Source: a virus. Taken from it: a stretch of DNA of 64,000 nucleotides. Below, in pieces: positions 1-64,000 of the stretch (the stretch's first letter is position 1; each line of letters opens with the position of its first letter). The notes beneath the pieces are model-generated. The model had not been told where the DNA came from and did no database searches. It saw nothing but the letters and a program-made list of their open reading frames with translations. The position numbers and the translations under genes were made by a program. The stretch spans positions 1-64,000 of the IMG/VR virus record IMGVR_UViG_3300020192_000279. One strand, written 5' to 3'.

Positions 1-1
1 G

Positions 2-3000
2 GGTAGACCTGGAAGTCCTGGTGGACGTGGACGTGGGGGCGGAGGCGGAGGCGGAGGCGGAGGAGGTCCGCTTGGATTAAACACTGCTGATCTTGCTGCC
101 AATACTGCTGCATTAAAGCAGTTAACTGGCGTGGTTTCAGAGCTTGTGCAACACATTAAAATGGCATCTGGTTCCTACAGCAATCAAGCAGCCGCATCGC
201 AGTTGGCTATTGCGGCAACCAATGTACAAACAAAGACCATAGAGGTGCAAGCTCAAGTCACACGAGAAGCGACATCTGCTACGCAAGCGTTTACGCAACG
301 CATGAGGGCAGCTCTCACCACTCCGATTGGCGGTACAGGCAGGGGAGTGGGAGCTAGTGATAGCGTCAAGAATATTGCCCTTTTTGCTGGGTTGACGATT
401 GCCGGTTCGGCAGTTACGTCTGGTCTTAATCATCTTGCTGATAACCTTGGATCACGAAGTCCTGTTGCTTCGTCATTAACTAAAACAACAAGTGCTGCTG
501 CACAAATGGGAATTCAATTTGCTGCCTTCGGACCACTAGCCGCTGGAGTTGCGGCTTCGTTTGGAGCACTTTGGGACGCTGGATCGCGTTTTGTTGATAC
601 GATGAGAGATATGAACGACGCCTCCAATGACAACATTAAGCTAATGGTAGATAGTGCTAAGGAGGGTGCTGGCCTTAATAAGGTTGGTAGGTCTTCGGAA
701 GCTACTGCCGCATTCGGCAATGCATTGGAAGGTCGAGCTAAGCAAAACGTTAACTACGATCAGGTTTTCAAGTCAGCATTTGATAGTATGGATACTGGTA
801 CAAAGAAGCTGATTGGTAGTTCGGCTGCACTTAAAGAAGTGTATTTGACGAATAGTCGTGTTATCAATACAACAGTAACAGATTCATTTACTGGTGCTTC
901 AAAGGTCGTTTCAAGTTACGTTAAGGGTGCTGGTGCCGATCTAATTAAGCAGTGGGCTTTTCAAGAAAGCGGAGCTATTCAGAATCAAGAAGCTCTTGAT
1001 CTATTGCGTGCATCGTATGATTCAACTGGTAATAGTACATTAGTTTATCGTGATCAGCAAGACCTGCTTGAACAAGCTTATGGTAGACTGGCTGTCGGTG
1101 CTGCTGATGCCGCTAAGCAAGTTGAATTTTTAAGATTAACGTTTGAAGATATGAAGGATCTGCAAAGTCTTATCGCGTCTGCTCAAGACGTGAATTCTAT
1201 TAATCGTGACGTTTTGAATCAATCAAAGAAGCCAGAAGACTTGGCACAGGGTATTGACGAACTATCTCAGACATCTAAAAACGCCACGTCAGATCTGGCC
1301 AATGCTCAAAAGGCTTTTGAAGATCTACTATCTACATTGCAAGTTGCTGGTGCCGACACGTCACAATTCGGTGCTTTCTCAAGCATGGAAGAGGCCAAAA
1401 AGTTTCTCGGTGACATTGGTGCATTACTTTCAAAGCCCAATAATGGTGCTGCAATCGCAAGTTTTCTTGGCGATAAAGACATGACGGACCAGCAGAAGAA
1501 TTTTGCAAAAGAGTATATCAAGATTGAAGAAGATCGCATTAAGGCTACTTTGACAGCCAAAGAAGCTGAGGCTGCCTTTAGCAGCGAAGCATATAGGCGT
1601 AATCTAGAAGAGGCAAAGGCTCAAAAAGAAGCCGCCGCCAAGGCTGCCGATTCACTTGGCAAGTTCCGTTCGGAACTGGCTAAGGTAGGAGCCCAGGCCG
1701 CCGCCAGTGGTGATACTAATCTCACTGGAGCAATCTCAGGTCTCAAGAGTGAAGATGTGCGAAAGGCTTTGGCTGGCGGTACAGATCTTCCTAAGGTCTT
1801 GCAAGAAGTGATTGCGTCTACTTTCGTGAATGGAGTAAAGAGAGCCGAAACAGATCTTTCACAGGTTGCCGATGAATTGGCGGCTTCAATTGCCCCCATT
1901 ACAAATAGAATGCAAGAGCTTCGCGACGAAATAGCCGCTCTTGGAAACGTTGCTCCGAACACAGAGAAGGCGTCTAAGAAGGCTGGACTACAGCAAGAGC
2001 TTGCCGCTAAGGCACTTGAAAAGCAAAATGTAGAGCAGGATGCCTTCGTAAAGAGTCTTGAAGGTTTGCAGAAGCTGACGACTGAAACAAAGAAGGCACA
2101 AGAAGAAGCTGCAAAAGCAGAGGCTGAACGTATCAAGAAGACTCAAGCTCTCACTGATGCCACAAGAGGATTCGCCAACTCTATTGATGATGTTAACAGA
2201 AGCTTTGAAGAATTCTCGAAGCAACGCATCGACAATCTTGCAGAGAAGCAGGCCGGTGCCTATGATGAAGTGAAGTCCGCTCAACAGGGCGTCATCAGTG
2301 CTACGGCAGACTTGTCGAATGCATATGTCGAGTATATTTCAGCCATCATCCAAGTTAACGGCGTTATTGCCGAAGCTAAAATTAAGTCCAATCTACTTGG
2401 TCGCGACATTGGTATGCTGAACGGCAGCATTGTTTCTTTTCAAGATAAGCTTGGCTCTCTCGATAACGCATTCACAAGCGTTCTCGACGATGCCAACATG
2501 AAACTAGAACAACGAATTGGTCTAGAGAGACAACTTGCAGAACAGACTCTATCGTTCTTGCAGCAAGCTCAAGATCAAATCACGAGTGCTGGTATCAACA
2601 TCTTTGGACAATCAGCTCAAGAGAATCAGGGGCTCCAAAAGGGCATTGCGGGCTTGACCTATGTAGCTGAGAAGCTCGGCGGATCATTCCAGAACTTCCT
2701 GGGAATGGACTCACAGGAGATTGCCGGTCTATCGCAAGAGCTACTGAACTTGCCAGTTGATTTCCGCAAACAACTCCTTGACGCCCTATCATTCCTTCCA
2801 GGCTCTACCTCGATTGGTGGCTTTAGTGCCGATCAATTGAAGCAAGCTATTGGACAAGTTGGTGCGGGCGTAGCTCCAGAAGAAGGTTTACCAGCCATTT
2901 CTGAACTCACCGCTCAGCAAGTGGAGCAACTTAAGATCCTAGGACAGCTTACTATGGAAGAGGCTAAGCTGCAACTTAGTCAGGTCTTAACTGCACAGAA

Positions 3001-4018
3001 GCAGCTTGAAAAAGCTCAAGAGCAATTGGATATTTCCAAGCTTCAAGAAGAGCGTGCTCGTGAAGGATTTGAAATTGTACGTCTAGCGGTACTTGATGAA
3101 ATGGCGGTTATAGACCAAGCCAATATAGAGCGTCGTGAACTATTGCAGAAGGTGATTGAAGCTGATAATGCTAATTCATTACACGAGATTGATACACAAG
3201 CTCAGTTGTTTGCTGATCAAAACAGAGTTTTTGGTGAAGTTGGAGACGCTGTTGTTGCTGGTGTAGCACAAGCTATTAATGCTAAAATTGCTATGATTGA
3301 AGCTAGAACATCGTTTGATAACTTTAATCAAGCAGAGAACCTTGGTAATCAGGCTAATGGATTTATCCCGAATTTCGCTAATGGAAACTTGTCTCCTGGC
3401 GAAGCTGCCGGTATTTTGCGTGCAGCGGCTCGTGAAAAGAAGATGATGCCGAATGGTGCTAACTTGGCTATTGCCAATGACCACGAAGCTATTATTCCGA
3501 TGTACAAAAACTTTGCTGGTGGTAACGATCAAGGTAGTTCAATTGCTGCTAGCGTCAATAGTATTCGTACAATTGATCAAACTATGGTTGCTGCGATTGC
3601 TCGTTCTGTTCAAGGTACACTTTCGCAAATTACAACAAACAGTGGTAGTGAGCAATCTCTTGACAAGATTGCCGGATTGTTAGTAGATCTCAATACAAGC
3701 ATTGGACAAGTGCGTGATTCAAGTATTGCTATTAAGACGAACACGGCTGGTCTTGCTGCTACTACTGGTAGCAGAACGACTGGTGCTCCGTCTACTGCTG
3801 GTGGACAAGAAATCAACATCAATCTACAGACAAATCAACAAAGCACTGTGCAAATTACTGGACTTGAGAACTTGCGTGATCAATTGAGAGCGGCATTGTC
3901 TGAGACAACAGATAGACAAGTTGCCAAGCAGATTGAAGCATTGATGGTACAACTTGACCCTGTGTTCCAAGCATTGAATGAACGCGGTATTGTCAACTCG
4001 TTCGGGCAGTCGAGATAA
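2..4018 (+). CDS. Tail tape-measure-like protein (5' end outside window)
   Basis: The frame is open from the first bases of the window, so the GTG at 131 is internal and the true start lies upstream. At least 1338 residues are visible. The visible N-terminus is Gly/Arg-rich with an 11-residue glycine run, then long stretches rich in Ala, Glu, Lys and Gln that look like coiled coil (about nt 1300-2300 and 2900-3250). A hydrophobic segment lies near nt 360-570. Around nt 3356-3380 there is a GFIPNFANG motif, which I recall from other large-phage tail proteins, followed by an Asn/Ala-rich C-terminus. Length, helical content and position ahead of other tail genes fit a tape measure that sets tail length and is ejected with DNA. 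Ser-Gly dipeptides are rare here, unlike in the downstream tail proteins. Function is inferred from architecture only. Confidence 0.65.
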   Translation, partial: GRPGSPGGRGRGGGGGGGGGGGPLGLNTADLAANTAALKQLTGVVSELVQHIKMASGSYSNQAAASQLAIAATNVQTKTIEVQAQVTREATSATQAFTQRMRAALTTPIGGTGRGVGASDSVKNIALFAGLTIAGSAVTSGLNHLADNLGSRSPVASSLTKTTSAAAQMGIQFAAFGPLAAGVAASFGALWDAGSRFVDTMRDMNDASNDNIKLMVDSAKEGAGLNKVGRSSEATAAFGNALEGRAKQNVNYDQVFKSAFDSMDTGTKKLIGSSAALKEVYLTNSRVINTTVTDSFTGASKVVSSYVKGAGADLIKQWAFQESGAIQNQEALDLLRASYDSTGNSTLVYRDQQDLLEQAYGRLAVGAADAAKQVEFLRLTFEDMKDLQSLIASAQDVNSINRDVLNQSKKPEDLAQGIDELSQTSKNATSDLANAQKAFEDLLSTLQVAGADTSQFGAFSSMEEAKKFLGDIGALLSKPNNGAAIASFLGDKDMTDQQKNFAKEYIKIEEDRIKATLTAKEAEAAFSSEAYRRNLEEAKAQKEAAAKAADSLGKFRSELAKVGAQAAASGDTNLTGAISGLKSEDVRKALAGGTDLPKVLQEVIASTFVNGVKRAETDLSQVADELAASIAPITNRMQELRDEIAALGNVAPNTEKASKKAGLQQELAAKALEKQNVEQDAFVKSLEGLQKLTTETKKAQEEAAKAEAERIKKTQALTDATRGFANSIDDVNRSFEEFSKQRIDNLAEKQAGAYDEVKSAQQGVISATADLSNAYVEYISAIIQVNGVIAEAKIKSNLLGRDIGMLNGSIVSFQDKLGSLDNAFTSVLDDANMKLEQRIGLERQLAEQTLSFLQQAQDQITSAGINIFGQSAQENQGLQKGIAGLTYVAEKLGGSFQNFLGMDSQEIAGLSQELLNLPVDFRKQLLDALSFLPGSTSIGGFSADQLKQAIGQVGAGVAPEEGLPAISELTAQQVEQLKILGQLTMEEAKLQLSQVLTAQKQLEKAQEQLDISKLQEERAREGFEIVRLAVLDEMAVIDQANIERRELLQKVIEADNANSLHEIDTQAQLFADQNRVFGEVGDAVVAGVAQAINAKIAMIEARTSFDNFNQAENLGNQANGFIPNFANGNLSPGEAAGILRAAAREKKMMPNGANLAIANDHEAIIPMYKNFAGGNDQGSSIAASVNSIRTIDQTMVAAIARSVQGTLSQITTNSGSEQSLDKIAGLLVDLNTSIGQVRDSSIAIKTNTAGLAATTGSRTTGAPSTAGGQEININLQTNQQSTVQITGLENLRDQLRAALSETTDRQVAKQIEALMVQLDPVFQALNERGIVNSFGQSR
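36..66 (+). repeat. GGAGGC hexamer-type repeat coding polyglycine
   Basis: A short tandem run of GGAGGC units codes for about eleven consecutive glycines in the tape-measure-like gene. It probably makes a flexible linker. Simple repeats of this kind can vary in length by slippage. Confidence 0.7.
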
Positions 4019-4020
4019 TC

Positions 4021-5538
4021 ATGGCCGACCTAATCTCTATCGTTACTCAACCACCGCAGTCAGCGGTTGAAGTCTTCTACAATGGACAGAAGATTGTACC
4101 CGCTCCGTTTATTGATTGGACGGTCGAATCACAGTTCCGAAATGATGGAACTCGTGTATCCAATGTTAATAGATTGACGTTGACGGGCACCACGCTTATT
4201 GTACCTTCGGGTAGTTATGAGCAGATGTATCTTAAGCAGCAAGCATTACGCGATGTTTTCTCTGAGGATTATCAAGACTTTGTAATTCTTGCTGGCCCCG
4301 GCAATAAGACCTTGCCACTTGGAGCAATCATTGCTTCTGGTTTACGTCCTCGTATTAACAGTATCAATATCGCACCTGATACTCAAGTACAAAGATTTGA
4401 CTGGACGATCGAGATGCAGGATCTCGTTGCCGCTTCCGGTGTAAGTGGCATTACTTCTAGTCTTAGCAATCAGTGGTCTTTTCGTGAAGATCAAGATACA
4501 TGCACTCTTCGTGTAACTCACCAAGTAAATGCTGAGGGACCTGAAAACGAACCAGATAAGTTTGCACAAGCTATGGCTGCCGTTAAGCCATTACTTGGTA
4601 TTGACAAACTTCCTCTAGATATTCCATACTTTGCTCAACCAAACTTCTCTGGTTTGTTTGGTATGACACATCCATCACTTCCTGGTGGTGGACCCGTTTT
4701 CGAGGTTTCTGTTCAGCGTGAAGAAGTGGCGGACGTTGCCAATGGTAGCTATTCTGTTACCGAACAGTTCACAATTGTAAGTGGTGTACCATTTTACTTC
4801 ACTTCTAAGACAGAATCTTTTCAAGAAGATGCTAATGGAATTGCCGAAGTAACGATCGCTGGTTCCGTACAGGGACTTGGACGCACTCTCACTCCTTTGG
4901 ACGCAGAGGGTGGCGTAGGTTACTTTAGAGCAGCATCTGGATTTGCTAATTATGTTCGTCCTCAACTTCCATGGACTGCCTCTGGCGTTTACATACGTTT
5001 CAAGAGCGGTAGTGGTGGTGCTGGCGGTAGCGGGCTTGCTCTCAATAACCCGACGGCGTTTTCGATCTCGCAGAATAAGTGTCGTGGGTCGATTGACTTC
5101 TCGATTACATACACTGATAATCCAAACGCTAATTTGCCAAGTGGTATTGCTAGTAAGACATCAAATGTAAATATTGTTGAAGGCACAAGAGTACAAGTTA
5201 GTCACCCTGTTCCGTTTCGTCGTCTTGGTAGTATTATCCAAGACATCAAGACGACTACAGATGGTAGCATTAACATTCAGTGTCAGGCTGTTGCTAAAAA
5301 TACTGGTAACAACACAATAGATACTAATTTGGCAATTGCATTTGTGCAAAATGAAATCAATAGACTCAAAGACATTTATGCCAACACTGCGAATTTTGTT
5401 ACGTTGCGAATTACGGGCCTAAATCAACAGACGAGCGACATTGAGCGTAGCTGCAATGTTACTCTTGAATACGCTTTTACGATTGATCTTGCGACAGTAC
5501 AAGCGGTTGGATCTACAATCACGCTAAGGACTTTGTGA
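4021..5538 (+). CDS. Tail structural protein, unknown
   Basis: A 505-aa protein that starts 3 nt after the tape-measure stop. I recognise no catalytic motif. Composition is that of a beta-rich virion protein: many Thr, Ser, Gly and Val, no signal peptide and no membrane segment. It contains Ser-Gly dipeptides at a high rate (about 13), including a Gly/Ser-rich linker near residues 328-340. Its position directly after the tape measure and before further tail genes suggests a distal-tail, tail-tube-adapter or baseplate component. Which one cannot be told from the sequence. Confidence 0.6.
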   Translation: MADLISIVTQPPQSAVEVFYNGQKIVPAPFIDWTVESQFRNDGTRVSNVNRLTLTGTTLIVPSGSYEQMYLKQQALRDVFSEDYQDFVILAGPGNKTLPLGAIIASGLRPRINSINIAPDTQVQRFDWTIEMQDLVAASGVSGITSSLSNQWSFREDQDTCTLRVTHQVNAEGPENEPDKFAQAMAAVKPLLGIDKLPLDIPYFAQPNFSGLFGMTHPSLPGGGPVFEVSVQREEVADVANGSYSVTEQFTIVSGVPFYFTSKTESFQEDANGIAEVTIAGSVQGLGRTLTPLDAEGGVGYFRAASGFANYVRPQLPWTASGVYIRFKSGSGGAGGSGLALNNPTAFSISQNKCRGSIDFSITYTDNPNANLPSGIASKTSNVNIVEGTRVQVSHPVPFRRLGSIIQDIKTTTDGSINIQCQAVAKNTGNNTIDTNLAIAFVQNEINRLKDIYANTANFVTLRITGLNQQTSDIERSCNVTLEYAFTIDLATVQAVGSTITLRTL

Positions 5539-5539
5539 C

Positions 5540-6100
5540 ATGGTTAATTTCCCCGCCCTGGAATGGATTCAGCAAAGTCTCGTGATTGATCCTTCTGGCT
5601 TCCGTCAATTGAAGCAGCCAGTCAAGGGTTTTATTCGTAATGTTGATACGGGTGCGGGTGGGGTTCTAGATTTTGGTAGCATCAATACTACCGGCTCTGG
5701 TGCTATCAGCGATACTAAGCTAGTGTACGCACGTATTTCAAGCATGGGTGATGCCAGTGGCGTATACAACATGCGTTTCTTCTTGACTAACGCATCTGCA
5801 TTCACTGCTGGTGCATACAGATTCTTGGAACAGAAGAGTATGCATTTCGTGCCAAATCTTGCCCTGGATTCAAGTGCGAATAACACACCCAGTAATGTAC
5901 CAACAAATACTAACTTATCGGGAACTATTCAGACGCCGAATTGGCAATCTGGTCAGCCATGGATGAGTGGTGTTTTGGACGCGGATGTAGGTCAGTATGT
6001 TTACTTGGCTGTAGAAGCCGGTGTCAGTGTACCGATTGGAACCAAGGGCGGTGCCGGTGCGGGCACATTTAGATACAGACTACTCTATGATTTCTCCTGA
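5540..6100 (+). CDS. Virion protein, unknown (186 aa)
   Basis: A 186-aa beta-rich protein that starts 1 nt after the upstream stop, with a CTAAGGA Shine-Dalgarno-like stretch about 9 nt before the ATG. The middle (about residues 60-120) describes a compact domain with many Ser, Gly, Ala and aromatic residues, and six Ser-Gly dipeptides are present. No known motif is recognised. The neighbour at 6251 has a similar size and composition and shares the theme of a domain ending in short strands, so the two may be minor tail or decoration proteins of one family. Structural role is inferred from context. Confidence 0.5.
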   Translation: MVNFPALEWIQQSLVIDPSGFRQLKQPVKGFIRNVDTGAGGVLDFGSINTTGSGAISDTKLVYARISSMGDASGVYNMRFFLTNASAFTAGAYRFLEQKSMHFVPNLALDSSANNTPSNVPTNTNLSGTIQTPNWQSGQPWMSGVLDADVGQYVYLAVEAGVSVPIGTKGGAGAGTFRYRLLYDFS

Positions 6101-6272
6101 TCAAGATATCACACTCAAGAAGGTTGGCGAATCGGAAGACCAAGCTCTACCGATCGGTATCTATCTTGTTACATTTGGTGACAAGGCGGTGTTTGTGCGT
6201 CGCTTTGCTGGACGTTTTATGCCTGTGTCTACAAAGGAACAAGATGAGCTATGTCAACAATTTCGCCTCTAA
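6087..6272 (+). CDS. Small protein, unknown (61 aa)
   Basis: A short ORF between two structural genes. The longer frame reaches back to 6021 but would overlap the upstream gene by 80 nt. The ATG at 6087 overlaps it by only 14 nt and is preferred. The product has an acidic/basic N-terminal segment and a hydrophobic core around IGIYLVTFGDKAVFVRRFAG, consistent with a small beta domain. It also overlaps the next gene by 22 nt, which fits translational coupling. No function is recognised. Confidence 0.45.
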   Translation: MISPDQDITLKKVGESEDQALPIGIYLVTFGDKAVFVRRFAGRFMPVSTKEQDELCQQFRL

Positions 6273-6892
6273 TCCGCGTCTTCGCTTGGGACGTTGCTGA
6301 GATAGCCAGTCCGGTCGGTAGTCGTACCGTGCCGGGCGGCTCATTTGCTTTCAAGCACATGGTCTCGTCTGGCTGCATGACGGCAGATCCATTGAATCCT
6401 GCAACGACATCTGGAGTGCTACTTTTCGAGGGTACAAAGTTTGACCTTACGAATTTGCCGCCTCCACCGCATTTGGCTTCTAAGCCAGCTTGCTTAACGT
6501 TTAATCTTGCGAATAGTGGCGTTGCTGTATCCGACCTGAGTTTGTTCTTGATTGACGACTCTGCTTTAAGGGCTGGCGTTTGGAGCGGTGCTGGATCGGG
6601 CATTGTTCAGATAATGCAAGGTGGATCAAGCTGGCTATACAATTTGTCTATGCCGTCAGGCTCAAGTCCAGTCTTGACCACAAGCATTCCAAGCATTCCA
6701 AATGTACGTCGTCAAGACGGTACAGCGGCACTCGCTGCACAGGACGATCTCAATTCGTCTGAGTTTGTATACCTAAACCTCATATTGCCGATTGGCTTTC
6801 CACTTGGTAGCTTTGGAGTATGTGGATCTGGCTTATTGAGATTCGGGTTAGTGTTTAATTATTGGGCCAATGACTATCTTCTATCTTTTTAG
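6251..6892 (+). CDS. Virion protein, unknown (213 aa)
   Basis: A 213-aa protein with beta-rich, Ser/Gly/Pro-rich composition and about seven Ser-Gly dipeptides. It lacks charged helices, catalytic motifs and a signal peptide. The C-terminal part contains a hydrophobic strand region ending in Tyr/Leu/Phe residues. The arrangement (overlap with the previous small gene, stop codon embedded in a TTAGTGTATT motif) places it at the end of a structural transcription unit. Tail accessory or decoration role is inferred only. Confidence 0.5.
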   Translation: MSTISPLIRVFAWDVAEIASPVGSRTVPGGSFAFKHMVSSGCMTADPLNPATTSGVLLFEGTKFDLTNLPPPPHLASKPACLTFNLANSGVAVSDLSLFLIDDSALRAGVWSGAGSGIVQIMQGGSSWLYNLSMPSGSSPVLTTSIPSIPNVRRQDGTAALAAQDDLNSSEFVYLNLILPIGFPLGSFGVCGSGLLRFGLVFNYWANDYLLSF

Positions 6893-6898
6893 TGTATT
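6889..6898 (+). promoter_or_regulatory. TTAGTGTAnT motif, candidate late promoter
   Basis: TTAGTGTATT whose TAG is also the stop codon of the upstream gene. The same motif precedes leaders at 7197, 17766, 58599 and 59953, each ahead of a structural gene. It resembles no standard sigma-70 element, so recognition by the phage sigma factor is an inference. Confidence 0.45.
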
Positions 6899-6901
6899 CC
6901 A

Positions 6902-6922
6902 TAGTGGGTCAAGAGCCCACTA
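6902..6922 (+). promoter_or_regulatory. Leader hairpin before the 6958 gene
   Basis: A perfect 7-bp stem (TAGTGGG / CCCACTA) with a 7-nt loop lies between the TTAGTGTATT motif and the strong Shine-Dalgarno. It is followed by the 12-nt palindrome TCAAACGTTTGA at 6924-6935. This may stabilise the mRNA 5' end or tune translation. Confidence 0.4.
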
Positions 6923-6957
6923 GTCAAACGTTTGATTTCTTCGAAGGAGGCCATAAC

Positions 6958-7143
6958 ATGGCAACTGTTAATTTTACAAGTAGCAAGAACAACGCTAACT
7001 TTGTGTCGTGGACATTCGGAACGAAGTTAGAAAGGCTTTCTGATCGTGATGGCGTTACGGTATCCCGTGGCGGTCTGATCAGTGCTATCAACAACCTCGG
7101 TGTCGGCGTTACTGCGGCTAATCCTTTCACTATCCTTGGATGA
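6958..7143 (+). CDS. Small structural-region protein (61 aa)
   Basis: The frame extends back to 6892, but the ATG at 6958 has a strong GAAGGAGG Shine-Dalgarno at 6943-6950 with ideal spacing, so this start is chosen. The 61-aa product is Asn/Thr/Gly-rich with a central basic/acidic stretch. It has no known motif. A strong ribosome site, its own leader hairpin and a terminator right after it suggest a highly expressed small protein, for example a tail or head decoration protein. The function is not recognised. Confidence 0.55.
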   Translation: MATVNFTSSKNNANFVSWTFGTKLERLSDRDGVTVSRGGLISAINNLGVGVTAANPFTILG

Positions 7144-7170
7144 GTGAAAATCGCTGACTGCTAAGGCAGG

Positions 7171-7198
7171 GCCCGCTTATGCGGGCTTTGTCGTTTTT
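7171..7198 (+). terminator. Intrinsic terminator
   Basis: GCCCGC-TTAT-GCGGGC hairpin followed by TTTGTCGTTTTT. It ends the unit with the 6958 gene and is fused directly to the next TTAGTGTATT motif. Confidence 0.8.
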
Positions 7199-7206
7199 AG
7201 TGTATT
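7197..7206 (+). promoter_or_regulatory. TTAGTGTAnT motif, candidate late promoter
   Basis: TTAGTGTATT overlaps the T-run of the terminator. It is followed by a hairpin region (AGCG-TTT-CGCT, about 7222-7232) and a Shine-Dalgarno AAGGGGA before the gene at 7260. The terminator-motif-hairpin-SD order is repeated at 58582-58656. Confidence 0.45.
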
Positions 7207-7259
7207 TCTGACATGAGGCATAGCGTTTCGCTTAGCCTTTGGTGCAAGGGGAACTGTAT

Positions 7260-7724
7260 ATGGTTGACGCTTCGTTTGAATACGAGGGCAATTTTGGCTC
7301 TCTTAAAGTGGTTACCCACTTTGATACTACGCATGTCATTAGCTGTATCAAGCATGACGGCGAGCACTTTCGTTTAGGCGGCACAGCCGTAAATGAAGTC
7401 GCGGTCCACGAAGGCGTCATCCTCAATATTCCTCTTTCCACTTTTCGAGCGTTTACATCTAACGGTCAAGCTTTTGATAGCCGTGGTGTTTTATCTCCAG
7501 AAAATTGGAGCGACGCCGATCTGCACTGTTATGTGCATGAGTATTATCCACTCGATATGGAGGGCAAAGAGCCAGAGTGGTTTGTGGCTAGTCGTTTATT
7601 GCAGAACGCCCATCGCATTTTCGTGAATCTTGACGTACTTGATGGTGGTGGCAATTTGATTAAGAGATATAGAATGTCTCCATTTACTGGAGAGCATGTA
7701 GTATTGGAGTACGTCAATGGTTAA
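7260..7724 (+). CDS. Structural-region protein, unknown (154 aa)
   Basis: The frame can start at TTG 7239, but ATG 7260 is preceded by AAGGGGA with about 7-nt spacing and is preferred, giving 154 aa. The protein looks like a single beta-sandwich domain: alternating hydrophobic residues, several His and Phe, no signal peptide. It overlaps the next gene by 8 nt. This coupling to the 1601-aa adhesin-like protein suggests it may be its chaperone or a tail partner. That is inference from context. Confidence 0.5.
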   Translation: MVDASFEYEGNFGSLKVVTHFDTTHVISCIKHDGEHFRLGGTAVNEVAVHEGVILNIPLSTFRAFTSNGQAFDSRGVLSPENWSDADLHCYVHEYYPLDMEGKEPEWFVASRLLQNAHRIFVNLDVLDGGGNLIKRYRMSPFTGEHVVLEYVNG

Positions 7725-10700
7725 TTTTCTAAATGATGGATCATTGATTGGTTTGTGGCCGCTAAACGAACCTAGTGGTGCGGCAATCTTTTTGAATTAC
7801 TCTCCAGCTAGATCACGTTGCCCAAGCGGTATTTCTTTTGATTTTCATGTTGCTCAAGCAGAAAATTCAAATGGTACGCAAGCTAAATCGTTGTGGCCAG
7901 GAACAACAAGAGTTTTTAATCCTGGCTCTGGTACTGTGTATAATGGGTATATGGTACAGGGATATTGGAAGCTTGGTGCTAACTCTGCACCATTCAGTAA
8001 ATATCTTGTTATGGGAAATGGCTGTTCTCAGACTCGTGCTCAGACACTTGCACCAAATATTAATCAAAGCGGCATTACTGTTGGCATTTGGATTTACCCT
8101 AACAGTAACGGCTACTTGAATTATCTTGCAGACGCAAATACAGCGTCTTATAACGGACAAACCGAAGGGTTACGCTGTCATGCTTTGTATGCCCAGAAAC
8201 AATTTGCATCAGTTGGTGGATGGCAAATCGGAGTTTCTGGTAATTTGCAGCAGGCTGCACAAAATAATTCTGTACAAGACAATCAGCAGCTAGTAGCTTA
8301 TGCTAGCATTGAGAGATCGGCTGGTTCTCCAACTGTTATCAAGACGCCTATTGAGTCTGGTAGATATACGCACATTACTTTTTCATATCGTTATATTAAT
8401 GGTACCGCTGATGAGGTTGTGCTATACAAAGATGGTCGTGTAGCGGCTAGCGGTACAAGCAATACTGGTGCTGGAGGTAGCAGCTCCACAAGTCTTGGCA
8501 ATTCAACTCTTGTAACTCGTGCTCTTACTATTGGCGGTGGCGATAACGCCAATACTGGGACCAATAACTATGGTGGCACCACTGGTTGGAATCATTTAGT
8601 CTCAGGAGCTTATTTATTCAGAAGAGTTCTTCATGAGGGCGAGGTATTGGATCTACATAGTGGATCAACTTTGCAACCATTACAAGACAATATTGATAAG
8701 CCAATTAAGGTAGAACTTACTGATCCTCAATTACTTGCTCACTATCCATTTAGATCAGTTGGATGGCCCGATGTTACAAAAAATCATAGACCGTTGATTT
8801 CAGTAACAGACGAAGGACCAACTCTTGGTTACATTCCTGTTCCCGGTCCATTTAAGGGCGGTGGAATGCTGCATAATGGAACGAACTCATTTGAGCATTT
8901 TGTTGCTACTAGTGGTTTGATATATGAGATGTTGTCTGGTAGAAGCTGGAGTATTGGCATTTTTGCTGGTCCAGTTAATAGCAACAACAGATCAAACAAT
9001 ATGATTGTGTCGATGGGTTCTGTATCTGCCGCTACTACCACCGATCCTACTGCAATTAGTCAAGCGACGTTTGGTTTTGTATTGACACAAAACATTAATG
9101 CTCCAGTTACAACACGTTTTGAAGCATATCCATTGGGAGATTTGACAGGCGATATTTATAGAATTGATACAACATCAAGCGGCCTGTATAATGGAGTTGT
9201 TCATCATCATGGTATTGCTTATGATGATTCGACTAAAGGTATTGCTGTTTATCTAGATGGTGTACTTCAAGGTAGTGGCATTCTTAAGCATTCGCTTACA
9301 GATCAACTGATTAGAGTTGCTGGTAGTGGATATCCATTAATGTTTGCAAATGGAGTTGCCAATACCATTAGTAATCAAGCAAGTCATGGTACGTTAGCTG
9401 CTGGTGGACAAGATACATTTCTTGGCCCTATTACTATTGTAGGTAGAGCGTTGTTGCCGCAAGAGTTTATGTATCTTGCACAAAGTGGTATTGATACGAC
9501 TCCATTGTGGCGAACAATTCATGATACTCGACTGGTTGGTTATTGGCCTTGCTCCGATTATAAGATAGATGACATTATTGTTGAAGATAGGGCTAGAGTT
9601 TGGAATATCTTTCCTGGTAACTTGACTAGAGGAGAGACTGACGTTAGATGGAATATCTATGCGTCTAATCCCTTGATTAGTGAATTTGCTACTCGTGATA
9701 CTATAGGGGCACTTGCAAGTTATGGTAATCTTGGTATTACATCAGGTATATTTGGTGTACATGGATTGAGTCCTGGCACGGCTGTTGTTTCAAATGCTAC
9801 ATCTGCTAGATCATCTATTGGTAATCTCTGTCAAAGATATAAGCCGGTCAATGAGGAATGTGACACGACTCCGCAGAATGCAATTGGTGATTTTGTTTTG
9901 AGCTATGAAGTGACTCCAAGTGGTCGTATCCCTAATACACCATTTGGTTTAACTGCCAATGCTACTAAATTTGAAGCTAATTCAACGCTCAGTCTTTATG
10001 GTAATATGGGTGCCGGTACAACGGACGGAGAGTTGAGATCTTTCTTAACAACCGTTGATGAAGCACAGGGCTCCGGTGTATCTTTGGTATTTGCCTCTAG
10101 AGTAGGTACTTATGGAGCAAACACAAACTACGTGTCTTTGGTGTCTGGAGTGGTACCATTTGGTGTTCCAAGTAAGATTTTGTTTCATACGAAATTTGAT
10201 TCTCCATATGACAATAGCGATACACTAGGATCAACTCCATTAACAGTCACGCTTTGGATTAATGGCGTCGTTGTGCAGCGTAGACGCATGACTTCTGCAA
10301 GTGCAAGAGTGTGGGCTCCTGGTGGGATTGATAGTGCCTCAGACAACTACCTCTTGCAATTTGGTGGAGAGGCTGGCAATGACACTTTTACAACTCAAAT
10401 TGCAAGAGATGGCGGATTGGGAGATATTTACATGCGAGAAATGTTCCTCATGAGAGGAACGTTTGATACAGGTGAAATTCGAGCACTTGCTGTTAGTGGT
10501 ATTCAGGTACCAACTATTACTGGATATACGCCGACACTTACCAAGACTCAAGTTGTTATTGGTGATAATAATCTTGAAGGATACTGGCGATTCAATGGAG
10601 ATGTACAGTATTCTGGTATTCGAGATTTGAGTCTTAAGGGAAATGATTTAGATCCTCTTGGTCAAAAGAATAACATTAACGGCGTTTCTTCTGCCGCAAC

Positions 10701-12522
10701 ACGAACTCTTAAGTTTTTGTCTGGACCATTAGCTAATTCAGATCTTGGAGTTCAATGCAGTGGCATTACATATGCCGGTCAGAGTAATGGCTCGACTAAT
10801 CTTGTACCGCCATTTGCCGTCTCGGGAGTTGCTTTTGATTCTCCTCAAAATGGATTTTCTGTTGGCTTTTTAATGTCAAAGAGAAATTCGCCAGCCATTA
10901 ATACGCAAGAAACTATGCTTTGTTATGGCACGGTAGGTGCTAATGGTGTTGCGAATAGTATAGTAGACTTCAATAAAGGATGGACTATTTATGCTGACGA
11001 AACCAACAACATCAAAATGTTGGTATCTGTTGGTGGTACATCCTACTTTAAAAACCTTTCCAATGCAGCACAATCAGGACAGATTGTATGTGGCTCATTT
11101 GACGGTGCGTCAATTTATTCTGATTTGACTCGTTTCAATAATTACGAATTTGGTAACTCTAAGCCACCACGTATTGATTTTTGGAGTCATTATTGTTGGG
11201 CATATGATTCATCTAGCAAAGAGTTAATCTGTTATGTGAACGGACAAGAGGTTGATAGAAAACGAACTCAATATGATGTTGATCCGCTTAATGGCGGCCC
11301 TCCGTCTGGATTGAATCCGTTGATTCCTGTCAATCCTGCGGCACGCATGATTACGTTCTTCTCGCCTCAAATGTCTGCACCATGGGACTTTAGTGCTTCC
11401 AATCTTAATGATGAAAATACTATTTTGACAGATGTGTTCTACTTTTCTCGTACACTTTCTGAGCCTGAAGTTAGATACATTTCTCAAAATGGAATTGACG
11501 ACTCTCCACGTATTACCGTCAGCGGCCTTATTGGTGGATACGTAGTGGGATCTGATGTTGGATCTGGCTTAATTGGCGGTTACCAACGTGGACAAGACTC
11601 TGTGTCTGGTATTATTGGTGCGATGAGCTTTGGTGCTTTTGATGCATCCGGCATTATTGGTGGATATGTTTCTGGTGTGATTTTTGAAACCACTGTTTCT
11701 GGTGTTGTTGGTGGCTACATTCATGGATATGATTTTGGCTCTGGTATAATTGGTGGCTATATCAGAGGTACTGTATCAGTTAGTGGAATTTTTGGTGGAT
11801 TCGTACTTGGTGGATTGCGTGGTAGTATGCAATTCGATGGTGGCTTTACAGTACAGGCCATTGCCGCTCAAGATTTCGATTCACAACTTGTAATTCGTCA
11901 GGCAACAAACGCTGACTTTGATGCTAAGATAGTGATCTTTCAGGCAGAGACGGGACCACTTGTTGATATCATTACGCCTAACGCTACAGTCAGTGGAGTG
12001 ACGGCACCATTCAATCAGTACTTTGTTGGTGCTGCATCTGGTACACAAGGTAAGTCGATTGTACAAGCACGCTGGACATTTGGAGATTTAACGCCCGCCG
12101 TTACAGTTCTGGAAAGTGGTGCCGGTTTCTATCCCAATCAGCATTACTATGCTAGTAGTGGTTTCTTTATTGCCAAGTTTGAGGCCATTGATTCTAATGG
12201 TCTTCATGGCTCAGCTACACGCATCATCAATGCCACTTCTGGTATTAGTCCTGTTATTATTAGCGTGTCTGGTGTACCTCGTTCTGGAAATGCAGCTTTG
12301 ATTGTAGACTTCACAACAACTGTCGATAATTTGCCACCTGGAGTTGCGATCAACGCCAGTTTGTTGAATTTTGATGATGGGCAGTCTACGATTACATCTA
12401 ACCCAACTCACGTTTATTCTGAACCGGGTACTTATAAGCCGATTTGGTGTGTACGTGATTCTCGTGGTGTGATTTGGTGTGATAGCTTGGAAGCCGGTAA
12501 CGATTTCTTGAAAGGGATCTAG
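7717..12522 (+). CDS. Multidomain tail adhesin: four LamG-like domains, SGxIGGY repeats, PKD-like domains
   Basis: A 1601-aa protein with GGAG ahead of its ATG. Four tandem concanavalin A/LamG-like domains begin near residues 10, 339, 605 and 952. Each starts with a GLWPLN / AHYPFR / GYWPCS / GYWRFN-type strand, carries a short 'YKDG', 'YLDG' or 'YVNG' hairpin, and ends in 'RxLxxxEVxxLxxSG'. Residues about 1268-1367 form seven copies of an SGxIGGYxxG repeat with 14-17-residue spacing. Two PKD-like domains follow (from about 1415 and 1511), with FGD and FDDG motifs and the typical HYY/HVYSEPG strands. LamG and PKD folds commonly bind glycans or act as spacers in surface proteins, so a host-binding tail fibre or side-fibre role is likely. 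Ser-Gly dipeptides number about 40. Confidence 0.75.
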   Translation: MVNFLNDGSLIGLWPLNEPSGAAIFLNYSPARSRCPSGISFDFHVAQAENSNGTQAKSLWPGTTRVFNPGSGTVYNGYMVQGYWKLGANSAPFSKYLVMGNGCSQTRAQTLAPNINQSGITVGIWIYPNSNGYLNYLADANTASYNGQTEGLRCHALYAQKQFASVGGWQIGVSGNLQQAAQNNSVQDNQQLVAYASIERSAGSPTVIKTPIESGRYTHITFSYRYINGTADEVVLYKDGRVAASGTSNTGAGGSSSTSLGNSTLVTRALTIGGGDNANTGTNNYGGTTGWNHLVSGAYLFRRVLHEGEVLDLHSGSTLQPLQDNIDKPIKVELTDPQLLAHYPFRSVGWPDVTKNHRPLISVTDEGPTLGYIPVPGPFKGGGMLHNGTNSFEHFVATSGLIYEMLSGRSWSIGIFAGPVNSNNRSNNMIVSMGSVSAATTTDPTAISQATFGFVLTQNINAPVTTRFEAYPLGDLTGDIYRIDTTSSGLYNGVVHHHGIAYDDSTKGIAVYLDGVLQGSGILKHSLTDQLIRVAGSGYPLMFANGVANTISNQASHGTLAAGGQDTFLGPITIVGRALLPQEFMYLAQSGIDTTPLWRTIHDTRLVGYWPCSDYKIDDIIVEDRARVWNIFPGNLTRGETDVRWNIYASNPLISEFATRDTIGALASYGNLGITSGIFGVHGLSPGTAVVSNATSARSSIGNLCQRYKPVNEECDTTPQNAIGDFVLSYEVTPSGRIPNTPFGLTANATKFEANSTLSLYGNMGAGTTDGELRSFLTTVDEAQGSGVSLVFASRVGTYGANTNYVSLVSGVVPFGVPSKILFHTKFDSPYDNSDTLGSTPLTVTLWINGVVVQRRRMTSASARVWAPGGIDSASDNYLLQFGGEAGNDTFTTQIARDGGLGDIYMREMFLMRGTFDTGEIRALAVSGIQVPTITGYTPTLTKTQVVIGDNNLEGYWRFNGDVQYSGIRDLSLKGNDLDPLGQKNNINGVSSAATRTLKFLSGPLANSDLGVQCSGITYAGQSNGSTNLVPPFAVSGVAFDSPQNGFSVGFLMSKRNSPAINTQETMLCYGTVGANGVANSIVDFNKGWTIYADETNNIKMLVSVGGTSYFKNLSNAAQSGQIVCGSFDGASIYSDLTRFNNYEFGNSKPPRIDFWSHYCWAYDSSSKELICYVNGQEVDRKRTQYDVDPLNGGPPSGLNPLIPVNPAARMITFFSPQMSAPWDFSASNLNDENTILTDVFYFSRTLSEPEVRYISQNGIDDSPRITVSGLIGGYVVGSDVGSGLIGGYQRGQDSVSGIIGAMSFGAFDASGIIGGYVSGVIFETTVSGVVGGYIHGYDFGSGIIGGYIRGTVSVSGIFGGFVLGGLRGSMQFDGGFTVQAIAAQDFDSQLVIRQATNADFDAKIVIFQAETGPLVDIITPNATVSGVTAPFNQYFVGAASGTQGKSIVQARWTFGDLTPAVTVLESGAGFYPNQHYYASSGFFIAKFEAIDSNGLHGSATRIINATSGISPVIISVSGVPRSGNAALIVDFTTTVDNLPPGVAINASLLNFDDGQSTITSNPTHVYSEPGTYKPIWCVRDSRGVIWCDSLEAGNDFLKGI
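11521..11817 (+). repeat. Seven coding repeats SGxIGGYxxG
   Basis: Within the adhesin gene, seven units of roughly 42-51 nt code for SG[LIV][IVF]GG[YF]-type motifs. The first unit is SGLIGGYVVG and the fifth SGVVGGYIHG. One unit (SGIIGAMSFG) is diverged. Protein periodicity is clearer than DNA identity, so this is an old, selected repeat, not a fresh duplication. Confidence 0.8.
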
Positions 12523-12524
12523 AC

Positions 12525-15500
12525 ATGAATATTCTAGTGTCAGATGGTATTGTAGTCAGCGGCGTGGGAGTGCCGCTGAATGGCATTGCGTTCCCTTCTG
12601 GTCAGTTTGGATTTGGTGTACCGGGTTCTAAACTCGCTGCCTTCTTGTTGTCAGCAAATGCTGCGTTTGGTTTTAATATCACGCCTCATAATTTACAAAC
12701 AGAGTGGGTACCAGTTGGGCCTCCTGAAACTTTTCATGGAGCTAGTGGACAGTTACCTGAAATTGGCAAGCCAATGGAAGTGTTCATTGGTGACTTCTAT
12801 TTCCGTGGAAGTGTAGTTCATTCGGATTATACGACTAGTATGGGAGGAACTATTGTCAGTGTCACTCTTGAAGACGATCGTCGTAATTTGCGTCGTGTCA
12901 AAATTCATACGGAAGATCTTGGACAAAGTGTTCCAAGCGGAGTGGTTTCCGTTGCGAGAGCATTCCGTATTTTGAATGGTCTTGAAGACATTAATGGTAA
13001 TCCATCGGAACCGCTTGTAAAAGAATATGATCGTATTTTGCAATTTGGTGGCACGTACGACCAAATCTTGGCTGCAATCGACCTCACCTATAACGAAGGC
13101 AATTTATCTGTTCCGGTCTCTATTCTTCCAACTGTAGAACAGATCGAGAAGAACATTGGCGGTACAATCACAGCTATACGTTTTCAGTTCAACCTTGATC
13201 CCTTAGATGATGTATTATCACGTATTCTTTTAGATACTGGTTACGACTGGTACTGGAATATGGACGCTCAGCGTGTAGCTCTCATCAACAAGAAGGTTCA
13301 GTTTGATATCAGTGAAGCTGAAATTCTGAACTTGGTGTCGCAATTTGGTAGCCAGTCTGGCTTAAACGAAACTAAGCAACTTGGATTTGGTCATGATGTT
13401 GTGCCTGATCCTACACGTTTTCGTGTTCTTGGCGGTCACCAAGAAGGCTTTATTAATTCTGAATTACTTAGTCCGATTGACGGAATGGAAACGTCCGCAC
13501 TTGATGGGAATGTTGTGTTCTCAAAAGCTTGGGACAAGTTGAGCGTTGGCTTTTATGATGCCGATGGATACTTTCGTACATACATGCCCACTGAGAAAGA
13601 GCTACAGCTTGCACTTGCTGGTATTGAGCAATGGACGTACTATAAAATCTATCAAACGCCTAGCGGTACGGCTAATCCACCGGGGTATGGCTTTCCGCCC
13701 GACAATGGTTCTATTGCCGCTCAAAATTCATCGTTCCAAAGTCGCTTAGATCCGAACATGCCGCTCGCCGGTATTGCTACTGGTGCAGCCGAATCTGGTC
13801 TACGAGTGATCAGTAATCGTAGAGATCAAGAGCAAAACTGGGTTATTGCATTCTACAATAGAATTCGTGACCATGCTTCGCGTCACTATGGTCGTTCGTA
13901 CGTGGTTGAAGGACTACTATATAATCAAGCTTCTGGCTTGTTTCAGCTTATTGACGCTGCCTGGGCGAACGTTGAAAATCAAGTACAAGGCTATTCGCTG
14001 TCTGCCTCTGGCACCGTGACTACGAGTGGCGTATTCGTTGAAGACTACGAGATTAATCGCGGTCTCGGACCTGTGAGCCCATTCGTGACCGAAGACTTTA
14101 GAGTGCGTGCGTATTGCGTGCTGCCACAAAGCACTGTGTATGGTCCACTTGGAGATGACAATCCAGCGAGCTTTGCCAATTGGACAGAAGACGCACCGCC
14201 ATTTAATCCAAGTGGTGATGGCAGACACTATATTCCCGTGACATTGCAAGACGTTGGAGATCGTGTAATAGATCCGCACAGCGAAGCAGATCTTTACGGT
14301 TTCGAGTCATATCCCAAGGGAACATTACTGTGTCAATTGCCGATTAATGCTGGTCCATCTGGCGGCATTGTCAATGACGGCATTATCTTTAACTTGGCGA
14401 CGATGTTGACTACCATCAACAAGTTGACTGGTTCTGGACTACTAGACATTATTAATCCATCTCAGGTATTGAATGTGTACGACGCACTTTCTGGCGTCGC
14501 AATTCCCGTACAGTCTCGTCTTCGTTATGGACAAACATATCCAAGTCAGTGGGTTTTGGGCGATCTTCATTATGAACGTCACGAAGATATACAGCTAGAT
14601 GATCAGTTTGTTCCGTGGGCATTCTCTCCCGAGGGCAATCAAACGTCGCTGGCTATTATGACAGATCGTGCTATTCGTCGCGTAGAAGGCAAGATTGTTC
14701 CCAAGTCTTCTTCTCGTTATGCTGACTTCCAGCAAGTTGGACTCCCGCTCTTGTCGTTTGATGCATTTGCGGAACAAAACATTGGTCCTTCTGGACTGTA
14801 CGGCGAAATTTCGCACGGCGTCAGTGAACTCAATATCAGTTTTGGCATCGACGGCTTCGTTACACGTTACAAGATTCAGTCGTATTATCCTAAGTTTGGT
14901 CGCGATGCCCCGCTTGGCGAGAGAGTTCGTGCCCAGCTCAATGGCATTCTGAATCCGATCGACTTTGCCGACTTGGCACTACTTGATCCCAATCCAGATA
15001 GAGCCAGTAATCCCACGTTGCCGGGCGACGTATTTGCTCCGCCAATCTTCTTCGATGGAGAGCAGAACGCTGTTCGCGTGACTATTACAGAAGTCAACAA
15101 CATTTTCTCTCTTTCAAGCATACCGGGAACGGCAGTCGATGAACGCTATCGTGGTATTGATCAACATCAATACACGAAGCCAACTACAGCACTTGACTCA
15201 TCCAATATTGATTTCCGCGAAGGTGCAATTTGTATTGATGGCTTCTTGAACATTGATGATCAGGCTGTTTATCATACAGATAATTTTGAGTTACCAAATG
15301 GCAATGTAATTTTAAGATACTTTACTCAGGGGCGTCCGTTTGCTAATGGCACGATTGTGCAAATTGAACGTATCAACGCTGACAATACTGCCAACTATGA
15401 CGTAACGATTGTTGGTGGCACGAATAACAGAGCGGTATTTGATCTACCCGTCTTAAATGGCTCTATTGTTGTTGGCCAGAAGACTACGCTTGCCGCTCAG

Positions 15501-15830
15501 GGTAATGCTAAAATTACTCCTGGCAATTCTAATGGTACTGTTTATCTGAATGGCACAGCATCAAGTGCCGCTGGTGTCGTGCCAGTTGAAATTGTTATTA
15601 TGGCCAATCAGGGTACTCCACTTGCTAAGGCTATTTGCCGTCAACTTGATTACAATGGTCAAGTCATTACGTCTGGCGTGTTGTATTCTGAGGTTGTTCC
15701 AATTCCCTTTCCTCAATTTGCTGCGTCTGGTGACAGAGGATTCTTGGCCGCTGCTGTTGTTCCAAGTGGTGCCACTGAAGTAACTGTTAACTTTATCGAA
15801 ATCGTCAAACCAGCTTTCCATAGGTTCTAA
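12525..15830 (+). CDS. Tail hub/baseplate-like structural protein (1101 aa)
   Basis: A large beta-rich protein with GAAAGGG ahead of its ATG. The N-terminal 350 residues resemble phage hub or late-control-type proteins in pattern: a short strand pair (VFIGDFYFRGSV), a segment describing per-position strain of a coordinate frame, then repeated alpha/beta elements up to the 'FRVLGGHQEG' region. The remainder is a chain of beta domains with many Ser-Gly turns (about 18). No enzymatic motif is seen. Position between the adhesin and another large structural protein supports a baseplate or hub role. The family assignment is tentative and needs a structure-based search. Confidence 0.5.
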   Translation: MNILVSDGIVVSGVGVPLNGIAFPSGQFGFGVPGSKLAAFLLSANAAFGFNITPHNLQTEWVPVGPPETFHGASGQLPEIGKPMEVFIGDFYFRGSVVHSDYTTSMGGTIVSVTLEDDRRNLRRVKIHTEDLGQSVPSGVVSVARAFRILNGLEDINGNPSEPLVKEYDRILQFGGTYDQILAAIDLTYNEGNLSVPVSILPTVEQIEKNIGGTITAIRFQFNLDPLDDVLSRILLDTGYDWYWNMDAQRVALINKKVQFDISEAEILNLVSQFGSQSGLNETKQLGFGHDVVPDPTRFRVLGGHQEGFINSELLSPIDGMETSALDGNVVFSKAWDKLSVGFYDADGYFRTYMPTEKELQLALAGIEQWTYYKIYQTPSGTANPPGYGFPPDNGSIAAQNSSFQSRLDPNMPLAGIATGAAESGLRVISNRRDQEQNWVIAFYNRIRDHASRHYGRSYVVEGLLYNQASGLFQLIDAAWANVENQVQGYSLSASGTVTTSGVFVEDYEINRGLGPVSPFVTEDFRVRAYCVLPQSTVYGPLGDDNPASFANWTEDAPPFNPSGDGRHYIPVTLQDVGDRVIDPHSEADLYGFESYPKGTLLCQLPINAGPSGGIVNDGIIFNLATMLTTINKLTGSGLLDIINPSQVLNVYDALSGVAIPVQSRLRYGQTYPSQWVLGDLHYERHEDIQLDDQFVPWAFSPEGNQTSLAIMTDRAIRRVEGKIVPKSSSRYADFQQVGLPLLSFDAFAEQNIGPSGLYGEISHGVSELNISFGIDGFVTRYKIQSYYPKFGRDAPLGERVRAQLNGILNPIDFADLALLDPNPDRASNPTLPGDVFAPPIFFDGEQNAVRVTITEVNNIFSLSSIPGTAVDERYRGIDQHQYTKPTTALDSSNIDFREGAICIDGFLNIDDQAVYHTDNFELPNGNVILRYFTQGRPFANGTIVQIERINADNTANYDVTIVGGTNNRAVFDLPVLNGSIVVGQKTTLAAQGNAKITPGNSNGTVYLNGTASSAAGVVPVEIVIMANQGTPLAKAICRQLDYNGQVITSGVLYSEVVPIPFPQFAASGDRGFLAAAVVPSGATEVTVNFIEIVKPAFHRF

Positions 15831-15831
15831 T

Positions 15832-17769
15832 ATGATATTAGTTTCTGGGTCTCCTCCTTATGAGTATGAATCTACTCTTCCAGTAAGGGCGGTCAATCCG
15901 TACACAACAACAGACGGCATTGGTGCGTCTGGTATATTACTGGAACAAGCTGAGTTTGTTATTGCGGCAGAGCTACGTAAGTTTTCTATTTTGCCTTATG
16001 ATCCTTCTATTTTGCCAGACTATTTTACTTACACCAACACTAATGTTGCACCGTCTGGTCCATATGAACCAAAATCTGATGGTAGCACCGTTAACAATCT
16101 GTTGAATCCGACTGTATTATGCGTTAACAAAATTGAAGATTTACGTAACGCACTAGATTCTCTTTTTGCGGCATATGCCTTTGATACATTTGCTGACTAT
16201 AAGTTTTTAACTAGGGGTGACGTTCATAAAAGCGACTGGATTAGGCAGGCATTTCCACATAGCCCCAGCGGACACAATCCAATAGATTACTTTGGTAATC
16301 CAACAACTATTGGTGACTATCTCAGGCCATTGCCAGATATTGGACAGAATTTTGATACTGATCAACATTATCTTGGCGGATCTGGAGTTCTTCTTGATAT
16401 TGATTTTGCTGAGGTAATTTTTCAGCCCTATCCTTTTACTAGATTTACTAGATTTGGTGACATGCAGCCTGGAAGTCAACAATTTCTTGTTCAGTGTTCG
16501 CCATTGTTTCCTGCTTTTCAAAAGACCGATGGTAATGTTATCTCTACTAATGGCAGAGAACCTACTAGGGCAGAAATTGAACAGTTCAATCCTAGTATAG
16601 TTGCCGCCGACGCCTCACATGTTTCTTCTGGCTTTGTGCGATTAGATGGATATTGTTTACATCCTTCTAGCACTTACATGCTTGCACAATACACGGGTGA
16701 AAACTTTACACCATCTAATACAAATGACTTTGATTATTATACTGGAGAGCCGCGTTATGTTACATTAGTTGGGCCAATTCCCATCAATGATAATTCATTA
16801 AGAGCTTTTATTGCCCCTCATGTAGCTGCTTCGGGTGTTTATCGTTTTGTTGTTAAAAACAGTAAAGCGGCGTTTCCAAAAACTGCCGTCGAATCTGGCA
16901 TTGTTAGTATTTTTCCACCAGAAAATATTACATATCCTACGACTACTAACAGTGGTTTTGGTTATCATGTTTTTGATGATGCTATTTGGATTACATCTAA
17001 TTCAGGTGGGTCAACTCTAGATGGCCCCCCATCTGGACTCGCTGTCATGTCACCATTTACTGGACATATGATGTGGGTATCTAAAGCGGAAGATGCAAAT
17101 AAATGGGGTACGTCACGTGGACTTGCTCAAACTGGCACATCTTTGTATAGAGTTCAAAGAAATGTTTCTGCTGCTGCTGTTAATTTTACACAATATGATA
17201 GTGCAACATTAGACGAGCTATCTGTTACCAGCTCTGCATATGGTGGTGGTACCGGGCAATCAGTAGATCTATTTTTTGATGGCACTAACTATTGGATGAC
17301 AAATACTCTTGTTAACTCTTATTATAGATTTGATGCTGCATTTGGATATACCGATGTACAAGTTCCTGCTCGTGGTGGGCGACGTGGTGCTTATATTAAT
17401 GGTAAGTTGCTTGGATTTGGTGACACTGCTTCGGGTGGCATGACTAGTGGTATTGTTGAGTGGACTTTTGCCGGTGGATTAACTACAGTAGTTGCAACTA
17501 AAAAAGTGAATGGTGCTCCATTTATTGGTAACAGGGCGTTTGGCGTTGTACATGACATGATTGAAGTGACTGGTGCTTCTCATGTTACTAATGGAACTTG
17601 GGCACTTGTCTCTTGGGGTACAACCTTTGGCAACCAAAATATTTACTTGGTACGATTAGAAGAGGCAGCTACAACCTGGGAAATATTAGCCTTCTATATT
17701 TTGGCACGAACACAAACAACTATTAGCGTTGACTCTCTTTTAGACATTACATACATACCGATACCTTAG
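15832..17769 (+). CDS. Tail structural protein, possible beta-propeller (645 aa)
   Basis: A 645-aa protein starting 1 nt after the upstream stop. The first 300 residues are unlike anything I recognise. From about residue 365 on, strands with Trp, Gly and Asp recur ('FDDAIWITSN', 'LFFDGTNYWMTN', 'GKLLGFGD', 'WALVSWGTTFG'), a pattern seen in beta-propellers or kelch-like sensors. About 13 Ser-Gly dipeptides occur, two to three times what composition would give. The stop TAG is part of a TTAGTGTACT motif. Probably a tail tip or receptor-contact protein, inferred from context. Confidence 0.5.
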   Translation: MILVSGSPPYEYESTLPVRAVNPYTTTDGIGASGILLEQAEFVIAAELRKFSILPYDPSILPDYFTYTNTNVAPSGPYEPKSDGSTVNNLLNPTVLCVNKIEDLRNALDSLFAAYAFDTFADYKFLTRGDVHKSDWIRQAFPHSPSGHNPIDYFGNPTTIGDYLRPLPDIGQNFDTDQHYLGGSGVLLDIDFAEVIFQPYPFTRFTRFGDMQPGSQQFLVQCSPLFPAFQKTDGNVISTNGREPTRAEIEQFNPSIVAADASHVSSGFVRLDGYCLHPSSTYMLAQYTGENFTPSNTNDFDYYTGEPRYVTLVGPIPINDNSLRAFIAPHVAASGVYRFVVKNSKAAFPKTAVESGIVSIFPPENITYPTTTNSGFGYHVFDDAIWITSNSGGSTLDGPPSGLAVMSPFTGHMMWVSKAEDANKWGTSRGLAQTGTSLYRVQRNVSAAAVNFTQYDSATLDELSVTSSAYGGGTGQSVDLFFDGTNYWMTNTLVNSYYRFDAAFGYTDVQVPARGGRRGAYINGKLLGFGDTASGGMTSGIVEWTFAGGLTTVVATKKVNGAPFIGNRAFGVVHDMIEVTGASHVTNGTWALVSWGTTFGNQNIYLVRLEEAATTWEILAFYILARTQTTISVDSLLDITYIPIP

Positions 17770-17775
17770 TGTACT
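17766..17775 (+). promoter_or_regulatory. TTAGTGTAnT motif, candidate late promoter
   Basis: TTAGTGTACT overlaps the stop codon of the upstream gene and precedes an 81-nt leader to the gene at 17857. Here TTAG-TGTA-CTAA could also form a tiny hairpin, so an RNA role is an alternative. Confidence 0.4.
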
Positions 17776-17856
17776 AATATGTAGCATTGATATGACATCA
17801 TAGCCGAACAAAGCGAAGCGTTCTTTTGATAGCTGAGCTTAACAAGGATAATTAAC

Positions 17857-18516
17857 ATGGCAAGCGGAATTCGTTTTTTTGCATGCTCTGGTGCTATGGG
17901 CGGGACGCCCAGTACACGAGCAACACCCAATCTTGAGATTTTCAATCTCGAAGCTGGAGCTACAAATAACCCCAATCGTATGGGCTTTTTTGGACTTGCT
18001 GGTGCTCCAAATAGTGCTGTAATTGTTGGTCAGTACCAAGATCGTACACATCGTTGTGACGAGACTGGTGTTGACTTCGGTACGATGATCAACGTTAAGT
18101 TTACGGGAGCAAGCACTGCTAGTGTATCTGGCGTGCCATTTACAGCCGGTCTCACTAATATTCCTTCGACTTCTGGCACTCTCTTGTGTCGTTTCACCGA
18201 TCCGAACGACACTGCTGTCGTCACGCAGAATGCAACATTCAGTGCTATTGGCTTGACGCCTGGATCTGGTGCTCCAAACGTTGCCAATCTCGTGAGTGCT
18301 GGTATTTTGATCAAGGCCGCTCAACTTCAAGATACGCAAGGCTTTGCTGGAAATGCTTCGTGGCAAAATATCGACAGTAGTGGCTCTGCTTTATCATTAC
18401 AGTCTCAGGCGGTTGCCACAAACGTACACGATTTTCACTTGATTATCAGCGGCACGCCGACTGCTGCTGGACGTAAGATCAACTTTGCGTACTTGTTATT
18501 GTTAGAGTATTTGTAA
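17857..18516 (+). CDS. Virion protein, unknown (219 aa)
   Basis: A 219-aa protein with its own leader and an AAGGA ribosome site 10 nt before the ATG. It is a beta-rich, Ala/Gly/Thr-rich protein with seven Ser-Gly dipeptides (over 3 percent of residues) and no enzymatic motif. It is free of Lys/Glu coiled coil. Separate transcription from a candidate late promoter suggests it is needed in quantity, as for a tail-decorating or head-decorating protein. Identity not recognised. Confidence 0.55.
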   Translation: MASGIRFFACSGAMGGTPSTRATPNLEIFNLEAGATNNPNRMGFFGLAGAPNSAVIVGQYQDRTHRCDETGVDFGTMINVKFTGASTASVSGVPFTAGLTNIPSTSGTLLCRFTDPNDTAVVTQNATFSAIGLTPGSGAPNVANLVSAGILIKAAQLQDTQGFAGNASWQNIDSSGSALSLQSQAVATNVHDFHLIISGTPTAAGRKINFAYLLLLEYL

Positions 18517-18634
18517 GCAACGTCTAGAGGCGTTAAACTCTATCTTGATGCGTGACAACATTTTTCGATAGACGAGTCTATGTCTGTTGGTCATAATGTA
18601 GTGTCAATCACGAAGATGATTTTCACTCGTGGAC

Positions 18635-19096
18635 ATGATCAATATGCTGGCATTCTCTTCAAAACATCCATTTGTTCCTAATCCTGCGAAGGATCCGACC
18701 GCTAGTCGTTGGATTGCCTCCCTCTCTGACGGTACAACCGTTTTCGAGGACGTTACGCCAGGAGAACGAACGGCCTGGGTTCGTCTTAGCGAGTACGTTA
18801 AGGTTCATAAGTTCAAGCTTACGAATCTACGACTAGAAGCGTACGGTCGTCGTGTTGTACTTATGCCTTATCGAGACGATAGTGGCAATCCCCAGATTAA
18901 TGGCTACTGGCAATCCAAGAAGGCTGGGGCATTACTGAATGCAACACAGGTTGACCAGATTAATTGGGTTGGCATTGGCCTGATTAAAGGTCGCGAAATT
19001 CATGTGACGTGGATTGATCATGCTGGCAACGTCTCCTACGAAATAAAGCCGTATAGCGAGACTAATCTCGCGTGCATAGTGAACGACGCAGTATGA
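18635..19096 (+). CDS. Hypothetical protein (153 aa)
   Basis: First gene of the long replication operon. GTG 18629, ATG 18635 and ATG 18644 are all possible starts and none has a strong ribosome site. 18635 is given as a compromise. The product is a mixed alpha/beta protein with a Trp-rich second half ('NGYWQSKKAG', 'VTWIDHAGNVSYEI') and no recognised motif. It overlaps the next gene by ATGA. The preceding 118-nt gap holds an imperfect inverted repeat (AACGTCTAGAGGCGTT) and a partial TAGTGTCAAT match, but nothing certain. Confidence 0.5.
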   Translation: MINMLAFSSKHPFVPNPAKDPTASRWIASLSDGTTVFEDVTPGERTAWVRLSEYVKVHKFKLTNLRLEAYGRRVVLMPYRDDSGNPQINGYWQSKKAGALLNATQVDQINWVGIGLIKGREIHVTWIDHAGNVSYEIKPYSETNLACIVNDAV

Positions 19097-19530
19097 AGTA
19101 CAAGTCGATTACAACGCCCGAAATTGAGCATGATGAAGCCAATATTCTCACGGAGATGCTGTGGCTGAATCGTGATCTACGATCAGACATCTTCCCGTGG
19201 CGTGGCGACAACGGCAAAGAGTGGGGTCGATTCGTCTCGGCCTTCAAGAAGCTCATGGGGCCATCGTTTGGCCTATCCTCCGAGCAACTTGCTTTCTACG
19301 TTTTCAAGTGTAAGCCGCACTACATAAATCCACCAGAGTTTGCCAAGATGGCTGTCGTAGCCCGCAAGCTGTTTAGACGCTATAACATAGACGAAGTATG
19401 TAGACTCTATTCCGATCAACGCCGCGAGTCCATGAAACCCGGACTTGAAAAGGCATCATACAAGCAAGAAAAACCGAAGTCATTCCTGACTTTTTTGAAG
19501 GAGCTAGAACGTGGCGAAGTCAAAGACTGA
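19093..19530 (+). CDS. Hypothetical protein (145 aa)
   Basis: Start chosen at ATG 19093, which forms an ATGA overlap with the upstream stop. The longer GTG start at 19072 is unnecessary. The 145-aa product is helical and charged, with Trp/Phe-rich stretches ('DIFPWRGDNGKEWGRF') and a Lys/Glu C-terminus. It overlaps the recA-like gene by 20 nt and carries that gene's Shine-Dalgarno (AAGGAG) inside its own end. It has no recognised family. Location suggests a role tied to recombination or replication. Confidence 0.5.
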   Translation: MKYKSITTPEIEHDEANILTEMLWLNRDLRSDIFPWRGDNGKEWGRFVSAFKKLMGPSFGLSSEQLAFYVFKCKPHYINPPEFAKMAVVARKLFRRYNIDEVCRLYSDQRRESMKPGLEKASYKQEKPKSFLTFLKELERGEVKD

Positions 19531-20677
19531 TAAGCAGCCCAATGTTCCCGCACAAGTTTCGCTTGAGTTCTTTAGTGGTGAGCTAAGCAACGAAGAAACG
19601 GGCGTGTACGTTGTTGGTGCCAACGCAATGGAAGATCCGCCGGGTAATGAAAGTGGATCGTATACTCTAGACTACGACCTAGTTGTTCCATTTCCAGCGG
19701 GTCGTATTACCGAACTTTATGGAGATGAGGGCACGGGCAAGACAACTATCATTCTTGAAATTATAGGAAGAGCGTTGTCTACTGATCCGACTAAGCGATG
19801 CATGTTTGTCAATATGGAGAAGAGCTTGAATGTTTCGCTCATGAGAACGATTCGTAGTCTACGTCCATTCGTGGAAGAGGCTGTCTCGAAAAAGAATGAT
19901 TGTCGTTTTTGGATCGTCAATACTACAAATGGCGAACAAGCTCTTGAGGCAATGCGTCAGTTTGCTGCCATGTGTCCAGGTGGCATTGCTGCTCTTGACT
20001 CTATTGATGCGGCACAACCCGAGACCGTTCTAGCTGGTGCTATTGGCGAGAACCGAGTTGGTAATCATGGTAAGTTAATGTCTGATGCGATGCGTAAACT
20101 TATCGGTGTAGCCGAACAGAACAATGTTGCGTTAATCTTCACCAATCAAACTCGTAGCAAGATTACGTTGTATGGTGATCCAACTACAACGCCGGGTGGT
20201 GCTGCCGTTGCATTCTATGCGTCTCAACGTATTCGTCTTAAGAAGCCAACTAAGGCAGATATGATTACGATGGCGGATGGTCACATTATTGGTAAGCTGA
20301 TCAATTATAAGGTAGTCAAGAACAAGTTTGCACCAGAGGGGGCAGAAAATGCCATACCTCTACTCTATAATAGCGGTATTTTTCGCGAGCAAGAACTTGT
20401 GATTCAGTGCTGTAACTTTGGTATCTTGCGTTTGGGTGGCAAGGGTGGTAAACAAGTTTATTTACCCAAGCTAGATCGTGCCACCAATGAATTTGTCAAG
20501 AAAGATGTTACGGAACTAGATGGTACATGGATGTCTCAATTCAATGCGTCACGCAAACTATTGCTTGATCCGGCATTGACACTTAAACTTGATCAAGGGT
20601 TAAAAGCATTCCTTAAGACAGATGGACGCCATGATGCTTTAGACGATCTTACAGATGAAGTTTCTGACCCTCAGTAA
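19511..20677 (+). CDS. recA: RecA/UvsX-type recombinase
   Basis: A 388-aa RecA-fold ATPase that polymerises on single-stranded DNA and drives strand exchange in recombination-dependent replication and repair. Walker A is GDEGTGKTT (residues 71-79). The Glu after the next strand lies in 'NMEKSLN', where RecA has its catalytic Glu. Walker B is the hydrophobic strand ending 'AALDSID', and 'FTNQTRSK' corresponds to the RecA 'FINQIR' ATP sensor. The GTG start has GAAGGAG 8-12 nt upstream. It is slightly longer than bacterial RecA (about 350 aa). It is followed, with overlap, by a nuclease gene and the helicase gene. Confidence 0.9.
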   Translation: MAKSKTDKQPNVPAQVSLEFFSGELSNEETGVYVVGANAMEDPPGNESGSYTLDYDLVVPFPAGRITELYGDEGTGKTTIILEIIGRALSTDPTKRCMFVNMEKSLNVSLMRTIRSLRPFVEEAVSKKNDCRFWIVNTTNGEQALEAMRQFAAMCPGGIAALDSIDAAQPETVLAGAIGENRVGNHGKLMSDAMRKLIGVAEQNNVALIFTNQTRSKITLYGDPTTTPGGAAVAFYASQRIRLKKPTKADMITMADGHIIGKLINYKVVKNKFAPEGAENAIPLLYNSGIFREQELVIQCCNFGILRLGGKGGKQVYLPKLDRATNEFVKKDVTELDGTWMSQFNASRKLLLDPALTLKLDQGLKAFLKTDGRHDALDDLTDEVSDPQ

Positions 20678-21077
20678 AAAAGAAGTGCGTCTTGAGATTC
20701 TGCCGAGTAAGTATCCTGTTCGGTCCAGAACTCAGTCTAAGTCTATAGGTCAGTACAATCTGGGACGTGCTATCCGTTCTATTTATGGTATGCAAGCTTT
20801 AGTTCTAGAAGAGTTTCCTATTCCAGAAGAAAGACTTTTTCTTGACTTTTATATGCCACACAACAATCTTGCATTTGAGTTTCAGGGCGTACAACATGAC
20901 AGTTTTAACAAATTCTTTCATGGCGATAAAGATGGCTTCGAGCGTTCAAGGGGCAGAGATCAACGTAAGCGAGACTGGTGCGTGCTCAATAAAATCCTAT
21001 TGATTGAAGTGCGTGATACACTTTCTACTGATGAACTCAAAGATTTGATTCAATCGAACAGGGAAGACGATGAGTAA
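20655..21077 (+). CDS. Vsr-like/PD-(D/E)XK nuclease, possible homing endonuclease
   Basis: A 140-aa protein overlapping recA by 23 nt and the helicase gene by 8 nt. The core is a nuclease-like fold: 'FLDFYMP' followed by 'AFEFQGVQHD', the Asp...Glu-x-Gln-Gly-x-Gln-His signature of Vsr-related and DUF559-like nucleases, then a basic helix and 'ILLIEVRD' strand. I see no separate DNA-binding domain, only a basic N-terminus. Vsr-like (EDxHD) homing endonucleases beside phage recA genes are known (I-Bth0305I), so a recA-targeting homing enzyme is plausible. A repair or resolvase-type nuclease is the alternative. Confidence 0.65.
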   Translation: MKFLTLSKKEVRLEILPSKYPVRSRTQSKSIGQYNLGRAIRSIYGMQALVLEEFPIPEERLFLDFYMPHNNLAFEFQGVQHDSFNKFFHGDKDGFERSRGRDQRKRDWCVLNKILLIEVRDTLSTDELKDLIQSNREDDE

Positions 21078-22572
21078 TATTGCCGCCGAGCAGGTCTTTT
21101 TGGCCGGGGTTATTGCGAACCCAACCAAACTATTTGATTATCTAGACTATCTAGATGATACAGATTTTCAGCACTCAGCCACGAAGATGACATTCGAGGC
21201 TTTGCGTTCGTTGGTTCTGAATAAGGAAGCAACTAACATCACGAAGTCCAAGCTGGTAGCGGAGGCCAAAGCTCTTGGTCACCAGAACTATCTATCAGCC
21301 ACCAAGGATGGGGCGTGGATTGATGAACTCTATAGGGAAAAAGTTGGTGAACAAGAACTAACCGACCTCTTCCTGGAGATTAAGCGTCAGACACTTAAAG
21401 GTAGTTACAGGCGTGCCTTTGAAGACACCAACAACTATCTGACAACTACGTCTGATCCTTTGTCGATCATGATTGGTAAGGTCGAAGATGCGATCATTAG
21501 CCAAGTTAATACACTTGATCGTGGCGAAAACGCTCCTGTACTCCTGACCAAAGGCATTTTCGAGTTCATTGACGCACTCGCGAACGACCCTGGAAATTTA
21601 GGAATAGATTTGGGTTTCCCAATATGGCAAGATCGTGTGGGTCAATTCAGAAACGGGTCTGTAACTTTTGTGGTGGCTACAGCTAAGGCTGGTAAGTCGC
21701 AGTTTGCGTTACGTGCAGCTCTCAATACAGCCCGGAAAGGACTGCCGGTCATCTTGTGTGATAGTGAACTTAACAAGAATGATCAACAGATTCGTCTTGT
21801 GGCTTTGATGGCTCGTGTACCATTCCAGTACATTGAAACTGGTTTTTGGAAGATGACCCCAGAGCAGTTGAAGTTTCATGGAGTAACTGATGAGCAGCAG
21901 ATTTCGCACATTATGGAATGTGGTCGCCGCATTCGTGACCCTGAGTTACGTGAGCGTGTTTTGGCCTTACCCATTACGTACCAATCTATTTCGGGCATGG
22001 ATGTATCTGCCGTCATTCCGCATCTACGTCGCTGGATTCTAAAAGACGTTAAGCCAGACCGTACTACAAAGAATGCACAGTGTTTGGTCGTCTACGACTA
22101 CATTAAGTTGGCGACCGTTTCTGAACTTAAGGCTAATCATAATTTAGCTGAGTGGCAGATGCACGGTATCAACGTAGCGTTGTTACATGACACCATGAAG
22201 AAGTATAATATTCCTTGTCTGGCGTTTGGCCAGACAAATAATGAGGTTGACGAAGGCATCAAGTGTGTTGCTGGTGGTAAGCGTATTAGCGAAAACGTTA
22301 CGTCGGTGAGTTATCTTAAAAGAAAGACAGATGATGAAAGAGCGTTTGACGGCAATGGTTCTCACTATTTACGTGTATTTGTTACACGTTATGGTGCGGG
22401 TACACCGATTGGTCACATCAATTTTGACGCTGATTTGAGTTGTGGTGATTTCAAAGAGATCGGCCTTAGTACCGTGAACTTCAATGAAGAGCGTCAAAAG
22501 CGGTTAGATCAGTTTAAGAAGAGTCGTGACGTAGCCTCGAAGAGAAAGGGGACCGATGATGAAGATGACTGA
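21070..22572 (+). CDS. dnaB: Replicative DNA helicase, DnaB family
   Basis: A 500-aa hexameric-type helicase that unwinds DNA at the fork. The N-terminal 150 residues match the helical DnaB N-domain ('IAAEQVFLAGVIANP...'). The C-terminal RecA-like motor has Walker A 'ATAKAGKSQ' (from residue 203), followed by 'VILCDSELNKNDQQIRLVAL', which corresponds to the DnaB 'SLEM' motif. 'LVVYDYIKLA' is the Walker B-like strand with Asp, and 'AFGQTNNE' the Gln sensor. Length is near DnaB's 470 aa. The order recA, nuclease, helicase, primase fits a replication operon. It overlaps the primase gene by 17 nt. Confidence 0.92.
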   Translation: MSNIAAEQVFLAGVIANPTKLFDYLDYLDDTDFQHSATKMTFEALRSLVLNKEATNITKSKLVAEAKALGHQNYLSATKDGAWIDELYREKVGEQELTDLFLEIKRQTLKGSYRRAFEDTNNYLTTTSDPLSIMIGKVEDAIISQVNTLDRGENAPVLLTKGIFEFIDALANDPGNLGIDLGFPIWQDRVGQFRNGSVTFVVATAKAGKSQFALRAALNTARKGLPVILCDSELNKNDQQIRLVALMARVPFQYIETGFWKMTPEQLKFHGVTDEQQISHIMECGRRIRDPELRERVLALPITYQSISGMDVSAVIPHLRRWILKDVKPDRTTKNAQCLVVYDYIKLATVSELKANHNLAEWQMHGINVALLHDTMKKYNIPCLAFGQTNNEVDEGIKCVAGGKRISENVTSVSYLKRKTDDERAFDGNGSHYLRVFVTRYGAGTPIGHINFDADLSCGDFKEIGLSTVNFNEERQKRLDQFKKSRDVASKRKGTDDEDD

Positions 22573-23611
22573 AAACGAAAAAGGGGCTTTACGTAATCAC
22601 GCAAATCGCAACATTACTTATCTACTTGATAAGCTTGCAATCAACTATACCGATCGTGGAGATGGTCTTATTCAGTCGTGTTGCAAGTGTCAACAACATG
22701 GTGGAGATCGTGATAATCCCACCGCCTTTAGTTGGCGTCCAGGTCTCGGTAGGTGGGTGTGTTGGACTCATCACTGCGAAGAGTCACGAGGCAACGACAT
22801 TTTTGGTCTTGTAAGTAGCATTCTCGGCACCAATTTTCTCGGCACTTCTAAGTGGATTCATGATCGTCTATCTGAGAAGAGTATTGACGTAACTCAAGTC
22901 GCAGCCCCGCCCGAGAATCTTTATCGTGGAACGGCACTTCATACACATGAACCACTCAAGGAGGATAATCTGCGTTTCTTGCAGATGGATCCCGAGTACC
23001 TGATTAAGCGTGGCTTTAGCAAGGAAGTACTAAGAGACTACAACGCTGGATTGTGGCAACGTCCTGGAACATTCATGCATGATCGTGTAGTGTTTCCGAT
23101 TCGAGACCATGATGGATTCTTGGTTGGCTATAGTGGCCGTACTATTCATTCAGAGAAATACTTCACTGAGAAGGGTACCGAGTATCGCAAATGGATTCAT
23201 GGTCGCAACTACAATCTATGGCCAAAGCGTGGCGAACTTTTGATTAGTTCGTTGCTATTCAATCTTAATAGAGCAAAGCGTTTTATGGGTCAGCAGAAGA
23301 AGATGATCGTAGTAGAGGGGCCGCTTGATGGCATGAAGCTGGAAATGTCCGGCATTCATAATTGGGTAGCGACCCTCGGAACGACATTTTGTGCCAACCA
23401 CAGAACTCTATTGGTTAAGTATGGCATTACTGACGTGTACGTCGCTTATGATGATGATGAAAACGATGCCGGTGACAGGGGACTCACGAGACTTAAGCGT
23501 GTTATTGGTGACATCTTTAACGTTCATCAAGTTGGTCTTAATGGATCGCACGACTGCGGCGAACTTCCTATCGAACAACTTCAACTCATTTTCAAGGGTG
23601 TAGGATGCTAA
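22556..23611 (+). CDS. DNA primase, TOPRIM/zinc-binding
   Basis: A 351-aa DnaG-like primase that lays RNA primers for replication. An N-terminal zinc-binding element has Cys42, Cys43, Cys45, His48 and Cys69, His72/73, Cys74. The TOPRIM core starts with 'MIVVEGPLDGMKLEM' (Glu254 is the catalytic Glu) and continues to 'VYVAYDDDENDAGDRG' with the metal-binding Asp cluster. It is shorter than bacterial DnaG (about 580 aa) because it has no C-terminal helicase-binding domain. ATG at 22556 has GAAAGGGG upstream. It overlaps the following nuclease gene by 7 nt. Confidence 0.88.
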   Translation: MMKMTENEKGALRNHANRNITYLLDKLAINYTDRGDGLIQSCCKCQQHGGDRDNPTAFSWRPGLGRWVCWTHHCEESRGNDIFGLVSSILGTNFLGTSKWIHDRLSEKSIDVTQVAAPPENLYRGTALHTHEPLKEDNLRFLQMDPEYLIKRGFSKEVLRDYNAGLWQRPGTFMHDRVVFPIRDHDGFLVGYSGRTIHSEKYFTEKGTEYRKWIHGRNYNLWPKRGELLISSLLFNLNRAKRFMGQQKKMIVVEGPLDGMKLEMSGIHNWVATLGTTFCANHRTLLVKYGITDVYVAYDDDENDAGDRGLTRLKRVIGDIFNVHQVGLNGSHDCGELPIEQLQLIFKGVGC

Positions 23612-24573
23612 AACTCAAATCATGTTCACCTAGCCGTATCAAGACGTACGACATGTGTAAGTTTAAATACTGGCTTACCTATAATTGTCCTGGTATAAAG
23701 CTTAAGACAAATTGGGGGGCGGTACATGGATCTTTGTTGCATGATGTCTTGGAGAATCTTGCTAATGAAAATGATACAGATTGGATGAGTCGTCTGTACA
23801 GGGGGTATGCTGGTGAACTTGCTACGTTAGACCGCAAGGGTCAGTCTGAGATTATGGAGTCACCTCTAGTCTGGGCGAAGACTAAAGATTATCATGACAA
23901 GAAGCCTTACTGTGATACCTGTCCATATAAGCAGGGCGATATATGTGGCATCTCTAAAGAGAAGCTTGATGATCTAACGGGCTGTCCACGGAACTTGTTT
24001 GATGGTTCGGTCAGTATGCTTGAGACGACCATCAAGAAGTATAGAAATGGCATTTGGGACAAGATGCTTCGGGACGCGAAGGGCGTTCCTATCGGCACTG
24101 AGTACTCATTTAATATCAAGCTTACAGGCACGGACGTTCCTCTGATCGGCATTATGGATCTCGTGATCGAAGAAGATCCCGAAACGATTCACATCATTGA
24201 CTATAAGAGTGGTGCTTGGGTACAAAATTATGCTGAGTGTCGCGAAGACATTCAAGTAAAGATCTATTCAATGGCGAGCCGTAAGGAGTTCATTGAAGAC
24301 GTGAACAACAATGGATACAAATACAAGAATGTCATGTTGACTTTCGACTACTTTACCAGCACCCCCATTACTATCGCTTTTACAGCGGAAGAGGATGCTG
24401 AGACGGAAATTTCGACAGTTAAAAAGATTCATGAGATTGAAAACACTAATTGGATTGATCGTATTGTTCGTAGTAACGAAGACTTCTCTCAGCGTTGGGC
24501 TTGGAAGTGTAAGTCGCTTTGCGATACGGAAGTGTGTGCGTCTAAGTGGACGGGAAAGTTCAAGGCGGAATGA
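23605..24573 (+). CDS. Cas4/RecB-like PD-(D/E)XK nuclease with Fe-S cysteines
   Basis: A 322-aa nuclease of the PDDEXK_1 (Cas4/AddB/RecB) superfamily. Active-site landmarks are His46 ('VHGSLLHDVLE'), Asp185 ('GIMDLVI'), Asp199-x-Lys201 ('IIDYKSG') and the Gln-Val-x-x-Tyr helix 'DIQVKIYSM'. One N-terminal Cys (Cys18) and three near the C-terminus (Cys302, Cys306, Cys311) match the layout of [4Fe-4S] Cas4/AddB nucleases. Two further Cys pairs sit in an insert near residues 113-125 ('CDTCPYKQGDIC'). Likely a phage exonuclease working with RecA and the polymerase at DNA ends. No CRISPR genes are nearby, so a Cas4 role in spacer uptake is not supported. Confidence 0.85.
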   Translation: MLKLKSCSPSRIKTYDMCKFKYWLTYNCPGIKLKTNWGAVHGSLLHDVLENLANENDTDWMSRLYRGYAGELATLDRKGQSEIMESPLVWAKTKDYHDKKPYCDTCPYKQGDICGISKEKLDDLTGCPRNLFDGSVSMLETTIKKYRNGIWDKMLRDAKGVPIGTEYSFNIKLTGTDVPLIGIMDLVIEEDPETIHIIDYKSGAWVQNYAECREDIQVKIYSMASRKEFIEDVNNNGYKYKNVMLTFDYFTSTPITIAFTAEEDAETEISTVKKIHEIENTNWIDRIVRSNEDFSQRWAWKCKSLCDTEVCASKWTGKFKAE

Positions 24574-24574
24574 T

Positions 24575-25255
24575 ATGTCGAAATCAGTAGTACGTATTAT
24601 GTGTTGGAAACGCTCACACGTTACCGAATTTGTCATGAATAGGAGTCAGGAGCAGAAACTTGAATCGGATATTCCTAAGATGAAAAAGGTGTGTCCTGAT
24701 TGTAAGCCAGAAAATTCTGCCATTACGATTGTGAGTGGTGCAACAGTGTTTAGTCCAGCGAAAGGCTATCGTTGCGAGCATGGTCACTTGAGTCTAATCT
24801 CGACGCTCGGCGAGCAACTAAACGTCTGTTTTGGCCCCAGTAATGATGAATTTGTAAACGTTGCAGGATCGCTGGCCGACTTGCCGAATCGGGTTGACGA
24901 GGGTCACATTGCGTGTAATCATGTAGTGGATGGAAAGATGTGCGACTGTAAGCTAACCGCTATTGATGACTTTGTTCTGAATTACCCGTCGTCTCCTGGT
25001 ATCAAAACCAGAATGCGTATTGGTGATGTGTGGGATCGTCATGGTATCGAGCCGGTACGTACAGGCAACTATGACGGACAGGGCGGCTATAATGAGAGTC
25101 GTTCACAGAAAGCTAACAACGATCGGTTGGCTCGTATGAGCAGAGCACGCAATACGTCGAAGGACCGTCAGCCCGGCAAGACAATCAATAAGGCCACGAA
25201 AACAGATTACGGACATCGCAACAAGTCGTCCGTAAATCCAGACAGACTCAAATGA
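24575..25255 (+). CDS. Zinc-ribbon protein, unknown (226 aa)
   Basis: ATG at 24575 lies 1 nt after the upstream stop and has AAGGCGGA before it. The longer frame from 24395 runs through the upstream gene and is rejected. The 226-aa product has CPDC (near residue 36), a C-x-H-x-H cluster ('RCEHGHLSLI'), and a second CNH...CDC group. The C-terminal 60 residues are Arg/Lys/Asn-rich and probably disordered. It looks like a nucleic-acid-binding accessory protein. Tight coupling (ATGA) to the polymerase gene suggests a replication role, but no family is recognised. Confidence 0.6.
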   Translation: MSKSVVRIMCWKRSHVTEFVMNRSQEQKLESDIPKMKKVCPDCKPENSAITIVSGATVFSPAKGYRCEHGHLSLISTLGEQLNVCFGPSNDEFVNVAGSLADLPNRVDEGHIACNHVVDGKMCDCKLTAIDDFVLNYPSSPGIKTRMRIGDVWDRHGIEPVRTGNYDGQGGYNESRSQKANNDRLARMSRARNTSKDRQPGKTINKATKTDYGHRNKSSVNPDRLK

Positions 25256-28200
25256 ATTTCACTCACCTAAACGTTCACTCGAAGGCGTCGATGCTATATG
25301 GATCGGCCAACGTCAAGGACATCATCAAGTGTGTCAAAGACTTGGGGCAAACGTCCGTCGCACTAACAGACTATTCCAATCTTTTTAATGCGATTGAGTT
25401 TTACAAGCAGGCTAAGACTGCTGGACTAAAGCCTATTCTTGGCGTTGATATTTTCTTCTGTGAGGACGCTCAGCAGCTACGTATTCAAAAGGTACGACAG
25501 GTTTCGCATTTGATTCTGTTGGCGGAGACGGACGAAGGTTGGAAGAATATCGCGAGGATTGTTTCGGAGGCGAATAGCGAAGCTAACTATTATTACAATC
25601 CCCGTGTTGACTTTAAGTTGCTTGAAAAGTACAAAGAGGGTGTGATTTGTTTGACTGGCGGTAGTCTTGATGGTGTGATTGCAAAGCATCTGTATGATAA
25701 GCCTACTGAGGGCGGCAATGACGTTGAGCCCGCAGCTATTTTTAAAGCCGAGGGCATGGTACGTCGCTTCTTGAAGATCTACGATCAATCTCATTTCTTC
25801 CTCGAAGTGCAATCTACTGGCTTAGTGCAGCAAGAACAGATCAATAGTCGCTTGCGTACTATGGCACTCAAGTATGGCATTAAGACCGTGGCGACCGGCA
25901 ACGTTCATTATGTTCATCAGCATGACGCGGAGTCTCATAAGACGTTGCTGGCTATGAGCGAGAATGCCTACAGTAAGCTCACGTACACTGACTTTTCGCA
26001 CGAAGAATACTACATCAAGTCTCGCGAGCAAATGCTTGCGGCTGGTCTACAAGAAGCTGAGCTTGACGTTACGAATGAGATTGCTGAGCGTTGTAACGTC
26101 ACGATTGACATTAACAAGAGACGCTTACCTAAGTACGCTTTCGTGCCAGATGGCAAGACTTCTGATGAGTATTTGGTTGAGATTGCCAACGATGGGCTTT
26201 CTCGTATTCTCAAGGTTGCTGGATCAGAACAAGACTATCAGGATCGTCTCGATCGTGAATTGAATGACATTCGCGAAATGGGGTTCTCTGACTACTTCCT
26301 CATCGTTCACGACGTGATCTCGTGGATTCACAGTAAGGAAATCTTACTCGGGCGTGGCCGTGGCTCTGCTGGTGGTAGCCTTGTGAGTTACGCCCTCGGG
26401 ATTACCGACATTGATCCACTCCAGTACGGCTTGATTTGGGAACGCTTCCTGAACAAGGGACGTGGTGGATTGCCTGATATCGACACGGACGTGCCACGTT
26501 CGAAGCGTCAGAAGGTCTTGGAGTATGTTCGTAATCGCTTCGGTGCTGGCAACGTTGCTCAGCTTGTAACCTTCAATGGTTTGCAAGCGAGAGCCGTGCT
26601 CAAGGAAGTGTTTCGTGTGTATAACATGCCGTTCGATGAGGCTAACAAGATCACCGCGTTGGTTCCTGCGAAGAACGACGAGCACGTTGCTATCAGTCTG
26701 GACGAGGCTATCGAGTCCGTCAAGGAACTCAAGGAATACGCCGAGAAGTACAAGCCATGGTTCACCATCGCTCGTGCCCTCGAAGGTTGCTACAAGTCAA
26801 CCGGCTTGCACGCCGCTGCCGTTGTGATCTCGGACGTTCCGTTCGACGAGAGTGCCTATCCGTTGACTCGTTCAAAGGATGGCGATCTAATTTTCGGCTG
26901 GGACATGAACACGGTCGATTCTTTGAATCTGCTTAAGCTGGACATCTTGGGCTTGAACACTCTTGATGACATTCAGGTTACCATGGATTTGGTTGCTGAG
27001 CGTCGCAAGATTGATATTGCTCGTGCTTCCATGCCTTTGGATGATCCGGTTACTTATGCTATGATTGGCCAAGGGTTTACAGTTGGTGTTTTCCAGATCG
27101 AAAAGCAGCTTGGTAGAACATGGAGCAAGAATCTTAGGCCGGAAAGTATAGAACAGCTAAGTGACTTATGTAGTATTATTCGTCCTGGTCCGCTTGACTC
27201 TGGTATGGCAACTCAATATCGCGACGTGAAGATGAAGGGGGCGGATCCGACCTATATTCATCCTGCTCTTGAGCCTATTCTCAAGAACACCTATTCAGGT
27301 CTTTTATATCAAGAACAGGTAATTGAGATCTGTCGTGTACTTGCCGGCATGTCTTTGATCGACGCCGACAAGGTGCGTAAGGCGATGGGCAAGAAGAAGC
27401 CCGAAGAGATGAAGAAGTGGGAGCAGGTGTTTATTACTGGGTGCAGTAAGAGTGGCATAGACCCTGACATTGCCTTGGCTATCTGGAGCTACATTGATAA
27501 GTTCGCGGGGTATGGATTTAACAAATCTCACGGTGTCGGTTATGCTTTGATGGCGTATGAGACCGCTTATCTCAAAGCCAACTATACGGTTGAGTTCTTG
27601 TGTGCTAAGCTTTCGAATTCAGACGGCGAAGCCGAGAAACTGAGTGGTTTGGTGTACGATGCCAAACTATTTGGTATCGAAGTCACACCGCCTCGTGTTA
27701 CGCACGCAAATAAAGACTTCGATGTGGTCACAGACAGGCATATCGCTTTCGGTCTCACAGCCCTTAAGGGTGTTGGTGTGGCCGCTGTAGGCGACATGAT
27801 CAAGTTATCGAAGGGACTCAAGACTTTCGACGAGATCATCTGGAAGTGGGCGACCACCAAGAGTAAGGTGACGAGTGCCACTATGATGGCGTTCATTAAA
27901 GGTGGAGCACTTGATGACGTGCAAGAAAATCGCGTTCGTGGCATTTCACGTTTGAAGTTGCTTGACAATTTGACCGACAAGGAACGCGAGACTGTGACGC
28001 AGTTGATGCAAATTGAAACTGATGTCACTGATTGGGTGCGTTTCGTGAAATCATTGTCCGATGACAACAAGGTTGATCAGATTAAAGAGAAATATGGCGT
28101 GACAATTCCGAACGTACGTCGTCGTGCTACAATTCGTGAGCTATTACAAGAGTACGATGCTGGCGAACTCTTTGACAGTAAGGCTCAACGCATTGCCTGG

Positions 28201-28539
28201 GAGCAGTTTTATCTTGGTATTTCACTTAGTGGTAGCGAAGCCGACATCTACAAAGCCCGCCACAAGTGCGTGGACTTAGTGAAGAACGCATCTGCTGATA
28301 TGGCTTTCGAGATTGCCGTATGTGTTGATAGCGTACGTCAAATTACAACCAAGAAGGGTGATGACATGGCCTTTGTGACGGCTCGTGACAATACCTATCA
28401 AATGGACAACATCGTCGTTTTTCCAAGAACATTTGCTCTATCTAAAGGGCTTTTGGAATCTGGCAATGTCATTCGCATTAAAGGTAAAGTTGATGATCGT
28501 GGCTCACTGATCGCCGACGTTGTGGAAAGACTTAAATGA
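25252..28539 (+). CDS. dnaE: DNA polymerase III alpha subunit (family C, DnaE type)
   Basis: A 1095-aa replicative polymerase. An N-terminal PHP domain opens with 'THLNVHSKASMLYG'. The palm contains 'GRGRGSAGGSLVSYALGI' and the catalytic 'PDIDTD' (Asp409/411/413), with the third Asp in 'LKLDILGL' (Asp564). 'VFQIE', 'FNKSHGVGYALMAYETAYLK' (fingers) and a C-terminal OB-like region follow. PHP metal ligands are degenerate: the second His of the usual HLHVHS is Asn7, the His of 'TDHGN' is Tyr41, and the late 'NDVH' is 'GNVH', so intrinsic exonuclease activity is doubtful. No epsilon-type exonuclease gene is visible in the window. It starts by ATGA overlap. Confidence 0.92.
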   Translation: MNFTHLNVHSKASMLYGSANVKDIIKCVKDLGQTSVALTDYSNLFNAIEFYKQAKTAGLKPILGVDIFFCEDAQQLRIQKVRQVSHLILLAETDEGWKNIARIVSEANSEANYYYNPRVDFKLLEKYKEGVICLTGGSLDGVIAKHLYDKPTEGGNDVEPAAIFKAEGMVRRFLKIYDQSHFFLEVQSTGLVQQEQINSRLRTMALKYGIKTVATGNVHYVHQHDAESHKTLLAMSENAYSKLTYTDFSHEEYYIKSREQMLAAGLQEAELDVTNEIAERCNVTIDINKRRLPKYAFVPDGKTSDEYLVEIANDGLSRILKVAGSEQDYQDRLDRELNDIREMGFSDYFLIVHDVISWIHSKEILLGRGRGSAGGSLVSYALGITDIDPLQYGLIWERFLNKGRGGLPDIDTDVPRSKRQKVLEYVRNRFGAGNVAQLVTFNGLQARAVLKEVFRVYNMPFDEANKITALVPAKNDEHVAISLDEAIESVKELKEYAEKYKPWFTIARALEGCYKSTGLHAAAVVISDVPFDESAYPLTRSKDGDLIFGWDMNTVDSLNLLKLDILGLNTLDDIQVTMDLVAERRKIDIARASMPLDDPVTYAMIGQGFTVGVFQIEKQLGRTWSKNLRPESIEQLSDLCSIIRPGPLDSGMATQYRDVKMKGADPTYIHPALEPILKNTYSGLLYQEQVIEICRVLAGMSLIDADKVRKAMGKKKPEEMKKWEQVFITGCSKSGIDPDIALAIWSYIDKFAGYGFNKSHGVGYALMAYETAYLKANYTVEFLCAKLSNSDGEAEKLSGLVYDAKLFGIEVTPPRVTHANKDFDVVTDRHIAFGLTALKGVGVAAVGDMIKLSKGLKTFDEIIWKWATTKSKVTSATMMAFIKGGALDDVQENRVRGISRLKLLDNLTDKERETVTQLMQIETDVTDWVRFVKSLSDDNKVDQIKEKYGVTIPNVRRRATIRELLQEYDAGELFDSKAQRIAWEQFYLGISLSGSEADIYKARHKCVDLVKNASADMAFEIAVCVDSVRQITTKKGDDMAFVTARDNTYQMDNIVVFPRTFALSKGLLESGNVIRIKGKVDDRGSLIADVVERLK

Positions 28540-28751
28540 ATTACGAATACGATTTTGAAGATATTGGTCTCACGGAAGATCAACGCAAACTTGTTGAATT
28601 GGGTATGGCAAAGGTTGAAGATCTTAATGTCATCATCAAGAAAGCAATTAACGCACGATCAAAAAACGGCTGGGAACCACTTTATCCATTCTCTGTACCG
28701 CTCATGTGGTTTAGACGAATTCCTCCCACACAAAAACGAAAAACTAAGTGA
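28536..28751 (+). CDS. Small protein, unknown (71 aa)
   Basis: A 71-aa ORF overlapping the polymerase stop by ATGA. The N-terminus is acidic and helical. The C-terminus is Trp/Pro-rich and then basic ('KNGWEPLYPFSVPLMWFRR'). A frame-shifted ORF of similar size on the same strand (28555) is judged the shadow because it lacks a ribosome site. Coupling to the polymerase gene suggests a small cofactor, but nothing is recognised. Confidence 0.45.
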   Translation: MNYEYDFEDIGLTEDQRKLVELGMAKVEDLNVIIKKAINARSKNGWEPLYPFSVPLMWFRRIPPTQKRKTK

Positions 28752-28799
28752 CAGTTATGTTGATTGGTGATATCATAATGATGGATAGAGGACTTAGAT

Positions 28800-29459
28800 A
28801 TGATGGTTGATGTACCTGACGACATAGTAGCACAGATTCTTGAACAGTATCATCCCTTTGTTCGCTACATTGCTAAACGTGCCTGTTGCTCATCTGCGAC
28901 GCTTGATGTCAACGACTTGTATCAGGTTGGAGATATGGCTGTTTTACGAGCGGTTAAAGCATATGATCCTTCATCTGGTAGTAACATCAAGTCGTTTGTT
29001 ACAAGCTCCATTCGAAACGCGATCTTTAACGAGGCGGCTCGTTTTATTGGTGTATTGACAGTTGATTTTAGAACGACTGCCTTGGCGTCTATGGCGTCAA
29101 AATTGCACGAAAAAGGACAGAGTGACGAAGAGATTGCAGTTACGTTAACTAACAAGTATGGTCGCAATTTCGATGCAGATCATGCTCGCGACCTGCGTAT
29201 GACCTATAGTCGTAGACACTATAAACAAGTCAAAGAAGATATCACGGTAGACGGTATTGAGAATGATTTCTCGATCAAGGATGTATTAGACAGTGTTGTA
29301 AAGGACGAGACAGATCGTATCATCCTTTATAGACGCATACTGGGTGGCCTCTCTGTAGAACAGATAGCGGCTATTCTTCATATTTCAAGAAGGGCGGTTT
29401 CCAAAAAGGAGACCTGTCTTAAGACCAGAATCAAGCGAGCCCTTGAGGACGCGGCATAA
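28800..29459 (+). CDS. RNA polymerase sigma factor, sigma-70 family
   Basis: A 219-aa sigma factor that directs host RNA polymerase to phage promoters. Region 2 runs from about residue 20 to 80: 'VNDLYQVGDMAVLRAVKAYDP' then 'SFVTSSIRNAIFNEAAR' match the canonical region 2.1-2.4 helices. Region 4 is near residues 168-216: 'ILYRRILGGLSVEQIAAILHISRRAVS' is the helix-turn-helix for the -35 element. No region 1.1 or 3 domain is evident, a minimal ECF-like or phage-like layout. AGAGGA lies 7 nt before the ATG, in the only real gap (48 nt) of this operon. It probably recognises the TTAGTGTAnT motif of the structural genes, which is an inference. Confidence 0.88.
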   Translation: MMVDVPDDIVAQILEQYHPFVRYIAKRACCSSATLDVNDLYQVGDMAVLRAVKAYDPSSGSNIKSFVTSSIRNAIFNEAARFIGVLTVDFRTTALASMASKLHEKGQSDEEIAVTLTNKYGRNFDADHARDLRMTYSRRHYKQVKEDITVDGIENDFSIKDVLDSVVKDETDRIILYRRILGGLSVEQIAAILHISRRAVSKKETCLKTRIKRALEDAA

Positions 29460-31264
29460 TGTATAAGAAACGAATTCTATTTGTTGGTGAAGCTAGTTTT
29501 TTGAGTACTGGTTTTTCAACCTACTATCGTGAGTTGTTGCCTCGATTAGCCGCTACAGGCAAGTATGAAATTGCTGAGCTTGGCTCGTATGCACGTCAGG
29601 ACGATCCTCGTGTACAAGAGTTTATTGCTGGTCGTTGGCGTTTTTATGGCGTGATGCCAACCACTGATGAAGAGAATCGAGTTTTTCAACAGCCAAGTCC
29701 GCACCCACGTACACGCGGACAAAACACTAATCAGTTTGGTGAACACAAGTTTGCTTACGCTCTTGTTGATTTTAAGCCGGATATCGTTATTGATATTCGT
29801 GACTGGTGGATGCTTGAATTCCAAGAACGTAACATCTTTCGCTCATGGTACAAGTGGCTTGTAATGCCAACGGTTGACGCTGAACCTCAACAAGAAGAGT
29901 GGATTCAGTCATATGAAAATGCCAACATGGTTTTGGCGTATTCGGATTATGGCATTCATACGTTGCGTCGCCAATCTTCGCTAGCTACAAACGGGAAGCG
30001 TGCCATGAAGATTTTCCCGAAGCCGATGCGTCCTGGCGTAGACATTAACTCTTTCAAGCCAACTGACAAGAAGACGAGTCGCGAACACTGGAATTTGGCC
30101 GCTGACGTACCCATTATTGGTACCGTTATGCGTAATCAAAGTCGCAAACTCTATCCCGATCTTATTGACGCTTTTGCGTTAATGAAGAATAAGTATAAGG
30201 GCGAGTCACAAGTTGACAAGGCTGTATTACTCATTCATTCGTGTTGGCCAGACAACATGCATTCATATGACTATCCTCGTCACGTAGCACGCCTAGATCG
30301 TTATGAGTGGATGGCCAATCATCATAAGGGCATTCGCGGTAGCGTCTTGCAATCTCTCTATTGTCATTCTTGTAAGCAGCCGTCTGTCACTTTTGCCGCC
30401 AACCTCTTTGGTCGTCCGGTTCAAGAAGGACGCATTAAGCTACCGTGCTGTTATTGCGGCAAGACGGACGCTTCGCCGCCGAGCACGAGTGTTGGCTTCG
30501 ACCGCAACGATCTAGCTAAGCTATACAATCTGATGGATGTTTACGTTCAGTGTTCTATTTGTGAAGGCGACGGCATGCCTATTCAAGAAGCCAAGGCTTG
30601 TGGTGTCCCAGCCTTGGTTATGGATTACACCGCCATGCGAGAGAAGGGCCGTTACCCTGATTACTCTCATTTCAAGGAATCTGATATCAATGAACGTAAT
30701 TATACGTGCCACAAGGGTGGTGAAGTAATTAACGTTGATAGATACTATTATGAACCTGAAACTTCATGCAAGAGGGCGTTGCCTGATATCGCTGATCTAG
30801 CACTTAAAATGCGTAACATGATTAAGGATCCAGTGCGTCTAGCGGCACTTAGTAACGAGGCTCGTGAATGCGTTGAAGAAAACTACAACTGGGATGAGTT
30901 GTGGCATCAGTGGGAGTACGTGTTGGATAATGTCAAAATTTTGGATCGTGCCGACACATGGGATAGTCCCATCGCTCAGGTTGACGAAGTGCGTAGCATT
31001 CCTGTTCCGGCTAACCTTAGCGATGAGCAGTTTGTGAATTGGCTATACTTGAACATTCTTAAGTATCCTTCGGTGGATACCGAAGGAGCCAAAATGTGGA
31101 TCTCTCACATTCAACAGGGCGTAACACGCGATCAACTCATGCAGCAATTTGTCTCGATCGGTAATCAGCAATCAAGTGCTAGCAAGATGCGTGATCAAGT
31201 GCGACTTGAAATGGGTGGTAAGCTGTCGGCTTTGCCGACGAAGAAGTCGCAGGAGTTTGTATGA
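29459..31264 (+). CDS. Glycosyltransferase (GT4, GT-B fold) with zinc-knuckle insert and DUF4214-like tail
   Basis: A 601-aa GT-B enzyme that would transfer a sugar from a nucleotide donor. The N-domain opens 'ILFVGEASFLSTGFSTYYREL'. The donor domain carries 'YVQCSICEGDGMPIQEAKACG', the GT4 E-x7-E-type motif. Between the two lies an unusual insert with CHSC (Cys302/305) and CCYC (Cys330/331/333), a likely zinc knuckle. Residues about 517-570 ('FVNWLYLNILKYPSVDTEGA...') match the DUF4214 pattern often found in extracellular or glycan-associated proteins. It overlaps the sigma stop by 1 nt and starts the glycan operon. Confidence 0.82.
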   Translation: MYKKRILFVGEASFLSTGFSTYYRELLPRLAATGKYEIAELGSYARQDDPRVQEFIAGRWRFYGVMPTTDEENRVFQQPSPHPRTRGQNTNQFGEHKFAYALVDFKPDIVIDIRDWWMLEFQERNIFRSWYKWLVMPTVDAEPQQEEWIQSYENANMVLAYSDYGIHTLRRQSSLATNGKRAMKIFPKPMRPGVDINSFKPTDKKTSREHWNLAADVPIIGTVMRNQSRKLYPDLIDAFALMKNKYKGESQVDKAVLLIHSCWPDNMHSYDYPRHVARLDRYEWMANHHKGIRGSVLQSLYCHSCKQPSVTFAANLFGRPVQEGRIKLPCCYCGKTDASPPSTSVGFDRNDLAKLYNLMDVYVQCSICEGDGMPIQEAKACGVPALVMDYTAMREKGRYPDYSHFKESDINERNYTCHKGGEVINVDRYYYEPETSCKRALPDIADLALKMRNMIKDPVRLAALSNEARECVEENYNWDELWHQWEYVLDNVKILDRADTWDSPIAQVDEVRSIPVPANLSDEQFVNWLYLNILKYPSVDTEGAKMWISHIQQGVTRDQLMQQFVSIGNQQSSASKMRDQVRLEMGGKLSALPTKKSQEFV

Positions 31265-31839
31265 CTTCGTACATGGTGAATAATGCCGGAAAGCGTGTTT
31301 GTCATAGAGGCCATATCATGACAAAAGCACTTATCTATAAAGAGAAACGTAAAGATGGTGGTATTTCGGAACATTGTAAGGTCTGTCGTCAAGAGAATCA
31401 AGCAGCTTTTAATGCAAAGAAACCAGATTATTTTAAGCAATATAATAAACGTTGGAAAAAAGACAACAAAGTTTATCGTGTTGCTTACGAGTCTAAAAAA
31501 CGTTTACAATATCGCAAACAATGGATATCTTTTTTTACCAAGAAATATGGTAAGACGCCACAATGTCAGCTTTGTGAAAAGCGACTGTATTGGACTCATG
31601 CACGTCATGATTTTAGAGTTTGTTTTGATCATAGGACTGGTAATGAGTTAATCAAATCTAAATCACCTAGAACATGGATACAGAATAAGCCGTGTATAGA
31701 ATCTAATGTTCGGATTTTTGAGTTGTGTAATTTTGGCATTCTATGTCGTGCATGTAACATTCTGATGTCCTCTGATATTGGAAGACGAAAAGCTATTGCC
31801 TGGAATTTAGCTAAATATCTTGAGGAGAGTGGTTTATGA
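31261..31839 (+). CDS. Endonuclease VII-like HNH homing endonuclease
   Basis: A 192-aa Cys/His-rich protein. An N-terminal CHRGH/CKVC pair is a zinc motif. The middle is Lys/Arg-rich. The C-terminal half has 'CQLCEKRL', 'VCFDHRTGNEL' and 'ILCRACNILM', the Cys-x-x-Cys ... Asp-His ... Cys-x-x-Cys-Asn layout of endonuclease VII/HNH nucleases. The gene is visibly AT-richer than its glycosyltransferase neighbours and is joined by ATGA overlaps at both ends. It is most likely a free-standing homing endonuclease that inserted at a gene junction without breaking translational coupling. Confidence 0.8.
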   Translation: MTSYMVNNAGKRVCHRGHIMTKALIYKEKRKDGGISEHCKVCRQENQAAFNAKKPDYFKQYNKRWKKDNKVYRVAYESKKRLQYRKQWISFFTKKYGKTPQCQLCEKRLYWTHARHDFRVCFDHRTGNELIKSKSPRTWIQNKPCIESNVRIFELCNFGILCRACNILMSSDIGRRKAIAWNLAKYLEESGL

Positions 31840-33071
31840 AATTGTTGTTTACGGGACCATTACAAGACTTTTCCGGATTCGCAACCGCCTCACGTATCTT
31901 TCTGCGTACGCTCTTGCAAGATGATAATATTGTCGTGACAGCACGGGCACTTAAATACGATCAGCTAGACGTTGGTCAGGCTTTCAAGCCAGACGCTTGG
32001 CTATCCGCCGTTCTCGCAAGAGATTTGCAGGATGTTGATGTAGCTATTCAAATGACAACATGTAATGTCGAGGCTGTACCAATTCCTGGCATCCTGAATG
32101 GATTGTATACGTTCTTAGAAAGCAGTCATATGCAGTTGTCTTGGGTAGCCAAGGCTAATGAGTTTGACTTCTTGATGGTGCCATCTAAATCTAACGCAGA
32201 AGCGATGCTTAACTCTGGCGTGGTTAAGCCTATTGTTGTGTGCGGTCTTCCATGTGACGAAGATGTATACACCAAGCAGTATGAGCCGTACACTCTTGAG
32301 CACGCTGGCGACCGCACGGTGTTCTACAACATCTGTCAGTTGAGTAACAAGAAGGGGATTGACGCCCTGTTACGTGCTTATCATGCGGCCTTCTGGGACC
32401 GTCCAGACGAAGTTTTGCTTGTTCTTAAAACGTACATTCAGATGTCTGGACGGAATAATGAGCAAGAGCAAGTTAAGCAATACATTCAGAATATTCGTCA
32501 ACGTTGCCGCATTCCTGCTGATCGTTTTCCGCCCGTGTTGCCGTTAGTATTCACAATGAGCGATGACGAGATTCATAGTCTTCATGCTCGTGGCGACGCT
32601 TACGTTTGTTCTTCTCGTGCCGAAGGATGGGGTATCCCCGTTTTTGATGCTCTTGGATATGGCAAGACAGTAATCACAAATGTCGCTGGTGGTATGGCGG
32701 ATTTCGTGACTCGTGATAATGCTCTCGTATATGGTGGTATGCCAACATACTTCTTTGATACGCCTCATAGTGATCCAGGACTTTACACTGGTGTCGAACA
32801 GTGTTTCGAGCCATGTGTTCCAGAAATGGCCATGGTCATGCGTAACTTTCATTTCCTTCGCAAGGGAGACAAAGAAGGAGTGCTTGACGATTCCAATAAA
32901 GAACAATGGAGGTCTGTTTTGACGCGGCGTGAGAACGCCAAGCTTGTTGGACAGAAGCATGACTACAGACGTATTTCGTCTATAATTACGAAACAAATTC
33001 ATACGATGCTCGATATGTGGAAACAAACAGGAGTCGTGAGATTCAATGAAACCGTCCAAGAGAATAGCTAA
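31836..33071 (+). CDS. Glycosyltransferase, GT4 family
   Basis: A 411-aa GT-B glycosyltransferase. The N-terminal domain starts with 'KLLFTGPLQDFSGFATASR', the usual first strand and glycine loop. The C-terminal donor domain has 'DAYVCSSRAEGWGIPVFDALGYGKTVIT', the conserved E-G-x-G-[ILMV]-P pattern. It would use a UDP- or GDP-sugar and act in the cytosol. It overlaps both neighbours by a few bases. The acceptor is not identifiable from sequence. Confidence 0.8.
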   Translation: MKLLFTGPLQDFSGFATASRIFLRTLLQDDNIVVTARALKYDQLDVGQAFKPDAWLSAVLARDLQDVDVAIQMTTCNVEAVPIPGILNGLYTFLESSHMQLSWVAKANEFDFLMVPSKSNAEAMLNSGVVKPIVVCGLPCDEDVYTKQYEPYTLEHAGDRTVFYNICQLSNKKGIDALLRAYHAAFWDRPDEVLLVLKTYIQMSGRNNEQEQVKQYIQNIRQRCRIPADRFPPVLPLVFTMSDDEIHSLHARGDAYVCSSRAEGWGIPVFDALGYGKTVITNVAGGMADFVTRDNALVYGGMPTYFFDTPHSDPGLYTGVEQCFEPCVPEMAMVMRNFHFLRKGDKEGVLDDSNKEQWRSVLTRRENAKLVGQKHDYRRISSIITKQIHTMLDMWKQTGVVRFNETVQENS

Positions 33072-33390
33072 GTATAACCTAACAAATCGTCTTGAAAACG
33101 AGATGCGTGTTTCGTATCCGAAACGCGGTCTTAAGGCAGATTATCAAGGTAGTCGTACCGCCGCCATTCAGTTGTTTTGTTTGTCTTGCATGGGCGGCTG
33201 CCGTGCTGATGTAGTTGCCTGTACATCTAAGAGTTGTCCACTTTGGCAGTTCAGACCGGGTGGCAAAAAAGGTGTGCGTCCGCCGGGCATTCCTAGCGAG
33301 GCAGACTATAATGAAATGATTGACGATAGTGTTAGTGATAAGCAGCGTGAATCAGGACGCAAGCTACGTAAAGAGGATGATGTAGAATGA
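33046..33390 (+). CDS. Cys-rich zinc-binding phage protein (114 aa)
   Basis: A 114-aa basic protein containing 'CLSCMGGCRADVVAC' and 'SKSCPLWQFRPGG', i.e. the C-x-x-C ... V-x-x-C ... C-P-L-W pattern found in many uncharacterised phage proteins. The Arg/Lys-rich ends suggest nucleic-acid binding. It overlaps the glycosyltransferase before it by 26 nt and the next gene by ATGA. The function is not known. Confidence 0.6.
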   Translation: MKPSKRIAKYNLTNRLENEMRVSYPKRGLKADYQGSRTAAIQLFCLSCMGGCRADVVACTSKSCPLWQFRPGGKKGVRPPGIPSEADYNEMIDDSVSDKQRESGRKLRKEDDVE

Positions 33391-34496
33391 ATCAGTTTTA
33401 TGAACCACAAATGAAGTCGATTGCGGAGCGAGTGAATCGCAAGCCGCGATTGGTACAGTGTATTCAGATGCTGAACGAAGAAGAGTTTGCTCCCTTGGTT
33501 CTGCGTTCGATCTATGATCAGGTAGACCGCATCCTAGTTATCGAAGGGGCGGTCGCAAACAACCCTCGATCGACGCCCGATGGGCATTCGATCGACAAGA
33601 CTCGTGAAATCCTAGCGGACTTCAAGGCGAATCACGACCCCAAGAAAAAGGTTGTTATCATCTCTATCAACAAGCATTGGAAAAACTTGGAAGAGATGAA
33701 GCAGACGTTCTTGGATATGTCCATTCCCGGTGATTGGATTTTGATCAATGACGCTGACGAGTTCTACAGGCCGCAGGACATTGAACGTCTTCGTAGTGCT
33801 ATTGATCTTAATCCTGCGGCCTGTGAGTTTGTGCCGAACTTCCTACATTTCTATCGTGACTTCAATCACGTTGCTGTGCCCGGTCCTGAATGGCAACCGC
33901 AGCATCAGCGTGTTTTCAAGTACGTGCGTGGCATGAAGTACAATAGTCATCCTATTGTAACAGATCCGGCTGGTCACTGTACATATTTCTCGCCTCACTA
34001 TCAGCATCGTAGAGTGATGCTGAATGACTTTTTCATTTTCCACTATGGCTATGCTCGTTCGAACATGAACGACATTATGAAAGCCAAGCAGGAATACTAC
34101 GAGAAGGAACTCGCGGCACATGGTGCCGCCAATAAGAAGTTTGATCAGAAGGTTAAGGATTGGTTTTCTAAGACCGAGCCAGTATTGGAATTTACTGGAC
34201 TTCATCCAAAAGTAATGCACGCACATACACTGTATGGAAAGCTAGATCCTGAGTTTGAGTGTGATCATACCAATATCCCAAAGTGGGACAGCGATCAATT
34301 CTATTCTAAGGTACTTGCTGGCGAAGAGTACGGTAACATCTGGCTCTGTATGACTCGACAGTCGCAGCCGCATATGCACCACTACCATAATGGAATGACG
34401 TTGATGTTACCGCCGGTAGATATGCCGTGCGGTAATCCGCAAGACGCTGGGTTAAATAAGCTTGGTGATTCCTGGGCTCATGTAGGATCCTGTTAA
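33387..34496 (+). CDS. Glycosyltransferase, GT-A fold (GT2/GT17-like)
   Basis: A 369-aa protein whose first 200 residues form a GT-A domain. 'QCIQMLNEEEFAPLVLRSIYD' starts it, then 'RILVIEGAVANNPRSTPDGHS', and the metal-binding motif is Asp122-Ala-Asp124-Glu in 'LINDADEFYRPQDI'. The C-terminal part is His/Tyr-rich ('MHHYHNGMTLMLPP'). The pattern resembles beta-1,4-mannosyl-glycoprotein-type (GT17) or WaaE-like GT2 enzymes, but the substrate cannot be inferred. It starts at an ATGA overlap. Confidence 0.75.
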   Translation: MNQFYEPQMKSIAERVNRKPRLVQCIQMLNEEEFAPLVLRSIYDQVDRILVIEGAVANNPRSTPDGHSIDKTREILADFKANHDPKKKVVIISINKHWKNLEEMKQTFLDMSIPGDWILINDADEFYRPQDIERLRSAIDLNPAACEFVPNFLHFYRDFNHVAVPGPEWQPQHQRVFKYVRGMKYNSHPIVTDPAGHCTYFSPHYQHRRVMLNDFFIFHYGYARSNMNDIMKAKQEYYEKELAAHGAANKKFDQKVKDWFSKTEPVLEFTGLHPKVMHAHTLYGKLDPEFECDHTNIPKWDSDQFYSKVLAGEEYGNIWLCMTRQSQPHMHHYHNGMTLMLPPVDMPCGNPQDAGLNKLGDSWAHVGSC

Positions 34497-34519
34497 GCTA
34501 GACCTGGACGGTCACAGAT

Positions 34520-35359
34520 ATGAAAATTAGTTACTTGGTGTCTACTTTTGATTCAGGTTCTTATCTTGATCGGCATATCGCCGACTTGCTTGAAAAGCAA
34601 ACGGATCCCGACTTCGAGATCGTTGTTATGAATCCCGCTTCTCCTGGCACCGATGACATCATTGGTAGGAAGTGGGCCGAGCTTGACTTGCGAGTCAAGT
34701 ATCTTTATTGGCCAACGCGAGAATGGTACGGTACGTCGTGGCTAAGAGCTTGGCAGAGTGCCACTGGCGATTTCGTGATCAATAGCAACACAGACGATTA
34801 CCACGCACCGACTACTACTACTGAGTTTCATAAGCACATGAGCTTTGCTACCAGCGGCATGCACGCCGGTCGCAAGATTGGTTTCGGATATGCTGGCATT
34901 CATGTCATCGACGATCATGGCGTTCCACTTGGCGGTGGTATTAAGCCGCTCTTCGACTTTGAACTAATGAGTCGTGAGTGTTGGGCAGGCCCTCAAGTGT
35001 GTTGGCGGAATGATCCGGCCTTCAAGAAGTCCCTAGACTGGGACTTAATGTTCGCTCGTTCCGAACAATACCGATCGGCGTTTGATTACTGGCTATGGCT
35101 GTATTTCATGTCCCTGGGCTATCACGGTTATGTGATCCCACAGGTGCTCACGATTTACACTCAAAGACCCGATTCGATCGAGAACAGCAACAAGTCTGCG
35201 AACAATTACGAGACTTACTCGGCCATTTCCGAGTTCTTCGGTCATAATTTCAAGGGACACTTGAAGCACGCGATCGAGTTCGAAGACTTCAAGAACCTCC
35301 CACCGCGTGACGAATGGATTGCCACTATGCAAGCTGGCAAGAAATGGAAGCGATCATGA
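34520..35359 (+). CDS. Glycosyltransferase, GT2 family
   Basis: A 279-aa GT-A enzyme. 'ISYLVSTFDSGSYLDRHIADLLEKQ' and 'DFEIVVMNPASPG' are the nucleotide-binding strands of GT2. The acidic motif 'NTDD' near residue 91 is the DxD position. 'WYGTSWLRAWQSATGDFVI' matches the usual 'NxxR/LNxAIxxAxGDYI' helix. A 23-nt gap upstream holds its ribosome site (ACGGTCACAG is weak). It overlaps the cupin gene by ATGA. Confidence 0.8.
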   Translation: MKISYLVSTFDSGSYLDRHIADLLEKQTDPDFEIVVMNPASPGTDDIIGRKWAELDLRVKYLYWPTREWYGTSWLRAWQSATGDFVINSNTDDYHAPTTTTEFHKHMSFATSGMHAGRKIGFGYAGIHVIDDHGVPLGGGIKPLFDFELMSRECWAGPQVCWRNDPAFKKSLDWDLMFARSEQYRSAFDYWLWLYFMSLGYHGYVIPQVLTIYTQRPDSIENSNKSANNYETYSAISEFFGHNFKGHLKHAIEFEDFKNLPPRDEWIATMQAGKKWKRS

Positions 35360-35703
35360 AGCAAGAAGTTATAGTCAAACCATGGGGTCGAGAGAGGATT
35401 CTGGAAGCTAACAACAAGTACGCTTTCAAGATTCTTGAAGTGGATCCTGGCAAGCGTTTGAGTTTACAGTACCACGAAGTGAAGTGTGAAACAATGTACT
35501 GTCTGTATGGCAGTGGCACTCTCACTATCATCAAAGATAATACGCAACGTAAGATTACTCTATTGCCAGGGCGGTACATTACTATCTTGCCTTTCGAGAT
35601 TCATCGTTTAGAAGCTAGCGAAACGTCGCCACTTGCGGTCATGGAAGCAAGCTCGCCAGAACTGGGTGATGTCGTAAGACTACAGGATGATTATGGTCGA
35701 TAA
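35356..35703 (+). CDS. Mannose-6-phosphate isomerase-type cupin
   Basis: A 115-aa single cupin resembling the C-terminal isomerase domain of type II phosphomannose isomerase/GDP-mannose pyrophosphorylase (ManC). Hallmarks are 'VKPWGRE', 'KILEVDPGKRLSLQYH', 'CLYGSGTLTI' and 'LPFEIHRLEA'. It would interconvert fructose- and mannose-phosphate or otherwise act early in GDP-mannose synthesis. The nucleotidyltransferase domain of ManC is absent, so host ManC or another gene must make GDP-mannose. Start chosen at 35356 (ATGA overlap), not 35314 or 35344. Confidence 0.75.
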   Translation: MKQEVIVKPWGRERILEANNKYAFKILEVDPGKRLSLQYHEVKCETMYCLYGSGTLTIIKDNTQRKITLLPGRYITILPFEIHRLEASETSPLAVMEASSPELGDVVRLQDDYGR

Positions 35704-36067
35704 AATGATTTTCAAGAAATTGTGGTATCAGGTATTTGCTTCTAAGCTCTATCGTAGAGAGCGTGAAACACATCAACTCTTTCTAGATAAATGTGACGAA
35801 GTACTCAAGCTTCAATGTGAAATCAATAGACTTGAGCTACCTACGTATATTGGCAGTTGGGTAACATCACAATCCCATGCCGCGAAGCAACGTATCGTTG
35901 CTCTAGAGCATGACCTTGCGAAGATGAGTCTTGTACGCGACGCCTTGAAGCATGAAAAGGCTTACTCGCTCTTCTTAGAGGACAGTCTTATATGTCACAA
36001 CCCTGGCCAAGTATTTAATGCCCTTCCGCTTGTCAAGCGGAAAGAGTATTTTGAACGAGCACAATGA
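35693..36067 (+). CDS. Hypothetical helical protein (124 aa)
   Basis: Two in-frame starts are close: ATG 35687 and ATG 35693. The second has AGGA at proper spacing and is used. The product is almost all helix (Leu/Lys/Glu-rich, 'LFLDKCDEVLKLQCEINRLEL'), probably coiled coil, with a C-terminal 'LVKRKEYFERAQ'. Overlaps of 11 and 4 nt with neighbours show coupling inside the glycan operon. It has no enzymatic motif. It could be a scaffold for the transferases, but that is a guess. Confidence 0.5.
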   Translation: MVDKMIFKKLWYQVFASKLYRRERETHQLFLDKCDEVLKLQCEINRLELPTYIGSWVTSQSHAAKQRIVALEHDLAKMSLVRDALKHEKAYSLFLEDSLICHNPGQVFNALPLVKRKEYFERAQ

Positions 36068-37149
36068 TCAAAGTTCTTCACTATCTGCGTCACCTTGGGT
36101 TGGGCGGAACTGAGAAGACGTGTCAGTTGTTCTTTGAACACGCTGACCCGAAGCATTTTGAAGTAGCCGTAGTATACGACACTGGTGGCACTCATCCTCG
36201 TCGAGAAGAGTTTCAGAAGTCCGCCATGGTTTGTGGTGGCAAGTTGTACAGCGTAGACACGCACGGACACAGCAACGCAAACGAGTTGCAGGCTGTCATC
36301 GACGATTTCAAGCCTGACATCTTCCATGTCTACCGTAGCGGCTATCACGAGTTTCCGAGTCCTGGACACCACATCCAGGTGCCACGCTTCGTAGAGACTA
36401 ACGTGTTTGGATTCTACGACGGTAATCCAAAGATTAACAAGTCACTGTTCATGAGCAAATGGCTCATGCAGAACACCATCAAGCAGCTTGGTGTCAAGCC
36501 AGACCGCTTTGACTTCGTGAACAACCCTGTTGAGATGCCGTGTACGGGCGACGTGCTGGCAATTAGTCAGCGTTGGAAGGCCGAGGGGGCGATTGTTGTG
36601 GGTCGCTGTGGTCGTCCAGACAACGGCATCTACAACGCAGTGAGTGTTGATGCTGTTCGCCTACTACGTATGGTGGGACACGACGTTAGGTTCTTGGTGG
36701 TTGCTCCGCCGTCCAACATGATCGACGATCTAGCACGCCATGAGATCCCGTTCTACGTCATCGAACCAACAACAAGTCCCTTGGTTCTAAGCACATTCTA
36801 TAACAGCGTGGACATTTACACGCATGCCAGAGCGGATGGCGAGACCTTTGGCGTGAACATTGCTGAGGCCATGATCCATGGCAAACCAGTTATCACACAT
36901 ATCGCCACCCCAAGTGTGCCGGGTATGGGCGTGTTCCAGTCACAGACGGAGCTTGTAGACAATGGCCGTACCGGCTTTGTTGTGAACAACACTCCTGGCG
37001 AATATGCGGAAGCCTTGAAGGCCCTGATCGACGATGAGCGTTCTCGCAACATCATGGGTGAACTAGGTAGACGTAAGGCCCAAGCAGAATACGAGGTTGG
37101 CGTCTGTATGCACAAACTCGAAACCATTTACAGAGAGATAGTATCATGA
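36064..37149 (+). CDS. Glycosyltransferase, GT4 family (paralogue A)
   Basis: A 361-aa GT-B enzyme. 'VLHYLRHLGLGGTEKTCQLFF' is the N-terminal strand and glycine loop. 'PDIFHVYRSGYHEFP' and 'VETNVFGFYDG' are followed by the donor-site 'HARADGETFGVNIAEAMIHGKPV' (E-x7-E motif). The gene at 38159 is a clear paralogue: the same blocks occur in the same order ('RTCQLFCKYL', 'HRSGYTEWP', 'IETNIFGFKD', 'HARHDGECCPCNIQEAMMHG'). The two likely arose by duplication and may add related sugars. Confidence 0.82.
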   Translation: MIKVLHYLRHLGLGGTEKTCQLFFEHADPKHFEVAVVYDTGGTHPRREEFQKSAMVCGGKLYSVDTHGHSNANELQAVIDDFKPDIFHVYRSGYHEFPSPGHHIQVPRFVETNVFGFYDGNPKINKSLFMSKWLMQNTIKQLGVKPDRFDFVNNPVEMPCTGDVLAISQRWKAEGAIVVGRCGRPDNGIYNAVSVDAVRLLRMVGHDVRFLVVAPPSNMIDDLARHEIPFYVIEPTTSPLVLSTFYNSVDIYTHARADGETFGVNIAEAMIHGKPVITHIATPSVPGMGVFQSQTELVDNGRTGFVVNNTPGEYAEALKALIDDERSRNIMGELGRRKAQAEYEVGVCMHKLETIYREIVS

Positions 37150-37520
37150 AGAGTCTACGATTCGACAAGTTGTTCATCCTTGCCCGCCTCCGCGAGAACC
37201 GCAAGAAGCACGAAGAGATCTACAACGAGTCAGTGATTGGCTATCAAAAGAAGGCCATTGAACTACTGACGGAGCGTCTTGCGAAGGTGACGGCAAATCC
37301 GCTAGAGCACACTAGCATTTCGTTGTCAGTGCCACAAAATCACTTGAAGGAATACGATCGCACCATCTTGATGGTGGATCAGTGTCTCGATCTGGAGCTA
37401 GAGCTTGACGAGCAGGAGTATTCGCAATACATCCAAGACAATTGGACGTGGACGCGAGGCTTCTTGGTCGGCAACTCAGGCTACTCTTCAATGGCAGCTT
37501 CCGGCTGTGCATCACTATGA
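37146..37520 (+). CDS. Conserved phage protein, unknown (124 aa)
   Basis: A 124-aa helical protein starting by ATGA overlap. The segment 'EYDRTILMVDQCLDLELELDEQEY' with the 'DNWTWTRGFL' end resembles a small family seen in several tailed phages (order: Y-x-x-x-I-x-M, acidic stretch, WxW). It lacks catalytic residues. Sitting between two glycosyltransferases, it may be an old phage gene into which the island grew. Confidence 0.55.
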   Translation: MKSLRFDKLFILARLRENRKKHEEIYNESVIGYQKKAIELLTERLAKVTANPLEHTSISLSVPQNHLKEYDRTILMVDQCLDLELELDEQEYSQYIQDNWTWTRGFLVGNSGYSSMAASGCASL

Positions 37521-37690
37521 ACAAGAAAACAATGACAGATAAGCAAATCATGAAAATGATTAGCGAACTTGTTCAAGAAGTAGATTACGACATTTGGAAG
37601 GGCATGTTTGAAGAGGATTGTATGGAGGAGCCTGAAATGGCAAAAGAAAATCAAAAGACACTTTTGAAGATCGTGAAGAAATATCTGTAA
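37517..37690 (+). CDS. Small protein, unknown (57 aa)
   Basis: A 57-aa ORF. The frame extends upstream to 37442, but ATG 37517 makes the ATGA overlap typical of this operon. It is acidic/Lys-rich and helical ('ISELVQEVDYDIWKGMFEEDC'). It has no recognisable motif. Confidence 0.5.
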   Translation: MNKKTMTDKQIMKMISELVQEVDYDIWKGMFEEDCMEEPEMAKENQKTLLKIVKKYL

Positions 37691-37695
37691 TCCGT

Positions 37696-38172
37696 ATGAG
37701 AACTGGTCGTCCTGCAACTAATCCCATAACACGCTTATTGAATAGAATCAATAAGTGTAGCGGAGTATTTGGCGAAGACGGCAAATACGAAACAGAGTGT
37801 TGGCTCTATACGGGATATATTAACAGGCTTGGATATGGCACAGTTGGCATTCGACAGAGTTTTGTGCTCGCACACAGATTAAGCTACGAATATCATAGGG
37901 GTATTATTTCTAATAACTTATGTGTAGATCATCTATGTCGAATGCGTTCTTGTGTCAATCCAGATCATATGGAGCTTGTAACGCGAGTAGGAAATGTCAT
38001 GCGTGGCAACAGTCTTCATGCTGTCAACTTGAGGAAAACACATTGTAGTCATGGTCATGAATTTACGTTAGAAAATACAGGCATAGATGGACGCAATAGA
38101 CGTTATTGTAAACTCTGTGCTCGCGATAGACGCCGCAAGTTTCAAGGATATCAAGGTCATGGAAAAGATTAG
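37696..38172 (+). CDS. HNH homing endonuclease (HNH_3-like)
   Basis: A 158-aa endonuclease. 'ECWLYTGYINRLGYGTVGI' and 'LAHRLSYEYHRG' precede 'LCVDHLCRMRSCVNPDHMELVT', the His-Leu-Cys...Asn-Pro-x-His signature of HNH_3 homing enzymes. A C-terminal zinc/AP2-like tail follows ('CSHGHEFTLENT...YCKLC'). The gene sits between the 57-aa gene and the second GT4 paralogue, and overlaps the latter's start by 14 nt. It is AT-richer than neighbours, consistent with recent insertion. Confidence 0.85.
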   Translation: MRTGRPATNPITRLLNRINKCSGVFGEDGKYETECWLYTGYINRLGYGTVGIRQSFVLAHRLSYEYHRGIISNNLCVDHLCRMRSCVNPDHMELVTRVGNVMRGNSLHAVNLRKTHCSHGHEFTLENTGIDGRNRRYCKLCARDRRRKFQGYQGHGKD

Positions 38173-39313
38173 AGTTGTACATCACGCGAAAACTGTCGGA
38201 TTTTCTGGCACGGACAGAACTTGTCAGTTATTTTGCAAGTACCTCGCTAAAAGCGACAGGTACGAGCCGTTTATCGTCTATCGCGAAGGTGATCTGGCGA
38301 ACAATCGTTTAGAGATCGTGAAGTCGTGGCTTGGCGATGACCACGTAATTCCATACCAATGGACCCCTGGAAAGAAGGGTCGGCAAGCCCCCTACCTGCC
38401 AGAGTCGGACAACCTCTACGACGTTTTAAAGCAGATCGACCCACAGATTATGCACGTCCATCGCAGCGGCTACACAGAATGGCCCGCCTTTCGCTACATG
38501 GCACCCAAGGCTAAGTGGATAGAGACTAACATCTTCGGTTTTAAAGATAACGCACCTGAGCCGCAGATCGACGTTAACGTCTATATCTCCCAGTACATTC
38601 GCAGCACCGCCTTACGTGCCGGTAGCGTTGATGGTCCGGTATTATACAACCCGATTGAAGTGCCGGTACTCGACGTTACGACAGAGAACAAGGAAGTATG
38701 TCGCGAACATCTTCTTTCAACTTTCAAGCTACCTCATAATGCAGTTATACTTGGACGTGTAGGTCGAGCAGACAACTTTGATCCTATCTCTCTAAGAGCG
38801 TTTAAGGCTATTGAAGATGTCTATTCGAACGCCTACTACATTGTTGTAAATCCTTGTCAGGGTTGGCACGATACGGTGCGTCAGCTAGGCATTAAGAACG
38901 TTTGCTTTTCAAGCCCTATCGTCAAAGACGATGAACTGTCAAAATTCTATATGGGACTTGACATTTACGCTCACGCTCGTCATGATGGAGAGTGCTGTCC
39001 GTGCAACATCCAGGAAGCCATGATGCATGGTCTGCCGGTGGTGTCACACGAGAGCATGATCTATAACGGTCAGTCTGAGATCCTTGCTGAAAGTGGCTTT
39101 GTTGTTCCTGTTGGCAATCACGAAGCTTATCGTGACGTACTAATGCAGCTTATTGCCAATCCTGAACTCGCGACGGAAGACGAGAAGTCTACTATTCGTC
39201 TACGACAGCACTTCGGTCGCGAAGCCCGTCGTCGTGCTATGCGACACTTTGAAGCAAGTACCGTGACAGGACAGTTGATGCAAATCTACGATTGGACATT
39301 GGCAAACAAATGA
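38159..39313 (+). CDS. Glycosyltransferase, GT4 family (paralogue B)
   Basis: Start at ATG 38159, inside the end of the HNH gene with AAGGATATCAAGG ahead of it. The frame's earlier ATG at 38087 would run through the HNH gene. The 384-aa product is a paralogue of the 36064 enzyme: 'VGFSGTDRTCQLFCKYL', 'PQIMHVHRSGYTEWPAFR' and 'IETNIFGFKDNAPEP' match block by block. The donor motif reads 'HARHDGECCPCNIQEAMMHGLPV', with an odd ECCPCN where A has ETFGVN. The two Cys may bind a metal or tune the donor. Confidence 0.82.
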   Translation: MEKIRVVHHAKTVGFSGTDRTCQLFCKYLAKSDRYEPFIVYREGDLANNRLEIVKSWLGDDHVIPYQWTPGKKGRQAPYLPESDNLYDVLKQIDPQIMHVHRSGYTEWPAFRYMAPKAKWIETNIFGFKDNAPEPQIDVNVYISQYIRSTALRAGSVDGPVLYNPIEVPVLDVTTENKEVCREHLLSTFKLPHNAVILGRVGRADNFDPISLRAFKAIEDVYSNAYYIVVNPCQGWHDTVRQLGIKNVCFSSPIVKDDELSKFYMGLDIYAHARHDGECCPCNIQEAMMHGLPVVSHESMIYNGQSEILAESGFVVPVGNHEAYRDVLMQLIANPELATEDEKSTIRLRQHFGREARRRAMRHFEASTVTGQLMQIYDWTLANK

Positions 39314-39555
39314 ATATTATCAAAATTATAGATGGCTGGGATAAAAAACTCAACTTAGCTTTAAAAACAGGAAGAGGTAAGTTTGGCGGCCATACTCCAA
39401 TAGGTGATATATTTGATTACAAGAAAATCATTGAAGCTATTCGTAATGGTCAATTATGTAAGGCATTCGACTTGGCAAATGATTTAGACACTATAGCACG
39501 CGACGAGATTCCTATGACGGTTTGGAATATACTTGAAAAAGAGTATTACAAATGA
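39310..39555 (+). CDS. Small protein, unknown (81 aa)
   Basis: ATG 39310 gives an ATGA overlap. The longer frame from 39292 overlaps the transferase more and is not needed. The 81-aa product is mixed charge with Lys-rich and helical parts ('LNLALKTGRGKFGG', 'LANDLDTIARDEIP'). It has no known motif. It is coupled to the transferase-like gene after it. Confidence 0.45.
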   Translation: MNIIKIIDGWDKKLNLALKTGRGKFGGHTPIGDIFDYKKIIEAIRNGQLCKAFDLANDLDTIARDEIPMTVWNILEKEYYK

Positions 39556-40220
39556 AAATCATATCATTCTGTCTTTGGGGGAATAATCCAAAATATCTTG
39601 TTGGTGCAATGAAAAATATTGAACTCGCACGTACACTATTTCCAGACTGGACCTGTCGTTTTTATGTTGGTCAGTCAGTACCGAGCGACACTATTAAGCA
39701 ATTGCTTATCCCTAGAGATAATGTTGAGGTTGTTTGCGTGGATGAGCCGGGTGATTGGCGTATGATGTTGTATCGCTTTAGCCCTATCGGTGAAAATGAT
39801 GTAGAAGTCATGATGAGTCGTGATTGCGACTCTCGTCTTTCTTTGCGAGAAAAGCTTGCAGTTAACGAGTGGTTGGCTAGTGATAAATCATTTCATACTA
39901 TGCACTGTCACTTTCATCATTCGGTGCCGATACTTGGTGGAATGTTTGGCATTAAAAAAGGACTGTTTTCTGAGTTGTCTCGACACGCTATTGAATGGGC
40001 TCAGGCTCGTGAATCTCGATGGCAGATTGATCAAGATTTTCTAAAGGAAATTGTCTGGCCTATTGTTAAGCACGACACTTTGAATCATGCTGACTTTCAT
40101 ACTAATATTTGGCCGGGTGTTCCATTTCCTACTCCAATGACGCCTGGACATTTTATTGGTGCCACATATGATGAGAACGATAATATTGACCCGGCACAAC
40201 TGAAAGCTTTGCATGGCTAG
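39552..40220 (+). CDS. Putative glycosyltransferase-like protein (222 aa)
   Basis: A 222-aa protein starting by ATGA. 'IISFCLWGNNPKYLVGAMKNIELA' and 'VEVMMSRDCDSRLSLREKLAVNEWL' follow the pattern of small GT-like sequences in capsular and phage glycan clusters, where Asp-x-Asp in 'SRDCDSR' would bind the metal/donor. The His-rich middle ('FHTMHCHFHH') may bind metal. Weaker than the other assignments because the domain is compact. Confidence 0.6.
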   Translation: MKIISFCLWGNNPKYLVGAMKNIELARTLFPDWTCRFYVGQSVPSDTIKQLLIPRDNVEVVCVDEPGDWRMMLYRFSPIGENDVEVMMSRDCDSRLSLREKLAVNEWLASDKSFHTMHCHFHHSVPILGGMFGIKKGLFSELSRHAIEWAQARESRWQIDQDFLKEIVWPIVKHDTLNHADFHTNIWPGVPFPTPMTPGHFIGATYDENDNIDPAQLKALHG

Positions 40221-41862
40221 AAAGGCGTGTAATCCTCGATCCGTAAGGGTTATTCATTCGATGACTATATCTGATAAAACTATATGTGGAATTGCCGTTA
40301 GTTCTTTAACTAACGGCAGTAAAAAACGTGTTATTAAAACATGCGACGTATGCGGCGGTCAGTCTGAGACTACACTTGATACGATTAACAAAACTCGTCG
40401 CAAATGGTTAGCAAGGCATGAATCGAATCAATCTTCATATCTTGATTTTTGTTTTGGATGTAGTATGAAAATTAAGAATACAGGTAACATGAATGCCTCT
40501 AAACGTCAAGATGTGCGTCGAAAAATTTCGAACGCTACGAGAGGTAAGTCTAAGCGTTTTAAAGATGGAAAAAATCCACGACTTTGTGGCACGAAGCTAT
40601 CGCAAGGTGAACACGGTTATGTTTTAGTGCATGACGGTATAGAATATCACAGACAACATAGAGTTGTGATGGAGCAAGTATTGCAACGCCCATTGACCAA
40701 TGTTGAACAAGTTCATCATATTGATGGAGACAAATTAAATAATCTCGCCCATAATTTACATTTGTGTGCGTCAGACGTTGACCATAGTAAATTACATAAA
40801 CAATTAGAGTCTGTAGCTATGCAGGCTGTAAAAAGCGGTTTTATTTTCTTTGATCGCTCGCCTGGACAATATAGATTACGATCTGATTTGATGCCACGCT
40901 CATTAGGTTTTGAAGATATAGCAATTCAACAGTCATTTAATCAATGTCAATCTAGACTTGATGTAGATACAAAAAGCGAGATTTGTCGTGGCGTTTGGCT
41001 TAATGTGCCTTTGGTCGCCTCAAACATGTCTACTGTTGTTAATGCTGATTTTTGTATTTTACTTAGTAAATATGGTGCTATGGGCATTATGCATCGTGCC
41101 GCACCCGATGATATACTTATACAATCTGCAAAATCCATGGCTAGTTACTTAGAGCATATTGCCGTTTCGGTTGGCGTCGGAGACGTTCAAGTGCAATTGG
41201 CAAAAAAAATAATTCGTGCAGGTGCAACTATAGTAGTTATTGATATTGCACATGGTTTTAGTTCTGGCGTGCTAGACACCGCCAAGGCCATCAAAGTATT
41301 TAGTCCAACAACAAAAATTATTGTTGGCAATTTTGTTTGTCCAGAAGCTATACCATATTTTAATGATTATGTTGATGGTATAAAATTAGGTATTGCACAA
41401 GGCTTGGCATGTGAAACAAAAAATACTGCTGGTTGTACAGAGAAACAATTTTCTGCTATTGCTAAAATGACCGCTATATGTCGTGATTTTGGCATGCCAA
41501 TGATCAGTGATGGTGGTATTCGAGAACCCGCTGATTACACTAAGGCAATTGCTGCTGGTGCGAACGCTGTGATGGCCGGGTCTATTTTTGCTCGTTGTCC
41601 AGAATCAGCAGCAGAAATTGTGCATGTTGATGGTGTGGCTAAAAAAGTATATGCCGGTATGGCCAGTCGTTACGTACAGGACAAATGGCGTGGTATGAAA
41701 GCCGGTACATGTCCCGAGGGCAGTGTTCGATATCTTGATATTGGAGAGTCAGTTGAAAAATTAATTGAACGATATCAGGGAGCATTACGAAGTGGCGTTA
41801 CATATGCTGGCGGAAAAGACATTCAGTCGTTTCAGGCCAATGTGAAATTTATTCGTGTATAA
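40213..41862 (+). CDS. Fusion: HNH homing endonuclease + IMP dehydrogenase/GMP reductase
   Basis: A 549-aa single frame. Residues 1-221 form a complete HNH endonuclease: a CxxC zinc element ('CDVCGG'), a NUMOD3-like stretch ('NMNASKRQDVRRKISNATRG'), the catalytic 'HRVVMEQVL...QVHHIDGDKLNNLAHNL', then a typical HNH C-terminal 'FDRSPGQYRL'. Residues 222-549 are an IMPDH/GMPR barrel: 'FEDIAIQ', 'NVPLVASNMSTV', the catalytic Cys loop 'GLACETKNTAG' (Cys400), 'ISDGGIREPADYTKAIAAGANAVMAGSIFA' and C-terminal 'GALRSGVTYAGGKDI'. CBS domains are absent. No ribosome site precedes the internal Met (40888), so the fused protein is expected. The role is probably guanine-nucleotide supply for GDP-sugars. Confidence 0.85.
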   Translation: MARKACNPRSVRVIHSMTISDKTICGIAVSSLTNGSKKRVIKTCDVCGGQSETTLDTINKTRRKWLARHESNQSSYLDFCFGCSMKIKNTGNMNASKRQDVRRKISNATRGKSKRFKDGKNPRLCGTKLSQGEHGYVLVHDGIEYHRQHRVVMEQVLQRPLTNVEQVHHIDGDKLNNLAHNLHLCASDVDHSKLHKQLESVAMQAVKSGFIFFDRSPGQYRLRSDLMPRSLGFEDIAIQQSFNQCQSRLDVDTKSEICRGVWLNVPLVASNMSTVVNADFCILLSKYGAMGIMHRAAPDDILIQSAKSMASYLEHIAVSVGVGDVQVQLAKKIIRAGATIVVIDIAHGFSSGVLDTAKAIKVFSPTTKIIVGNFVCPEAIPYFNDYVDGIKLGIAQGLACETKNTAGCTEKQFSAIAKMTAICRDFGMPMISDGGIREPADYTKAIAAGANAVMAGSIFARCPESAAEIVHVDGVAKKVYAGMASRYVQDKWRGMKAGTCPEGSVRYLDIGESVEKLIERYQGALRSGVTYAGGKDIQSFQANVKFIRV

Positions 41863-41874
41863 ATAAAGAAGACT

Positions 41875-41988
41875 ATGATGAATAACATGTCGCAGCATTG
41901 CAACGTAACGCCGAGTTCATTGAGGTCACAGCAAACGGAGTTCGCGAGAACTCAGCACATGGAGAAGGAAGACTGTAAATGTCAATAA
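41875..41988 (+). CDS. Possible small ORF (37 aa)
   Basis: A short ORF with AAAGAAG before two ATGs, ending 10 nt inside the IscA gene. The product is polar with a C-terminal Cys-x-Cys. It contains a perfect hairpin (41938-41953), so the region may be an RNA leader and not coding. Weak support. Confidence 0.25.
   Translation: MMNNMSQHCNVTPSSLRSQQTEFARTQHMEKEDCKCQ
41938..41953 (+). promoter_or_regulatory. Hairpin with GNRA-type loop
   Basis: GAGTTC-GCGA-GAACTC: a perfect 6-bp stem with a GCGA tetraloop, 25 nt before the IscA start and its GAGAAGGAAG ribosome site. It lies in one of the few gaps of the operon and may control IscA translation or mRNA stability. Confidence 0.4.
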
Positions 41989-42308
41989 CTTTAACAGAGA
42001 GTGCTATTAAAGAATTAGATCGTATTATGTTAGAACAGAATCTTTCAAAAAATACATGCCTTCGTTTAGGAGTGCGGGGAGGCGGCTGTTCGGGCTTTAG
42101 CTATATTTTAGAATTCGATGACACTGTGAATGAAGTAGATCAAGTTAATGAACATGGCGGCATTACAGTTGTTTGTGATCCAAAGAGTTTTTTGTATCTT
42201 AGTGGTATGAGTGTTGACTTTGAGAACACTTTAATGAATCGTGGTTTTAAGTTCATCAATCCTAACGCAGTTAAAAGCTGTGGATGCGGCGAGTCGTTTT
42301 CGGCATGA
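41979..42308 (+). CDS. IscA/HesB-type Fe-S carrier
   Basis: A 109-aa A-type carrier that accepts and delivers Fe-S clusters. The three conserved cysteines are present: Cys37 in 'GVRGGGCSGFSY', Cys101 and Cys103 in 'SCGCGESFS'. Length and spacing match IscA/ErpA/HesB. Marine cyanophages carry a similar protein. A phage client could be the Cas4-like nuclease at 23605, which has the cysteines for a [4Fe-4S] cluster. That link is inferred. Confidence 0.9.
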   Translation: MSITLTESAIKELDRIMLEQNLSKNTCLRLGVRGGGCSGFSYILEFDDTVNEVDQVNEHGGITVVCDPKSFLYLSGMSVDFENTLMNRGFKFINPNAVKSCGCGESFSA

Positions 42309-43177
42309 CAATGCGTATTCTAGTTTCATACAGAGGAATTCCTCAGTCTCGTGGCTGGGCGACTGGGGATTGCGTCGTTCGTGCTTTTCAAGAACTTGGG
42401 CACGAAGCTGTTCCATATGGTAACTACTATCAGACACAAGAGAGACTAGAGGGCTCACGGAAGGTCTTAGAAGAAGACTGGGACTTATTCTTATTTCTTG
42501 AATGCGGCGATGGCGATCCTGTCTATACAGAGCTAATGAATGTACGGTCACGTAAGCGAGCTAGCTGGTTTTTTGATGCCGCACTCTATCCTGATCGTTG
42601 GCGAGCAATCAATAACATGTTTGGCTTTGATGTTAACTTTATGGCCAACGCCAATATGATCTACGATGGAATGTACTTGCCATACGCCGCCGACGAGAAG
42701 TTGCATTTTAGATCTTATCAAGAAAAGGTTCGTGACTTTCTAATCATAGGTTCTGATAGACCAGAACGTCGCCACCTTTACAATCTAATTAGACAATATT
42801 GTCCGGCAGCAAGAACAGATTTTTTGCATGGCGTGTTTAGAGAGCAGTACATTGATGAGATAGCTAGATCTCATTATGTTGTAAATGATGTTGCTGGTGG
42901 AGGGGGTGGTTTATTACCCATGAGATGCACCGAAACCATGGCGGCGTGTAGTGTGCTCCTCAGTGTACAAGATTCGGCCCTGCATACCATTGGCAATGAT
43001 CTTGAGCACTTTATTTCATTTCAAGACGAAAACGATCTCGTTGGCAATATTCCAAAAATGTTTTCTGTGGGAGAAAGTCTTTCCAAGAGAATTGCCACTC
43101 AGGGCCAAGAGCATTGCTTGAAGAACCATACCTACAGGAATAGATGTTCGGCTATTTTGACTAGGATATTCCCGTAA
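42305..43177 (+). CDS. Glycosyltransferase-like protein (CgeB/GT1-type, 290 aa)
   Basis: Start chosen at 42305 (ATGA overlap with IscA). The longer frame from 42284 is unnecessary. The 290-aa product begins 'MRILVSYRGIPQSRGWATGDCVVRAFQELGHEA', the fold and glycine loop of a GT-B enzyme, and has 'SHYVVNDVAGGGGGLLPMRCTETMAACSVLLS', the donor-binding helix. The C-terminal sugar-binding part is short, as in CgeB-like proteins. The 43941 gene in this operon is similar in size and layout. Confidence 0.7.
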   Translation: MTMRILVSYRGIPQSRGWATGDCVVRAFQELGHEAVPYGNYYQTQERLEGSRKVLEEDWDLFLFLECGDGDPVYTELMNVRSRKRASWFFDAALYPDRWRAINNMFGFDVNFMANANMIYDGMYLPYAADEKLHFRSYQEKVRDFLIIGSDRPERRHLYNLIRQYCPAARTDFLHGVFREQYIDEIARSHYVVNDVAGGGGGLLPMRCTETMAACSVLLSVQDSALHTIGNDLEHFISFQDENDLVGNIPKMFSVGESLSKRIATQGQEHCLKNHTYRNRCSAILTRIFP

Positions 43178-43269
43178 TTATTCCAGATAGTGCTGGACAA
43201 GATGTTGTTTTTAAGTAACCATATATATAGGCACCGTTGTTTGACGATCTTAAAAAAAGTTGTTTCCAC

Positions 43270-43944
43270 ATGAAAGAGTCTGACAAGATTAGTATTTTAG
43301 TTTGCTGTCACAGCAACGATCATGAGCACGACATGCTTTTGCAAGCTGCTCTTGAGTCTTTAACTCGACAGACGTATCAAAATTTTGAAACTGTTTTAGT
43401 GCTTGATGAGTGTCATGAAGGCACGAAATGGATAGCTGAGCCCTATAAGGATATTTTAAGTATTAAGATCCATGAGCGTCCCCATAAGCAAGGCTTGGCA
43501 ATAGCCAAGAACTTTGGTTTAGCTCGCTGTGCGGGTCAATGGGTTGCCTACCTTGATGCTGACGATCAGTGGATGGATTGTAAGCTTGAACTGCAACGCA
43601 ACTTCCTTTTAGAGAACGAGAATACGGATTTTGTATTTTGTGAAGTATGGGATAATCATGCTGGTACGCTAACTCCTAACTGTTTCAAGATTGGGCAATA
43701 CGAAACCCACGCGGCAATCGCTACTGCGATGCCGCGTGAGAATGTTGTATGTCACGGCTCAGCGTTAATTCGTAAATTAGCTATTGATTCTCTGGGTGGT
43801 TACAGTACTCACCGTTCACTATTGGGTCGCGAAGACTGGGATTTGTGGCAAAGAGCTATCGCTAATGGATTTCATTTCTATAAAATACCAGAAAGATTGT
43901 ATATTTATGGCATGGGAACTAGCGTTGTTCGTGGCGAAATATGA
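43270..43944 (+). CDS. Glycosyltransferase, GT2 family
   Basis: ATG 43270 is chosen over TTG 43237. The 92-nt gap before it holds an AT-rich stretch (ATATATATAG) and no strong ribosome site. The 224-aa enzyme has 'ISILVCCHSNDHEHDMLLQAALESLTRQTYQNFE' and 'GLAIAKNFGLARCAGQWVAYLDADDQW', the GT2 nucleotide-binding strand, acceptor helix and DxD motif (Asp96-Ala-Asp98-Asp). It ends in an ATGA overlap with the next transferase. Confidence 0.85.
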   Translation: MKESDKISILVCCHSNDHEHDMLLQAALESLTRQTYQNFETVLVLDECHEGTKWIAEPYKDILSIKIHERPHKQGLAIAKNFGLARCAGQWVAYLDADDQWMDCKLELQRNFLLENENTDFVFCEVWDNHAGTLTPNCFKIGQYETHAAIATAMPRENVVCHGSALIRKLAIDSLGGYSTHRSLLGREDWDLWQRAIANGFHFYKIPERLYIYGMGTSVVRGEI

Positions 43945-44909
43945 TGAAAAAAGTCTTGTATGTAGGTTTGTTGCATAACTATGGTAAGCCCGAAGAGGGC
44001 TTCTCATACGAGCATATGAATATTGAAGCTGGCCTTCGTGACTGTGATATGTTTGAAGTGACGTATTGGTATCCTGATTCGTACGTCTATCAAGATTCTG
44101 CCGAAGAAGTTTTCACGAGCCAGAAGTTCGACGCCATCTTTCATGTCGCCTTTAACGAATCACTAGATCTGCCTGAGGGGGTAGCAAAGCTAGCCCTCAG
44201 GCAGGATATTCCAGTCATACAATGGGATTGCGACAGCTCTTGGCGTTTCCAGAACTGGATCTTCCCGCGTCGTGACCGCGTGAGTCACTTTGTCACGACA
44301 CATTCAGCCATGGTGCCGCAGTACGAGAAGAATGGCTTGAAAGTTATTAAGTCACAGTGGGCTGGTTCCCCGGCGTATAAGGCGAATTCGGGGGTGTATA
44401 TGTACGACGCTACGTTTGTTGGCCAGAAGCATGGTCAGATGCCGAATGGCAAATTTCTACGCTCAGAGATCGTGGATGCCATTATGAATGCTGGTATCCG
44501 CGTTGACATCTTTGGTAATTACTGGGATGGCTATGCTAATTGGCATGGCTACGCGAAGGACTTTGAAGAAGTGATTCGCGTATTCAATCAGTCGCGTGTC
44601 AATTTGAATCTGTCGAATCCATGGCATCATGGAACGATGCCACAGATTAAGGGCAGGCACTTCGAAATTCCTCAGTGTCAAGGGTTTCAGATTAGTACGC
44701 CAGCAGACGATCTTGAATCTTACTTTGTACCAGACAAGGAAATAGTCATTGCCAAAAACGTTCAAGAGTTGATTGAGAAGACACAATACTATCTTGCCAA
44801 TCCAGAGGAGCGAGAGGTAATTGCTCAAGCGGGTCGTGACCGTATGCTTCGTGACCATCAATGGTACCATCGTTTCGAGTACATCTTTAAGGAAGTGGGA
44901 TTGCTATGA
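43941..44909 (+). CDS. Glycosyltransferase, CgeB/GT1_2-like
   Basis: A 322-aa GT-B-type protein. 'VLYVGLLHNYGKPEEGFSYEHMNIEAGL' is the start and 'DATFVGQKHGQMPNGKFLRSEIVDAIM' and 'VNLNLSNPWHHG' are followed by 'QIKGRHFEIPQCQGFQISTPADDLESYF', the pattern of the Glyco_trans_1_2 (CgeB) domain in spore-coat and phage glycan clusters. The C-terminus matches 'YYLANPEEREVIAQAGRDRMLRDHQW'. It is coupled to a methyltransferase gene by ATGA. Confidence 0.82.
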   Translation: MMKKVLYVGLLHNYGKPEEGFSYEHMNIEAGLRDCDMFEVTYWYPDSYVYQDSAEEVFTSQKFDAIFHVAFNESLDLPEGVAKLALRQDIPVIQWDCDSSWRFQNWIFPRRDRVSHFVTTHSAMVPQYEKNGLKVIKSQWAGSPAYKANSGVYMYDATFVGQKHGQMPNGKFLRSEIVDAIMNAGIRVDIFGNYWDGYANWHGYAKDFEEVIRVFNQSRVNLNLSNPWHHGTMPQIKGRHFEIPQCQGFQISTPADDLESYFVPDKEIVIAKNVQELIEKTQYYLANPEEREVIAQAGRDRMLRDHQWYHRFEYIFKEVGLL

Positions 44910-45439
44910 GATTGAATCTAGCATCACACGGCGACAACCGCGAAGGTTACGTCAACATTGATTACGATCATCCCTCGGCAGACCTCAAGGCCGATGTTTC
45001 GGCACTGCCGTACGAGGAAGATTCGGTAGATCAGATCCTGGCTTACCACATTCTCGAACACTTTCGAGCCGGTGAGTACGAGCCACAACTATCGAATCCG
45101 CTCAATCCCAAGACAGCAATGGCTGCTCTTGCTGAGTGGCGTCGAGTCCTGAAACCGGGCGGCACACTAGAGATCAAGGTGCCGGACTTCGAGAAGATCG
45201 TTTGGCTTTACTTCAACTTCCCTCAATGGGCCAGAGCAGAATCCAGCGTCAACGCTCCATTTGGTAGCTACTCGGATTGGGTTGTATCTAACGGGCAGCA
45301 CCAGTGCCTCTTCGACAAGAAGGCCATGCACAAGCTTCTGACGTTGTGTGGCTTCAAGGACATCACGTTCGTTGACTCGCCAGCGGTTGCCGTAATTGAC
45401 AGAGCGAATTTAGAGATGTATGTAATCTGCTCTAAGTGA
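44906..45439 (+). CDS. SAM-dependent methyltransferase (type 11)
   Basis: A 177-aa class I methyltransferase. 'LNLASHGDNREGYVNIDYDH' is the first strand and acidic loop, 'DQILAYHILEHF' the second, and 'EWRRVLKPGGTLEIKVPDFEKIV' the typical motif III strand. It would methylate a sugar or other small group in the glycan pathway. One of four such enzymes in the island. Confidence 0.75.
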   Translation: MRLNLASHGDNREGYVNIDYDHPSADLKADVSALPYEEDSVDQILAYHILEHFRAGEYEPQLSNPLNPKTAMAALAEWRRVLKPGGTLEIKVPDFEKIVWLYFNFPQWARAESSVNAPFGSYSDWVVSNGQHQCLFDKKAMHKLLTLCGFKDITFVDSPAVAVIDRANLEMYVICSK

Positions 45440-45807
45440 TGGTACGCACATACAAAACACTTGAGTTTGGTAGAGCTTCTGGCAATGAAGTATGGCGGTC
45501 ATACATCGCTCGTGCCGCATCTAAGGGACTGGCTTGGGAATTGACACGCTGTGAATTTGATGCACTGATATCTCGATCATGTGTCTATTGCAGTAGACCT
45601 CCCGGCAACATCAAAAACAACGGCAGAAACTATGGCCATTTGTTTTACAATGGCATTGATAGAGTTGACAATCGTCTCGGATACATCAAGAGTAATGTAG
45701 TCTCGTGCTGTGCCATCTGTAACAGAGCTAAAGGCACGCTCACCACACAAGAATTCGATCTATGGATTCATGATCTCATGCGAGTACAACATGGACTACC
45801 AAACTAG
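45439..45807 (+). CDS. HNH homing endonuclease
   Basis: Start at ATG 45439 (1-nt overlap with the upstream stop). A 122-aa HNH protein: 'CVYCSRPPG', then 'YGHLFYNGIDRVDN' and 'VVSCCAICNRAKGTL', the Cys-x-x-Cys ... Asp-Arg-x-Asp-Asn ... Cys-x-x-Cys-Asn layout. It is clearly paralogous to the 46426 gene, which flanks the other side of the methyltransferase at 45791. It fills the junction between two operon genes. Confidence 0.85.
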   Translation: MVRTYKTLEFGRASGNEVWRSYIARAASKGLAWELTRCEFDALISRSCVYCSRPPGNIKNNGRNYGHLFYNGIDRVDNRLGYIKSNVVSCCAICNRAKGTLTTQEFDLWIHDLMRVQHGLPN

Positions 45808-46426
45808 ACGCGACAATCACGACTTCATGACCGAAGAGCACATCTCGGTGTTCCTACGTAATCACAACACGGGCACGGACAACCTGGGTCGTCATCGCCT
45901 AGCAGCTATCGTTCGCGAACACGCGAAGCCAATGGTGCTTGACGTAGCCTGCGGGACCTGCGTTACGTGGGAGGTCATGAAGGCCGTTGGCGTTGACTGC
46001 CAATACTGGGGCTTTGATCGCACCGAAAAGATGCTCGCCCACGCCAGAGCCCTGTATGGCGATGAGATCTACCTCCGCAAAGGCTTCATCCAATCTCTTC
46101 CTTTTGAAGCTGATTCTTTTGACATCGTTATTGCTCGCCACATTCTCGAACACTTAGGCGAAGGTTATGAACAAGCAATCAAGGAAGTCTATCGCGTTGC
46201 GTCGAAAGAGGCGATCGTTATTCTTTTCGAGGACTTGGCCGACATGCCGCACGATGTCATCAAGGAGTCAGAGCCAGACGAGAATGATTGTACCTACTTC
46301 TGGAACACATATGCTCATGATAAGTTCATGACCTTCCTTGGTACACTGGGATGCCAAGTCAAGGTGGAGTACGTTCGTACGCCCGGTGCTGCTGCTAATG
46401 ATACGATCATTCGACTTATCAAATAA
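45791..46426 (+). CDS. SAM-dependent methyltransferase
   Basis: ATG 45791 is used. The frame reaches back to 45710, inside the HNH gene. The 211-aa enzyme has the SAM-binding loop 'PMVLDVACGTCVTWEVMKAVG', 'CQYWGFDRTEKMLAHARALYG', and 'DSFDIVIARHILEHLG' with the typical acidic/Leu strand. A methyltransferase of a sugar or other glycan group is likely. It is flanked on both sides by HNH genes. Confidence 0.78.
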   Translation: MDYQTRRDNHDFMTEEHISVFLRNHNTGTDNLGRHRLAAIVREHAKPMVLDVACGTCVTWEVMKAVGVDCQYWGFDRTEKMLAHARALYGDEIYLRKGFIQSLPFEADSFDIVIARHILEHLGEGYEQAIKEVYRVASKEAIVILFEDLADMPHDVIKESEPDENDCTYFWNTYAHDKFMTFLGTLGCQVKVEYVRTPGAAANDTIIRLIK

Positions 46427-46980
46427 TGCACAAACGAATTCAAAACCTTGACGGCAAGAAGTTTGGTAGCTTGACGGCTACTAACATAACTCGTAAACGT
46501 CGTAATAGAAAATTGCAGCGTCTATGTCATTGTGATTGTGGGCAAGATTCTTGGGTCGAGACAAATGCCTTGATAAGCGGCGGCACCAAAAGTTGTGGCT
46601 GTAAGCAAGGCGGTGGTAGAAAATTGTCTTTTGGTACCGCCTCAAGAAATGAAGTCTTAAGAAATTACAAAAGCAGTGCTAAGAAACGTGCTCTTGTTTG
46701 GAAAATTACCGACAAAGAGTTTGACGAGCTAACAAGTGGCATATGTCATTATTGTGGCTCGCCACCCTCTAGAGTCAAACATACTGGAAGAAATTATGGT
46801 GACTTTGTTTATAATGGTATTGATAGAATTGATAGTGCTATAGGATATACTGTCAAAAATGTTGTCCCTTGTTGTACGCTATGCAATAGAGCTAAAAACA
46901 CCATGAACTATATTGATTTTATTCATTGGATTGATAATATCAGGACGCACAATCGTTTGGAGGTTGTATATGTTTCATGA
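46426..46980 (+). CDS. HNH homing endonuclease with N-terminal zinc domain
   Basis: A 184-aa protein overlapping the methyltransferase stop by 1 nt. An N-terminal domain with 'CHCDCGQDSW' and 'SCGC' resembles the zinc/AP2-type DNA-recognition units of homing enzymes. The nuclease core repeats the 45439 layout: 'CHYCGSPPS', 'GRNYGDFVYNGIDRID', 'VVPCCTLCNRAKNT'. It is a paralogue with an added N-terminal domain. It overlaps the next gene by 11 nt and carries that gene's GGAGG ribosome site. Confidence 0.85.
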   Translation: MHKRIQNLDGKKFGSLTATNITRKRRNRKLQRLCHCDCGQDSWVETNALISGGTKSCGCKQGGGRKLSFGTASRNEVLRNYKSSAKKRALVWKITDKEFDELTSGICHYCGSPPSRVKHTGRNYGDFVYNGIDRIDSAIGYTVKNVVPCCTLCNRAKNTMNYIDFIHWIDNIRTHNRLEVVYVS

Positions 46981-47818
46981 TGTGACGTACGGGGTTTTGC
47001 ATTACAATCCCAGCCTAGATGCAGGTGCGACTCGTGCGTATATTAATGCTGTTGATTCTTTAGCACAAAATAGAAGCTCTAGTTTGCGTAGTGAAATTTT
47101 TCTTATTGATCAAAATAGTGATCAAGAGTTAACGAATACACTTGCTAAAAAATATGGCTTTAGTTCATTATGTTTAAACAAAAACATTGGCATTAGTCGT
47201 GGTATTAACCTACTTGCCAATATAGCTCGTGGCGAATTTGTGTCTCTTGTGACCTCTGACGTGACGTTTACGCCTGGACTAGATGACGCTTTGGTATCGA
47301 CACTTCGTGCCGATCCCAAAATTTATCAGATCTGTCCAACGTCAGACAACTCATCGCTAGATCATCAACGAATGCAACAAGCTCGTCCAGACGGCATTCT
47401 TGTCGAAAACCTTGTACAAGAATTGACTATCCAGTTTTGGCCACGTACTGTTTTCGACAAGATCGGATACTTTGACGAACGCTGGAAAGCATGCTATGAG
47501 AATATGGACTTTGCTCTACGTGCGTTTCTGGAAGGTGGCTCTGTAGTTGTTGATCAGCGTGTCTTTTGTCATCACGAACATAATGGCACCACTAAGAGCG
47601 GTGCTATTCACAAGGCGTATGACGGCTATATGTCAATGCCCAATGGTCTTGATCATCAGCCGCTCTTGCAGATGTGGCGTGACAAGTGGCCCAACCTTGA
47701 AAGATACATGAATCACTATGACACATTCACTAAGGATATGGGCCAAACGCGGGCGGCAATGTTTTTTGCGTATAGCAAGAACGTGTATCTGCCGTATGTA
47801 CAAGAGGTCCCTTATTAA
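46970..47818 (+). CDS. Glycosyltransferase, GT2 family
   Basis: Start at ATG 46970, with TTTGGAGG inside the end of the HNH gene. The 282-aa enzyme shows 'VTYGVLHYNPSLDAGATRAYINAVDSL', 'IFLIDQNSDQELTNTLAKKYG' and 'NKNIGISRGINLLANIARGEFVSLVTSDV', the GT2 fold and acidic motif. It is preceded by selfish DNA and followed by two methyltransferases. Donor and acceptor unknown. Confidence 0.8.
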   Translation: MFHDVTYGVLHYNPSLDAGATRAYINAVDSLAQNRSSSLRSEIFLIDQNSDQELTNTLAKKYGFSSLCLNKNIGISRGINLLANIARGEFVSLVTSDVTFTPGLDDALVSTLRADPKIYQICPTSDNSSLDHQRMQQARPDGILVENLVQELTIQFWPRTVFDKIGYFDERWKACYENMDFALRAFLEGGSVVVDQRVFCHHEHNGTTKSGAIHKAYDGYMSMPNGLDHQPLLQMWRDKWPNLERYMNHYDTFTKDMGQTRAAMFFAYSKNVYLPYVQEVPY

Positions 47819-47819
47819 C

Positions 47820-48401
47820 ATGAAACGCTACGATATCATTCGTCATCTGATTGAGGCACGCGACTACAAGTCGTATCTTGAAATTGGTGTACTGGGACAG
47901 GAAACATTCAACAGCTTGCCGCCATTAGATGTTAAACATAGTGTTGATCCTAATGGGCAAGCTGTGTTTAATACTACCTCCGACGACTTTTTCAAGAATC
48001 ATTGTGATCAATATTATGATTTAATCTTTATTGACGGCTTGCATCTTGAAGAGCAAGTGCAAAGAGATATGGAAAATTCATTGACACACCTAAACGAAGG
48101 TGGCATAATTATAGTACATGACTGCTTGCCTTCGGCAGAGTACGAGCAACTGCGAGAAGGTGTTAGTGGCAAACCATGGACTGGGGACGTGTGGAAGGCA
48201 TTTGCAAAGCTGCGAGCGGATCGTAGGGACTTAATTATGCGTGTTGTGGATACTGATTATGGATGTGGGTTAATTGAGCGTGGTGTCGATCCGGTCGAGT
48301 ACCACTCAATTGATGGCGATTACACCTGGGACTTCTTCTGTAAGAATCGTAACAAAATCATGGGTGTGATTACACCGGAGCAGTTCATTGGACGTTCATA
48401 A
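47820..48401 (+). CDS. SAM-dependent methyltransferase (Methyltransf_24-like)
   Basis: Start at ATG 47820, 1 nt after the upstream stop. The frame extends to 47718 within the transferase. The 193-aa protein has 'SYLEIGVLGQETFNSL', 'YYDLIFIDGLHLEEQVQRDME' and 'LNEGGIIIVHDCLPS', typical of class I enzymes with a D-x-x-H active strand. It is related to methyltransferases found beside glycosyltransferases. Predicted to act on a sugar or lipid. Confidence 0.78.
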   Translation: MKRYDIIRHLIEARDYKSYLEIGVLGQETFNSLPPLDVKHSVDPNGQAVFNTTSDDFFKNHCDQYYDLIFIDGLHLEEQVQRDMENSLTHLNEGGIIIVHDCLPSAEYEQLREGVSGKPWTGDVWKAFAKLRADRRDLIMRVVDTDYGCGLIERGVDPVEYHSIDGDYTWDFFCKNRNKIMGVITPEQFIGRS

Positions 48402-48915
48402 TCGAGATTGGGTTGTAGCTCGTAACAATCTTTTGAATGGCAAGCTACTTGAGATTGGTAGTTTTGTTGTGCCCGGCCAAGAACAGATTGCCTTGCGACC
48501 AGCAGTCGCAAAGTTTGTCAATAGCTATCTCGGCATTGACATGCGTGAAGGCCCTGGCGTTGATCTCGTAACTAGCGAAGACAACGCCTTTCCTTTTGAA
48601 GATAACACATTTGATGTCGTTGTATCGTTAGATACCCTTGAACACGTTCGCAACCCTTGGACGTTCATTGAAAACGCAGCGAGAGTCCTAAAGCCCGGTG
48701 GTCACTTCTTTTTGGCTACCGTGTTTTCATTTCCTATTCATGGTTACCCGGATGACTACTGGCGTTTCACCCCCAATTGCTTGAAGATGCTCATCGAGAC
48801 CTATGGTCTCGAAGTGGCAGGTGATTTGACGCCATCTGAATGCTGTACTAAAAACCCTGCACATCACTTGGCGAACCCGACAATCGTTCGTCTAATTGCT
48901 AGAAAGCCACTATGA
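48388..48915 (+). CDS. SAM-dependent methyltransferase (type 11)
   Basis: A 175-aa protein whose best start is TTG 48388 (CCGGAG about 9 nt upstream). Later in-frame ATG codons are too far inside the fold. 'GKLLEIGSFVVPGQEQ', 'YLGIDMREGPGVDLV', 'DVVVSLDTLEHVRNPW' and 'RVLKPGGHFFLATVF' are the class I motifs. The fourth methyltransferase in the island. It overlaps the fucose synthase gene by ATGA. Confidence 0.78.
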   Translation: MDVHNRDWVVARNNLLNGKLLEIGSFVVPGQEQIALRPAVAKFVNSYLGIDMREGPGVDLVTSEDNAFPFEDNTFDVVVSLDTLEHVRNPWTFIENAARVLKPGGHFFLATVFSFPIHGYPDDYWRFTPNCLKMLIETYGLEVAGDLTPSECCTKNPAHHLANPTIVRLIARKPL

Positions 48916-49898
48916 ACGCCAAGACATTAGTTACTGGTTCGTCTGGATTTTTAGGTAAACATGTCGTTCCACTCTTACGTGCCGATGGTCATGAAGTGAT
49001 GACCCCATCAAGTAACTCTTTGAACTTACTTGACCAAGACGCTCAGGCAATTGCGAGGTATCTTGTTTTCCACGAGGTAAGTACGGTTGTTCATCTTGCT
49101 GCAATTTGTGGTGGCATCGGCATCAATAAAGACAATCCAGGTAAGTTCATGTATGAGAACTTGCAGATGGGTCTTAACGTTATCGAGGCGTGTCGCCTCG
49201 CTAACGTAAAGAAGCTTGTGAATTTGAGTACCGTCTGCTCGTATCCCAAGAACACGCCGGTGCCATTTCAAGAGAGTGATCTATGGAATGGCTATCCCGA
49301 AGAGACGAATGCTCCATATGGCATTGCTAAGAAAACGATTGTGGAGCTTGGTATTGCATACCATAAGCAGTATGGTTTAAACGTCACTAATCTAGTGCCG
49401 GTTAATATGGCCGGTGAGCACGATCATTTCGATCTTTATTCCTCTCATGTTGTGCCAGCTTTGATTCGCAAGTTTGAAGAAGCTGATCAACAAAGAGAGT
49501 ATGTAGATATCTACTCAGTGTACCAAACGTTACCAACTGACAAAGCTTTGATTAGTGCCCCACTTGTGACCTTATGGGGTACAGGATCTGCTTCTCGCGA
49601 GTTTTTGTATGCCGGTGATTGTGCCAAAGCGATTGCAATTGCCGTTCAAAAGAATACGGGGCCAGATCCCATCAATCTTGGCACTGGTCAAGAAATTACC
49701 ATCAAGCAGTTAGCCGAGTTGGTAAAGCAAATTGGTGGTTATTTTTCCAATGTCAAATGGGATCATACTAAGCCAGATGGTCAGCCACGCAGATCACTAG
49801 ATGTTTCAAGAGCCAAGAACGTGCTTCGCTGGGAAGCAACCACACCGATCGAAGAAACTGTGCGACGCACAATTGAATGGTATAGACAGAACCAATGA
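48912..49898 (+). CDS. fcl: GDP-L-fucose synthase-like epimerase/reductase
   Basis: A 328-aa SDR enzyme, the last step in making GDP-L-fucose from GDP-4-keto-6-deoxymannose. The N-terminal 'VTGSSGFLG' is the NAD(P) loop. 'AAICGGIGIN' and 'FMYENLQMGLNVIEACR' match the GER/Fcl family. Catalytic residues are Ser106/Thr107 with Cys109 ('STVCSYP'), Tyr136 and Lys140 ('YGIAK'). It sits next to the dehydratase gene in the pathway order reversed, both joined by ATGA. GDP-sugar acceptor use is expected by the neighbouring transferases. Confidence 0.88.
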   Translation: MNAKTLVTGSSGFLGKHVVPLLRADGHEVMTPSSNSLNLLDQDAQAIARYLVFHEVSTVVHLAAICGGIGINKDNPGKFMYENLQMGLNVIEACRLANVKKLVNLSTVCSYPKNTPVPFQESDLWNGYPEETNAPYGIAKKTIVELGIAYHKQYGLNVTNLVPVNMAGEHDHFDLYSSHVVPALIRKFEEADQQREYVDIYSVYQTLPTDKALISAPLVTLWGTGSASREFLYAGDCAKAIAIAVQKNTGPDPINLGTGQEITIKQLAELVKQIGGYFSNVKWDHTKPDGQPRRSLDVSRAKNVLRWEATTPIEETVRRTIEWYRQNQ

Positions 49899-50914
49899 GC
49901 AAGACAGCTATCATTACGGGCATCGGCGGCATGGACGGATTTTATCTATCTCGTTTATTGCTTGAAAAGAACTATAGGGTTGTTGGTATACTGCGTCGCT
50001 CTGCCAATAAGAACGACGCTCGCTTACGCACATTGCAAGGCTCACCCAACCTGCATCTAGTGTATGGCGACATTACCGATGCGGCAAGTATCAGTACGAT
50101 AGTTGAGCAGTTTAGACCTGATGAATTTTATCATCTAGCCGCCAACTCTTTCGTGGGATGCTCATGGACATCGCCCAACCATGTGTTTGAAACGAATACA
50201 ATTGGTGTAATTAATTGCCTAGAAGCATTGCGACAGTTCAAGAAGGACTGTCGTTTTTACTTTGCTGGCAGTAGCGAGATGTATGGCGATTACGTTAAGC
50301 GTAAGGGCGGCAACGTTCTTCTGGACGAAAACTCACCAATGATTGCCGCATCACCTTATGGAGTATCTAAGGTAGCGGGATATCAAATGACAAAGGTGTA
50401 CAGAGAGTCATATGATATGTTTGCTGCGTGCGGCATTCTATTCAATCACTCTGCTCCTCATCGCGGCGAAGAGTTTTTTACTCGAAAAGTCACAAGTCAG
50501 TTGGCCAAGATCTTTTGGGGCCGTCAAGATCAACTTGTCTTGGGCAACCTTACTGCCAAACGTGACGAGGGCTATAGTGGCGATTACGTTAAGGCTATGT
50601 GGCTCATGCTGCAACATGACAAGCCAGACGATTTCGTTATTTCAACCGGCGAGACCCATAGCTGTCTAGAATGGCTTGACCACACACTCGACTTCTTTCA
50701 CCTTTCAAGCGATTGTGTTACCACGTCTTCTAGTTTGGTTCGCCCCAACGAAGTGAATGTATTAATTGGTGACTCTACTAAAGCACGCGAGGTTTTAGGG
50801 TGGACGCCATCTGTAAGCTACAAAGAATTGAATACTAAGATGTGTTGTTATGATTACCATCTTCAATCATTGAACCCCGAGTTCGCTCGTCGAGCGGACG
50901 AGTTCCTTTTCTAG
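49895..50914 (+). CDS. gmd: GDP-mannose 4,6-dehydratase
   Basis: A 339-aa SDR enzyme that converts GDP-mannose to GDP-4-keto-6-deoxymannose, the substrate of the upstream Fcl-like enzyme. 'TGIGGMDGFYLSRLLLEKNY' is the family's TGxxGxDG loop. 'GILRRSAN', 'GDITDAASI', 'YHLAANSFVG', and the catalytic set Ser127, Glu128, Tyr155 and Lys159 ('SSEMYG', 'SPYGVSKVAG') are present, followed by 'ILFNHSAPHRGEEFFTRK'. Together with Fcl and the cupin, this is the core of a GDP-fucose route. It ends 8 nt before the next gene. Confidence 0.93.
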   Translation: MSKTAIITGIGGMDGFYLSRLLLEKNYRVVGILRRSANKNDARLRTLQGSPNLHLVYGDITDAASISTIVEQFRPDEFYHLAANSFVGCSWTSPNHVFETNTIGVINCLEALRQFKKDCRFYFAGSSEMYGDYVKRKGGNVLLDENSPMIAASPYGVSKVAGYQMTKVYRESYDMFAACGILFNHSAPHRGEEFFTRKVTSQLAKIFWGRQDQLVLGNLTAKRDEGYSGDYVKAMWLMLQHDKPDDFVISTGETHSCLEWLDHTLDFFHLSSDCVTTSSSLVRPNEVNVLIGDSTKAREVLGWTPSVSYKELNTKMCCYDYHLQSLNPEFARRADEFLF

Positions 50915-50922
50915 GAGTAAAT

Positions 50923-51609
50923 ATGAATAAGAATGAAAAGCCGCATGAGATCACTGAACGTGAGAAGCGTGCATGGCAAGAGGGTTCTAAGACCCGCAAA
51001 CGTGATCGTCCTACATTGACAATGCTACAGCGTATTGTATTCTTGAAGATGGTTGCACAGCTTTCAAGTAATACAGCATTCGAAAGAACGCTTGGATTGA
51101 GTGCTGCCGACGTTGACTTCTATAAAAATGAGTTCAATGTTGAAAATCAAAGTGATGCTAGACGTTTGTATAAACGCCTAGAGACCGACATGATTGAAGG
51201 TAACGAAGAGCGTATTATTAGCGAGACAGGCAAAGCTCGTGACGCTGAGGCTACTGCTAATCTTAGACTGAAAGAGCTTGAATTGCGTAAGACGATTGAG
51301 AAACGTGAAAAGGCCGTTGGCACGCCGAACGGTAATGCAATTCGTACTGAGGATGCCGAACGTCAACAACGTTTCCAGCAAGAGCAAGACGCTCAAATGA
51401 CAGAAGCTCTTAGCAAGAGTGAGCCTTGGTTTTTGCCACTTGAAGGCTCTGAATCCGATAGACGCGGTATTACCGAACGTTTCCGTCGAGACGTTGAGAA
51501 TGGTGGTTTACAGTTTTGTGTCAATAAGTATCAGGCCAATATTCTTCAATTGAAAACAGAAGCGGCAAGACTCAAGCTTCGCATCAATTGGGATAGAGTC
51601 AAAAGATAA
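50923..51609 (+). CDS. Hypothetical charged coiled-coil protein (228 aa)
   Basis: A 228-aa highly charged, helical protein with TAGGAG before ATG. The first 90 residues contain a helix-turn-helix-like stretch ('AFERTLGLSAADVDFYKNEFNV'), the middle is a Glu/Lys/Arg/Gln coiled coil, and the C-terminus basic. It could be a DNA-binding or scaffold protein. No family is recognised. It marks the return from the glycan island to core phage functions. Confidence 0.5.
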   Translation: MNKNEKPHEITEREKRAWQEGSKTRKRDRPTLTMLQRIVFLKMVAQLSSNTAFERTLGLSAADVDFYKNEFNVENQSDARRLYKRLETDMIEGNEERIISETGKARDAEATANLRLKELELRKTIEKREKAVGTPNGNAIRTEDAERQQRFQQEQDAQMTEALSKSEPWFLPLEGSESDRRGITERFRRDVENGGLQFCVNKYQANILQLKTEAARLKLRINWDRVKR

Positions 51610-51619
51610 ACCGCAAACT

Positions 51620-52339
51620 ATGAAATTGACGCATCAAAGTTTGCAACAACTCTACGATACCATGTCGTTGGATGAAATGGCTATTCATGTAGGCATGTCA
51701 AAGTCTACCCTGTATTATCATATGAAAAAGTTGGGCATCGCCCGTAGAGGTAAGAGTGACGCTCAACGTAAACACATTGAGACTATTGGTCATCAGAGAA
51801 CTGGCAGCCATCATACGAGCGAGGCTCGCGAAAAGATATCGACGGGCACGAAAGAGTTTTGGGAGTCCGATAGAGGTAAAGATCAGAAGGCTGCGTTACG
51901 TAAATTGCGTCGCCAAGAATGGTCAGATAGTACAAGTAAGAGGCGTGGTGCCGTACTGGCACGCCTTCAAGATGCTCACAGGCCGGAGCCCGGCGAGCTT
52001 TCGAACTTTGGAAAGAAGTTGTCCACGTTCCTTGCAAGTAGGGAACGTGTTTCTACAGGAATCCGACTGACGAACGATCACATTAGTGACATAATCTTAG
52101 AGGACAGGAAGGTGGTTATAGAGCTTATCTTCCCGATTAGTATCTATGGTGAACAACAACAACATCGACTCGAAGAACGGTACGCACGCCTCACGCAGCA
52201 TTTGAATGCCGCAGGCTATCGCGTTATGATCATCGAAGACAAGTCCAATTCTGTATCGCAAGCTCGCTGTCAGCGGGTATATGATCAACTCTGTCTCTTT
52301 TTTCAAGAGACGCAACAGGCCAAGACAATCATTTCATGA
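51620..52339 (+). CDS. Possible homing endonuclease (HTH, NUMOD3-like, nuclease-like C-terminus)
   Basis: A 239-aa protein. An N-terminal HTH ('SLDEMAIHVGMSKSTLYYHM') is followed by a basic NUMOD3-like segment ('HHTSEAREKISTGTKEFW') typical of DNA-recognition modules in homing enzymes. The C-terminal region has 'ISDIILEDRKVVIELIFPIS' and 'YRVMIIEDKSNSV', a strand pattern compatible with a Vsr/PD-(D/E)XK nuclease. It overlaps the next gene by ATGA, as other such genes do here. Nuclease identity is not proven by motif. Confidence 0.5.
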   Translation: MKLTHQSLQQLYDTMSLDEMAIHVGMSKSTLYYHMKKLGIARRGKSDAQRKHIETIGHQRTGSHHTSEAREKISTGTKEFWESDRGKDQKAALRKLRRQEWSDSTSKRRGAVLARLQDAHRPEPGELSNFGKKLSTFLASRERVSTGIRLTNDHISDIILEDRKVVIELIFPISIYGEQQQHRLEERYARLTQHLNAAGYRVMIIEDKSNSVSQARCQRVYDQLCLFFQETQQAKTIIS

Positions 52340-53043
52340 CTATCACACCCAAGCTACCCCGATACGGCACTAACTGGGAAGATCAACTTCAACCTACCGA
52401 CATTGGTACTCGAAAAGAAGATAATAGGGAGATGCGAGTTGTATACTTGCGTGGTCTACAACGTCTTGCTCAAGAAGCTGGCATGATTCGCAGTGAATGT
52501 AGACTCAACTTCATCACAAAGGACCAGACCGGATCAGTTGGCATCATGCAGGCTGTGTATACGGTTGAGTTTTCTGATGGTACTTGGTGGGTTGGAGCAG
52601 CCGACTGTAACTCGGCGAATACGTCAGAGAAGTACATGAAGTATCCAACGGCGGTGGCCGAGTCTCGTGCAGAAGCCCGTTGCCTTCGCAAGGCCCTGAA
52701 CATTGGTATCCTGTCGTCGGAAGAGATTGGCTTTACTGATGGTGGTGCGATTGAACAAATTGCGGCCTCATCGAATAAGCAAGTGGATACACAGGTTGTG
52801 AAGGCTATTGAAAAGCTTTGTGAGTCTCGTGGCGTTACGAACGCCGAAGTGCTCGAAGCGGTTCTTAGTAAAGATCGCAATAGCTCCGTCTTTGAGCTTG
52901 GCGAATTGACGGTTGACGAAGGTCAGAAAGCCATGGGATGGCTAAACGAACAGAAACCGAAGGCGGTCAAGTTGACTGCTACCCAAGAACGTGACGCCCG
53001 CAAGAAGGAATTGCGGGCACAGGCAGATAAGGATAATTCATGA
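52336..53043 (+). CDS. Rad52-like single-strand annealing protein (putative)
   Basis: A 235-aa protein. 'IMQAVYTVEFSDGTWWVGAADCN' and 'KYPTAVAESRAEARCLRKALNI' match the conserved beta hairpin and the helix motif ('YPTAVAE[ST]RAE.R.LR.AL') of Rad52/22-like recombination mediators in phages. The C-terminal third is charged and helical. It would bind single-stranded DNA and promote annealing, complementing RecA. A zinc-ribbon protein follows with ATGA overlap. Confidence 0.65.
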   Translation: MTITPKLPRYGTNWEDQLQPTDIGTRKEDNREMRVVYLRGLQRLAQEAGMIRSECRLNFITKDQTGSVGIMQAVYTVEFSDGTWWVGAADCNSANTSEKYMKYPTAVAESRAEARCLRKALNIGILSSEEIGFTDGGAIEQIAASSNKQVDTQVVKAIEKLCESRGVTNAEVLEAVLSKDRNSSVFELGELTVDEGQKAMGWLNEQKPKAVKLTATQERDARKKELRAQADKDNS

Positions 53044-53381
53044 AGATTACATATACAAGCAAGAGTGGTCGTCTCGCCGCAGAGTTTGACGAGAAGTCCC
53101 AAAAAGATCTCTTCCAACAGATTTCTACATTTCAAGAAGTCTTTGAAGAGACGAAGTGTGGTGTCTGCGGTAACGAAGATTTGCGTTTTGTTGTCCGCAA
53201 CGTTAAGGACAACGATTTTTATGAACTCCACTGCTTGAACATTTCTTGCAAGTCTCGCTTGGCGTTTGGACAGCACAAGAAGGGTGAAACGCTGTTTCCG
53301 AGTCGCAAGGACGACGAAGGTAAGTGGCTACGTAACGGCGGTTGGACCAAGTGGAACCCTGATACGAAGAAGGAAGAGTGA
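53040..53381 (+). CDS. Zinc-ribbon protein (113 aa)
   Basis: A 113-aa protein with two cysteine pairs, 'CGVCGNEDLRF' and 'LHCLNISCKSRL', and the motif 'AFGQHKKGETLFPSR' followed by 'NGGWTKWNP'. This order is found in a family of phage proteins next to single-strand annealing and recombination genes. It is probably a DNA-binding accessory of the upstream Rad52-like protein. Confidence 0.6.
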   Translation: MKITYTSKSGRLAAEFDEKSQKDLFQQISTFQEVFEETKCGVCGNEDLRFVVRNVKDNDFYELHCLNISCKSRLAFGQHKKGETLFPSRKDDEGKWLRNGGWTKWNPDTKKEE

Positions 53382-53761
53382 TGAATACATTCCGCCTTAC
53401 TTTTCAAGAGTATCAAAAGCTTGCTGCCGCTACCGCAGTTTATCCTTTTGTTGGGGTCAGTCCAAATAGTGTTGGTGAGACTGCACATTGTGAAAACTAC
53501 ATTTATCCTGCTCTTGGATTATGTGGAGAGGCTGGTGAAGTAGCTGAAAAAATCAAGAAGATTATTCGTGATAAAGGTGGTGCAGTATCAATAGAAGATA
53601 AGATGGCTATTGCCAAAGAGCTTGGCGACGTTATGTGGTATCTTGCCGCTCTATGCAAAGAACTTGATCTTGATATGGGTGAAGTCGCTCAATGTAATCT
53701 TGACAAGCTTGCTGCTCGTGCATCAAAAGGAACTCTTGGTGGAAGCGGTGATAGCAGATGA
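53381..53761 (+). CDS. mazG: MazG-like nucleotide pyrophosphohydrolase
   Basis: A 126-aa single-domain MazG. 'LGLCGEAGEVAEKIKK' and 'IAKELGDVMWYLAALCKEL' hold the E-x-x-E ... E-x-x-D metal-binding residues. Such phage enzymes hydrolyse (deoxy)nucleoside triphosphates or ppGpp and are common in phage nucleotide clusters. ATG 53381 is preferred (1-nt overlap, AGGAAG upstream) over GTG 53378. Confidence 0.85.
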   Translation: MNTFRLTFQEYQKLAAATAVYPFVGVSPNSVGETAHCENYIYPALGLCGEAGEVAEKIKKIIRDKGGAVSIEDKMAIAKELGDVMWYLAALCKELDLDMGEVAQCNLDKLAARASKGTLGGSGDSR

Positions 53762-54051
53762 GACGCATTGGTGATGGAACTCCTGTAGACAAGAAGGTGT
53801 TTACGTGCCCGCAATGCTTGCGGATACGTATGACTCGTCCATTGGATCATACAGTGTCTCTTGACAAACAAGAATTCAAGACGAAAGATGGTTCGTCTAT
53901 TTTGTTAATGATTGACACTTGCGACTCTTGCGTCGCAAGGAATTATCGTAGGTATTTTGAACCAACGAGAGCAGACATTCGCAAAGTTCTCAGGGCTATG
54001 AATGATGAGGCTCGGGTGTCGCCTGATGTATCGCTAGAAGAATTGCTGTAG
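53758..54051 (+). CDS. Small zinc-binding protein (97 aa)
   Basis: A 97-aa protein with 'FTCPQCLRIRM' and 'DTCDSCVARNY', four cysteines in two pairs, and a helical, charged C-terminus. It is likely a nucleic-acid-binding accessory protein. It is coupled to MazG by a 4-nt overlap and followed 1 nt later by the FAD oxidoreductase. Confidence 0.5.
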   Translation: MRRIGDGTPVDKKVFTCPQCLRIRMTRPLDHTVSLDKQEFKTKDGSSILLMIDTCDSCVARNYRRYFEPTRADIRKVLRAMNDEARVSPDVSLEELL

Positions 54052-54052
54052 T

Positions 54053-55279
54053 ATGGTCAAACACGCAAATTTGTGGTTTGAATCGTGCCCAACCAAGCGT
54101 GAACTCACGTCTGGACTGATAAAGAATGTTGACACGCTCATCATCGGTGGCGGACTCGCCGGGGTGAGCTTGCTTTATAATCTTGTCAATAGCGGCATGG
54201 TCAATACATATCTCGTTGAAGAAAACTCTGTTGGGTTTCATGGGTCCGGTCGTGGCATGGGACAGCTTATGCTACGCGGTAGCAAGCTCTTTCATGAAAT
54301 GCCAGATGGTGAAGAGTACCTGAATTTCGTTAGCGACAATAACTGTCGTTTCTTGAAAGGGTTACGAGCACTGTCCTTTGATCATGACCTTCGTGAAACT
54401 GGTGGTCTAAGACTTGCTGTGAACGATCAAGAGATGGCGTTGCTTGAACATGAATCATGGTTTATTCAACAGGTGCGTGGGATCGACTGTCCAATTCTTT
54501 CGAGACGACAGTTAGATTTACTAGTACCAGCTAAACATTTCATAGGCGGTATGTTTGTTCCTAATGAAGCTTCGTACAATCCATACAAAGTTGTGAATGG
54601 TTTGCGAGATACTGTTGAAAAAAACGGATTTCGTGTCTTTACTAACACTCAGGTAGAATCTGTACTTGCAAACGACGATGGAAGTTTAACTGTTTTAATT
54701 CGTCATCGTGGCACCATTCGAGCCAAACAAGTAGTGTATTGTCTTGGTGGATATACGAGTAGACTGCTACCAGAATTTGCGGACGTGCTTGTTCCATTTA
54801 GAGAGCAAGTAGTTGCTACCGATTATCTTGAAAACGACGCTGTACAGACGCTCCCGACTATGAGCATTTCATGCAATAATGGTCAGGAGCGATTTCGTCA
54901 GTACGCGAGTCGTTTCCTTATGGGAGGCATGCGACAGTCTGTGCGAGGCCAACAAGAAGGTCTCGTATACGACGGAGAGATTAGTTCTGCGGTGTATGAA
55001 AAACTTCGTGTATTCGCCATCGAATCTTTTCCAGTCTTAAAACATTCTAAGTTCAGTCATGTCTGGTCAGGTGTTTTCTGTGGCACCAAAGATGATAAGC
55101 CATTGATTGGTCCGGTACCAAATCGCCCCAATCAATACATGATGACTGGTTTCGGTTGTTATGATTCTAGCAACGCAATTCTCGGCAGTATGTTGATCAA
55201 GGATTACATTAAGCACAAGGGCTCGGCTGGGCCGGGCCACCAAATTTTGCATCCAGGACGCTTCTTTAATGAAATCTAA
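54053..55279 (+). CDS. FAD-dependent oxidoreductase (DAO-type)
   Basis: A 408-aa flavoprotein of the D-amino-acid-oxidase-like group. 'VDTLIIGGGLAGVSLLYNLV' is the GxGxxG dinucleotide loop, 'TYLVEENSVGFHGSGRGMGQLML' the second FAD strand, 'VVYCLGGYTS' the middle motif, and 'TGFGCYDSSNAILGSMLIKDYI' the C-terminal FAD-binding helix. The substrate is not recognised. DAO-like flavoenzymes occur in phage thymidine-hypermodification pathways, but the partner enzymes of those pathways are not seen in this window. Placement beside ribonucleotide reductase and MazG suggests nucleotide or modified-base metabolism. Confidence 0.8.
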   Translation: MVKHANLWFESCPTKRELTSGLIKNVDTLIIGGGLAGVSLLYNLVNSGMVNTYLVEENSVGFHGSGRGMGQLMLRGSKLFHEMPDGEEYLNFVSDNNCRFLKGLRALSFDHDLRETGGLRLAVNDQEMALLEHESWFIQQVRGIDCPILSRRQLDLLVPAKHFIGGMFVPNEASYNPYKVVNGLRDTVEKNGFRVFTNTQVESVLANDDGSLTVLIRHRGTIRAKQVVYCLGGYTSRLLPEFADVLVPFREQVVATDYLENDAVQTLPTMSISCNNGQERFRQYASRFLMGGMRQSVRGQQEGLVYDGEISSAVYEKLRVFAIESFPVLKHSKFSHVWSGVFCGTKDDKPLIGPVPNRPNQYMMTGFGCYDSSNAILGSMLIKDYIKHKGSAGPGHQILHPGRFFNEI

Positions 55280-55742
55280 ACATAGAAATTCAGATGGTAA
55301 ACGTTATTATGATATTAAAGGCGATCCCATGGCCTTAGATCAACGTAGAGAATTAAGGCTATCATATGATAGTAGGTTATGGAATAAAGCAGTGAAGGCT
55401 TATAGTGCTCTTGTAAAGAAAGACTCTGAGCGTGGCCATACTGCCATTACATTTGGCTATCCATTTAAAGTACTAACGCTACAAGAGTATTTGCAGATCG
55501 TTATACTTCCGTGTTATTATTGTGATAACGTTCCTTCGCTTGGTGCAGACAGAATGGATAATGATATGGGTCATTGGTCATCTAATGTTGTGCCATGTTG
55601 TGAAAAATGTAATGTCATATTAGGTACATTACCATTTAATGTGAAAGAAAATCTTAAGGATGGTCTAAAGAGGTCCGTGAAGGACGGCTTATTAGACGCC
55701 TGGACGCCCATATACAAGACAAAGAAAAAGAGTTGGCTATGA
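55269..55742 (+). CDS. HNH homing endonuclease
   Basis: A 157-aa protein that overlaps the oxidoreductase by 11 nt and the ribonucleotide reductase gene by ATGA. 'CYYCDNVPSLGADRMDND' and 'SNVVPCCEKCNVIL' form the C-x-x-C ... Asp-Arg-x-Asp-Asn ... C-x-x-C-N signature shared with the HNH genes at 45439 and 46426. The N-terminus is basic. It is AT-rich against its neighbours. Insertion next to a nucleotide-metabolism gene is typical of such elements. Confidence 0.85.
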   Translation: MKSKHRNSDGKRYYDIKGDPMALDQRRELRLSYDSRLWNKAVKAYSALVKKDSERGHTAITFGYPFKVLTLQEYLQIVILPCYYCDNVPSLGADRMDNDMGHWSSNVVPCCEKCNVILGTLPFNVKENLKDGLKRSVKDGLLDAWTPIYKTKKKSWL

Positions 55743-57619
55743 AACTTGAAGGCTTAAGTCACGAAATCTTTACTCAACGTTATGCTATGCCAACTGAGCG
55801 AGAATGGAGTCAGTGTGCTCGTAGAGTCAGCGAGAATATTGCTCGTGAAGAAAAAGACGACGTTCAGAAACACTGGTCTAATACGTTTTACGAAGTCATA
55901 AATAATGGATGGTTTATGCCGGGTGGTCGTATTCTTTTTGGTGCTGGTCGTAGACAATTTAATATGTTGAATTGCTATAGATTACATCCAGAGGACACGG
56001 TTGAAAGTATTGGCAATACAATCAAGGAAACGTACATCATTTCTTGCGGTGGTGGCGGCATTGGGTTCAATTTTTCCGACATTCGCCCCAAGGGAGACAA
56101 CATTCAGAACATATCCCACTCTGCTCCCGGTGCTGTTTCTGTTATGAGAATGATCAATGAAGTTGGCGAGCACGTTCGTAGCGGTAAAAATAGACGTACG
56201 GCACTTATTGCTATTTTGAATGTAACTCATCCAGACCTACTTGATTTCTTGCACGTCAAGTTAGATCTCAATGAGCTTACTAATTTCAATATCAGTATCG
56301 GTATCACCAATGATTTTCTAGACGCTGTGAGAAAAAATCTTGAATGGACGTTTCGCTTTCAAGGACGTGAATATCATGTTTACGATATTGATCGCACAAA
56401 CACAATTGGTACAGATACTGTACGTGTTGTGGGGTTAAACACAGAAGACGCCTTAGGTCGAGCAAAGCATCACCATAGAATCACTCAGGATGATAAGCTT
56501 GACAATGTACGTGTTTACAAGCTTTATGCTCGTGAGATTTGGGACATCATGATTGTCAATAGCTGGAAGAGCGGCGATCCCGGTATTTACAATATTGACC
56601 TTGCTAACTCATATACAAACGTTTCATATTTTGAATCATTGGACTCTCCTAATCCGTGTGGTGAAATTCCGTTGCCGCCATATGGCAATTGTTGTCTTGG
56701 CCACATCAATCTTTCTGAGATGGTTGATCATAAAAAACATGATGTGGATTGGAAACGTTTTGCAAATACTGTTCGTACGGGCATTAGATTTTTAGATAAT
56801 GTTTTGTCTGCTAATCATTATCCTGTACCAGAATGTAAGACGATTGGTCAGCGTAGTCGTCGTATTGGTCTTGGGGTTACTGGCTTACATTACATGTTGA
56901 TTAAACTTGGTTATAAATATGGAGACGAAAAGTGCTTAGAGTTTCTAGAAAGATTATTTGCTACATTTAGAGACGAAGCTTACAAAGCCTCTGTTGAATT
57001 ATCAAAAGAAAAGGGTGCTTTTTCAGCATTTGATGCTGAAAAATATTCACAAGAAGTGTTTTTTGCTCATTTGCCAGCACGTATTCAAACAGAGATAAAG
57101 AAGCATGGCGTACGTAATGCCGTGATGTTAACAATTGCACCCTGTGGAACCAATAGTATGGTGCTGGGAGTTTCTTCTGGTATTGAACCTATCTTTGCTC
57201 CACTCTATAAGCGTCGTTTTAAAGAGGGAAATATTTGGCGTGAAGAATTCGTAGCCGATTCTCTATTCGCTGAGTACTACAAAAACGGCAGGGATGTTAG
57301 CGTTTTCAAGGGTGCATACGATATTTCAGTTAGAGATCACATCCGCGTACAGGCAACAATTCAGAAGTACATTGATTCTGCTATTTCCAAAACTACAAAT
57401 CTACCCAATGATTATCCTGTTGAACAACTAAGTGACGTCATTCTTGAGTTTGCTTCTTATGTTAAGGGTTTCACAATCTATCGTTCTGGCTCAAAAGGAT
57501 CTGAGCCATTGCAGCCTATTGACATGAATGATCAAGCTGTGTTAGACTTCGCTATGGAGAGGGCTGGTCTAGGAGTTAAGAGTCTTGAGGCTTGTCGTGA
57601 TGGACTTTGTGAAATCTAG
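55739..57619 (+). CDS. nrdJ: Ribonucleotide reductase, class II (adenosylcobalamin-dependent)
   Basis: A 626-aa enzyme that reduces ribonucleotides to deoxyribonucleotides with adenosylcobalamin. 'WFMPGGRILFGAG', 'MLNCYRLHP', 'SCGGGGIGFNFSDIRPKG', 'SPNPCGEIPLPPYGNCCLGHINLSEM' and 'LTIAPCGTNSMVLGVSSGIEP' are the class II landmarks, and the finger-loop Cys lies in 'SPNPCGEI'. The C-terminus ends 'CRDGLCEI', a short redox pair. There is no separate small subunit. Start at ATG 55739 (ATGA overlap with the HNH gene). Confidence 0.88.
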   Translation: MKLEGLSHEIFTQRYAMPTEREWSQCARRVSENIAREEKDDVQKHWSNTFYEVINNGWFMPGGRILFGAGRRQFNMLNCYRLHPEDTVESIGNTIKETYIISCGGGGIGFNFSDIRPKGDNIQNISHSAPGAVSVMRMINEVGEHVRSGKNRRTALIAILNVTHPDLLDFLHVKLDLNELTNFNISIGITNDFLDAVRKNLEWTFRFQGREYHVYDIDRTNTIGTDTVRVVGLNTEDALGRAKHHHRITQDDKLDNVRVYKLYAREIWDIMIVNSWKSGDPGIYNIDLANSYTNVSYFESLDSPNPCGEIPLPPYGNCCLGHINLSEMVDHKKHDVDWKRFANTVRTGIRFLDNVLSANHYPVPECKTIGQRSRRIGLGVTGLHYMLIKLGYKYGDEKCLEFLERLFATFRDEAYKASVELSKEKGAFSAFDAEKYSQEVFFAHLPARIQTEIKKHGVRNAVMLTIAPCGTNSMVLGVSSGIEPIFAPLYKRRFKEGNIWREEFVADSLFAEYYKNGRDVSVFKGAYDISVRDHIRVQATIQKYIDSAISKTTNLPNDYPVEQLSDVILEFASYVKGFTIYRSGSKGSEPLQPIDMNDQAVLDFAMERAGLGVKSLEACRDGLCEI

Positions 57620-57653
57620 TAGACATGAGACTGATCTTGGTCATAATATAGAC

Positions 57654-57926
57654 ATGCAGAACACACAAAAGTACGTTATGATCTTCGCTAGGGACGAGCA
57701 GGGTAACGAAATCAAATATCGTTTCATGCTTTCCATTAGTAAGTCAATTAAGTCAGTCGAAGAGAAGCTTCTTAAGGCTGTGATGGGTACCGATGGAGTC
57801 GATCGTATCGAGATTCATGGTCGATACACGGCTGAGGTCGTGATCGCTCGTGCCTTTGATGCCGAAGAGGTATTAAAGGTACTCACGCCCAAGCTCGATG
57901 AAGTACTCAGCGACATCATTGTATGA
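57654..57926 (+). CDS. Hypothetical protein (90 aa)
   Basis: Start taken at ATG 57654. The frame reaches back to 57585, overlapping the reductase C-terminus. No strong ribosome site is visible. The 90-aa product is a mixed alpha/beta domain ('YRFMLSISKSIKSVEEKLL', 'IEIHGRYTAEVVIARAFDAEEV') with ferredoxin-like periodicity. No family is recognised. It ends in an ATGA overlap with thyX. Confidence 0.5.
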   Translation: MQNTQKYVMIFARDEQGNEIKYRFMLSISKSIKSVEEKLLKAVMGTDGVDRIEIHGRYTAEVVIARAFDAEEVLKVLTPKLDEVLSDIIV

Positions 57927-58552
57927 ATCAGCACACTAACGTAGTAGAACTGATCGGACATTATGGTGGTGACGAGTCACATGCTCTGTCTGCGTGGACT
58001 AGTACAAGCCGCGATCTTACAGACGAGAAGCGTGGGCGTATGGGTCGTCTACTTGAATCTCTTGCTAAGGCAGGTCATCACACACCATTTGAAAAAAGTC
58101 AATTACATTTTCTTGTCACTTGTGATACCGCAAGTCACATTCATATCATTAAGCATCGCATCGGTGTTAGTGTGAATGCCGAATCTGCTCGTTACAAGGA
58201 ACTCAAAGAAGACAAATATTATCTGCCACAAGACTGGTCTCAAGAATCACGAGATGATCTTGAGTGTAGCATAAAGAAATGCTATGTGGAATACCACCGT
58301 TATGTGCGTGAGCTTGAAAAACAAGGCATTGACAAAAAACGTGCTAAAGAATCCGCACGCTTCATTCTTCCTTACGCTAATCAGTTGGTGCTTGATGTGA
58401 GTTTTAACTTTCGTTCCTTTATGCACTTCCAAGGACTGAGAAATAACGAACATGCTCAGCTAGAGATTCGGACAATCGCTCAACAAATGTTGCGTTTAGT
58501 TAAAGACACTGGTCAGTTTGACATGTCATTGAAGGCATTTGAATATGCTTAA
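57923..58552 (+). CDS. thyX: Flavin-dependent thymidylate synthase ThyX
   Basis: A 209-aa ThyX that methylates dUMP to dTMP with FAD and methylene-tetrahydrofolate. The signature is present as KHR...SAR-Y (Lys77-His78-Arg79 with Ser88, Arg90, Tyr91, plus Ser83 and Asn85). The first Arg of the usual RHR motif is Lys here. 'HTPFEKSQLHFLV' and 'FRSFMHFQGLRNNEHAQLEIRTIA' match the family too. It closes the nucleotide operon, and is followed by a terminator-like hairpin. Confidence 0.92.
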   Translation: MNQHTNVVELIGHYGGDESHALSAWTSTSRDLTDEKRGRMGRLLESLAKAGHHTPFEKSQLHFLVTCDTASHIHIIKHRIGVSVNAESARYKELKEDKYYLPQDWSQESRDDLECSIKKCYVEYHRYVRELEKQGIDKKRAKESARFILPYANQLVLDVSFNFRSFMHFQGLRNNEHAQLEIRTIAQQMLRLVKDTGQFDMSLKAFEYA

Positions 58553-58581
58553 CTTATGGTCTAATTGACGTTCTTTCAAGA

Positions 58582-58600
58582 CCCGCTAAAAGCGGGCCTT
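58582..58600 (+). terminator. Terminator-like hairpin after thyX
   Basis: CCCGCT-AAA-AGCGGG (58582-58596) followed by CCTT. The U-run is short, so termination may be partial. It is directly joined to the TTAGTGTATT motif at 58599. Confidence 0.6.
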
Positions 58601-58608
58601 AGTGTATT
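58599..58608 (+). promoter_or_regulatory. TTAGTGTAnT motif, candidate late promoter
   Basis: TTAGTGTATT lies inside the inverted repeat CCTTAG-TGTATTCAT-CTAAGG (58597-58617), followed by a second hairpin (GGTAT/GTACC, about 58621-58637) and AAGGAAG before the gene at 58656. Same order as at 7171-7260. Confidence 0.45.
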
Positions 58609-58655
58609 CATCTAAGGTCGGGTATCGTTTTTGTACCTTTTCAAGGAAGTTCAGT

Positions 58656-59102
58656 ATGACCTCAATAGTAGCATCAATCGTAGGCAGTGGAACATTGCAT
58701 TTTACTCGTGCAATTCTTCCACCTTCTCAGCGTGGCACCCAACTTGGTTCCGAGGGTGTTCGCACCGGAACACAGGTAATGATTGGCAACCCCGAAGACA
58801 TGAATTCGGTTGATGCCTTTGCCGTCTCTGGTGTGTCGCTGGCGGGAACTCCTGTGCTAATCTGGGGACCGGGTATTAGCTCTTTACCTAGACAGCGAGA
58901 AGTGACGATTAAAAATCAAGGACCGGGCTCTGTTTACATTGGCCCAAACTCAACTGCTGTCATTACACCCAGTGGTTTCCAGATCAATCCACCTACGGCG
59001 AACAACACGTTCAACGAAGTAAAGCTTCCATTCTTGTGGAACGTAGACATTTGGGCTAGAGCAGATGGTGCCGGTGCGTCGGTAACTATTATCGCTTACT
59101 GA
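58656..59102 (+). CDS. Minor structural protein (148 aa), paralogue of 59130
   Basis: ATG 58656 has AAGGAAG at good spacing. The frame upstream to 58602 is rejected. The 148-aa protein has 'IVGSGTLHFTRAI' near the start and 'VTIKNQGPGSVYIGPNSTAVI' with 'SGFQIN', which recur as 'IIGSGTTPHL' and 'LVLHNAGPGILYIGLSGVTTI' with 'DGFPIA' in the next gene. A jelly-roll-type carbohydrate-binding or tail decoration domain is likely. The pair is probably a tandem duplication. Confidence 0.55.
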   Translation: MTSIVASIVGSGTLHFTRAILPPSQRGTQLGSEGVRTGTQVMIGNPEDMNSVDAFAVSGVSLAGTPVLIWGPGISSLPRQREVTIKNQGPGSVYIGPNSTAVITPSGFQINPPTANNTFNEVKLPFLWNVDIWARADGAGASVTIIAY

Positions 59103-59110
59103 TGACACAA

Positions 59111-59124
59111 CCCCTTTAAAGGGG
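59111..59124 (+). promoter_or_regulatory. Palindrome covering the Shine-Dalgarno of the 59130 gene
   Basis: CCCCTTTAAAGGGG is a perfect 14-nt palindrome whose 3' arm, GGGGAG, is the ribosome site of the ATG at 59130. Folding would hide that site, so translation may depend on the upstream gene. Confidence 0.4.
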
Positions 59125-59129
59125 AGCCC

Positions 59130-59564
59130 ATGTCCTTAGAATACAGCACAATTATTGGCTCAGGTACAACTCCTCATCTAGCACCGTCGCCGGTCTATAA
59201 CTTTCTAGATGGTACGTTTCCGATTCCTGATCAACGCACGGACCTTCGTGCCCGTCGTGGCGAAGGCACCGTCATTCTCAATCCCGAGAACTTCTCGGTG
59301 TCGATTGGATTGCGTCAGCAGGCCATATCTGTTTCAAGCGAAATAGCACTGCCGCTAAATCCCCTAGAGAATAGACGTGCTCTTGTTTTGCACAACGCTG
59401 GTCCAGGTATACTGTATATCGGATTATCTGGTGTCACTACTATTGATGGTTTCCCAATTGCTGTAAATGAAAAGATAGCAATTGACTGCCAGGGAACCCC
59501 GAACGTAACCCTTTACGGCGTCTCTGACTCGACTTGCGATGTCAGAGTGCTTGAGTTTGCGTAA
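59130..59564 (+). CDS. Minor structural protein (144 aa), paralogue of 58656
   Basis: A 144-aa protein related to the preceding gene product: 'NRRALVLHNAGPGILYIGLSGVTTI' and 'DGFPIAVNEKIAIDCQG' align with its C-terminal half. It is beta-rich with Gly-x-Gly turns. It overlaps the next gene by 1 nt (TAATG). Part of the fibre-like cluster. Confidence 0.5.
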   Translation: MSLEYSTIIGSGTTPHLAPSPVYNFLDGTFPIPDQRTDLRARRGEGTVILNPENFSVSIGLRQQAISVSSEIALPLNPLENRRALVLHNAGPGILYIGLSGVTTIDGFPIAVNEKIAIDCQGTPNVTLYGVSDSTCDVRVLEFA

Positions 59565-59956
59565 TGGTCAGCATTGGCGGTATCGTATCGCTTGGCGGGG
59601 GCACAAGCGGTGGGGGCGGCGGGTCTACATCCGGCATCCAGTCTATCAACGGCCAGACTGGCCCGACTGTTTCATTCACTGGCGTCAACGGCATTGTAGT
59701 GACCGCTGGCGGCAACCAGATTGTTATCGACGGTGCGGGTGCATCAGGCGTAACGAGCAAGTTCGCACAGTCCTTTTCTTCTATTTCAAGTGGATTGTTT
59801 ACGCATGGATTAGGTACTTTAGATGTGCTGGTTCAGGTGTACGATAATGGCTCTCCTAGACGTGCCATGATGCCTGACGATATCATTATTGAGAATACTA
59901 CACAAGTGTCACTAATCTTCAATACTCCACAATCTGGACGTGTTGTGATTGTTTAG
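59564..59956 (+). CDS. Tail-fibre-like protein (130 aa)
   Basis: A 130-aa protein with a Gly-rich N-terminus, then 'IQSINGQTGPTVSFTGVNGI' and 'VTAGGNQIVI', a motif of short triple-beta fibre segments, and a C-terminal domain ('THGLGTLDVLVQVYDNGSPR') shared with the end of the next protein ('THNLGTADVSVDVYDSSSPR'). It is probably a fibre or fibre-tip subunit. Its stop codon is part of a TTAGTGTAAT motif. Confidence 0.6.
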   Translation: MVSIGGIVSLGGGTSGGGGGSTSGIQSINGQTGPTVSFTGVNGIVVTAGGNQIVIDGAGASGVTSKFAQSFSSISSGLFTHGLGTLDVLVQVYDNGSPRRAMMPDDIIIENTTQVSLIFNTPQSGRVVIV

Positions 59957-59962
59957 TGTAAT
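59953..59962 (+). promoter_or_regulatory. TTAGTGTAnT motif, candidate late promoter
   Basis: TTAGTGTAAT overlaps the upstream stop codon. It is followed by a short leader with TTTGGAGGAAC, a strong ribosome site, before the ATG at 59981. Confidence 0.4.
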
Positions 59963-59980
59963 TATATTTGGAGGAACACC

Positions 59981-60751
59981 ATGGTAAGACTAAATGGCGA
60001 TCTCATTCCCGGTAGTAGTGGTCAAGCACATTTGGGCGTGAACGGTGGCGTAGGCGATGCATTTGATATAACCACGCTAACACCGTTTGGTCATATTCAT
60101 ATGAACTCTGGCGTCTGGCACGATCCTATGACGGGTCAATCAGGCGTCCTTAGATACAGCCAAGCCGCTAGTGCGTTCCAGATCTCCATCGACGGTGGTA
60201 GAACGTTCAACGACTTGGTGACTGGTGCCACGACAGTGGCATCTGTTGGTGTAATTGGTGGTGCTAATCTCACCGGCAACATCGACCTAGCGACCCAAGC
60301 GAGCGGCTTCCTTGCTATCTTTGACACTGCTGGTGCAAGCCCAATCAATTTTGCCGTTAATCATCTAGGTCTATCTGGCTTGTGGAGATTCCCAACACAA
60401 GGCTTCAATGGATCTGTTGTCAATCAATTGACAGACTTTAATGGCACGACAGTACAGGGCTCAGTCAGTGTAGTTGGTGCCTCTGGTGTTGTTGTTGATA
60501 TTATTGGTCAAGTTATGACCATTACCGCTGGCAATACACTTCTAAGATCATTTGCTCAAACCTTTGTTGCTGCTACGTCTTGGACCGTCACGCACAATCT
60601 TGGTACGGCTGACGTATCTGTTGATGTATACGACTCAAGTAGTCCACGCCTAGCAATCATTCCTGATGCTATCGCTATTACGGACACCAATACTGTAACG
60701 GTGACATTTAACGTTGCTCAAGCTGGACGAATTATCATCACAGGATTCTAA
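59981..60751 (+). CDS. Tail fibre protein (256 aa)
   Basis: A 256-aa protein with GGAGG 10 nt before its ATG. The N-terminal 80 residues ('LNGDLIPGSSGQAHLG', 'PFGHIHMNSGVWHDP', 'ISIDGGRTFNDLV') are repeated in the next protein, pointing to a shared anchor domain. The C-terminal 60 residues repeat the tip domain of the 59564 protein. It looks like a mosaic fibre assembled from shared modules. Six Ser-Gly dipeptides are present. Confidence 0.65.
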   Translation: MVRLNGDLIPGSSGQAHLGVNGGVGDAFDITTLTPFGHIHMNSGVWHDPMTGQSGVLRYSQAASAFQISIDGGRTFNDLVTGATTVASVGVIGGANLTGNIDLATQASGFLAIFDTAGASPINFAVNHLGLSGLWRFPTQGFNGSVVNQLTDFNGTTVQGSVSVVGASGVVVDIIGQVMTITAGNTLLRSFAQTFVAATSWTVTHNLGTADVSVDVYDSSSPRLAIIPDAIAITDTNTVTVTFNVAQAGRIIITGF

Positions 60752-60752
60752 C

Positions 60753-62207
60753 ATGGCGAGAGAAACTGGTGACTTGTGGCCGCAGTCTAGTGGTTCTGCA
60801 TCTTTAGGTGCGGAGATGAGTAATGGTGGATTTACTGGAGCGATACGTCCATTCGCTCATGTACATATGTACAGTGGTATATTTCATAATTCACTTGTTA
60901 ATAGTTCTGGTATCATTAGATTAGATAAAGGCAAGGGATTTTTTAATGCACTTGCTCCATCTTTTTCATTTTCTTTTAATGGCGGGAAGAATTTTCCGTT
61001 GGAAATTGGTGGTGCTTCATCACAACCAGTATCAGAAGCTGCGTATATTGAGACACCAAGAGGAGACTTGCGTCTTACTGCAAGCGGCACTTTAACGCTT
61101 TTAAGTCTTAATAGCGACATTGGCGTTCTAACAAGTAATGGAAGTGTTGCAATTCAGACTATTGGTACTGGTAACGAAATCCATTCCATTAAAGGTTTTA
61201 TTTCATTACAGACTTTGACTGGGGATATAGTCATTAATAGTGCTGGCAGTGCTACACTACAAGCTTTTAGTAATAGCGGTGTTCTACTTTATCAGTTTGG
61301 TCCATACCAATCTTGGTACATGAAGACTACCCACGCTAACACTGGCGGTCCATTCAACGATGGCTACTGGCCTATTGCTCACTCGGGTAACGTTAGTCAA
61401 ATGATCAATCAGGCCGTACTCGGCCTGAGCAGCGGATTGCAGGTCGCCTATAATGGTGGTCGTCGTATCATCACGAACAGTACAATAGGCGACCTGGAGT
61501 TCGTCTCCGATACAGCCAAGACTAAGTTCGCTGGTACGACTCGTGCATCATTGAATATGTCTGGTGTATTGACACGTCCTAGTACGTCGCTTGAAATTGG
61601 CGATATGTGGATGTATGATAACAGTGCTATTGAGGCACTTGGCAATAATACAAATGCCTCTAGTCGTGCTGAGTCTACCGCTAAGGCTCTTGGATTAGCT
61701 ACGCTATGTTATAACACTGGTTCTGGCGTCATTAATGTCTCGAATGGATCGGGCATTGTTCAGTACTTTAATACCGGCACCATGCAGGTGACTTTAGTTG
61801 CTCAGGTCATTCCGTTCAATACGGACTTTCCTATTAGTGACAGGAATTATGGACTCGGTACTGGTTCTGCTAGCGGTCAAGTGACTATCTTTTCGCCAGG
61901 GCTCTATCGTGCAACCTATAAAATTCTATTGAACAAGACAGTCGGCACTACTCCACAAACTTGTATTATAAGTGCACGCCAAAATGGTAGCAATCTTTTG
62001 GGATCTGCTACTAGTACATTCCATTTCGATAATACAACAGCGGCTCAAAATGCTGGTAGTGCTGTCGTGTTATTTAATGCAAACGCTGGAGACACTTTTG
62101 ACATAACTGTATTATCAAGTCTTGATGGAGCGAACAACGTTACTCTCGGTGTTCGTGGTGCCTTAGTGCAGATTGATAAAATTGGCCCCAAACGTGGAAG
62201 GTTCTAA
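60753..62207 (+). CDS. Tail fibre with C1q/TNF-like C-terminus (484 aa)
   Basis: Start at ATG 60753 (1 nt after the upstream stop). The frame back to 60714 is rejected. Residues 1-90 repeat the anchor of the 59981 protein ('ETGDLWPQSSGSASLG', 'PFAHVHMYSGIFHN'). The middle is a beta-helix-like region. The last 130 residues ('QVTIFSPGLYRATYKILLNK', 'NAGDTFDITVLSSLDG') resemble the C1q/TNF jelly-roll domain common at the ends of trimeric phage and spore fibres. A receptor-binding tip is likely. About 11 Ser-Gly dipeptides occur. Confidence 0.65.
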   Translation: MARETGDLWPQSSGSASLGAEMSNGGFTGAIRPFAHVHMYSGIFHNSLVNSSGIIRLDKGKGFFNALAPSFSFSFNGGKNFPLEIGGASSQPVSEAAYIETPRGDLRLTASGTLTLLSLNSDIGVLTSNGSVAIQTIGTGNEIHSIKGFISLQTLTGDIVINSAGSATLQAFSNSGVLLYQFGPYQSWYMKTTHANTGGPFNDGYWPIAHSGNVSQMINQAVLGLSSGLQVAYNGGRRIITNSTIGDLEFVSDTAKTKFAGTTRASLNMSGVLTRPSTSLEIGDMWMYDNSAIEALGNNTNASSRAESTAKALGLATLCYNTGSGVINVSNGSGIVQYFNTGTMQVTLVAQVIPFNTDFPISDRNYGLGTGSASGQVTIFSPGLYRATYKILLNKTVGTTPQTCIISARQNGSNLLGSATSTFHFDNTTAAQNAGSAVVLFNANAGDTFDITVLSSLDGANNVTLGVRGALVQIDKIGPKRGRF

Positions 62208-62208
62208 T

Positions 62209-62532
62209 ATGTTTGCCGAAACCATTACAAGCTTTGGTGATATTGTAAGTATACTGGTGCAACAATACGGCATTACAGGGCTAGCATTTGGTGGACTCTT
62301 GTGGCTTCTATGGAAGAACAAGAAGGACGCTGACGTGCGTATCACAGAGCTTGAGCGTGCAGCAGACTCTTATCAGTCTGGTCAAGTTGCCAACTACAAA
62401 GAGATGATCATAGAATATGTTGATCTCGTTAAGGGGAACACAGACATGCTCGCTAAGCTAACTACCTGTCTTGAGTCAATGAATAATACTCTACTTAGGC
62501 TAGAAGATAAGAAGCAAGAAAAGCAAGAATAG
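62209..62532 (+). CDS. Holin-like membrane protein (107 aa)
   Basis: ATG 62209 directly follows the fibre gene. The 107-aa protein has one strong transmembrane helix at residues 17-36 ('LVQQYGITGLAFGGLLWLLW') after a short N-terminus and then a charged coiled coil of about 60 residues. This layout fits small phage holins, antiholins or XhlA-like membrane proteins. No lysin gene is adjacent in the window, so the lysis role is inferred. Confidence 0.55.
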   Translation: MFAETITSFGDIVSILVQQYGITGLAFGGLLWLLWKNKKDADVRITELERAADSYQSGQVANYKEMIIEYVDLVKGNTDMLAKLTTCLESMNNTLLRLEDKKQEKQE

Positions 62533-62540
62533 AAACACTC

Positions 62541-62570
62541 GGGGCCGCGATAAGCGGCCCCGGTTGTTTT
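62541..62570 (+). terminator. Intrinsic terminator, possibly bidirectional
   Basis: GGGGCCGC-GATAA-GCGGCCCC with TTGTTTT after it. It lies between the plus-strand fibre/holin operon and the converging minus-strand genes. Confidence 0.85.
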
Positions 62571-62808
62571 ACACGATGTTTGGTTTGGCGTTGTTAGGAT
62601 CGCCTCGCTTCTCGATCCTCTCTTTGTCCGCAGCTACACTCGCTTCGGGCGTCATTACGCACGCACCAAACGGTTTACGTTCTGGGCGTCCAAAGAAGGC
62701 CATGATCTCAGTCCTGAGACTTGCACGCACCTCTTGTGGTACATTGAATTGTTCTAAGCGTTCACGCAGAATGCGATCCAGCGTGAGTCCATTGTCATTA
62801 CTGTTCAT
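62569..62808 (-). CDS. Hypothetical protein (79 aa)
   Basis: Last gene of the minus-strand cluster. A 79-aa polar protein with Arg/Leu-rich helices ('RILRERLEQFNVPQEVRASL') and a C-terminus rich in Lys/Arg/Pro. It has no motif. It overlaps the upstream gene by 11 nt on the minus strand. Confidence 0.45.
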   Translation of the reverse strand: MNSNDNGLTLDRILRERLEQFNVPQEVRASLRTEIMAFFGRPERKPFGACVMTPEASVAADKERIEKRGDPNNAKPNIV

Positions 62809-63304
62809 TTTTCCACATTCTTTTAAAGCGGTTGATAGTACGTCTCTTGAATGAGCGTGCTTGATCTTTATCTATCTTATCTAGTTTGGCAGCCAACTCA
62901 CTAACCTTTGAGTGGTCCTTGGGAGCCAATAGATCCTCTCCATCCCTAACCTTTGCCTTAACATATTCGGCTGTCTTCTTACGAAAGAAGACGAGCGATC
63001 GAATAGTGGGCACCAATTCACGACGAATAGTTTGTTGCCACCTGCGACAAGTATCGTCGAGCGGCGGGACCTGACTGTTAAGTTCATCTATGATTCGCGA
63101 GTCATTGTATACCATCACGTCACCCTGAATGCCTTGTTTTCGAGCCACTTCCTTGAGGGCTAGAAATAACACCTTATAGGTGTGGTGAATCTCATTAAAG
63201 ATAGGATGGCCACGTTCATCCGTTGCCGGGGTGCATTTGAAGCTAGCTTCAACGCCTTCCCCGGCAACATAGTAACCATCTTTGGTAACAAAGACCGTGA
63301 TCAT
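62798..63304 (-). CDS. RNase H-like fold protein, unknown (168 aa)
   Basis: A 168-aa protein on the minus strand. The stretch 'YKVLFLALKEVARKQG' then 'VMVYNDSRIIDELN' follows the helix-strand-Asp-Ser pattern of RNase HI-like domains (the family has 'ysDSqlvv'). The first acidic motif of that family is not clear, so it may be inactive or only share the fold. The basic helical C-terminus may bind nucleic acid. Function uncertain. Confidence 0.4.
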   Translation of the reverse strand: MITVFVTKDGYYVAGEGVEASFKCTPATDERGHPIFNEIHHTYKVLFLALKEVARKQGIQGDVMVYNDSRIIDELNSQVPPLDDTCRRWQQTIRRELVPTIRSLVFFRKKTAEYVKAKVRDGEDLLAPKDHSKVSELAAKLDKIDKDQARSFKRRTINRFKRMWKNEQ

Positions 63305-63831
63305 TGTGCCGAACGACAGAAGTCAGCTTTCATTTCCGTAGCCTGTGCTTGCTCGACTGGCGTAACTACGCCAGCAGTGCGTAGAGCGTTAGCAACAATA
63401 GTCAGTACTTCTTGGGTACGTGGCGAGAGTTCAAACACATTCGTCTCGGGATTCAACCATTCCAAGGCACCACGAGCTAGCAATTCTTGTTCGACAACAA
63501 GCAAGATGAATTCAACTTCATCATTATCAAAGCCAGCCTTACGAAGAGCCGGAACAATCAAGGACTTCACTCCACCAGCAATGGGTTCGCCCTTAATGCC
63601 ATCAATGATTGCGGCCACAACGCCGAGTTGATCATGAGTGACAAGGTCCTCCTGTAGAAGGCGGGTAGCACCAATCTTCACACCCAACTGAATGTACAGC
63701 TTCCACTTGCTGTATTCAAGTTCGGTCATCTCTTCAATCTGCTTAACTCCACCCCCTCCGGTGTTGACGCACGATACGAATCCGCTCGATAGAGCGGCAC
63801 AAAATACCAACACTGTTACAATTTTCTTCAT
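63301..63831 (-). CDS. Putative lipoprotein (176 aa)
   Basis: A 176-aa minus-strand protein with a signal-like start, 'KKIVTVLVFCAALSSGFVSC', ending at a lipobox-like Cys21 (FVSC, not an ideal lipobox). The mature part is helical and acidic with no known enzyme motif. Membrane anchoring suggests a role in superinfection control or lysis (spanin-like). It has ATGA overlaps with neighbours on both sides. Confidence 0.55.
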   Translation of the reverse strand: MKKIVTVLVFCAALSSGFVSCVNTGGGGVKQIEEMTELEYSKWKLYIQLGVKIGATRLLQEDLVTHDQLGVVAAIIDGIKGEPIAGGVKSLIVPALRKAGFDNDEVEFILLVVEQELLARGALEWLNPETNVFELSPRTQEVLTIVANALRTAGVVTPVEQAQATEMKADFCRSAQ

Positions 63832-64000
63832 GATTCATTCTTCTTTCGAGCTACTGGACTGTGACCTTCTCGGGTGTCGGTTGGAGCCCTTGCACCCAAG
63901 AACGCCGCCTTTTCTTCTACTGTTTTTTCATTGATACGCTTACGGCAGTCTCTACACGTACGGTAGATATGACGTCTACCATCCTTCATGGTTGTATTGA
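63828..64000 (-). CDS. Partial zinc-finger gene (5' end outside window)
   Basis: A minus-strand frame that stays open to the right window edge. From the internal ATG at 63989 it codes 53 residues, 'YRTCRDCRKRINEK' with one Cys-x-x-Cys pair and a basic C-terminus. It looks like the end of a zinc-finger or HNH-type protein (more cysteines would lie upstream). Its stop overlaps the lipoprotein start by ATGA. Product unknown. Confidence 0.45.
   Translation of the reverse strand, partial: NTTMKDGRRHIYRTCRDCRKRINEKTVEEKAAFLGARAPTDTREGHSPVARKKNES

Follow-up and report, generated by a model that had tools for sequence, protein, structure and literature searches.

An open reading frame in a viral contig joins an HNH homing-type endonuclease to a barrel enzyme of the GMP reductase (GMPR)/IMP dehydrogenase (IMPDH) family, and the two ends of another GMPR gene, intact in a closely related phage, still flank it. 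We consider this frame to be probably a mobile homing cassette that couples an HNH endonuclease, by translational fusion, to a GMPR-like enzyme both divergent and self-sufficient, and that has displaced the phage's own GMPR. A selfish gene that captured a metabolic gene was one of the two possibilities raised in a preliminary description of this DNA, and it fits the evidence. That account was incomplete, as it missed the replaced resident GMPR with its flanking ends and the resident and decayed-nuclease states of the sister phages.

The fusion occupies a single frame

The stretch analysed here (the window, 64,000 nucleotides) is part of a 107-kb viral contig. Its fusion is one uninterrupted frame of 549 codons, with the HNH homing-type endonuclease in its N-terminal half and a CBS-less IMPDH/GMPR barrel behind it (Table 1). 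The first 16 residues (40213-40260) derive from intergenic DNA and the remnant of another gene, so that a start at 40261 is more likely; the 549-residue frame first described therefore stands as an open frame, and its first 16 residues are probably not the coding start. AlphaFold2, run with a 27-sequence alignment, predicted two well-folded parts (mean pLDDT 88.4) whose relative placement is uncertain (pTM 0.65), low confidence being confined to approximately residues 94-107 of the 533-residue form.

As the window is a metagenome contig, an assembly chimera or a frameshift error could in principle produce such an architecture. L002, a contig assembled independently from another dataset, has the same fusion and matches the window at 99.7% identity across 5 kb, both junctions included, while L001 and L003 carry a shortened fusion in the same frame as the window; the GMPR halves of all four are nearly identical. 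An assembly error is therefore excluded, the chance of a chimera being negligible, and the HNH-GMPR fusion is real. The in-frame joining of a whole HNH enzyme to a whole IMPDH/GMPR barrel, as proposed in the preliminary description, is thus borne out by the single frame, by Pfam and PHROG matches and by L002.

Table 1. Features of the fusion locus, in window coordinates
Feature	Position	Strand	Remarks
HNH-GMPR fusion ORF	40213..41862	+	549 codons listed; probable true start 40261, giving 533 codons; architecture identical in L002
5' remnant of displaced resident GMPR (MIRKGYSFDD)	40238..40265	+	28 bp, 93% nucleotide identity to L008 3218-3245, where the intact resident gene begins
HNH endonuclease domain, PHROG 19902 type	40261..40890	+	PHROG match; well-folded in AlphaFold model
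First CxxC, probable zinc element	40342..40353	+	kept in 9/9 fused lineages
Second CxxC, probable zinc element	40450..40461	+	kept in 9/9 fused lineages
HNH catalytic motif HHIDGDKLNN..N..H	40714..40800	+	HNH_3 PF13392 match; second His is Tyr in L001 and L003
GMPR/IMPDH-family barrel, replacement copy	40891..41859	+	~30% identical to resident enzyme
Catalytic Cys400 codon	41410..41412	+	loop GLACETKNTAGCTEKQ; CxT kept in 18/18 clade members
3' remnant of displaced resident GMPR (VAALQRNAEFIEVTANGVRENSAHGEGRL-stop)	41887..41978	+	92 bp, within 98% blastn match to L008 from 4240
A-type Fe-S carrier (IscA-like) gene, downstream collinear neighbour	41979..42308	+	98% identical in L008

The nuclease half

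The N-terminal half is a predicted HNH homing-type endonuclease. It matches PHROG HNH family 19902 over residues 77-225 (E 2e-20), and Pfam HNH_3 (PF13392) aligns with residues 149-185 just short of its cut-off (21.2 vs 24.8 bits); the score is also just under the cut-off in L186 and exceeds it in seven fused relatives. The catalytic HH..N..H residues are present in all nine full-length fusions and lost in L001 and L003. At one and the same site, the window and L002 possess the fusion and L008, with flanks 98% identical, is without it, a present/absent polymorphism.

No intron or intein was found in the window gene. A group I intron-encoded endonuclease was rejected, as no Rfam family reached gathering scores in the window and only a chance-level match was seen locally; an intein was rejected as the nuclease lies N-terminal to a complete barrel, not inside an extein frame, with no splicing-out.

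Further HNH-type ORFs are located close to the locus, at window 37696-38172 and 45436-45807, the second recognised by eye only and without a Pfam match. Stretches matching window ~37142-38147 and 45424-45791 are absent from L008 or swapped for a few bases; with the cassette and both neighbouring HNH stretches missing, L008 lacks all three nuclease ORFs of the region. Elsewhere, relatives of the window's HNH type lie between two thymidylate synthase pieces in Alteromonas phage AD45-P1 (L013:1401-3666) and inside a joined thymidylate synthase CDS in Vibrio phage pVa5 (L011:1524-2933).

The enzyme half is GMPR-like

The barrel is more likely a divergent GMPR-like enzyme, different from standard GuaC, than an IMPDH. 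Pfam IMPDH (PF00478) spans residues 231-549 (E 5e-62), and the C-terminal part aligns by Foldseek with IMPDH catalytic domains (TM 0.84 by target, E 1.6e-33); the top 50 matches are all IMPDH catalytic domains, a result that gives no discrimination between GMPR and IMPDH. The flap is short and of the GMP reductase type, with 22 residues in the window and 22-23 in the clade and without the Arg-Tyr dyad, compared with 23 residues in E. coli GuaC and 33, with DRY, in an IMPDH reference. Pfam found no CBS domain in the window enzyme. The scores stay below both curated cut-offs, that of the GMP reductase equivalog (156.6 vs 344 bits) and that of IMP dehydrogenase TIGR01302 (173 vs 481.5 bits), and for this reason we use the label 'GMPR-like' only. 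IMPDH was rejected on the missing CBS domain, the missing Arg-Tyr dyad and the TIGR01302 score. Of the IMPDH assignment made earlier, the CBS-less IMPDH/GMPR barrel and its catalytic Cys400 are retained, and a clear IMPDH is not.

The enzyme shares with the phage GMPR/IMPDH-like proteins of PHROG 9582 a CBS-less barrel, a catalytic Cys loop and a short flap; it differs from them in belonging to a distinct clade of fused enzymes, set on a long branch (100/100 support), whose active loop is of the ACET..AGCTE.Q type. No close relative was found in GenBank phages and plasmids, where identity reached ~30% at most, and a first scan of bacterial genomes found no close enzyme relatives. A second bacterial-genome scan returned one stand-alone enzyme (L194, on a Deltaproteobacteria MAG contig) and one ordinary IMPDH.

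The fusion displaced a resident GMPR

A search for the beginning of the resident gene (MIRKGYSFDD...) led to L008, whose flanks on either side match the window at 98% identity (window 38147-40237 and 41887-45424). Between these flanks L008 holds a small 148-aa ORF and an intact 371-aa resident GMPR, ~30% identical to the fused enzyme. Both ends of this resident gene remain in the window. The 3' remnant is identical to the L008 enzyme in 29/29 residues (E 8e-14) and scores 29.8 bits with a C-terminal profile, against 12.8 for the best control in 443 kb of control DNA; at the 5' end the resident start codon and Shine-Dalgarno (SD) sequence are deleted in the window and kept in L001 and L003. Since both ends of an L008-type resident gene flank the fusion, the gene displaced was one of the same kind, and the fusion is, as read from these alignments, a cassette that displaced the resident GMPR. 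The exchange appears to have been one for one, as each of six searched contigs of the window's phage group has a single GMPR. The more distant phages L007 and L009 carry a resident-type GMPR in the same neighbourhood. GC3 is 0.27 in the HNH, 0.25 in the replacement GMPR and 0.52 in the resident, and the low value shared by the first two is consistent with their arrival as a unit.

Several other features of the region were recorded. The 148-aa ORF upstream of the resident GMPR (L008:2773-3219) contains Cys residues, has no Pfam match and is missing along with the resident gene in the cassette-bearing phages. An unusual series of glycosyltransferase- and methyltransferase-like genes surrounds the locus (window 36064-46426). 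In L114, a free-standing HNH ORF (L114:2296-3309) lies immediately downstream of an intact IscA-like gene and ends in KCGCGESFAV; this tail resembles the C-terminus of a further IscA gene, and another gene may here have undergone the same kind of replacement with a remnant left.

Decay of the nuclease in sister contigs

Comparison of these near-identical phages distinguishes three allele states at the locus: the resident gene in L008, the intact fusion in the window and L002, and a decayed fusion in L001 and L003. In the last two the HNH has lost its N-terminus by deletion and has HY in place of the catalytic HH, but is still in frame with the GMPR. Over the remaining 285 bp of HNH the window differs from L001/L003 by 6 nonsynonymous and 2 synonymous changes, and over 972 bp of GMPR by 1 nonsynonymous and 0-1 synonymous change. 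Both contigs retain the SD and start codon of the resident gene (AAGGAAGGCTTAAATG). This start opens a 12-codon leader overlapping the HNH start in L001; in L003, an extra 10-bp deletion between GATGA repeats brings it in frame with the HNH-GMPR, which suggests selection for continued translation of the fusion.

Eighteen lineages of the enzyme clade

An alignment-based search with the HNH part retrieved the same fusion from two unrelated contigs of 160 and 208 kb (L103 and L119), and searches with the enzyme part raised the total to 18 lineages. Nine have the HNH-GMPR fusion (the window, L103, L119, L186, L190, L191, L204, L205 and L216). In L207 the fusion partner of the GMPR, joined at the same spot, is another homing endonuclease, of the PHROG 3377/8790 type. 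Two lineages keep a nuclease tail only (an HNH tail in L185 and an HTH-like tail in L189, at L189:3336-4481), and five clade members have the enzyme without nuclease (L187, L188, L194, L211 and L217). L212 contains a LAGLIDADG intein in the active-site flap of its GMPR. The L207 frame (L207:3012-4496) has a C-terminal HTH; the intein of L212 (L212:3489-5555; also in L213 and L215) has the junctions GMS^C...N^S and is a third homing-element class in one enzyme family.

Among the nine fusions the GMPRs are 48-80% and the HNHs 26-71% identical, none of them having lost either Cys pair or the HH..N..H residues. The fused-enzyme clade stands apart from all other examined phage GMPRs on a long branch (support 100/100), and no nuclease fusion was found among 77 other viral GMPRs in a broader search. 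A fusion suspected in the huge phage LR756508 (H59) proved to be an ordinary barrel with no HNH. The fused HNHs form one group in a six-member tree, with support of only 69/93, and may have a single origin. Co-inheritance of HNH and GMPR was also sought by distance correlation (Mantel): r was 0.61 for all nine, driven by one close pair, and -0.03 once that pair was omitted; as the correlation vanishes, strict co-inheritance is not used as evidence here.

These lineages bear on whether the frame is the product of accidental read-through, that is, two genes of which the first recently lost its stop codon in one phage, the GMPR being made from an internal start. The window does have an ATG 3 codons ahead of the GMPR core, as such a reading would expect, but another eight divergent lineages share the in-frame fusion, and the lost HNH stop codon proposed earlier is therefore not a recent local loss. 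The absence of a ribosome site before the internal Met, also noted in the preliminary description, holds: no SD was found there, nor at internal starts near the core in ten fusions. Moreover, L103, L119, L186 and L190 have no ATG, GTG or TTG within ~40 codons upstream of the GMPR core, and an SD is present at the HNH start in L119, L186 and L190. With no start codon near the barrel core, these four lineages can make GMPR solely as a fusion, and we judge accidental read-through to be very improbable.

The same observations could be taken to indicate a selected bifunctional enzyme, whose HNH and GMPR cooperate and whose coupling is useful, so that the unit is not selfish; degradation of host or competitor DNA might be coupled to purine recycling, or the nuclease might be gated by purine nucleotides bound to the barrel. 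Conservation of the fusion and of both active sites across nine lineages would suit such an enzyme, as would the four lineages in which GMPR is made solely as a fusion. Against this, the enzyme is intact in the five lineages with no nuclease and in the two with a tail only, an unrelated homing endonuclease fills the nuclease slot in L207, the HNH decays in L001 and L003 and the GMPR does not, and resident genes of the same kind are displaced. We regard cooperation between the two halves as unlikely to explain the fusion. The choice between a bifunctional protein and selfish capture, as first posed, is not an exclusive one, as the four fusion-only lineages illustrate.

Repeated displacement of resident GMPR genes

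We scanned the flanks of all clade members, and 443 kb of control DNA, with a profile built on the N-terminus of other phage GMPRs. L119 has a 47-codon 5' remnant of a resident GMPR directly upstream of the cassette on the same strand (61.5 bits). L216 has a short ORF in the same position and orientation (17.6 bits), with a TGA that overlaps the HNH ATG. The control maximum was 9.6 bits; the ten-residue 5' remnant of the window scored 10.7 bits, being too short for the profile score alone, and is carried by its nucleotide match to L008. The insertion point in the resident gene lies after codon 10 in the window and at ~codon 43 in L119. As judged by these profile matches, L119 and L216 are further insertions behind 5' remnants of resident GMPRs and independent repeats of the replacement. 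Matches in the flanks of L186, L190, L191 and L204 were weak and at control level, and those at L211 and L212 were located at these genes' own starts; all were rejected.

The repeats also weigh on the possibility that the nuclease is a passive passenger, in which case ordinary illegitimate phage recombination swapped the GMPR and an upstream HNH, fused by chance, did not drive the event. Such recombination would leave non-homologous junctions, as both are in the window, and HNH genes are frequent in such phages, with others within a few kb of the locus. Yet three cassettes displaced the same kind of gene, each starting directly behind the resident 5' remnant, and the catalytic HNH residues, for which a passenger has no need, are kept in 9/9 full-length fusions. 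A passive passenger thus seems to us a rather improbable account of the locus.

Proposed mechanism

In the mechanism that we infer for the homing cassette, the enzymatic activities, a cleavage site, homing as the driver and a protective role of the fusion would combine as follows. During mixed infection the HNH part would nick or cut the resident GMPR of a competing phage, presumably near its 5' end, since the insertions are located there. Repair would then copy in the cassette with its own GMPR, so that the resident allele would be lost and purine function restored; the replacement GMPR would presumably remain uncut, as it is only ~30% identical to the resident. A stop codon or frameshift in the upstream nuclease would remove the enzyme as well, and the shared frame would penalise such losses. 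This would leave missense changes or in-frame deletions as routes of nuclease decay, matching L001, L003 and L185. As the junctions are non-homologous, the cassette probably first entered each resident gene by illegitimate recombination, and homing may account for later spread.

Four observations count against a homing cassette. In five clade members the GMPR occurs with no nuclease, on which it therefore does not depend; resident remnants are found in only 3/9 fused lineages (the window, L119 and L216); HNH and GMPR divergences are uncorrelated without the closest pair; and neither junction in the window is homologous. More tentatively, and as something we think possible rather than probable, the family may constitute a natural single-polypeptide cleave-and-rescue selfish element, in which homing endonucleases are repeatedly fused to a cleavage-resistant substitute of the gene they destroy, the shared frame protecting the nuclease from stop codons and frameshifts. 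Of the parts of this comparison, the linkage of nuclease and GMPR and the gene replacement are observed; the nuclease target and the function of the substitute are putative.

Relation to known systems and implications

Homing endonucleases are usually encoded by separate genes or within introns or inteins, and they are believed to decay when no target sites are left. The nuclease described here is welded to a useful enzyme that replaces the displaced gene.

When phages infect a cell together, homing enzymes of the HNH type introduce nicks or cuts into a related genome, and the donor sequence is copied in along with its neighbours during repair (PMC2988022). In T4-like phages the free-standing homing endonucleases SegF, next to gene 56, and SegG, next to gene 32, contribute in this way to the exclusion of T2 markers by T4: the endonuclease gene lies beside its target gene, the rival's allele is cut, and the linked resistant allele spreads with its flanking sequence (PMC2988022). 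In SegF and SegG the nuclease and the protected gene are separate ORFs and recombination proceeds via homologous flanks, whereas here they form one polypeptide and the replacement enzyme is only ~30% identical to the displaced one. MobE inside nrdA of phage Aeh1 and MobA inside T4 gene 60 are alike in that a homing gene sits within a gene of nucleotide metabolism or replication (PMC2988022); there the host gene is split and both pieces cooperate, whereas here little of the host gene is left and the insert supplies an entire replacement. Among intein- and intron-encoded homing endonucleases, phiPA3 gp210, a nuclease related in kind, is likewise an HNH nuclease acting between competing phages and mediates interference during co-infection (PMC11620839). 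In contrast to that type, the window gene has no intron or intein and its nuclease stays attached; the relative L212 does carry an intein. The engineered Cleave-and-Rescue and home-and-rescue drives follow a like logic, setting a nuclease against a gene and linking it to a cleavage-resistant copy (PMC7951863, PMC7968924), but they are synthetic Cas9 systems in insects, whereas ours is a natural phage element in one ORF whose cleavage is putative.

In the open-licence literature we found no paper that brings together homing endonuclease, GMP reductase and phage, and no description of the HNH-GMPR architecture with displaced-gene remains. Homing endonucleases, GMPR and marker exclusion are already known; a conserved fusion of a nuclease to a replacement enzyme, with the remains of the displaced gene, was not found there.

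To conclude, the related genomes display a series of stages, comprising the empty site, the intact fusion, a decaying nuclease, a nuclease tail only and the enzyme alone, and they open the question of whether fusion to a needed enzyme slows the decay of a selfish nuclease. If cleavage is confirmed, the element would be a natural counterpart of engineered rescue drives and would represent a route by which phages exchange metabolic genes for very distant versions of them.
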